Shown piece by piece: positions 1 through 64,000 of a stretch of DNA of 64,000 bases (the stretch's first letter is position 1; each line of letters opens with the position of its first letter). The notes beneath the pieces are model-generated. The model had not been told where the DNA came from. It ran no database searches and worked only from the letters and a program-made list of their open reading frames with translations. The DNA comes from Brachyhypopomus gauderio (Eukaryota; Chordata; Actinopteri; Gymnotiformes; Hypopomidae), in the NCBI RefSeq assembly GCF_052324685.1, contig NC_135226.1:21670251-21734250 (forward strand), written 5' to 3'. The position numbers and the translations under genes were made by a program.

Positions 1-103
1 CTGTTCCTGCACAGCAACCTTAGATTTTATTTTGTGTTGTACTGACGTTTTTTCAGAGGCGCATTGAAAAATAAAGTGCTCTATAGGAATACTTTCGATT
101 TGT

Positions 104-262
104 GTGATTTTTCACGGGCACGGGTGGGTAACGGGTAGAATATTAACGGGTCCGGGCGGGTACGGATTTAACTTTGAAATAGCCACGGGTTCGCGTGCGG
201 GTGGGTGCTGTACTCTGCGGATATGGGTGGGTACGGGTCTCAAAAATCGGACCCGTACAGGA
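104..262. repeat. GGGTACGGGT-rich dispersed repeat fragment
   Basis: Short degenerate GGGTNNGGGT motifs recur, and the segment ends in an inverted pair of ACGGGT and ACCCGT arms around 230-255. This looks like the end of a dispersed transposable element, but I found no second copy or target duplication in the window, so the family is not assigned. It lies in a robo3 intron, upstream of the first visible exon. Confidence 0.35.
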
Positions 263-267
263 CTCTA

Positions 268-1256
268 CTACACACTACCCCTCACACCAACCCCTCACAC
301 CACACACTACCCCTCACACCAACCCCGCACACCACACACTACCCCTCACACTACACACTACCCCTCACACTACACACTACCCCACACACTACCCCTCACA
401 CCACACACTACCCCTCACACCAACCCTTCACACCACACACTACTCCTCACACCACACACTACCCCTCACACTACACACTACCCCACACACTACCCCTCAC
501 ACTACCCCTCACACTACACACTACCCCTCACACTACACACTACCCCTCACACTACACACTACCCCTCACACCACACACTACCCCTCACACTACCTCTCAC
601 ATTACACACTACCCCTCACACCACACACTACCCCTCACACCAACCCTTCACACCACACACTACCCCTCACACCTACCCCTCACACCACACACTACCCCTC
701 ACACTACCCCTCACACCACACACTACCCCTCACACCTACCCCTCACACCACACACTACCCCTCACACCAACCCTTCACACCACACACTACCCCTCACACT
801 ACACACTACCCCTCACACCACACACTACCCCTCACACCACACACTACCCCTCACACTACACACTACCCCTCACACCACACACTACCCCTCACACCAACCC
901 TTCACACCACACACTACCCCTCACACTACACACTACCCCTCACACCACACACTACACCTCACACCACACACTACCCCTCACACACTACCCCTCACACCAC
1001 ACACTACCCCTCACATTATACACTACCCCACACTACACACACTACCCCACACTACACACACTACCCCTCACACCACACACTACCCCTCACACTACCTCTC
1101 ACACTATACACTACCCCTCACACCACACACTACCTCTCACACCACACACTACCTCTCACACTATACACTACCCCTCACACCACACACTACCCCTCACACT
1201 ACACACTACTTCTCACACCACACACCTGCCCTCACACTATACACTACCCCTCACAC
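268..1256. repeat. CACACTACCCCT minisatellite, about 1 kb
   Basis: A low-complexity array of CACACTACCCCT and CACACCACACACTACCCCT units, with variants such as CCAACCCTT, fills almost 1 kb. The strand is almost devoid of G. All three plus frames are open by composition alone (Thr/His/Pro/Ser-rich), so no protein is implied. A second block of the same repeat follows at 1605-1912 after about 350 bp of unique sequence. Confidence 0.9.
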
Positions 1257-1604
1257 AGGCTAACTATGGCCTTTGGCATGTAAGGAACTACAGCGCGTGT
1301 GGTGTCCCTGAACCAGTTCCATAATCTCCAGACTGACCACACACACATCTGCTGTTTTGACATTCATCAGACCAGAGCCCTGCTGAGAGGCGGAAGAGCG
1401 GTCTAAAGACGGCCCGATCTCTCCCGTGACTGAGCACAGACTCATACACACACTCCCTCATGGCCAGAGACAGTTCATCCAGAACAAACTACAGAATGCG
1501 AGGGAGAGGAGCCACGTCACTCACTGGAGAGGACACTGGTTTAATATTTCAGCTCCTGAAGCAGATCTCATTGGTGTTTGGGTCTCTGAATGGCTACACC
1601 TGAT

Positions 1605-1912
1605 ATCCCTCACATTACTAACTACCACTCACACTATCCCTCACACTACCCCTTACACTACTAACTACCCCTCACACTACACAATACCCCTCACACTACT
1701 AACTACCACTCACACTACTAACTACCATTTACATTTACGGCATTTACCATTCACACTATCCCTCACACTACCCCTTACACTACTAACTACCCCTCATACT
1801 ACACACTACCCCTCACACCACACACTACCCCTCACACCACACACTACCCCTCACACCAACCCCTCACACCACACACTACCCCTCACACCACACACTACCC
1901 CTCACACTACCT
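1605..1912. repeat. Second block of the CACACTACCCCT minisatellite
   Basis: Same G-poor CACAC/TACCCCT unit family as at 268-1256, here mixed with an ACTAACTACC variant at its 5' part. The 1257-1604 spacer is non-repetitive, and I see no exon in it. Confidence 0.85.
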
Positions 1913-2039
1913 GACTACTCTCTTTTACATCTCTCTGTGCTCTGCTCACTGCGAGTACTTATTTGCGTGGGAGATTTTCCGCACTGAAGGAGTATGGACA
2001 GACCAGAGTCAATTTCTCACTCTTTCTCTCACCTCCCCA

Positions 2040-2041
<2 letters not shown>

Positions 2042-2091
<50 letters not shown>

Positions 2092-2096
2092 TCTCT
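2042..2096. repeat. (CT)n microsatellite
   Basis: About 27 CT units with one interruption, in the intron upstream of the first visible robo3 exon. Confidence 0.95.
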
Positions 2097-2559
2097 GTGG
2101 AGCCTAGTCTGCAGTGTTTATATGCCTGCTGTGAAATTTCTTGAGCAGCAGGACAGAAGCTCCGTTATCAAAACAAAGACCCACACATGTCTCAGTGTCT
2201 CTGAAGAGCAGGAATATGGCTGCTGGCTGCGTTCACTGCTGCTGGGTGTCCCTGGAGCCCAACACGGACAGCCTGTGTGATCATGTGCCCTGTCCTTGAA
2301 TGCCCCGCCCTCACGTGCACTGCCCTCACGTGCACTGATGTGTAAAGCCGCCCCGTGAACAGACGTTCTCTCTGGATTGTGCTGGCAGCTAGTATATAGT
2401 CGTTTATCCTGAACTGGAGAACCCAGAGAACCCAGAATCCCAGCTATTTCCTTCCATTAATCCCTGAGAGCCAGAGCTTACCTTGCAAACAAGGACACAC
2501 TACGTTAACATAGCTCATGGAAAAGCAGTGAATTATCTGCATGTTGAACTCACACCTGA

Positions 2560-2715
2560 GAACTTGTAAAAACACTGATTCACACCCCATTTGTAAAAAC
2601 ACAGATTCAAACCTCACTTGTAAAAACACAGATTCAAACCTCACTTGTAAAAACACCGATTCACACTCGACTTGTAAAGACAGATTTAAACCCCACTTGT
2701 AAAAACACCAGAAAC
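2560..2715. repeat. Imperfect ~27-bp tandem repeat
   Basis: CTTGTAAAAACAC followed by a short variable stretch (GATTCAAACCTCA or similar) recurs about six times. It ends about 190 bp before the Ig4 exon of robo3. No function is evident. Confidence 0.75.
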
Positions 2716-2907
2716 ACCAGTGCAGAAACGCACTGCAGCCTGTGTGAACACACCCACAGTGTGCTGCGGGTAATTCTGTCTCTGATAACGGGGGGGGTCA
2801 GTGTGAACTGGATCAGGTGGTGTTTGCATGAAGTAATGTACGTTGTGGGGGTCTAATGGGTAACGGGGAGCTCGTTAAGACAGGCTGTCTGCTGCTGTGT
2901 GTCCCAG

Positions 2908-20513
<17,606 letters not shown>

Positions 20514-20614
20514 GGTACACAGAACATGACACTGCATGTGTGTGAATGTCAGAATGAATCAGATTGATGAATACAAACTAATTTAGGGCCATTGAACCAG
20601 GCTGCTTGAAAGCA

Positions 20615-20615
<1 letters not shown>

Positions 20616-20673
<58 letters not shown>
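20616..20673. repeat. (TG)n microsatellite in the robo3 3' UTR region
   Basis: About 29 TG units followed by (AG)4, about 100 bp after the robo3 stop codon and therefore probably transcribed in the 3' UTR. Confidence 0.9.
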
Positions 20674-20684
<11 letters not shown>

Positions 20685-20773
20685 TGCATGTTTTCACACC
20701 GCTTAGTTCAATGGGTGTAAATTATTTAATTACAGCAGTTAAAACTCAATCAAAGACCGCTCACCTAGTAATC

Positions 20774-20779
20774 AATAAA
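20774..20779 (+). terminator. Candidate robo3 polyadenylation signal
   Basis: AATAAA at about 260 bp downstream of the TGA, the first canonical signal after the stop. Later sites cannot be excluded. Confidence 0.4.
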
Positions 20780-21791
20780 CAGCAGGACAACAAAACACTG
20801 ATAGGTCGGCTGTGGGAGGGGGCGGAGACTCGTCCAGATGACACGGCAGCCATTTGGGTAACAGCACAGACAGGCAATCAAATCCGAGGCTTATCCGTGT
20901 TCTCAACAGAAAATACACAAACGCTGAGTGCAAAAACGTGGCTCAAAGCACTTTTCTAACTCTGTACATGTCTGCTGCCATTAATGTTAAATGCACTGCT
21001 AAATACCGCAAATACCACGAATACCTCGTTCACCGGGCTCATAAGTGGACCATATGATGCCTTGAAGGTACATTACCAAAGACCCGTAGACAGAGGCGGT
21101 GTGGAGCGTCCAGGGAGAGCGTGCTAGCCAGAGTGGTGGCGGGCCCCTTGGGCGGTGCTTTATGTAACCGAACACTTGCTCGCAGAGCGTGACGTGAGCG
21201 GAGGCTGACGAGGAACTCGCGTGAGCCCTCCTGCTGAGCCCTGCTGAGTCACACACAGAAGAACCACGCCAGAAGGTCACGTGCATACACCTCCTCCTTC
21301 ATTTACATTTATTTATTAGTTATTTATTTATTTGTGTATTTATTGTGTTGTGTAAGCTTTTACTCTGTGTCCCTTTGCTTTACTGCCTTTGTGTGCATAT
21401 TGATATTTCGTGGAGGCAGGTTATCTGTCCAGCACCCTGCACTTCTGAATGTGCTCGCCATTTAAATGTCTAATGTGGTGTTTACATGTGATGCCATGGA
21501 TTTATGCTACGCTAACAGAGGCCCCTGACGGGACCAGCAGCCTCTATAGAGGAAACATTTCCATTAAACGAAAAACACCAATGCTACGAACACCGGATGA
21601 TTTTAGGTGCCTAATTATGCAAGTGTGATCATTCTGTTAACCCCATTAGCATTAACTTGATTATGTCCTCTGATATGTTTGGATTGTACATGAAGACACA
21701 ATTAAAGAGATCTGAGTCATTCTTTTATCATACCGCTGCAGAGGTCATTCTGTTCTGGAAACTCATTTAGCAGGTTTGATTGAAGATACAA
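20780..21791. other. Intergenic stretch without recognised features
   Basis: Non-repetitive except for short TTTATTTA repeats near 21300-21345. I see no gene on either strand. Confidence 0.5.
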
Positions 21792-22673
21792 CCCAGCAGG
21801 CATTTCAACGTTGAATCGACGTTGAATCAACGTTGAAAGTTATGGTTGAATCAACGTTGGATTTTGTGTCGATTTTGAAAGGTGAATCAACGTTGATATG
21901 CCAACGTCGTTTCAACGTCATAAATTCAACCTTGAATAAACCATAAAATTCACATTCATGATGCTCAAAATTGCATGGGAGAGAGGAAAAAAACAACTGT
22001 ATGCCATAATGCCATTTTTTTTATTCTCTCATTTTACTCGGAGTACCACCACACAACCTCAGTCATGGCCTCAAGTCTGGGACTCGAACCCACGACCCTT
22101 CGGTCTCAAGACCAATTCCCTAACCGCCAGGCCACGACTACCCTGCCCTACTCTCTTTAAACCTGTTGATTTGTCATTGCGAAGTTTTGTTTCTGCCTCA
22201 AAACATTTAAAACTGTTTCATTGCCTGATGTTGTCTTCCTGGTTAATACCTGCCTGTTTGTGACGATGTTTTTGGACGAATTAATAAATTTAAAAAAATT
22301 ATATTATTATTATTATTATTACTACTACTACTACTACTACTACTAATAATAATAATAATTAATACCTCTTTCAAAACCCTCAGCCAATGCCAAAGTGTTG
22401 TTTATACTTTTTTATTGTATGTGTTTTTTTAACTTGAAATGGTAATACAAAGGCAGGTTGAAGATATTACGTTGATTCACCGTTAATAGTTCAACGTTTG
22501 CGCAACCATTTAATGTTAAACGTTGATTCACCGTTAATAGTTCAACGTCTGCGCAACCATTTAACATTAAACGTTGAATCAACGTTGTTTCAACGTTGAA
22601 ACAACAACAGACAGTATTTCAACTATATTTCAACCACATTTCAACGTTGAAGGTCGGTCGTGTGCCAGCTGGG
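21792..22673. mobile_element. CAACGTTGA-rich DNA element with CCCAGCWGGCA termini
   Basis: The left end reads CCCAGCAGGCATTTCAACG. The right end, reversed, reads CCCAGCTGGCACACGACC. Both sides are packed with palindromic CAACGTTGA and TTGAATCAACGTTG motifs (21808-21950 and 22465-22650). The middle holds a tRNA-derived SINE and a TTA/TAC microsatellite (22295-22365), so this 882-bp element has itself been a landing site. No transposase and no clear target duplication were found. Confidence 0.7.
22014..22155 (-). mobile_element. tRNA-derived SINE
   Basis: Read on the minus strand the segment starts with a tRNA-like head. It has an A box in GTGGCCTGGCGGTTAGGGAA, an anticodon-arm-like GGTCTTGAGACCGAAGG, and a B box in GGTTCGAGTCCC. 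A short tail to the T-rich plus-strand border at 22014-22022 follows (A-rich on the element strand). Internal Pol III promoter boxes with a non-tRNA tail define a SINE. It is not a functional tRNA because the acceptor stem and CCA-side pairing are absent. Confidence 0.75.
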
Positions 22674-25283
22674 AATGAATGATTGATCTTCTGAAAAGAG
22701 CTGAAAGTTAACAAAATGAGAAGATATTTATTTGTTTTTTTTTTTTTCACATCGGTGTTTTGTAGGGAGTACCTGTATTCCCTAGGTTTCCTTTTTTAAA
22801 ATACTACTGACCGTTCCTGACGGGCCACGAGTGTGTGTTCATTACAGCAGGTGTAGTGCACAAATAGCTGGGGCAGCTGTACGTATGGATGTGTGGTTTT
22901 TGAACGCCGCCTGCTCTGGGGTGTCTCTGCTTGAAGAACCACATCTGTGTGACATGACCCTGCCAAACTCGCCTCCCAATTACGAGACAGCCGAAGGGCA
23001 CACAGCACACAGCTGAGACTCAAATCTAAAGTGCGAGGATGCGCTTGTGTGTGGCTAGCAGGCAGACGCTCTAGGGCTTTAAATCACTGTTTATGATTCA
23101 CGGCCAAAGGGTGAAGAAAGAGGGGCAAACGAGGGGAAGACACTTATTTTTGGAGAATAGCTTCAAGATACTGTCCGCGCGCCAGGCTGAACAATACGAC
23201 AGATGGCAGCTTTAGATGTTCATTAGGATGTAAACTGAAAGACGGAGATCTTTGTAGCTGGCAGATGATAAAAGCTGCATGACAACGCGACTTCCTGTCT
23301 GATCAGTCTATCGTATTTGCCTTGGCTCGGCTGAGGTGAGACGGTGGGTGAATTAGACCGCATGGCTGAACTAATGATGGGCGGACGGACGGGTGTGTCT
23401 CCACTGACCCCGACTGGTGAGGGAGCAAGTGTAAAAAGTTCAAGCTCAGGAACTCGCCCACAGACCTTAAAAGCGCCAGCAATCTGCTAGCACTTTCCTT
23501 GGTACGAGTCTGACCGCACTAACACCACCCACTGTAGGGCGCGCGGCCGGGCTGCAGAGCGAGCGCGCAATACAAGTCGCTAATTGACGCTCGAGCGCAG
23601 CGGCCGCGGTCATCGTGAACGCGGCCGCCACTCGAACATCTGTAACGGGAAACGCAGCAGTGAGAACTTCAGCAGATAAAGGCCCAGCTGGTGCTGCTCC
23701 TCGGACATGTTTGAGTGCTGATATAGGTCCGCTTGGTGGAACTGGCGTGTTATCTTAATGGATTTGCGCTGTGAGATGAATGATGGCGTTGCAGTGAGGT
23801 ACCGCAGCACTCGGACCTGATTACACCAGTCATTATGATCAGGCCCTGATCTAAATGGGCCATTTGTAGGAATGCGGGCTGTGTCACTATTGATCCGGCC
23901 TGGAGTTCGTGCGTTGAATGAGCAACTGAGTTCTGGCTCTTCGCCCGCCGATAATCCACTACATTTAAGCCAAACGCTTGGAGCAGACGCGTTGTTGTTT
24001 GGTTCTGTTTCTGCACCCACATCCCCACTCCATTCAGTTGATGGATTAAAGGCTTGTGCAGACACGACCAGACCTTCAGAACAGGTGCACATGCATGCTG
24101 CGACTTCCTGAGCTTCTAATTCTTCAGTCTTAACTCAGGTAGTCCTACGTGGTATATTTCATGGTAAAAAAGAACAGAGCAGGTGACATGCAGACCCGCT
24201 AGTACTGAGATGTAATAAAATCTTAATCCATTCTTGATTATGTTTAAATGTTCACGCAGACGTCCTAGCCAGGGGTAGGTCGTTTTGATGGGCTGGCGGA
24301 ACCTGCTGCCCTCTAGTGTTGGGCCGCAGACTTGGACCCTTTGAATATTAGACGTCCCGGCACAAATACTCAAATGATGCAATACTTCAGCGTTAAAGAA
24401 CAGCAAAGTCGAACACTGGTTAAACTGAATGTAAACTGAGTACAGCTATATACCTGTAGGTCTACTCTAATTTCCTGCACCATCACACACTGCCAAGATA
24501 AACAATTAAAATAGAAAAAATTTTTTTGATGAGACACGTTTTGTGCATGTAAACTCTATACTGGTCTATTTACACATTAATGAATTTTTCTCTCTTATTG
24601 CATTTGCTTTATTTGATACCATTTACATACTGGTGTGGGTTCAATTCTGAGCACAACACCAGGCGTCCAAAGGTTCTCATGAAGTGTGAGTCACTGACAA
24701 ATGGGACATTATTGATCTTGAAGCGCTGAGCATTGTAATGTGGGGTGAGCTGGAATACCCACAGGCGTCCCGAGCGTCTCCACGGGAGTGTTCAGGCCTG
24801 CAGGCAGAGGACGCGTTACTCCACAGCCTCTCAGAACAACGGAGAGGAACACAACAGACAGGCAGTGGGAACTCCGGGAACATGAGACGATGTATTATGG
24901 CCCGTACGACCAGCTGAGCAGTGCTGGTGCTAAATCATCTGTCAAATGTGTAGTTAAAAGATAACCGGAAGGGAAGATCACACTCCAAGTGTGACCTCAC
25001 ATCCTGCTCAGCTCTCACCTGACTGGTTGAACACTTATTTTCAGCTGTTCCCACATTTAGAAACGGTTCTGGCGATGTCAGCAGCGGTTTCTTCTTTTGT
25101 CAGGGTGTGGGCGACTGGAGGTTTTGTTTCCAGGATTGTTTTTACAGGAACAGCATGTAAACATACAGAAAAACCTGCATGAAGTAACCGTCGTTTCTGT
25201 GATGTTGCCTACATTGCTGCTAACCAACGGCTAAGTTGATGTTCACATGTTATACCATCAGTGTACTGAAACTGAGAAGTGAC
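22674..25283. other. Intergenic; GC-rich island near 23540-23640
   Basis: No gene or repeat family recognised. A CpG-rich patch at about 23537-23640 contains two GCGGCCGC sites 28 bp apart and could mark a regulatory element, but no transcript is visible beside it. Confidence 0.4.
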
Positions 25284-25950
25284 CAGTGGGGAACCGTCAG
25301 GGCCCTCTACGCCCTCTCAGAGGGCCTAAAATATTCTTAAGCATTATATATATAATTATCCAATTTTATTTTATCTACTTACAGTTTGACATTCGACATC
25401 TAAACAATTACAAAAATATAAGCAAATAAAATATTCACCCGTGTCTATTCAATCTGTGTTGGAAGGTGAGGGGTTAAGTGGAAGCCTGTGAGCCTGTGTC
25501 TCCCCCTATCAGGACTGTGATGCCCTCTGTTCGTTTACAGAGGGCCTGGCAGTTATAATTCAGCGCAATACCAGTTTCAAATGACAGCAAAATTGACCAA
25601 TCATATCTTCTCTCTTAGTGGGCGGGCTTAACTGTATGATAATTTCCGCCCGCTGTGGCGACGCTAGCTGTCGTTAGCACCACCGCTAGCTAGTTTCGAT
25701 TCATCCCTTTGACGTCCTCTGTTTACATATTCCGCCTCCGAGAACCACGGAGCTGTGAACCTTATTTTGTTTGGAAACTTATTTTGCTTAAGACGTTATC
25801 TAGTACAGATATTATTGTTTATTACGTTTTTAAAGCTGTACTGTCGTCTCAGTTTTTCTTTATTGCAGTTTATTAAGAAAGGAAAAAAAAAAAATTCGGG
25901 GGGGGGGGGGGGGTAGCGGGCCCAGGTTTAAAGGTCACGGTTCGCTACTG
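25284..25950. mobile_element. Non-autonomous hAT-type element
   Basis: A 667-bp element has CAGTGGGGAACCGT at its left end and, reversed, CAGTAGCGAACCGT at its right end. It is flanked by the perfect 8-bp duplication GAAGTGAC at 25276-25283 and 25951-25958. The interior contains a short inverted pair (GCCCTCTCAGAGGGC near 25310) and, near the right end, a poly-A then poly-G run (25878-25912). No coding sequence remains. Confidence 0.85.
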
Positions 25951-25958
25951 GAAGTGAC

Positions 25959-28900
25959 ATAGTATGGTTTCATCAGCTGACTATGCTCAAAACACCTGGA
26001 AATATTTTCATTAGGAAATTGTATTTCTAAAAGACTTGCAGTGGCTCAGTCAATGTTTCAGTCGCTCTTTAGCGATCAGAGTGAATCTTTAGATCGGGCT
26101 GTGAAACATCATTTTGTGGATAGTACATTTACATGTAGCACACATTACTGTGGCCTTGGGCTAAAGTGTCATGACCCAAGGCCAGAAGCTGAGACCCAAG
26201 TTCAGAAGCTGAGCTTCATAAGGTTCCTCTCACTCTCATCTACACAGTTTGCAGCCCCATGGTCACATAATAGGTTAATAGTAACATGATAATACATAAT
26301 AATATGATGGGAATTCCAAATATCACGAGAATGCATAAAGAATATGAAAATTCATAATAATAGCAGGGGTATACTTAGTGAGCTTACAGTTTGTGTGAGG
26401 TGACGCACTACAAGTTGGACAGTCTGCATACACAAACGGAACACGTCTCCCCTGGTCGTATTGGACCCAGTCAGCCGTGGTCCGCTGCCCTCCTGCTGAG
26501 GGAGACGACATCTTCGTTCCTGTGCTTCTCCTCAAGCTGTGGTTCTGCTGAGGACCAAGACGTCCACCCACACGTTTCACACGGCTGATCACTCTGCTAC
26601 TGAAGTCTGGTACTGGGATCAGGGACATAATGATAACGAGATGGTTATGTCCATTATCCACCATAGTTCAGGATTGTGGCTCCTGTCTTCCTCTCTGCTT
26701 TCAGTGTATAGATCAGACCCATCTCTAGATCAGACTCATGCCTAGATCAGACTCAACTCTAGATCAGACCCAGCTCTAGATCAGACTCATGCCTAGATCA
26801 GACTCATGCCTAGATCAGACTCAACTCTAGATCAGACCCAGCTCTAGATCAGACCCATCTCTAGATCAGACCCAGCTCTAGATCAGACTCATGCCTAGAT
26901 CAGACCCATCTCTAGAACAGTCCCAGCTCTAGGTTAGATCATCCCTATATCACAGGCCTGTATCACATTTGTGTTATAATTTATGTGACTTGTTTATGTG
27001 ACTATGTTTTGTTCTATGACACTATGACAAGCATGTGCTGCTGTCATTCATGTTGCTTGCTTATCCAGACTCAATTTCCCAGCATTCCCCCTGTGTGAAC
27101 CACACCCACTGTTACCGTGGTTACAAATCATCAGCACCTGTAAGTTCTGTCCCAGTGGATGTGTCTGCTGTCTTCACCTATGTGTTTTTTGAGACTGTCT
27201 TGTTTTTAGATTATGTTACTGTCTCTTCAGTGTCTGCTATTTTTTCGTCTTTCTCTTTAGGCTTTCAGACGTGCCATTCTGTCTCTGCTGGATTCTCTTT
27301 TGTTTTGCTTTGGGGGATTTTTGTTTGTTTGTTTTGCCTTTTTATTGGTTTGTCTTTGAAGTATACATACTTTGCACCTTTCCTTGTATATTAAATCATT
27401 ATTGTTTCTTAGACCATGAAGCGATTCCCAACTCCCATGTGACACTGGCCATCGTAGTTTTTTATTAGATTGTTAGTGGGCTAAATTGTAGTTACCGTGT
27501 AAATAACACCGTTTACATATTACACACCCATGAACAGTTCGTCAGACATGATAATCTTTCTTAGCTTATCAAGTGTTGATGTGTGTACGGTTGTTTACCG
27601 ACAGATGGTAACACGGACCGTGTTTCTGAGCGGGCACGAGAGTGCAGGTGCGGGCGCGCGCGCACTTTCGTCATGGCTGGTAGCCATCGGTCACGCGCCA
27701 CAGACGTGAACTGTCACGAGCACACGCGCGAGCACGCAGGATGTTTTCACGCCCGCCCCCGAGGCTTATGGGCTCAGAGTGAAGTGATGTTTGCAGCTCG
27801 TTCCTTAAAGACGTTAAATGTGTTTTCTATGAATGTAAGATCTAATTTAAGTTTTAATGATTCATTTTTGTTGATGTAAAATGCAGAATATAGTAATGTA
27901 CAAATTATAAAATGTTTGTTTTTTGGACTCTTAAATATACAAACACGATGTCACTATTGGTCATTCTGATGTAACCTTGTAGACGTTTTTTATTTATTTA
28001 TTTATTTTGGAAGCAACAGTTTTTGACATTTTAGTTTGCACGTTTTAAATGAAACATCTTTAAAAGAAATGATCTTGCCTCATGGTCGGCGTTATGTAGA
28101 CGTTTATTAAACTTAATCCCAATATGTGATCCAGCTGCAAGGATGAATAAGTACGAAATGCCACTGCAGTGAGTTCTGCACGAAGCGCTCGCGCTCTGTA
28201 CCCAGTTCTCCAGGGTAGCGGATGAATTCCCCGCATGTCCTCTGCGTGTGTGCAGGTAGACTCTCATTAGCGGTTATTTGCTCGGCTGGAATGTGCAGTG
28301 TGGGTACGTGTGCGTTCAGGAGGCCGTTGAAATTATGTCACAGTGGTTTAACATGACTTGAGAGGAACCCAGGCCTGCTCCTGAAGGTGCCCTAGAAGGT
28401 TTGATTATTACACACCTGGTGCTTAGAGTCGGAACGTCCTCAAGATGCGGATCACCTGGGTTATTATGGGATGTTCACTCCAGGGAAGCACATGAAGAAT
28501 ACAGGGACGGGTAGTCACAACGTTCCCTTTGTTTCTCAGTGAGGACCAAATTACAGAATACTGCTGCTGTTCAGAGAGGCAGAGCTGAACACTATCTGCT
28601 GTCTGTTTCACAAGTTCGTAATGTACTTCGGCTTGTGCTTGAAGAGCGTGGGCACAGTCGGTGTGTGCTATGTTCAGGGTGTGCGCCACGTGTGTACGCC
28701 CAGGGCTCCCCACAACACCTCCACCTCGTGCTGCATACCTGATCACAGTTCACTGGCACCTAACATCCAAATGTCTGCCATCGGGCTTGTGTGGGAGGCC
28801 ACGTTCCACTAAGGTCTTCAGAGGACTGTTCATCTAGGCTTGAATAAGGTTAAAGGAAATAATTAAGATGTCCTGGAGGGCGTCGTTTATTGTGGTCCAT

Positions 28901-30106
28901 TAAGGCTCCGTCTGTGTACCGTGAAACGGCCTCATCGCAGGGTCGTTCTCCCGGCCCGAGAGGCTAACGCGGAGGCAGGAGACAGTGATTTAGTGCACTG
29001 CAGTCATTAGCGCACGCCTGACTCTCCCTTACTCTAGATTAGATTAGATGTCCTCTGAGATGTTTGGTGAAGGAGAAAGCGGTTTGTAGCTATATTTTTT
29101 CTACTGTTTTCATTTTGTTTACGTTGCTCATGCTCCATTCTTGGGCCTGGTGTTGCAAATGCACAGTAACATGCAGGCGGTAGAGTGCAGTGAGTGGGAG
29201 AGACGCGTGTCTGCAGGCTTGTGGCTAACTGAAGGGTTTTGCGGTGAGCATTCTGGATCTGTCTGGTTAAAGAGGATCTCTACGAAAGGAGAGAGGGTTC
29301 TGTCAGGGGCACGTCAGCTGGACCAAACGGCATCCTCTTCACCAACGAGCAGCTTTCCTGCTTATTCTGCCTCTCACAACTCTCTGTGTGCATGAGGTAA
29401 GACAGGTGTGTGTGTGTTTAACCATAGACTGTACTGTTCCCCGTCTCAGACAGTAGAGAATCCTACCTGCTGTGTGTTATTATAATCATGCCAAGAAGGA
29501 AAGTGATTGGATGAAATCAGTTGTCAGTGTTCATCCTCGTTGCTGTTTTAGGGTCGTTATGAATGGACAGAAGTGTTGTCAGAGATCCCTGCTCTCATCA
29601 CGTGGTCAAACACCCCAAAAAAAGACAAAAATAAAAACCAAACACTGCCATTCAAACACACACTATTCTATGATGGTCACCCAACCCCTCCTGGCCAAAA
29701 TGTGTCCACACTACTATTGTCATTATACAGCATGCATGACGCCACTAGATATAACTGAACGACAACACCAGCAACTATCGGTTGCTTATGATATCGGTTA
29801 CATGCTTTTTCAACATTTGTCCAGAAAAAGAGAAATGGCGCCCTCTTCTGGTCATATAAAGTGTTGGCGTGTAGCTCTGCTACCGTCTATTCTCAGAACA
29901 CACCCGAAGAGAACACAACCCCATTTGACTGAGGAAGATGAGGAGGAGGAAGAAGCACATAATGAGAGCACACACCTCTGATGGAGTGTTGGTGACACAG
30001 AGCCAGACTCCGTGTGAGTCATCACGCCTTGGACTGAAGCCGAGAGTTCAAATGAATGAATGAATGAATGAATGAATGCTCCAACACTTTCACCGATAGC
30101 CAGCTA
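25959..30106. other. Intergenic; tandem array at 26705-26940
   Basis: A 16- to 17-bp repeat, CTAGATCAGACCCATCT or CTAGATCAGACTCATGC, occurs about 14 times at 26705-26940. A CpG-rich patch lies at 27640-27760 and (GAAT)n at 30051-30078. Otherwise I find no gene, RNA or transposon end. Confidence 0.5.
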
Positions 30107-30166
30107 TAGCCCCGATGTTACTGTGCCGTCCCTCTGTGTTCCGTCACACTAATACCGGAAGTACGG

Positions 30167-30349
30167 CACAGCGGCTTGTGTCCCGGTACACACAACAGAA
30201 CAGCGGCTTGTGTCCCGGTACACACAGCAGAACAGCGGTTTGTGTCCCGGTACACACAGCAGAACAGCGGCTTGTGTCCCGGTACACACAGCAGAACAGC
30301 GGTTTGTGTCCCGGTACACACAGCAGAACAGCGGCTTGTGTCCCGGTGT
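30167..30349. repeat. Subterminal 32-bp tandem repeats, left arm (6 units)
   Basis: The unit starts CAGCGGCTTGTGTCCCGG and ends TACACACAGCAGAA, with C/T variation in CGGC/TTTG. The same unit in reverse orientation forms the right-arm array at about 36272-36378 (four units). Subterminal repeats of this kind typically serve as transposase-binding sites in DNA transposons; that role is inferred here. Confidence 0.9.
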
Positions 30350-31377
30350 TGTGCCGAATTCAGCACCCCCGCCGTATCTTACTTTTCTGTTAACGTTGAT
30401 GAAAATCGCTGATTTACAGAAAAGAGCTCAATGTTGTTTTATACTATGATTACACGAGAAAATGTAGTTTGTGCATAATGTACAAAATATGTACACAAAC
30501 GATGGTTTCAGCGATGTGATTACCAAAAGGTAGTGACTTTAAAATGATTTTACAAAACGTTGGCATATTAAAGAGTTTACGAAGTAATGTTTTGATTGAT
30601 TGATAGCATCAACAACAGTTGCAATGAAGGCATGGATAGTTATGTCCTGTGTTCGACACATACTGTGTTGTATGTGAGTGCTGTGCTTGTTTCAGTCTGT
30701 TAGAAAAACCATGTACTGACGACGAGGCCTGACAGCAGTGCATCCTGTTATATTTAATACTGAGATATAATTATAAAATTATTATTCTGTATTTTCTAAC
30801 TGACATGCATATACATTTTATATTAAACTTATGGTGTTGCATCTGTAAAGCTGGTTGGTTGTGTCTATATGGCTACAATGATTTTGAGCTAGAATCAACT
30901 ACATTCAAACAAAAAGTGACAGCTACAAGGGGGTGCTTTTTACAACAGGCCACCTGCCGTAAATTGCACACCTCCCCTAATATTGGCTACACTGGTCCTA
31001 TATTAATGACTCATAGAATCAACATGATTTGGTCTCAACTATGTCATTATAAAGTGAATTTGACCTACCATCAACAGAGACTGAGTTACAAGGGGGTGCA
31101 TTTTACGGCAGGCTACCTGCCCGTAAAATGCACCCCCCCCCCTAATTTTGGCTACACTGGTGTTACACCTGTGATAAAAGGGGGGAAACTGATTAAAATG
31201 ATATATTCACAAAAAACTGCTTTAGATTCACATGTTTTGGAGTCAATTCCATCCATTACTATATTTCTTAGTTTTGAAATAACAGTTTTTAGTTTGAGTT
31301 TTCTTGTTTTTTTTGTTAAAAGAATAGAATACATTTACTGCACATTTATATAAAGAAATAATTGGTAATATTATTTT

Positions 31378-31503
31378 TTATTTTACAGTTAAATAAATAA
31401 CAGCAGTTATGTTATTAAATAAATAACACGTATAATCTTTATCAACTGGAGGCTTCTGGACACAGTCATAGTGGTACCATCTCTCACAGTTGTCACAGCA
31501 TAT
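31378..31503 (-). pseudogene. Terminal exon remnant encoding a PHD-like zinc finger
   Basis: After an acceptor TTTTTGTTCCAG the minus strand reads ICCDNCERWYHYDCVQKPP and continues to a TAA 126 nt later. CC-x2-C-x2-WYH-x2-C spacing with the aromatic W before the zinc-binding H is the C-terminal half of a PHD finger. The N-terminal CxxC half should be in an upstream exon that I could not find. The RTE insertion at 32583-34640 lies between this exon and the protease-like exons, so the gene was probably spliced across that gap before decay. Confidence 0.6.
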
Positions 31504-32582
31504 CTGGAACAAAAAGAAAAGCAGGTCTAACTGAAAGGTGCCCATCTAGATTGTAGAAATTACTATCCTGATTTACATTTTTAGTTCAAAGATTTGATGC
31601 AGTGCTCTACTGATAAGTGGAGCTTTTCTAAAGTGCAAAGATGTTACAAAACAAATGATTGAGAATGACATGCAAATGAGTGCAGTAAAGAGTTAGCATA
31701 TGAAACTGCCTAAAAAGTGAGTTTATAGGACTTGAGCTGAGTTGAGTTTAGGGAGAGGTTTGTTCCATCACTAAGTGGTGAGGAAACTGAGGCAGCATGA
31801 CCTAGACATACGAGCATGCGTAAACAGAGACATGTCAAGGGCCCAGAGGTGGAAGCCTGGATGCAAAGCGGTGAAAGGCTGAGCCTTTTGAAAATGAAAA
31901 TGTGAGAATTAGACCTTCCTTACTTGAACAGGAAGCCAGCATGGTGTTTTCAACAAGAATCACATGTTGACAAACAATGTGAGCTGCAGTATTTTGAATG
32001 CTTTCTAGAAGCCAGCAAAATGTGAGTTACAGTAGTCAAGTGTAAAGATGACTAGAGCTTACTGATGTTGCTCGTATTGATTTAGCATTTCAAGAGAAAA
32101 GATCAAACTCATTAACTCATGCAATGACACTTGAAGGTGAGGTTGTGTGAGGTGGGTGAGCTATCCCAGGCTACATGACCAGATAAACCCTGAAGGTAGG
32201 ATGAGAACCAAGCATCACAAGAAAGTGATGAAATTCACATGTAGTAGTTCACAGTATCAAAAACAGTAGACCAATCTAGTAGGATGTGAACAGAAGACAA
32301 CCTCTCCCTGGCTTTGTGGGGAGGTTTTGTTATTGACAAGACAGCAATATCTAGTGAATACCCTGGTCTGTACAACAGATGGTTGACTTAAAGAAATTTG
32401 ACCCTCTCAAGATACAAATAAAACTGAGAAAAGACAGCCTGTTTCAAGGTCTCTGACAGAAATTTGAGCAAATGGGTCTAATTCACAGTATAACTGAGTA
32501 TAATTATAAATGAGTATAATTTGCAGTTTGTAGGATTTAACAGATCCCTCAGAAAATGCTATATTATGACATTATGTACGCT

Positions 32583-34640
32583 GCTTCTTCTTCTTCTTCT
32601 TTCGGCTAATCCCGTTTAGGGGTCGCCACAGCAGATCAAACTCCTCCATCTGGCCCTGTCCTGAGTGTCCTCCACTGGCACACCAGCCACTCTCATAGCC
32701 TCTACAACTGCATCCATAAACCTCCTCATAGGTCTACCTCTCCTCCTCTTGCCTGGAAGTTACATCCTCAAGACCCTCCTACCAATATACCTCTCCTCCC
32801 TCCTCTGTACATGTCCAAACCATCTCAATCTCGCTTCTCTAACTTTATCTCCAAAACATGCTACATGTGCTGATCCTCTAATAAACTCATTTCTGATTCT
32901 ATCCTTCCTCGTCACTCCAAATGAGAATCTCAACATCTTCATCTCAGACACCTCCATCTCCCTCACCTGTCTCTTTGTCAGTGCCACTGTCTCCAGTCCA
33001 TACAACATAGCAGGTCTCACTACTGTCCTATAGATCTTTCCTTTCATTCTAGCCGACACTCTTCTATCACAGATCACCCCAGACACTTTATGCCATCCAC
33101 ACCACCCTGCCTGCACTCTCTTCTTTACCTCTCTTTCACTTCCTCCATTACTCTGTACCTTCGACCCTAAGTACGTAAACTCATCAACCTTCACCAAATC
33201 AACTCCTTGTAACTGGACCTGTCCACCGTCTGCCCTCTCATTCACACACATGTACTCTGTTTTACTCCTGCTCACTTTCATTCCCCTGCTCTCCAAAGCA
33301 TATCTCCATCTTTCCAAGCTCACCTCCACCTGCTCCCTACTCTCACTACAGATAGGCCAATAGGACTCCTGCCTATCCTCGTTCGTCAGTCTGTCCATGA
33401 CAATTGCAAACAGGAAGGGACTCAGGGCTGATCCCTGATGTAGTCCTACCCCAATGTTAAACCCATCTGTCATTCCTACCGCACATCTCACTGCTGTCAC
33501 ACTGTTCTCATATATATCCTGCACTACCCTCACATACTTTTCTGCTACTCCTGACTTCCTCATACAATACCACAGCTCCTGTCTCGGTACTCTATCATAA
33601 GCTTTCTCTAAGTCAACAAACACACAATGTAACTCCTTCTGTCCTTCCCTATACTTCTCCATTAACACTCTCAAAGCAAACATGGCATCTGTGGTGCACT
33701 TAGCTGGCATGAAACCATACTGCTGCTCACAGATCTCTACCTATCCTCTAAGTCTAGCTTCCACTACTCTTTCCCAGATTTTCAGGATGTGACTGATCTA
33801 CTTTATTCCCCTGTAATAACTACAGCCCTTATTCTTGAAATTCGGCACCATTATGCTTCGTATCCACTCCTCCAGCATCTTCTGACCTTCCAAGATTCTG
33901 TTAAATAACCCAGTCAAGAACTCCACTGCTGTCTCTCCCAAGCATTTCCATGCCTCCACGGGAATATCATCTGGTCCAACTGCCTTACCACACTTCATTC
34001 TCTGAATTGCAGCCCTTACTTCCTCCTTGCTCACCTGAGGCACTTCCTGATTCACAACCTCTACCTCTTCTAACCTTCTTTCCCTTTAATTCTCTTGATT
34101 CATCAGTTCCTCAAAATACTCCTCCCACCTTCCCAAGACACTCTCCTCACCACACAACACATTTCCATCTTTATCCTTTATCATCCTAACCTGCTGCACA
34201 TCCTGCCATCATGGTTTCTCTGTCTGGCCAATCTGTACAGATCCTTTTCCCCTTCCTAAGTGTCCAACTTCTCATACAGCTTGCTATATGCCTTCTCTTC
34301 AGCTTCTGCCACTGCTCTCTTTGTCTTATGACACATCTTCTTGTACCTCTGTCTACTTTCTTCATCTCTCTGAAAATCCCAATTTTTTTTTAGCCAAACG
34401 CTTTCCTCTCAAACTTTCCTGAACGTCCTCATTCCACCACCACAAGTCCTTGTATATCTTCCTCTGTCCTGAGGTCACACCAAGTACCTTCCTAGCCACA
34501 TCCCTCACTGCATTTGAAGTTTCATCCCAGGTATCCAGAACACCACCACCATTACCCAGTACCTGCCTCACCTCATCCATGAATTTTACACACAGTCCTC
34601 ATCCTTTAACATCCACCACCTGATCTTAGGTTCCGCTCTC
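32583..34640 (-). mobile_element. RTE-type (Rex3-like) non-LTR retrotransposon, 5'-truncated and dead
   Basis: Minus-strand reverse-transcriptase blocks appear in three frame-broken pieces. These are a thumb-upstream segment with KCGKAVGPDDIPVEAWK (33798-34055), the palm with FVDLEKAYDRVPRQELW and GLHQGSALSPFLF (about 33400-33710), and the C-terminal part with KSKTEYMC-like and FTYLGS motifs. The catalytic F/YADD segment is missing: the protein jumps from VMDRLTNEDRQESYW to PICSESREQ, so it cannot polymerise. The 3' end carries a (TTC)n run, which reads GAA on the element strand, as in other RTE copies. A second copy of the same 3' region is on the plus strand at 43205-46825. Confidence 0.85.
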
Positions 34641-34811
34641 AGAATGATTATAATATTAATATTATTATATTATATAATGATATAAGGAGAATGATTGCTG
34701 CTGCCAAATCTTTTTCCTTTTAATTTGACTTGCAGAATATAACTATTATCAGCTTAACTGAAAAGACTTGATGAGCACTTACATTTGAATTTAAAATATG
34801 GTAACTCTTAC

Positions 34812-35017
34812 CGTCAGCATCCAGTGCTGGTGCTCATTGACAACACCCACAATAATTTTGTAGTCCTTGGGGTCTATCTGTAAATGTGACCAAAGGTAGT
34901 GAATGCTGTATTTGGATATAAGAGATACAATACATTTGTTTACCAATGCAGTACACACCTTAATTCTGGAAAATGTCCTCATCCAGACTGCAGTCATTGC
35001 ATACGTGTCGATCATTG
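34812..35017 (-). pseudogene. Two exon remnants of a C48/Ulp1-like cysteine protease
   Basis: Exon 35017-34959 (acceptor TGCAG, donor AAG|GTGTGT) gives AMIDTYAMTAVWMRTFSRIK-type sequence in frame. Exon 34877-34812 (acceptor TTTACAG, donor ACG|GTAAGA) gives IDPKDYKIIVGVVNEHQHWM. The VN-x-x-x-HWML pattern after a hydrophobic strand is the catalytic-histidine block of Ulp1/SENP C48 peptidases. The first exon resembles the preceding helix (W.ND..I..Y..L type). The aspartate and cysteine blocks were not found. Canonical splice sites and phase-compatible joining support a former coding gene of the surrounding transposon. Confidence 0.55.
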
Positions 35018-36439
35018 CTGCACGAGTGGTATTGTTGCTGTTATAATTCTTCACGAGCACCATAAAAAACAACCCCCTTGTAACTCAGTCTGTGTTGATG
35101 GTAGGTCAAATTCACTTTAGAGTTACACAGTTGAGACCAAATCATGTTGATTCTATGAGTTTCATTAACATAGGACCAGTGTAGCCAATATTGGGGGGGG
35201 GGGGGGGGGGGGTGCATTTTACGGAAGGTGGCCTGCCGTAAAATGCACCCCCTTGTAACTCAGTCTGTGTTGATGATAGGTTAAATTCACTTTATAATGA
35301 CATAGTTGAGACCAAATCATGTTGATTCTATGAGTCATTAATATAGGACCAGTGTAGCCAATATTAGGGGAGGTGTGCATTTTACGGCAGGTGGCCTGTT
35401 GTAAAAAGCACCCCCTTGTAGCTGTCACTTTTTGTTTGAATGTTGTTGATTCTAGCTCAAAATCATTGTAGCCATATAGACACAACCAACCAGCTTTACA
35501 GATGCAACACCATAAGTTTAATATAAAATGTATATGCATGTCAGTTAGAAAATACAGAATAATAATTTTATAATTATATCTCAGTATTAAATATAACAGG
35601 ATGCACTGCTGTCAGGCCTCGTCGTCAGTACATGGTTTTTCTAACAGACTGAAACAAGCACAGCACTCACATACAACACAGTATGTGTCGAACACAGGAC
35701 TATCCATGCCTTCATTGCAACTGTCGTTGATGCTATCAATCAATCAAAACATTACTTCGTAAACTCTTTAATATGCCAACGTTTTGTAAAATCATTTTAA
35801 AGTCACTACCTTTTGGTAATCACATCACTGAAACCATCGTTTGTGTAGGCCTACATATTTTGTACATTATGCACAAACTACATTTTCTCGTGTAATCATA
35901 GTATAAAACAACATTGAGCTCTTTTCTGTAAATCAGCGATTTCCATCAACGTTAACAGAAAAGTAAGATATTTTTCTCTCGCTATTTTTAGCGATATCGA
36001 AGCGGATTGTATCCGTTTTCGAAAGCAGACCGTACTGTGCGCGTTCACGAGAAGGGGAAGCATTTCACGGCGGGGGTGCTGAACTCGGGTTACCGATTTA
36101 TAACGTGAAAAACAACGTGTTTTCTTTCTCTTCTTTTTTGCTCGCAGAGCCTAATGGTCGTGATGTCAAGCTAAAAATTTATTGACGATAAAATACTTGG
36201 ACAGAACACTGTGCAACTTACAATGTGACACACAATGTGTGTTACAATTTGCGTTTCTCATAAAAAATATACAAGCCGCTGTTCTGCTGTGTGTACCGGG
36301 ACACAAGCCGCTGTTCTGCTGTGTGTACCGGGACACAAACCGCTGTTCTGCTGTGTGTACCGGGACACAAACCGCTGTGCCGTACTTCCGGTATTAGTGT
36401 GACGGAACACAGAGGGACGGCACAGTAACATCGGGGCTA

Positions 36440-37616
36440 CAACTCCTACTGCTTTCACCTGTGCCTACATGTGACTTCTGCAGTCATATTGTTTTCTGAT
36501 TTTAAATTAATCTAATTCAAAAAGAAGGTCACAGACATTATTTTGTGCTGTTTGTTCCGACAGATGGGAGAGCAGCCATCTGCATTTGTTGCCCTCCAGG
36601 TTTGTTGACCTTTTATCGTTACGTTGCTGGTATTGAGATCAAATTAATTACTATTTAGACATTATTCATACCCTTCTGGCCACTTTCATAAATTACAATG
36701 TTAAATACAAAAATAACAGAGGGTTCTGTTGTAGTTCCCCAAGTTCACAACTTTAAAAACAGTAGTAAACAAAATTAAAACGTCTTTATTTATCCTGTTT
36801 CTAAATTGTCACACTGTCATCACTGGTGTGGGACTCTAGCTAGTGATAAGTGGTTGTCAGTTTCCAACAGATTCTCCAAAGCTCTTGGCCACTTGGGCCA
36901 CTGTGATTGGCTGTTTCTCTGTCCAACATCAGCAGGTACTGTGCACAAACCGAAACACATCATTCAATATCTGGAGAATCTGACAACAAAAGATTAAAAA
37001 ATACAATCATAAAGGCAGGTTGTCGTTGTCATTATGTTCCAAATACCTACTGCTAACGTGAAAATATATAGTGTAATGCTCACATATCAACCTTTGGCAG
37101 TTTTTGACAAGTATATACAAACTACCCAAATTAAAATATAAAAATAGAATAAAACCCAAAAGCAGTAACAAAAAAAAAATCAGATATAGAAAAAATAAAT
37201 AAAAATTCAGATATTTATTTGTCTCTACTTTGATGTATTAATGTCAGGGTGCTTATTTGTACGGAGGGCGGTGCGGCTGGGTTCACTGTGTATCTGATCT
37301 ACTGTAGCGGCGTGTCTGGGATGAAGATGTACAGTGTTACTGCAGGCTAGCGGCTACGCAGCAGAATAAACAACATGGTATCAATGGTCTCCACAGCAAC
37401 AGACTTCTAGATGCAGCATCACCAGCCAAGTGGTAATATGGATTGTGGCCTTTGAATGCACGATGCACACAGCATCGCTGAGACCAGGGCACATGTCCCC
37501 TTGTAAGAACTAGCTTTAAATGGGCTGAGTACATGAGTACACACAGGGTATGTGAGAGAGTCGTTCTTACACTGACCTATGGCCTGGGACTCCATAGAGC
37601 TGTCATCACTGGTATG

Positions 37617-37698
<82 letters not shown>

Positions 37699-38475
37699 TT
37701 ATTATTTATTATTTTTTTTCTTCAAAACACTCAGACTGGAGGAGTTTGAGGGAGGAATTAAAAGCTAGACATAATACAGTTACTGCCAGAGACTGATCTT
37801 CTCTCTCTTGTTGAGGAAAGCTAGCTCCATCAGACCAAAGGTTGTAGCCAAACAGACTCTCGGTGAAGGTCTGACCACTGTAGACAACACGCCACATCTC
37901 CTGCCAGAATGGTAGAAGAGAAGCAGATTCAGTGTCAGACTGATGCAGCTGTGGTGCGTTAAACCACGGCGTGTGAGATCTTTCCTCCTCACTGCTGTAA
38001 GATCACACACGTCCTCTCTGATCTCCTGCTTTCTGAGATCAGCACCTTCACGTTGCACTTTAGACACAACTGTGATCGCTGCTTAGTAATGATAATAATA
38101 ATAATAATAATAATCTTCTCATGAGTCAATTATCCCAATGATCCCATAACTGTATTAGTGAAACACCTGCTCATGGGTCATTTAACCATCTCAGACCTGT
38201 AAATTCTGTCCTTAGTAAAATTCTACTAAATTTCTAGCACATCCTTCTGTAATTGCCTCCCCCTTAAATTCTGACTTTTATTTCTGTCATAAACAAATTT
38301 ATGTTGCAGTTGTGCGTATGGTACCGTGACACAGCAGTGTCTCTTTTGGATCAATCATGTTATCAATTAATAAATGACCATTTTCTGATTACATTTCTCA
38401 TTTCACAGTAACACTGTTTTAGCAAGTGGTTACGCCTACAGATCACTTAGCACTGTTGGCCTTATAACATATACA
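36440..38475. other. Intergenic between the large transposon and hspa8
   Basis: Contains a (TA)n run at 37621-37692, about 72 bp, and a short (AAT)n at about 38091-38113. No other gene or element end recognised. Confidence 0.5.
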
Positions 38476-38481
38476 TTTATT
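38476..38481 (-). terminator. Candidate hspa8 polyadenylation signal
   Basis: AATAAA on the minus strand about 340 bp past the hspa8 stop, consistent with a short 3' UTR. Confidence 0.45.
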
Positions 38482-38822
38482 AATTTTACACACTACGGTG
38501 TCAAGAGAAGAAAAGGCTGCATATTTCTGTCTAAAAGCAAAAACATTTTACATGAACGCAGAATTGCAAGCTGTTTGCTGTAAATGTTTAATAGGAGAAC
38601 GTGAGAAAGAACACCAGCAGTTACAGATACATCTGTGAACTTGCTACTCCACCACTGTGCGAAATGAGAAATGGCCATGAATCACATCCCATAATCTCCT
38701 GTTCATTTAAATCACCTGCAACTCTCAAGCAAAAGGGCTGATGAGTTTAGAGACATGCCACCAAAGAACAAGCAACCAATGATCTGCAGAACAAGTGAAA
38801 AAAATAGAAATCACAGGAAGCT

Positions 38823-41850
<3,028 letters not shown>

Positions 41851-42668
41851 GATTGTCTCCACCTGTAAATTCAGAGTTATTTTAGTCACATAGAGCTTGG
41901 GATTAAGGTTAGAAAAAAACAAGGCATCGCGTATTCATGGAAATACTTTGTCTTCTCTCTTAACATCTTTATTTAGTCCTATACTGTCATACCCCAGGCG
42001 AGTTGTATTATACACATGCGCCACAGGTCTACTGATGGCGTGGTGACAGGTTAATGCCTATAGACCCCACTCCATCAGCTGGTCTCATCTCTCAGTCTGC
42101 ACCTGTTCACGCCTTTAAAAAGACCCGATGATGCGTAAAAACGTTTGACGTGCGAAGATAAGCGGCGCCGAGAACAGCAAAGCGTAAGATAATAAATAAT
42201 AATAGTAAATAAATAAAATAAAATGTGTTTTTCATGCTTCTCCTTGGAGCGTTAGGGAGTACAACACAAGCGCGTTACGGTTTCATTTCAGGTTCGTTCT
42301 CCAGATAAACGCAGAGCCCAGCGGGCAAAACGAACAATTTCCGCAAATATTACATAAGAGGAACTGGGAGTGTCTCGTACGGGCCGTTTCAACAGGACTG
42401 AACGTCTACTAGAACATTCTATGCATGTCGTTAAATTGTTGCCGAGCGTCCCAAACGAACCGACCTGCCGCGGTTCCGATGTGACGGAGCATATTCGTGC
42501 CCGTCCCGGTGTATGTGTGCATTCACTACACCTGAATACGCACTCTGGACCATCCACATACATACAGTTTAGTGGACATTAAAATAGGTCGATGTGTTAT
42601 TAATCCCGATATGAATCTAACGTTTGTCTTTAGTTCAGTCCGTCCAGACAGAATCATATTCCACCTAC

Positions 42669-42930
42669 CTGATCAACTCTAGCTGGACTTTATTACCCGC
42701 TCGGCTCGTGCACTGGGCGCTGCAGCGACACTCAACACGTACGCGCGCGCGTCCTGCTAGCGCGTCCTCTCCTGCGCGCGGGGTATTTCCGTGGAGGCGG
42801 GACCAGATACCGTCACTGGGCGGGACGCAGAACAGTCCAGAACGCAGAAACGCGCGTCCAATCACGATAAAGCAACCATAGAGCCAACCCTCGAGTGAGA
42901 GCGCGGATGTGATCGGGGAGGCGTGGCTGC
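42669..42930 (-). promoter_or_regulatory. hspa8 promoter and noncoding first exon region
   Basis: A CpG-rich block precedes the likely first-exon donor CAG|GTAGGT at 42669-42668. On the minus strand it contains an ATTGG (CCAAT box) at 42862-42858, GC boxes at 42818-42824 and 42796-42801, and an AAATACC element near 42787. Repeated GAAC/GTTC triplets at about 42832-42850 could be a degenerate heat-shock element. The start site is not determinable from sequence; I expect it between about 42690 and 42770. Confidence 0.6.
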
Positions 42931-43306
42931 GCGCAGACGCCGGTAGAGACTTCTGATGAATCCGCGTGGACAGCACTCACGGCGTGCGGCAGATAAAAAA
43001 TGTTAAGAGTATTAATCTTTTTACACGAGTATTGTCCAATATCCGCGCTGGTATCGATATTATGGATATTTGGGTCGATCCGCCCAACTCTAGATGACAC
43101 CGAACGCAAGTTAACGGAACTTTCGCGAGCCACCGCTCAGTACCTGACGCAAGACAAGTGAGCCACCAACATTTCTATTTCAAGTCACTCCAATTGTATG
43201 CAATTTGTACACAATGATAGGATCAGAAATGAGTTTATTAGAGGATCAGCACATGTAGCATGTTTTGGAGATAAAATTAGAGAAGCGAGATTGAGATGGT
43301 TTGGAC

Positions 43307-46300
43307 CAGTGACTGTATATATAATGGACGGTACGTCGCCGTTGACTCCCATTGGGTGTATCTCAATTCAGGGGCTGCAGCCCACGAAGTGTGCATTTGT
43401 AGGCCAATTACGTCACTGCGCCGCGCCGAATGTTGTCCCAATTCGTCAAGTACCCGTCGCTGCAGAATCAAAAGTCCAGGGGGTGGAGCTAGATCTAGAT
43501 CCAACTCCTCCCACCGTCCATAGTTTCTTTTGGTCGGTCCAGGGGGCGGAGCTGCATCTAATCCAACTCCACCTACGTGTCGCTTACGTTTTCCGACCAG
43601 GAAATAGAAATCCAATAAATTCACCCTTTTACCGTTTAAAGATCAAAATGTTCTTTGAATGTTATTTAAATAACACAATACACGTTTTTTAAAGTTTACA
43701 AGAAAATGTAAAAGTGGACAGGAATAATGATTGCCAACATAATAAAGTACAGTACATTTCTTAAATATGTACTATTTCATTTTTTTTACCTTTAATAAAA
43801 TTACTTTTTTCGTTAGGACGGTACAGTTCAGGCGTGCAGAATGGACAGTGGTATTTACTACAACATGTAGTGCACTGCACAACTGAAAGCGTCTGTCCTT
43901 TTTTTCAAAACCGTGATATGCATCTATAGATGGATGGAAAAATATAAATAGCATGATATTAGTTGTGAAGTTTTTCAGTGAACTGGTTAATGAGGATCAT
44001 GGCCGTTACATGCACACACTACTGAATAACAATCCCCCTCGATGTGTCCATGCTGTACCGAACAGCACAACCATTACAAATTTTAAGTAACTACAGCAAA
44101 CACTAATTAATTCAACAGTTTATGTCCAATATGAAGAACACAACATACATAAGTATTTAATACATCTGTATTCTGTTTAGCTAACCTCTCGTCTTCTAAC
44201 ATCAGTTTTTACCATCACTTACGTAGACACCTAGATTAGATAAACTTAACAGTGTTCATGCAAACAGAAATAGTCAGATTTAGTATAATCACCAAAGGAA
44301 ACTAGTTACTAGCATTAGTGAGATGAAAATTGGTTTATTATGAACCTACTTTCACATTCTTGATTGTTCACAAATGAACTGCATGTGAGTAAATAAGAAT
44401 AGCAATTTAGGATGACAACGGTGATTTGGAATGGCTGATCTGATACAACTCCTCCTGCGTAGTGCAATTACTTCAGACCAATGAAAACACGATGGTGGGA
44501 GGAGTTGGATCTAGATAAGCTCCACCCCCTGGACTTTTGCTTTTGCAGCGACGGGTATCTCCAATTCGTGGGCTCCTTCTTATGCAGCCGACGAATGTAG
44601 CCTTCAAAACCCCGAAAACGAAGGATGCATCTGAGTATCCTTCGCGTCCCACCATATCCCAGGATTCATTGCTCTATGAATAATAAACAGGCGACATGGC
44701 GGAGTCTAATGTACGGGCCGAAGAATTCATTTTTAAATGTCGGTATTTTTTAAATATGGAAATTTATACTGCAATGAGATGCTAAATAACGTGCCAATTA
44801 TTAATGATATTGCAGGTAAACCTGTGCTTTTAGTATTTACTAAAGTGTAACATTTTTTAAAATACATTGAATTTTGTTATTGTTATACTTCCTGCCAAAC
44901 ATGTGAATACATGTTCAACGCATTTTCTTTTAGGCATTTATAATAATATAATAAAAATACATTGTATTTGATGGTGCCTTTGTGACACTCAAGGTCACCT
45001 TACATAATAATAATAATAATAAAAAATTAAGACAGAGAAATGGTACAAATAAATAATGCATAAAATAGACAGAAGATCGGAATCATACATTAAAGGCAAC
45101 TCTAAACCAGTATGATTTGAGACCTGACTTAAAATACGTAATAGAGTCAGAGTTTCTTAAATCGGGTGGTAAGACATTCCATAGCCTAGGACCAGATGTT
45201 ATTTGTGGGTGATGCGATATAAAACTCAAGTTCTTATTTTTAGGGACCAAGGAAAAAACGGATGTAACACATATGTAACGGGGCAGAGCGTGGTCACGCA
45301 AACATACGTCTTGCGAAGACTAGACTGTCTCATTTAACAGCCGTGAGATGCAGCCTACCTGGCCTTCGAAGTGTGTGGCCACCGTGTGCTGCAGTCTACG
45401 CGGTCTACGTAGGCTGCAGCCCCTGAATTGAGATGCACCCATTGTGAACTTTTGAAGCCACCAAGATGGCCGCACGGACACCGCCATCTTGGATGCGCTT
45501 GCGCAGTAGATGAAAATTGGAGCCAGAGCATGCGCATTAGAACCGGTAGGCAGGACAGTATCTCCACCAGAGCATGCGCATTAGAACCGGTAGGCAGGAC
45601 AGTATCTCCACCAGAGCATGCGCATTAGAACTGGTCGGCAGGACAGTATCTCCACCAGAGCATGCGCATTAGAACCGGTAGGCAGGACAGTATCTCCACC
45701 AGAGCATGCGCATTAGAACCGGTAGGCAGGACAGTATCTCCACCAGAGCATGTGCATTAGAACCGGTAGGCAGGACAGTATCTCCACCAGAGCATGCGCA
45801 TTAGAACCGGTAGGCAGGACTGTATCTCCACCAGAGCATGCGCATTAGAACCGGTAGGCAGGACTGTATCTCCACCAGAGCATGCGCATTAGAACCGGTA
45901 GACAGGACTGTATCTCCACCAGAGCATGCGCATTAGAACCGGTAGGCAGGACAGTATCTCCACCAGAGCATGCGCATTAGAACCGGTAGGCAGGACAGTA
46001 TCTCCACCAGAGCATGCGCATTAGAACCGGTAGGCAGGACAGTATCTCCACCAGAGCATGCGCATTAGAACCGGTAGACAGGACAGTATCTCCGCCAGAG
46101 ACCGTATCTCCGCCCCGACATTCGTTAGGATACGGCCACCAGTATAAACACTTTTGACGTTTTACAAAATAATCAAAGGTAAAAGGTTTTAATACTGCTC
46201 TCGAGAGTTTTGATAGAGTTTTGCTGTTGAGCGCGTTCACATTTGAGTGTCTGGTAAAACAACGTAGCTATTAACTGTCAATCACCTTATCGCCACACCA

Positions 46301-46585
46301 CTTTAAATAACACTTAATAACTTCTATAAAATCTCTTTATCCTACAGAAAAACACTGGGAGAGATACTAATGCAATGCGGTGTTATAGAATTGACAAAAT
46401 ATAATTGCTCAAAAAACATATTTTACGTGTAATAAAAATTCAAAGTTTCTCGTCCGGCCCGTTCACTTACATGGGAATGGGCGGGGTTAAAAGTTGTACT
46501 GCAGCCAGCCACTAGAGGGCAACTGACTCACGAAGGCTTCAATTTTCACTTGTGTCATCCAGTCCACTTATATATACGGTCTCTG
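43307..46585. mobile_element. 3.28-kb non-autonomous hAT-like element inserted into the RTE fragment
   Basis: The left end is CAGTGACTGTATATATAATG. The right end, reversed, is CAGAGACCGTATATATAAGT. The element is flanked by a perfect 8-bp duplication, GTTTGGAC, at 43299-43306 and 46586-46593, one copy of which belongs to the RTE host. There is no transposase. Internally, the block CCAGGGGGTGGAGCT with GGATCTAGAT near 43475-43520 returns inverted at 44490-44535. The block TCTCAATTCAGGGGCTGCAG near 43361-43380 returns inverted near 45414-45433. The interior therefore contains nested palindromic insertions. The 44-bp tandem array lies at 45522-46092. Confidence 0.88.
45522..46092. repeat. 44-bp minisatellite, 13 units
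   Basis: The unit reads ACCAGAGCATGCGCATTAGA then ACCGGTAGGCAGGACAGTAT then CTCC. Thirteen copies are nearly identical; the variants are a C/T in GCATGYGC, CTGGTCGG, TAGACAGG and ACTGTATC. Each unit carries the palindrome GCATGC. The array ends by running into CAGAGACCGTATCTCC, an echo of the element's own terminal repeat. Confidence 0.95.
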
Positions 46586-46825
46586 GTTTGGACATGTACA
46601 GAGGAGGGAGGAGAGGTATATTGGTAGGAGGGTCTTGAGGATGGAACTTCCAGGCAAGAGGAGGAGAGGTAGACCTAAGAGGAGGTTTATGGATGCAGTG
46701 GTAGAGGATATGAGAGTGGCTGGTGTGTCAGTGGAGGACACTCAGGACAGGGTCAGATGGAGGAGTTTGATCCGCTGTGGCGACCCCTAAATGGGAATTG
46801 CCGAAAGAAGAAGAAGAAGAATTGA

Positions 46826-47734
46826 TTTAGTATAGATAGACAGTCAACAGGATATGCAATATAATCAAACTATACCGAGTTTTTGAAGCTATTCATACTG
46901 AAGTTGGTTCTTAAGTCATAATGTGTGTGGAGTTTTGATAGTTTGCCAATCTTGATGTTAATGTTTTGATGTTTGGTGAATATGTATAACCTGTCCTCTT
47001 TTTGTATGTATTTTAGATTGATCCAGCTGCTTTTTCCATTTTGTTACTTTTACTTTTTATTATTATTGTTCAATATTAGTACTTTAATGCTGATTTGAAC
47101 TAATATTGGTCAGTGTTTCCAGTATCATTTAAAATATAAAATAATATATTTAAAAGGCTGCCTGTATGTCAGAGAAAATCCACACTCACCTTCAGTCCTG
47201 CAGATGTGTAGATGTTTCCATACTAGTCTTTGGTCCTGCAGATGTGTAGATGATGTGTGCTGGGGACACAACAGCAGTCTGCATGGGGGCGTCTATAAAT
47301 CATAAACAGAAATAGAGAATGCTGTTGAATTTGAATAAATCATCCTGTCTATTTCTACCCATTTCAAAATTGCTTCTGTCTTGAATAAAGCTCAGTGTTT
47401 TGTGTCCAAACGGTTCTTGGTGATCAGTGCTTCCTTAAAGAACTGATCTAGTACACAGTAGTTTAAATATGAATGAATTAGGATTAATTACAATAATATG
47501 TTTAGATTATTCACCAGAGGAAGTTCTGCTTTGTCGTTTTGTTTACTAATACGTTTTCCAGTGTGCCACGAACTTTACGGGCTCTAAATCACCACCTGGT
47601 TGTTGTTGATCAATAAGAGGATTCAGCCAGACTAAAAATGAAACTTTTCTCCTTTCAGCTTCTCCTTGTGTGCTGCAGACTTGCTAAATGTGCTAACAGA
47701 TGAGTTGAAGACCCAATGGAACATACGTGTGAAG
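46826..47734. other. Intergenic / 5' flank of the TNF receptor gene
   Basis: AT-rich, without recognised repeats except a short duplicated CTGCAGATGTGTAGATG near 47205-47255. A first noncoding exon of the downstream receptor could lie here; no TATA or splice donor is convincing. Confidence 0.4.
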
Positions 47735-50700
47735 ATGAAGAGTATTTTGACTACTGCTGCTGTTTTCTTACTGAATGTGGCACCGTGTTTGTGTGGGTGT
47801 GCCTGGCCTGAATATGAAATCAATGGACGATGTTGTCCCATGTGTGCAGCAGGTAAGACAATTTCATATGTTTCCAAGATTTGCTACAAAGTTACAAAAA
47901 AGCTTATTAATTTCCTAATTAAATCATGCCATTGGACTGTCTAAATTTGCAGTGAGTTTAGTATAAATTGCAGTTATTAAGTGTAAATAGAACAATGTTT
48001 GAAATACTCTATTTTCGTAATGAGAAATTATATTTCAGCCATTTTCTACTGGTGTTTGAATTTCAACAGAACTGTTTGTTGTACTTAAATGAGCACTACC
48101 TCAGCAAATAGCACTTGTTGTTCTTGTTCTTTAAATTATATGTCTATCTCTATAGTTATTTGTGCATCTTGGTATTTAGTTTATTTCCTGTTTAAGTGAG
48201 CCTATGTTTAATTGGAATATTAGGTAATCACATTAACTCCTGTAGGTTAGTAGTAGTCTGGCTCAAGGCATCTTGCATCAAAGCACTTTGTAAGTTGCTC
48301 TGGATAAGAGTGTCTGCTGAATGTAAATGTAAGTTGTCAGAAATCTGAAGATGGCAGTTTCATATGCAAATAGAGAGTAGACAACAAACTTTGGTGACAT
48401 GAGGCTGGTTTTCCAGCTTGTGACCAAAATCTGACTCCTACATCATGACTTATAGAACTGGTGCTAGGTTGCAGACATAATGCTTTTTGGAATATGTAAA
48501 AATGTCACTGCTGTTTCACTGGCCAGTTGCCTGTATAGCGAGCCAGTTAATCAAGTAACAAATAAAATTAAAACTAAAATCATCTCCAGATTTGTGAGTC
48601 TATGGTTAGTGGACCCCTTTATAGTTTTTTTTTTTTCCCCAAAGCCTTTGGCTAGCACTTACACTAGCACTACTAGTTTTCTGTGTGTTTACATTCATTG
48701 GGTATTTAACTAAAAGTATTATATATTATATATGTTGTGCAAATAAAACATTGGGGCATCGTCTTAAAACAATTGCAGGATTAAACTTTAATTGAAAGAT
48801 CATTCTGCTGACTTTTAACATGTTTTTTAGGTAACAGAGTTGCTGAGCACTGTAATCAGGATGTTCCAGATTGTGTGCAATGCCTTCCATCAACTTACAC
48901 TGCTGAACCCAATGGCCTAGAGCAGTGTTTGAACTGTACTGTGTGTAGTCCCGGTAGGTCTGCTCTTTATAAGAATTATGTATTTGCTTAATGCTTAATT
49001 AGTGTTTTTGCACAAGTCACCTGCATCATCACCAACAAAAATGTATGTATGAGTTGACTCATGGTATTAACACCACAGATTTTTTTTTTTAAGTTTCCTG
49101 TAGACTGTATAATATCTTCTGGGTTTGTCAGAGACTTCAGCAGTAAGGCGCTAGCACTTCTCTTATGCTGGAGTAGATACTTACCAACATTAAAGGAAGA
49201 TCCGGGTGAAGTGGTGAAAAATATTTTTATTTTAGCTGTTTATCTCCTGTTCAGTTAGGACTTTCATGAATGCCCTCCATTAGATGATATAATAGAAGGA
49301 ATAGGAGAGAGGTTTCCTATTAGACAGGCAAAAACCAGGATATGTTTGAAATAGCCTAGTACATACTGTAAACTGCACTCTGTATATACTGTATCCTGCA
49401 TACCGTTTCCTGTAGTAGTGTACATAGTATTCAGTATACAATAGCTAGATTAGTACATTGCATACTGATACGGTTTGCATACTGATTTTGGTCCTAATAA
49501 GTAGATTGTAGTATGCAGTAGGTTATTTAGAATACAGCCACTCACTGGTATGGTGACCATCAGAAAATACCCAAAATTTTAAAATAAAAGCATCATATTA
49601 AGATGTTCAAAATACAAAGCTTCAAATAAAACAAAGTACAATTTATATGTACTTGTAATTCCAGCAACACACTTTGATTGGGCCTTTGCAGTCATTTTTT
49701 GGTATAATGAAAGGAATAGGAGGAGGTTAGACTCCTCATAAACCAGCTCTGTTAAAACACAAAATGGGCAAAAAAAAACCCTTGAAGGAAAGTGAACAGT
49801 AGTAACTGTAGTTGACGTGTTCAGGTTGAGAAGGCCAAACAAAAAAGGCGGATGGCTAGTTTGTGTTTTCACTGCTGTTTGGTCTCCTCCATTTTTGTGT
49901 TGAAGATGCCAGGGCTACAGTAAAGGAATATTTGCTCAAAGCCACATGAATTCACTTGTCACATGGCCACGAATCAGACATGAATCTGATCTAGAGCACA
50001 TACACGTGCTCAAATCTTGACCCTGAACAAATAAATTTTGTTTCACATTAAGGCAAAAAAAGATTTAGTTTGAGTGACCTGTTTGGTAATGTGAATGTAG
50101 CGTCTGCAAAGTGAAATAAAGAGCTGAGCTTCTGAACAAAAAGAATTGGATTAAAGCTGTGTTATATATTGATGCATTTTAGATGGACAAAGATGTTTTG
50201 TGTTTTTTTCCCCAGAAAAAGGTTTAAGAGTAAAGACACAGTGCACACGGACATCAGATACAGTGTGTGAGCCACTGGAGAGACACTACTGTACTGGTCA
50301 GGTCGGAGGCAGCTGTACACAAGCAGAGAAGCACACAGCATGCAGCGCTGGACACTGCATACAGCAGGAAGGTTGGTGTAATGTACCTGCTGTAAACTCA
50401 TACTGTGGCACTTTTTAATTTACTGGGTAATAAGAGCTGCCACATTATTCACTCTGACCCAACAGACCTGGTGTGTGTGTGTGTTTTTGCAGGAACAGCC
50501 CATAAAGACACTGTATGTGATGTGTGTCCTGCTAATACCTTCTCAGATGGCTCTCTTCAAACCTGTCAGCCACATTCACGGTGAGTTCACTTGTCCACTC
50601 ATCAAATCATTCCTGTGATCAGTTGTGATTTTCAGTGTTTTTTTTAGTTTAGTGATGTAATACCCCATGATTGAGGAGTGTATGGTATAGAAGACTCTAC

Positions 50701-51239
50701 AAGTACAGTGTAAATACAGTATTGAGTGAAGAGAGGAACAGGATCATCAGAGATGCAGCTTGTAGTGGAAACTGATCTCATCAATGATTTGGGAAACAGT
50801 ACAGGCAGAAATCTTCATTATTCTTTAAAGACTTTATATACAATGTTACTTCATTATACTTTTGATTTCACTCTGACAGATGTGAAGATTTGGGACTTAA
50901 AGCAATAAAGCCAGGAACCAATTCCACTGATGTTGAATATGGGAAGCAAACCTCTGTTGCTGTAATAGCTGGAATATTTGGGGTTGTGGTGGTGGTGGTG
51001 GTGGCGGCAGTGATGGTTCGTAAAAAGATGTATACGCCCGTCCCAACTACAGGTAATGATTTGATACGTACCTAACTCTTAATTTAGTGTATTTACATGT
51101 TATTGTAATCAGGTTTGAGTAATCAGGTCTGACCTTCCACACCTGAACAGTTTGACCTAAAGATGAAAGCCAACAGCATGATCAGAGATACCACACACCC
51201 TGGACACTGGATTCACCCTCCATGCAAAATGTGATTTGA
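47735..51239 (+). CDS. tnfrsf14: TNF receptor superfamily member, TNFRSF14/HVEM-like
   Basis: Type I membrane receptor with cysteine-rich domains; HVEM-type receptors bind LIGHT and BTLA and signal through TRAFs in immune cells. Exons: 47735-47852, 48831-48953, 50216-50371, 50493-50580, 50880-51052 and a tentative last exon 51163-51239, giving a closed frame of 244 residues. Domains: signal peptide MKSILTTAAVFLLNVAPCLC; CRD1 with EINGRCCPMCAAG; CRD2 with CLPSTYTAEPNGLEQCLNC; CRD3 with TRTSDTVCEP; a partial CRD4 with HKDTVCDVCPANTFSDG; then a helix of IAGIFGVVVVVVVAAVMV and a short basic-start tail. The NGL..CL.C..C, GL.....C.RT...VC and GT...DT.C..CP..TFS patterns match HVEM better than CD40, but fish carry several related paralogs. 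The final exon (acceptor CCTAAAG, DESQQHDQR) is chosen by phase only. The upstream in-frame stretch has no earlier ATG. Confidence 0.8.
48250..48332 (+). repeat. Teleost SINE/LINE-tail-like repeat
   Basis: GTAAGTTGCTCTGGATAAGA followed by GTGTCTGCTGAATGTAAATG is the widespread fish 3' repeat motif with a TGTAAATG tail. It lies in the first intron of the TNF receptor gene. Confidence 0.6.
49350..49530. repeat. TGCATACTG / AGTATACAATA-rich repeat
   Basis: Multiple TACTGTA, GCATACTG, AGTATGCAG and TAGTACAT motifs in both orientations suggest a small AT-rich MITE remnant in the second intron of the TNF receptor gene. Ends were not defined. The remainder of that intron (48954-50215) shows no feature. 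Confidence 0.45.
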
Positions 51240-51392
51240 CCTACACAACCAGCTGACATCTCTCCAGCACCAGAGACAAAGCAGTAAAGTGGATTGAGGA
51301 ACATCTCTGGTGGGTTCAGGAGACATGGAAGAGACATGGGCAGGCTTTAGAAGGCCATGGTTTTCTGTTTTTCTGAACAAACCACTTCACAC

Positions 51393-51621
51393 TAGTGATG
51401 GGAATTTCGGCTCTTTTTAGGGAGCTGGATCTTTTGGCTCAGCTCCTCATAAAGAATCTGCTCTTTCGGCTCCTTATTTGAGGGGGTGGCAAACGTAATT
51501 TGTTGACGGGGGGTCGGTCTTAAAGGGGAACCGGCTCGGTCTTAGAGGGGAACCAGCTCTCGCCGTTCACTTAAAAGAGCCAGCTCTTTGAACCGGTTCG
51601 TTTGCGACCGACACATCGCTA
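51393..51621. mobile_element. Small hAT-like MITE
   Basis: A 229-bp element has TAGTGATGGG at the left and, reversed, TAGCGATGTG at the right. The flanks CTTCACAC and CTGCACAC match at 7 of 8 positions. The interior repeats GGCTCTTT, AGCTCCTC and GGGGAACCGGCTC motifs in both orientations, typical of fish hAT MITEs. A second MITE-like end, AGGCCTGTCGCGATAA, occurs at 51715. Confidence 0.65.
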
Positions 51622-52082
51622 CTGCACACACAAGTGCAGCTGTGACCAAACGCTGCTTCTGTTTCTGCTCCACTGATCAACACTTTCTCTTCTAGGTCAT
51701 ATAACTTGTAACTAGGCCTGTCGCGATAATTACATTATTGACTTATCGTATGATAATTTTTTAAACCGCGATCATTTTCGCTGATGCCGATAATTGGCCA
51801 TTGGGTTTGCATAGAGGTGCTAAATCCAACACAATTGTAACTGATTTTTAAAATATGTGTGGCAATTCTATACAAAAAACTCGCCCAGTGCCATATAATT
51901 GATAATAATTGTTAAGATGTTAGCAATGTGTACAGATACAGTGTTTGCAGCATCTTAGCACTTGTTGCACTGATTAGCATTTTAGAGTGCTTAAACCTTT
52001 ATTTCTAATACAGCATTAAATACACGAAAGGTTCAAGATATTTTGTCATTCAGCAGATGTGTACAGAAGAATGAAATGCAAT

Positions 52083-52223
52083 TATGTAAATGTAAATGTG
52101 CTATATTTTTGTCAATTGTGATTTTTCACCGCAATCGAAATTTGTCCTCCGCTTTTTACCCATCTGTGCAGTTAGCACACACACACACTAGTGATTACTA
52201 GGGGGCTGTGGCTCACACGTGCC
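52083..52223. repeat. Single-arm copy of the palindromic repeat at 15680-16045
   Basis: TGTAAATGTGCTATATTTTT, GTCAATTGTGATTTTTC, GTCCTCCGCTTTTTACCC, ATCTGTGCAGTTAG, ACTAGTGATTACTAGGGGGC and CTCACACGTGCC appear in the same order as in the left arm of the robo3 palindrome. It is truncated before the CCCGGGGAGC block. Confidence 0.85.
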
Positions 52224-52794
52224 ACTTAATTTTTTCGTAAGTGTTATTTTTGTTTATTTTATTACTTGTTCTCATTTTTTTGAGGACAGAGAATGCTCTG
52301 AAAACACAATATGTGAAGCCAGATCTTTATTTTCTTGTCAGTTATATCATGAATATTGTTTCTCTGTCAAAAAGGTAAACCTGGTGCTATGTCTGTTAAA
52401 TGCAATAAACACGACGTTTATAAAGTTAACTACTTTATTTATTTCTTAGCAGAGCAACACCAGTGAACTGCCATGAACATAGCAGTCACCAAAAAGATAC
52501 CGCCCACTCGGAAAAACATTCCCTTTTCCAGGCCATAGGGTAAATACAAAAAGGACAATATAAGTTAACAATCTCCCTATCATTTTTTATGTAAAAAAAA
52601 AAATAATATATACCTATAAATATAATAATACCTATCAAAACATTTCAGTTACATAAACAGAAACCCATATGTGACATCCTGATATGTTAATAGAGTTAGA
52701 TATGAGATGAACATAACTCATAATGTAAACAAAAGGTGCTTTGAATAGTCAAATAACATTTTCACCATAAATTCCACAATCCTTCACTTAAAGC
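52224..52794. other. Intergenic, no recognised feature
   Basis: AT-rich; nothing supported on either strand. Confidence 0.4.
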
Positions 52795-53585
52795 TTTCAA
52801 TAGCGTCAGAGCTGATGCTCCCTTTTTGTGAGACAGCAAGTTGGCGCGTTTGTGCAGAACATCTCCTTGGTTTCTTACTTTGGATGATCTCCTTAATACT
52901 GCTTATGTCCAACCTGAGTCTCTTCTCTGTGACCTGTTTAGTTGACTTAAGGGCATCAAATAGTGATCGATTGTCAGTCACACAGACCAATGAAGGGGAA
53001 TTCAGTTCAGCATTACCAGTTAACTCAGAAAAGAGGGTGGCAAGAAAAATAGCATTGTCTATACCATCTGGCATAGCAAGAGTTTCTCCTGCAAGTGTGC
53101 TTCATACGTCTAATTCTCTTAGATTGTCAACAGAGAGGAGAAAACTTCCCTTTTTCTCCCATAAGAACAATCAATGTTCCTCCCTGTGTACCTCCATCTG
53201 GGACATTACCAAAAGAAGCATCACTGTTGCCCAAATGCTGAAATTTGAGGGTCACTTTCTCAGACTTGAGCTTACGGATAATCTTATTTGTCTCATGCAC
53301 AGACTGCACTGTGGCATTTTTGATATTACAGTAGATGCCAGACTACATGAGTCAAACATAACATCTGGTCTGGTCTGTTTGGCAACCCATAGGATCTGCC
53401 CTATTTTGCCCTAAGTTGCTCCTTTTCTGTGTCACTAAGAGGAGCATCCCTCTTTAAAGCACGTGCTGGTTGCATGTGGAGAGGTTGTAGATTATCAATG
53501 TAACTACCCTGGTGTACCAGAACTACTCCATCAATACTAACAAAATTCATTCCACCAATCACACACGGTCTCACCTGATGATGTG
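52795..53585 (-). mobile_element. Ty1/copia-like retrotransposon pol fragment (RT end and RNase H), decayed
   Basis: Minus-strand pieces in several frames read, in order, YIDNLQPL with [17 protein letters not shown], then MQSVHETNKIIRKLKSEKV, ASFGNVPDGGTQGGTLIVL, AIFLATLFSELTG, and VCVTDNRSLFDALKSTKQVT with EKRLRLDISSIKE. The YI.NL.P, LRAK.GQ-type and TDN.SL.DA.KSTK blocks are the RT C-terminus and RNase H of copia-class elements. Frame changes and stops show it is dead. No LTRs were found. Confidence 0.7.
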
Positions 53586-53870
53586 GTTTGAGTTTTACTT
53601 GACACAGCAGTCGTGGGTCAACAGAGTGAACAACAGAGGGCTCAACACGCATCCTTGGGGAACACCAGTGTTCATGATGGTGGTTTGGGAGGTGTTTTCT
53701 CCAACTCTGTGGTCTGCCTGTCAGGAAGCCCAAAAGCCAGTTGCATAGTGAGGTATCAATGCCTAATGGGCCAAGTTTCTCTACAAGGTGCTGGGGGATG
53801 ACCGTGTTAAAGGCGGAGCTGAAGTCAATGAAAAGCATCCGCACATAACTGTTCTTGTTCTCCAGATGAC
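53586..53870 (-). mobile_element. Non-LTR retrotransposon RT fragment
   Basis: The minus strand encodes [20 protein letters not shown], then [13 protein letters not shown], then a frame-shifted stretch whose alternate frame reads [17 protein letters not shown] sequence. [10 protein letters not shown] is RT motif A of LINEs of the CR1/Rex1/L2 kind. It abuts the copia-like fragment at about 53585, so one of them is inserted into, or truncated by, the other. Confidence 0.7.
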
Positions 53871-53934
53871 CGCGTGTGATTGGTGGTCTATATTCAGAAG
53901 GTCGGTTGACCGTAGACTCTGGGACCAGAGTTGC

Positions 53935-54100
53935 CAGGTTCGCGGTTTCACGCCAAATTGGGCTTGTTTGAAAATCCAGCCGCGGGGTGGCGGGGCGCGT
54001 TTTAATATTATATTATTATATCATATTTGGGCTAATATTTAGTTGGGATACTAAATTACCGCGGGATTTACAAGTCAAACGTGTACAAGTCAACACTAAG
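53935..54100. repeat. GTTGCCAGGTTCGCGGTTT repeat, copy 1
   Basis: GTTGCCAGGTTCGCGGTTT, CGCCAAATTGGGCTTGTTTG and AAAATCCAGCCGCGG reappear in reverse orientation at about 56640-56765. The two copies thus mark a dispersed family whose outer end is GTTGCCAGG. A (GA)n run follows at 54141-54168. Confidence 0.75.
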
Positions 54101-54141
54101 AACCAGGAGAACATAACAACATACTGGAGGACAGTGTGAAC

Positions 54142-54168
<27 letters not shown>

Positions 54169-54172
<4 letters not shown>

Positions 54173-56107
54173 AACACACACAATGTGAAGAAAAAACAGC
54201 AAGCAAGAAATGATTAAGTAAAAGTTATTTTATTTTTGCTAATTATGTTACTATTACAGTTTTTTTGCATTTGCTAAGACACAAAAAGTCATCCTTATAG
54301 CACAATTTCTGAAACAACTAACCCATGTAGCCTATCTATTGACCATGTGTTTCTTTTAGAAAACACTGCCACACAGTGGCCAGACCCAAATACAAGACGA
54401 GATGCACCCTAAATTTGTCTGCTATTGTACAGTATTTTTGTCCTTTTTGTTTCCATGTGTAGTAAATAAACCATCCCATTGTAACTATTTTACTTCATGG
54501 TGTTTATGAATGCATAAAAACCTCTGTATATGTAAACTATGGTATACTTTTGGAACAGACTATACACTGAACATTTAAAAAACACATGGTAGTAGTGTTT
54601 TCTATTTATCACATAAGTGTGTAGTCACATATAAGAAAGGCTAATCATCTGATATTTGTGTGTAGCGTTTAGATGCAAAAATATGGTTTTGGCAAGAGTT
54701 TTGGTTTTTAAGTGTGTTCTGGGAATTCTGAGTTGGCATTGTGTGCACGTAGTGTGCGATGGTCTGCCGCCCCCTACAGGATCAGTGACCACATTGCACC
54801 CTGTGCTGCTCATATAGACTCTGAGTCCCTTTGCTATTCCATGTGCTGTCGCAGTGGAAAAAATCTCCCTGTAACTAACCCCCTAGAGGAGATTTATTTT
54901 GGTCCCACACGTTAAAAGACAAATGTTTAATTTTGTTAATGTTATTTTGTTGTGTGAAGTTATCCCTTGTGTGATGAGACTTTTAATTTGGGTTTGGTGA
55001 CGAGTGTTCGCGACGGAGCGCGAGGCTCCTTGTCGAGACAGGTGATCGGAGCGAACTGCGGAGTGACAGAGTTAGCGTTATTAGCAATTGTGTAAAATAT
55101 ATTAAGGTTTGCGCTCCCATTTGTAGAGGCACAAGGTAAGAAATTGGTTAAGTTCGTGTTAGATTTGCTTGTTAAATTAATTACTTTGTGCAAAGGAGTA
55201 ATAGTTAGTGAGTTTTAATCGTCATAGCAACGAGCTAGCTATTAGCTAAGGAATAGCACTGATAACGGACACGTTTAACTACTCCAAATGATTTGCGCTA
55301 GAGGAAACATGCTTTGGTGAAACTTTGACATTTATTGTAGTTTTCTTTTGTTTTATACAGCTCTTATGGTGGTTTGTTAATCCACATTGTACTACAATAA
55401 AAAGGGATAAACCATCAGTCAATGGCTCACCTCGTGTACCAAATGGGAACGTTACACTCCCAGTCTTTGATTATTATACTGCAAGAGCTTTTGGGAAGCA
55501 CAACAATCTGTCAGAACAGTGTTTACCTTAGGAAGACTTTTCTCAAGCTGTAGATCTGTAGGGAGTCACTTGTCCAAAGCTGTAAACCTTGATTCTGAAT
55601 TTGAAATGCACTGACATTTTGTTATTTTTAATCTTTCTGTTCTTCATATTTTGATAGGACACGCAGGTATGGCTCATCAGACATTCATGATTGTTTACGT
55701 AATGATGACACTTCCAGGCTGCTCCCTGGTGACCCACCTGACGTCCGTCCTGCAGTAGTTGACCGCATACAGCAACACGCGTGTCTTTTTTCATGTGTTC
55801 ATCCTGAAAAACAGCTCACCTCTGCAATGAAACGTCTTCCTAATGAAGGAATATCTGCTGTCTAATTCATGTAGGTGTTTATTCTGATTATTATGAGCTT
55901 TAACTCAAACGTGTTTGTTGTAGATGTTACACTGAATCTAAAGTGGCATGCTATCGTGATGGTATGTCCGTCAGAACATAAAGGAAAATTAACAGGTTGC
56001 CATTGCCATCTTCTTTATTAGAAGCCACATGTCCACACAAGTAATTCAGGGTGGTATCAGTAGTCCAACTCACAAGTTAGTTCTGTTCAGATGATGCACA
56101 ATGTAAG
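54169..56107. other. Intergenic, no gene recognised
   Basis: Nothing coding or repetitive that I can name. A CpG-containing stretch at 55005-55080 is not backed by an exon. Confidence 0.4.
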
Positions 56108-56115
56108 CATTCCAA

Positions 56116-57311
56116 TAGAGCTGGGCGATTAATCGATATTATCTATTAATTCGAATTTACAGTTAAGGACGATGTGTTTTTAAGAAAATCGATTTTCTGA
56201 GATTTAATTTTCACCACCGACGCTGCACTGTGGGCTCCCGTAGTTCAGTGAGTTTAGCACCTCCCACCCATCCACCCTCAAAACACACACACACAAACAT
56301 GACGGCGGAACTTGTGTCCAAGAAAAGAGCAACTAGCTCCGTGATCTGGAGTTGGTTCGGTTTTGCGGCGTCAGATGTAGACCAAACAAGTCCTCGCTGT
56401 AAGGTGTTTGAAACCGATAGAGGGAGAGAGCGAAGAGTGCTATTCAGTTGCGCTGTCAATAAAGTTTCCCTCCGCGGGATATTTTGGATTAAGCAGTTTC
56501 TGCCTCGGTCACCGAACCCGCTTCAATGGATTATACTTTCGCGAGTGACCGTAGCGCGCGGCTCCGGGCACCTCGCGAGTGTGTAAAATGGAGACAAATT
56601 AAGTATTATATCGCGATCCATTATTAGTGTTGACTTGTAACTCCTGCGGTAGCCCAACTCAAAAGTAGACCAAAAAACCGCACCCCGCGACCCCATAATT
56701 TTTACCCGCGGCTGGATTTTCCAAACAAGCCCAATTTGGCGTGAAAACGCGAACCTGGCAACTATTGTAGTATAAAGTATAAACTGTGGTAGTATAAAGA
56801 AACAGTGGAAGGAACATTTACCTGACGAATTTTAATGTTACATTGTGTTTCAGGTTTGAAAAGTGCTGGAATTTAGGCTAAAGTGAGGGGAGCCCTGTTC
56901 TTAATCAGAATGTAGACAGCGTGACTGTCAGTACAACATGCAAGAATTGTTCAATTGTATTTGTTTTCCATTTTATTAAAGGGCACCAAATTATTTATAT
57001 CTATTTATTTTTTGAGGGTGTGTTTTATTTATTTATTTTAAGTTTGAGGTTGCATTGTGTCAATGCTTAAAGTATGTTGGAGAAAACCTTCTAAAAGTTA
57101 CTGAATGTTCTCACTTGTTTACAATTTGTTTCTGCTTGCACTTTAACCCCAAAGGGGAAATTTAAGTGAAAAATAAATTAAAACTTTTTTTTACCATTCC
57201 TTTATCATCTGTAGTTTTTTAGTAGAGGAAAATAAATCTATTAAAATCGAAAATCGGATTAAAAAAAAATTAATCGAAGATTTTTTTGGAGGGCCATATC
57301 GCCCAGCTCTA
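56116..57311. mobile_element. hAT element with BED-finger transposase 5' remnant
   Basis: Terminal inverted repeats TAGAGCTGGGCGAT and ATCGCCCAGCTCTA are perfect over 14 bp. The element is flanked by a perfect 8-bp duplication, CATTCCAA, at 56108-56115 and 57312-57319. At 56299-56405 the plus strand encodes MTAELVSKKRATSSVIWSWF with ASDVDQTSPRCKVF, the start of a ZBED-type (BED zinc finger) hAT transposase in which the second Cys of the CxxC is lost. The rest is replaced by other repeats: the GTTGCCAGG family (56640-56765) and a segment shared with the element at 7319-8036 (56765-56880). Confidence 0.88.
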
Positions 57312-57319
57312 CATTCCAA

Positions 57320-59801
57320 TGGTCTATGCACTATAAATACAAGGCATTTGATGGTGGACGAAGGAAATAACAAAGGATGGGTTTCTATAATAACGCATCC
57401 GGAATGAGAACAAACCTCCTGCCTTCTAACATGTTTGGTGTGCATAATAAAATGGCCTACTCTAGTATTTTATACTCCAAGTCCCACCCCTTTCCTGGAG
57501 CAAGACCTTCTGGGGTTTGGAGCAAAGACTTCTGGGATTCTGAGTTCCATTGGTCCTCTTCTGGAGTTTTTACGTCATTCATGCATGTTTGGGTCATTGA
57601 TATCATTTTTGAAAGGCAGAGACTTTTATGTTTCTGGGTTGTTTACAAACATGAATCTGTGTCCATTTTACGTCGTCCCCCCCCCCCCCCCCCCCCCCCC
57701 AACAACTTTCGTTCGCTCAACAAAATACACTCGCCACCGGCTCCAGGTTAAAATCTCACTCCAAGCGAACGTCAAAAGTTGGCAACCCTGCGAAACTTGA
57801 AGAGGAAACCTCAGTGAAAGTAGTCATACTACAAAATGAACCAATCACACACCAGGAGCTTTGAGCTGTAATCGCAGGTCCGTGCCAGTGGGGGTGTGGC
57901 CAGGTATCATCTGTGGGGCGGAGCCCAAGTGAACAAGCAGGTAAGTGAACAGTACGACTACACCTGTGAGTGGTTAACGGCCTACTGACATGGCAGCTTC
58001 TCACCCAACACGGCGTGTTTGTGACACACAGACATCGAGTTTGGTGCAAGATATTAATGTAAAAAAGTCTTTACAACCCCTAGGACACTACCATATATGG
58101 TGTTCCAGTGTCTGTAATGGAGGTCAATGGAGAGCCTGTGTTCTGGCTGCAGGTAGCTTGACACCTGTTTTTCTGTACAAATAAAATGAGAATCTTGTTT
58201 TGGAATGTTACTTAAATAATTATAGAGGTACAATGTTTTCACTAAAACATTGAAGCTGAGGGTGAGCTATTTCAGTGACAGATTGTTGATGTTTTATATG
58301 TATTATATATTGAAGTGATGGACAAATTTGTTTCTGAGATGACGTTAGGCTAGTCTTTCCCTCTCACTGACCCCTGAAATTTATTTCAAGTTTTTTTCTT
58401 GCTAATGGATGCAATTGTAGATTCCCTCAGGTAGGAGTTATCACACAGCACAGCTGGACGGGTCATTTGTGGTCATTAAATCTTTTGCTCGGTGTTGTGC
58501 ATGTGGAGGACATTCTGGGCTATTTCCCAAATGCGTCGTGGTGTTAAAATCATCTTAGATGATACTAAATGTATTTGGTGTGTTTACAAAGCTTTAGGGA
58601 AACCAGTTCCTCACAGCCGTTCTGACACTTCTAAACATTTAATCCTGTGCTATAGGTCAATGACCTAAATGGGATATATGAAGAATACTTGTGAAAACCA
58701 TCACTGGTTCTCAGGATCAGAACTGACTGCAGTAAGAATGACCATGGCACATGAAACCTTTTGCTTTGTACCTTTTCAAACCAGAAGTTTGACTAATTTA
58801 AGACCCTTCTTGTGTCTAAGGGGCAGTCCTGACATACAACACCCATTACATTTTTAATGGGGGGGGGGGGGGGGGGCATCTTCAGATATTTCCATTTCGT
58901 TTGATGTGATTTCCTTGTTTCTCATGCTGTCCTGTTGACATGTTGGTGGTTGCCTTGGTGACCTTGTAGGTACTATTATAGTAGTACCGTTGGACCGTTA
59001 TCATGGTGGGGGGGCTTCCCGGCCTACATGGTCCTAGCACTCATGTTGTCGGGGGCAAATTGGTCCTAGGTGATCCATTAATACCCCCATGGAACAAGAC
59101 TGCTGGACCCAGTTTCCCTGACCCGAATCATGGTTACCGGGGCCTTGTTCTAGAACCAGGCCTGGGGGCGGAGTCTCTGGAGCCAGGCCTGGGGGAGGAG
59201 TTTCAGTGAGCTCTTGTGTCCAAACATTCAAGGTTTTTCTCTGACCCTCCAAGCTTTTCCAGTGTATTTAAATGTACTTTTACTTAATTTAAGAATTTAT
59301 TTTTACTGTCAACAGATCTTGTGCAAAGTAAGCATGGGGGCATTAAAGTGGTACAAACCACTCTGTTCTGACATGTTCACACATGACCGATTACCCAAGT
59401 CACCAGAATCATTTGGTGCATTTCACCATTTTGTAAGACGGCTGTTCCATTAACCCAGACCTCAATATTCCTGCTTCATCTGACAAACATATTCGGTGAA
59501 CGCACATGGAATTTACAAAACGTTAGAGGTTCAACAGTGATGTTTCTCAATAGGAGTGAGATCAATACAGGCATGTGGCATGTGGTATGTTGTATGTAGA
59601 GTACCAGTGGATTCAGTACAACTTTAGCTTATAACAACTAAAAGATTAAAGATCTCCATCCAGGAGTAAGAATCTTCTGACGTTAAGCCACTGAATTTAC
59701 AGTGACCTAATACTGGGTAGTACTGACCTTGTCACCACAAGGTGGTGCTAAATATTAGCATTTCCCTGTTACAGTGGATACGAACGACATAAAACAGCAT
59801 C
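57320..59801. other. Intergenic with homopolymers and a GGCAACCCTG repeat fragment
   Basis: A poly-C run at 57678-57700 lies in a fragment (57665-57790) ending AGTTGGCAACCCTG. It matches, in reverse, the nested element at 60284-60455. A poly-G run occurs at 58859-58877. A GGCCTGGGGG-type duplication lies at 59158-59200. No gene recognised. Confidence 0.5.
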
Positions 59802-59956
59802 AGTTAGACCAGTGGTTCTCAAACTGTGGTACGCGTACCACTGGTGGTACGCAGAGCACCCCGCGGTGGTACGCCAGATGAACTCGGAAAATAAAAGATG
59901 CTTTGAGGTTTTTTTTTTTTTTTTACACAACACATTTTTTTTATTAAAACAGAATT

Positions 59957-60283
59957 ATGACAAGTCCTGAAATTCAGAAACTAAAAGGGATTACTCGTAT
60001 TATGTGCGGAGAAAATGTCGCTAAACAGTTCGACCTGGTGCATCTTTCAAACGACACGGTCACTCGCAGAATTGATGAAATGGTGGACAACGTCAGACAA
60101 ACATTGACCGAGAGAATTAAAATGAGTAAATGCTTCTCACTGCAGTTAGATGAATCCATAGATGTCGCAGATTTAGCCAACTTGCTCGTTTACGTGCGAT
60201 ATGAGTATGAGGGCATGTCGCACGAAGACTTTTTGTGCTGTAAACCAACCACTACCAACACGAACTACAGGAGAACTACATTA
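59957..60283 (+). pseudogene. hAT (ZBED5-like) transposase fragment
   Basis: Encodes HLSNDTVTRRIDEMVDNVRQ, then KMSKCFSLQLDESIDVADLA and NLLVYVRYEYEG, ending near LCCKPTTTN. LSNDTV.RRI and the LDES.DV block with its catalytic Asp are the RNase-H-like core start of Charlie/ZBED5-type transposases. The C-terminal half, including the rest of the catalytic triad and the dimerisation domain, is gone, and the nested element at 60284 interrupts the frame. Confidence 0.85.
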
Positions 60284-60455
60284 CAGGGTTGCCAACTTTT
60301 GACGTTCGCTTGGAGTGAGATTTTAACCTGGAGCCGGTGGCGAGTGTATTTTGTTGAGCGGGGGGGGGCGAACGTAAAATGGACACAGATTCAGTGTTAT
60401 ATCGCCGGTGGATGGCGTGTGTCTCACGCTCAATGCGTGAGAGTTGGCAACCCTG
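60284..60455. mobile_element. 172-bp nested element with CAGGGTTGCCAA termini
   Basis: CAGGGTTGCCAACTTTT at the left and GAGTTGGCAACCCTG at the right are inverted, and ACATTA is repeated directly at 60278-60283 and 60456-60461. A second CAGGGTTGCCAAA end begins at 60482, so two related units sit side by side inside the Charlie copy. Confidence 0.75.
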
Positions 60456-60716
60456 ACATTATAACATATGTGTGTAATGAGCAGGGTTGCCAAATGCGTG
60501 AGACACACGCATTTGACCGTCTTCACACGCCACACATCCGATTTCTCACGTCGACAAAAAAAAATCTAGTTTATTTACCTCTGATCCACATCTATGATTC
60601 AATGAGTTACTAGTTCGCTCTGGCGCCAACCATCGTGATATAATACTTAATTCGTGTCCATTTTACATCCTCCCGGGTCAACAACTTAAACTTGCCAAAC
60701 AGCTTTTTCTTTTTTT

Positions 60717-60749
<33 letters not shown>

Positions 60750-61010
60750 AGTAGGTGGTACGTAGAGGTTTTTCGTTTGACAGTTGGTGGTACTTTGTCT
60801 AAAAAGTTTGAGAACCACTGAGTTAGACTATTGGATGTTTGTTTATCAGCAGCCATTTTAGGAGTTGTGATACATTTTTGTAATGTGAATTTTTTAAATG
60901 TTAATTTAGACTTTTAAACGATAACTTTAAATGTAAGTGACAACCGCTGGAAGGTGATGAAGGCCCATTCAAAGAATGATGACAACTCATCACAAAATAT
61001 GATGGGTAAA

Positions 61011-61016
61011 TTTATT
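61011..61016 (-). terminator. Candidate polyadenylation signal of the synaptotagmin-like gene
   Basis: AATAAA on the minus strand about 175 bp after the stop codon at 61190. Confidence 0.45.
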
Positions 61017-61189
61017 CAAATGTACTTGGTGTGCAGTGAATACAATACTAATACATTTAATTCTAAACATTAAAGTGTTTTTAATAATGAACAAGAATGA
61101 ACTACATATTTGGCTTATTACATGTCGCTGTAATTAGAACCTCAGAGTAACATCATTAGACCACAGACCGGGGTCTAACTCCCATGGTT

Positions 61190-63944
61190 TTATTTTCCTG
61201 TAATGTTTGCTCTGGTCACCACTCTCAAAGGCAGCGTGTCCCCGACCCATTCACCTGGACAGTCCATCATTCTGGCCCATAATGCCACTTCCTCAGCAGT
61301 AGAGTCCAGCCAGTTCACACTCACCCCGTAGCTTATGCCTGGTGGAACAATAACTAGTTTAATCTTTAAACATTAAATGCTACACTACTGCAACAGTAGA
61401 CATTACTACGACTACCTAGAATAATTTTGTGTACAAAGTGCAACGAAAAGATCTTTACGTTTTGAACGATGGACCATGACAAAAATAAAATCACTGAATC
61501 GTAGTCAGTGTAAATGAATGAATGGAACAGGAATGAGGCAGAAGATTTGATTACTGTTCTAAGAATTACCATTAAATTAATCACTAGCTCAATTTGGTGG
61601 TAGTTTAAGTATAAAACCACACTCCAATGAAACACTATTTAATTAATATAAGCTATAGCTTCTGACATTAAAAAAACTGACAAAAGGTAAGAAACTTATT
61701 TCATCACTTCTGTTATGTCTGACCGTCATGTGTCGGCACATACCGACTCATAAATGTCCCATTTTCTGAAACTTTCGAACATCCATCATTCCTAAATGCA
61801 ATAAGTCTTGGAAGGATGTACTGATGCCAGAAATCTTTTAGTTATAACCCACTCCACTCTACCTGTTCCCAGACTCAGCCGTATTCCTCCAATGAGGCGG
61901 CTGGCCAGCCGGTCCTGGTGCCACACGGTTAACTCCACACAGGCCTCCTTCAGGTCCTCTTGCCTGAAGCCGTCGTACACCATGGTGTGGTTAAAGACGG
62001 GGTGGGTCGTCCTCTTCAGCACCCGCGTCTTCTGTCGCCCCTTCTTACTGGTGTCTGGCAGCACAACGCTGGGGGGGGTAAGTGTGTAAACCTGAGTGGG
62101 CCACGAGGGGCCGGTGCCCTCAACATTTCTGAGGTGACAGGTGAGAACGTAGCATGCCACACGCCAAATCAATAACCATATCTCCCAGTACATCTCCCAG
62201 TACCCATCGTATCTCCCAGTACCCGTGGACCCAGCTCGCGTTTCTCACTCTCATACCTTACTGTACAAGTTTTATGTAGGCTTCAACATAGTTACTAAAT
62301 AATTTAAAGTATTGTACATTAAGGTTAACAAATCAATACTAAGCGTATAAACATGTCTAAGATATTATAAGATATTAATTTAGGATGGACAGCTGCTACA
62401 ATGTCACAATACTACAGTCAGTGTGTACAGTGTTTATGTAAGTCCGGGTGGTTAAGATTTAAGCTGTCAGATGGATAATATAAACCATGATGGTTTGTGA
62501 TGGTTCTGTAGACATTACCATTTCACGTATGGATCTGTGGCTGCACCTTTGACCTGAGGAAGGTTCTTGCATTCTTTGATCCACACATGGACTTCACTGG
62601 AGTTCGGGACAGCACTTACTGGATCAGAAAGAAAAGAACCACACGTGAAGCACAAACATCTGAACGTGTCTTCAGTTCTGCTTGGTCTCTCTGGTCTTCT
62701 GTTTATCTCCAGCGGGGCTTCTGTGTTTAACTGGCATTTTAAAAGCTGGATTGAATAGCAGGAATCAATACTGTTAATAACATGAGAAAGAGATTCGCTG
62801 TTGGATACACGGACTCTCACCGCGAGAAACCTGCGGCAGGAAGCGTACAGCTAGCCTCATATCGCCTCTGTTCTCCTCTGGCTGGAGACCACCCGGGATC
62901 TGAGAGGGGAGGTGCTGAAGGCAAACAAACAAACAAACAAACAAATGCTTCAGACGCAGGACCTTGAAAACATGGCACTGGTCCAGGCAGCATCTCAAAT
63001 GAATATGCAGGCAAATGATGACTGTACTTAGAGCCCAATAATACCCGGGCCTGGAGGACCATGGAGTTAATGTTGGTGTTTCCGAAGTCCCATGTGGAGA
63101 AGTCGACCTCTGTCTCTCCCAGGAAGCAGTTTCGGCCAAACGTATCATTATGCCAAACGGAGAGGTTCAGGACCTGGGTTCGTAAGTACTCAATTTGAGC
63201 TCTATACTGTAAGAAGAAAAGACGTTATTTTATAAATATATTTATAGATCAGCCTCCTTCTCTTCCCAAAAACCATGACAGAAAGGTTCTTTGCCACTAT
63301 GTAATTCCTTTACCCTGAGAATCTCCTTGTATGTAGGGTTTAAGGTCTTTTTTTCACTGAGGTTTTTCTTTTTCCCAGATTGGCAGAGTCAGGTACTAGG
63401 TAACTCTTAACATACCTACAACAAAACAACAAAGAAAATCAACATGTAAACATCTAATTTTCCGAAACCTCTCTTGTTCACTCAAATGATGAAGCTAAAT
63501 AGCAGAGGAGGTTTTCTGGTCACCCACGGGTCAGTCCGATTCCTTCTGAGATCTACAGCGGCCAAGTTCTGGCACTGATCGACGAAGATGTGTAGCTCCT
63601 TCAACTTCTCTATATAGATGATGGAGAACTGGATGGACCCTTGAACTTCAACACCTGTGAAGTCTGTGCTGTAGACACTCATAACACTCCCGCTAACCTG
63701 TGGGTTTCAACACACGTACATGTTACCAGCGCAGCACGAGACGTGGATCAGCCCTCCTGGGAGAGTCAGGACAGGCGGTATAAACTCGGCTCACGCTGAA
63801 GGTGCGTCGTGAAGATAAAAGACGCTGACATACCGAGGACAGAGAGGTCATTCCTGAGGTCCTGCTGGAGGAGGGACCGTTCCTCCAGTGTGTGCTGCTG
63901 AGGGAACCAGACCCTGAAGAGCAGTCACTGACCCCCCCATCCGT
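61190..63944 (-). CDS. sytl2: Synaptotagmin-like protein (SYTL2-like), 3' exons with both C2 domains
   Basis: Slp-family proteins tether Rab27 vesicles to membranes through an N-terminal Slp homology domain (off-window) and tandem C2 domains. Minus-strand exons: 63944-63834, 63697-63528 ([17 protein letters not shown]2A start), 63415-63314, 63206-63045 (C2A with [19 protein letters not shown]), 62914-62821 (linker, [11 protein letters not shown]), 62618-62519 (C2B start, [16 protein letters not shown]), 62068-61863 ([14 protein letters not shown] and [14 protein letters not shown]), 61338-61190 ([20 protein letters not shown] to TAA). About 364 residues are visible. Human SYTL2, as I recall it, matches most closely in ELHIFV.QC..LAA.D and [27 protein letters not shown]1 is the alternative. 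Exon 63415-63314 carries a 7-A run where frame continuity needs 8, so the reference frame breaks inside C2A. Introns hold no named repeat apart from (CAAA)n at 62919-62944. Confidence 0.82.
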
Positions 63945-64000
63945 CTGGAAAACAAGGAGTGGGGTTTGCATGTCGATCAATATATATGTGTCAATCAATG

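What the first reader, a model, noticed from the sequence alone, without database searches (positions are those of the whole stretch)
30107..36439. Large inverted-repeat transposon carrying Ulp1-protease-like and PHD-like exons
The ends TAGCCCCGATGTTACTGTG are inverted, and long arms (about 1.0-1.3 kb) contain 32-bp subterminal tandem repeats (six and four units) and ~190-bp modules delimited by a TTTTACGGCAGG palindrome. Inside, on one strand and with good splice sites, are exon remnants resembling the catalytic-His block of C48/Ulp1 proteases (VNEHQHWML) and the second half of a PHD finger (ICCDNCERWYHYDC). C48-type modules are known in some large eukaryotic DNA transposons such as certain Mutator-like and KDZ/Zisupton-type elements. 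The combination with a C-terminal PHD finger, foldback-like arms and TA at both ends is not one I can assign, so this is the best candidate for an undescribed family.
Basis: partly seen in the sequence, partly recalled or inferred. Interest (0 to 1): 0.78.

Follow-up and report, generated by a model that had tools for sequence, protein, structure and literature searches.

The report
Jumping gene nested in jumping gene
In an electric knifefish genome, one kind of jumping gene landed inside another and lost its own right end, and the combined piece then spread using the outer one's ends; it is a mobile hybrid of two known kinds rather than an undescribed family.

Summary
The structure is real, but its ends lie 12 bp further out on each side: window 30095-36451, flanked by a perfect 8-bp duplication, CTTTCACC. 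It is a nested chimera. The outer ends belong to a multi-exon transposon with four full copies (10.6-12.6 kb) elsewhere in this genome; three of them are 98.4-99.5% identical to the fourth, C6, over long stretches. It is related to the Kyakuja-Dileera-Zisupton (KDZ) group (CxC4 domain, 8-bp duplications, a homologue carrying Zisupton's CxC7), but Pfam model PF18758 was not matched. The body (30347-36088) is a gutted Ginger1 transposon: TGTNR end, sitting exactly in a CCGG of the outer element's 32-bp repeat. The C48 and PHD exons are remnants of its integrase-C48-PHD gene; Ulp1+PHD is a published Ginger1 architecture. A LINE sits inside. A second complete copy on another contig shares the junctions and LINE at 98-99% and has its own 8-bp duplication, so the chimera moved as a unit on the outer ends. 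A third copy is truncated. The species is inferred to be Brachyhypopomus gauderio. New here: the mobile chimera, and fish Ginger1 elements with 1.7-2.7-kb inverted arms.

The parts
30087..30094 (.). left 8-bp target site duplication CTTTCACC
   Evidence: identical to 36452-36459
36452..36459 (.). right 8-bp target site duplication CTTTCACC
30095..36451 (.). whole chimeric element (6357 bp)
   Evidence: homology with the copy on contig C14 stops exactly at these two ends (95 bp and 149 bp of window flank were compared); duplications
30095..30346 (+). outer (KDZ-related) left end: terminal inverted repeat plus 32-bp array; ends in the CCGG at 30343-30346 used as Ginger1 target
   Evidence: 96.4% over 252 bp to the end of full copy C6; array
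36085..36451 (+). outer (KDZ-related) right end: 144-bp subterminal piece, 32-bp array and inverted tip
   Evidence: 97.9% over 144 bp and 98.9% over 178 bp to C6
30347..36088 (.). inner Ginger1 element, internally deleted, starting TGTTGTGCCGAATTC; its last 7 bp and the right CCGG are lost, with a TCGG microhomology at the junction
30375..31142 (+). left inverted arm of the Ginger1 part, with 163-175-bp modules
   Evidence: about 92% identical to the arms of Ginger1 copies C1c, C9 and C8
35202..35970 (-). right inverted arm of the Ginger1 part
   Evidence: I1, I3, I4; about 90-92% to the same copies
34809..35069 (-). C48 (Ulp1) exon region holding the catalytic-His block, Ginger1 remnant
   Evidence: matches P0023 residues 637-696, 61%, E 7e-25
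31426..31503 (-). second half of the PHD finger, Ginger1 remnant
   Evidence: matches P0023 residues 816-841, 85%, E 2e-10; Pfam PHD E 1e-5
32581..34680 (-). stretch holding a LINE fragment nested in the Ginger1 body (limits are those of the gap in the Ginger1 match, so approximate)
   Evidence: RVT_1 E 1.3e-21 in the ORF at 32760-33740; gap in the match to C1c

Best explanation
The element is a non-autonomous nested transposon. A Ginger1 element inserted into a CCGG inside the 32-bp subterminal repeat of a KDZ-related transposon (shown: exact CCGG|TGT left junction). A deletion with TCGG microhomology then removed the right tip of Ginger1 and nearly all of the outer element's interior (shown: junction sequence; inferred: order and mechanism). 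The Ginger1 body lost its integrase exons and took in a LINE. The whole unit was then moved by the transposase of full-length KDZ-related copies acting in trans on the outer tips, making a new 8-bp duplication at each site (shown: two complete copies with the same junctions and different 8-bp duplications; inferred: which transposase did it). Without its right end the Ginger1 part should no longer be able to move by itself (inferred).
For: Outer tips are 96-99% identical to those of full copy C6, whose interior gives no further DNA match to the window. 8-bp duplications in 7 of 7 complete copies with a flank control. The body matches elements C1c, C9 and C8, which start TGTAG and are flanked by CCGG on both sides in 3 of 3. 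P0023, a B. gauderio protein whose contig length equals that of C1, carries H2C2, integrase core, C48 and PHD, matches C1c over nearly its whole length (residues 596-632 unaligned), and matches the window only at the C48-His and PHD exons. The C14 copy shares both junctions and the LINE: 98.44% over 4937 aligned positions. A third, truncated copy on C33 is 99.6% identical over 943 bp. In 3 full outer copies (C6, C1a, C7a) 16 of 16 exon markers lie in open frames; in C7b 15 of 16.
Against: The outer transposase does not match the Pfam KDZ model PF18758 (not among the 25 of 39 families listed at E up to 10; absent), so its superfamily rests on CxC4, the 8-bp duplications and homologues. Whether the full copies are expressed or spliced as read is unknown. 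The C14 copy is not identical in plan: it lacks 231 bp present at window 31116-31346. Only two complete chimera copies are in hand, and no own-genome search was answered.
Confidence: 0.9

Rival explanations
1. An undescribed foldback-type superfamily with its own C48-PHD transposase gene.
For: The combination of features in the window looks unique, and the arms are unusually long.
Against: Tips and body match two different element families that exist separately in the same genome. The exons match a Ginger1 protein, and Ulp1+PHD is published for Ginger1.
Confidence: 0.03
2. The outer element captured the Ginger1 sequence by template switching during gap repair, not by Ginger1 insertion.
For: The right junction has a 4-bp microhomology and no Ginger1 tip; gap repair can copy in foreign DNA (general knowledge).
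Against: The left junction is exactly CCGG followed by the first base of Ginger1, which random switching would rarely hit.
Confidence: 0.12
3. The complete copies are a segmental duplication, not transposition products.
For: 98-99% identity over about 6 kb.
Against: Homology stops exactly at the element ends (95 and 149 bp of window flank compared), and each copy has its own perfect 8-bp duplication.
Confidence: 0.02
4. The outer element belongs to another superfamily with 8-bp duplications, such as hAT, and only shares the CxC4 cluster with KDZ elements.
For: No PF18758 match.
Against: CxC4 in 9 of 10 proteins of alignment A1. P0147 joins a 51%-identical transposase core to C48, F-box and CxC7, and CxC7 was defined on platyfish Zisupton (PMC12062965, passages). 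No hAT model appeared in the lists (one search shows 25 of 39 families).
Confidence: 0.1

Closest known systems
Ginger1 DNA transposons (Bao, Kapitonov, Jurka 2010, PMC2836005; abstract and passages seen)
   Same: CCGG target duplication, TGTNR ends, H2C2 and integrase core, Ulp1 plus PHD as in Ginger1-9_HM
   Different: Three fish copies have inverted arms of about 1.7-2.7 kb built largely of 164-bp tandem units and lengths of 4.4, 8.5 and 15.5 kb; the paper gives 40-270 bp and about 2.6-7 kb. The 15.5-kb copy was not checked for later insertions. The window copy has lost its integrase exons and right tip
Zisupton / KDZ transposons (passages in PMC12730594 and PMC9297572; the original 2012 paper is not held and was not read)
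   Same: 8-bp target duplications, terminal inverted repeats, multi-exon gene, KDZ-associated CxC4 cluster, C48 in relatives
   Different: No match to PF18758; PHD in the C-terminal part where P0147, and platyfish Zisupton as reported, have F-box and CxC7. In Pristionchus Zisupton no target duplications could be detected
Teratorn, a composite transposon (search listings and abstract starts; a passage in PMC6431247)
   Same: A DNA transposon fused with another mobile entity into one unit
   Different: That is a piggyBac-like element with a herpesvirus; here the cargo is a broken Ginger1 and a LINE

Membership tests
Ginger1 (inner part) | 4-bp CCGG (or CCGT) target duplication | tested here: met
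   3 of 3 complete copies studied in this genome; in the window only the left CCGG survives
Ginger1 (inner part) | TGTNR termini | tested here: met
   TGTAG in 3 of 3 copies, TGTTG in the window
Ginger1 (inner part) | H2C2 zinc finger and integrase DDE core | tested here: met
   P0023: E 3e-18 and 4e-16; no match to these exons in the window copy
Ginger1 (inner part) | GPY/F motif | tested here: inconclusive
   LGPFEI seen by eye in P0023; only a weak SH3_Tf2-1 match, E 0.009
Ginger1 (inner part) | YPYY motif | not tested
   not looked for
Ginger1 (inner part) | C-terminal Ulp1 (C48) or OTU, sometimes with PHD | tested here: met
   P0023: C48 E 5e-9, PHD E 4e-5, at its cut-off
Ginger1 (inner part) | TIR of 40-270 bp (descriptive range in the 2010 paper) | tested here: not met
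   inverted arms of about 1.7, 2.2 and 2.7 kb; taken as a variant, since the range is descriptive
Zisupton / KDZ (outer part) | 8-bp target duplication | tested here: met
   7 of 7 complete copies, 5 perfect and 2 at 7 of 8
Zisupton / KDZ (outer part) | KDZ transposase domain PF18758 | tested here: not met
   not listed; one search shows 25 of 39 families at E up to 10. The outer part is therefore called KDZ-related, not filed as Zisupton
Zisupton / KDZ (outer part) | KDZ-associated cysteine cluster | tested here: met
   CxC4 E 6e-13 in the rough exon join; 9 of 10 proteins of A1, the tenth being the gene model P0001
Zisupton / KDZ (outer part) | relationship to the platyfish Zisupton protein | tested here: inconclusive
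   no direct comparison; indirect link through P0147, which has CxC7 and F-box

The most novel reading that the evidence does not exclude
The outer element's 32-bp subterminal units each offer a CCGG and so act as landing pads for Ginger1. Insertion there turns a KDZ-related element into a carrier that spreads broken Ginger1 elements and their LINE cargo. Both partners carry a C48-PHD tail (firm in Ginger1; in the outer protein PHD is below its Pfam cut-off and C48 is seen by eye and in relatives), which could mean that the two compete for, or share, the same SUMO- or chromatin-dependent step of transposition.
Probability: 0.12. Interest if true: 0.6.

Novelty: new variant of a known kind. Interest (0 to 1): 0.38.

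Why it matters
It shows one transposon superfamily being carried and multiplied by another after losing its own right end, a route by which chimeric families arise and mislead classification by domain content. It also extends the size and arm length given for Ginger1 in 2010 and points to recent activity of a KDZ-related element in an electric fish: three full copies at 98.4-99.5% identity to a fourth.

Tried and rejected
Rfam scan of the whole window: 0 matches at gathering score. Pfam on the C48 exon alone: no match; it was resolved through the full Ginger1 protein. Paper search for transposon, Ulp1, PHD finger, terminal inverted repeats and fish together: 0 papers. Search for nested and trans-mobilised transposons (3 of 4 terms): 0 papers. 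The 2012 Zisupton paper and the 2014 KDZ paper are not held. Passages of a giant-transposon review and a composite Kolobok paper described no element like this one.

An AlphaFold model of the outer-family relative P0002 was too poor to use (mean pLDDT 53.8, pTM 0.30), so no fold search was made. PF18758 in the own genome, the count of further chimera and Ginger1 copies, and a protein search of the own genome did not complete. Of the 36 matches, 16 are outer tips (all followed), 6 belong to the three Ginger1 copies studied, 2 lie inside the window and C14 elements, and 12 were not followed. The three Ginger1 copies are thus a sample of an unknown number.
Full report
Observation. The inverted ends, arms, 32-bp arrays (5.6 and 3.4 units) and spaced modules are all in the sequence. 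A search of the own genome with the first 301 bases gives 36 matches. Sixteen start at the tip, forming seven complete elements and two lone ends. The element in the window is 30095-36451. Its flanks carry CTTTCACC twice. All seven complete copies have 8-bp duplications, five perfect and two with 7 of 8; among 140267 offset flank pairs, 121 match at 7 or more, 7 of these fully.

Genome. Contigs C7 and C1 of G000 have lengths 33802652 and 55040054. The species is therefore inferred, not given.

Outer part. Four copies of 10.6-12.6 kb (C6, C1a, C7a, C7b) were compared with C6: the other three are 98.4-99.5% identical over long stretches. The window shares with C6 only the tips with their arrays and a 144-bp subterminal piece. 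The full copies hold a multi-exon gene on one strand. Pfam on ten of its exon ORFs finds CxC4 (E 2e-9, above its cut-off), and C2H2, SAP and PHD below theirs. A rough join of the exons found 22 fish proteins; the best is from B. gauderio itself (P0001), the others are 39-51% identical except one Metynnis fragment at 84%. Nine of the ten proteins in alignment A1 carry CxC4, and four show C48 at E up to 10, best 8e-5; P0001 itself shows PHD and SAP below cut-off and no C48 in Pfam, though a C48-like Cys box is visible by eye. PF18758 was not seen. P0147 from Onychostoma has a core 51% identical to P0001 over 448 residues followed by C48, F-box and CxC7. CxC7 was defined on platyfish Zisupton, one isoform of which is reported to hold an F-box (PMC12062965, passages). 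Zisupton makes 8-bp duplications (PMC12730594, passages), although none could be detected in Pristionchus (PMC9297572, passages). I therefore call the outer element KDZ-related, close to Zisupton, without filing it there. All 16 exon markers lie in open frames in C6, C1a and C7a, and 15 of 16 in C7b; splicing was not proved.

Inner part. The window body from 30347 matches three other elements at about 90-92% in the arms: C1c (15521 bp), C9 (8546 bp) and C8 (4363 bp). They start TGTAG, end CTACA and have CCGG on both sides, 3 of 3. Their inverted arms are about 2.2, 2.7 and 1.7 kb and consist largely of 164-bp tandem units. C1c encodes P0023, which has H2C2 (E 3e-18), integrase core (4e-16), C48 (5e-9) and PHD (4e-5). 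Those are the features of Ginger1: CCGG or CCGT duplications, TGTNR ends, integrase, Ulp1 or OTU, and in one Hydra family Ulp1 with PHD (PMC2836005, abstract and passages). P0023 matches the window element in two places only: residues 637-696 (C48 with HWML) and 816-841 (second half of PHD). The integrase exons and the C48 Cys-box exon gave no match there.

Junctions. On the left, the outer 32-bp unit reads ...TTGTGTCCCGGT; Ginger1 begins right after its CCGG (30343-30346, start 30347). On the right, Ginger1 stops 7 bp short of its end, the right CCGG is missing, and the outer sequence resumes, with TCGG common to both. This fits insertion of Ginger1 into the array followed by a microhomology deletion. 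Gap repair with template switching is possible but explains the left junction less well.

The chimera moved. The C14 copy (6150 bp, duplication ACTGGGCA) has the same two junctions and the same LINE. It is 98.44% identical over 4937 aligned positions and 98.9-100% in the other main blocks, but lacks 231 bp found at window 31116-31346. Homology stops exactly at the ends. C33 holds a truncated third copy of the left part: 99.6% over 943 bp, with no further match longer than 200 bp to the window element, C6 or C1c in the following 27 kb or so. So insertion of Ginger1 and of the LINE came before the last transposition. The outer transposase acting in trans is the likely mover, since the Ginger1 part has no right end.

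Novelty. Each partner belongs to, or is related to, a known kind. New here are the mobile KDZ/Ginger1 chimera and Ginger1 elements with arms far longer than the 2010 range. I did not find either in the searches made, of which only listings, abstracts or passages were read; this is not proof that they are unpublished, and Repbase and Dfam were not available.

Noticed in passing
G000:C1:47916882-47932402 (L024+L025), G000:C9:9549279-9557824 (L022), G000:C8:21961-26323 (L023): Ginger1 elements with about 1.7-2.7-kb inverted arms of 164-bp tandem units, the longest 15.5 kb, outside the published Ginger1 range.
   Followed up: partly
P0143, P0005, P0010: Relatives of the outer transposase are named 'HMG domain-containing protein 3-like' or 'HMG domain-containing protein' in other fish; the vertebrate gene HMGXB3 may derive from this transposon group (name-based lead only).
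   Followed up: no
P0011, Metynnis hypsauchen: A fragment 84% identical to the rough outer protein over 29% of it (67% over 14% of P0001) while other fish are at 39-51%; a possible recently shared element in South American fish.
   Followed up: no
window 43162-43692: An ORF holding the same stretch (RIRNEFIRGSAHVACFGDK) as the LINE ORF inside the element: probably another copy of that LINE (by eye).
   Followed up: no
window 39123-41934, minus strand: ORFs reading like an HSP70-family gene ([14 protein letters not shown]), about 3 kb beyond the element (by eye).
   Followed up: no
window 30946-31121 and 35208-35415: Short TTTTACGG palindromes in the arms; the truncated C33 copy breaks at about window 31110, next to one of them.
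   Followed up: no
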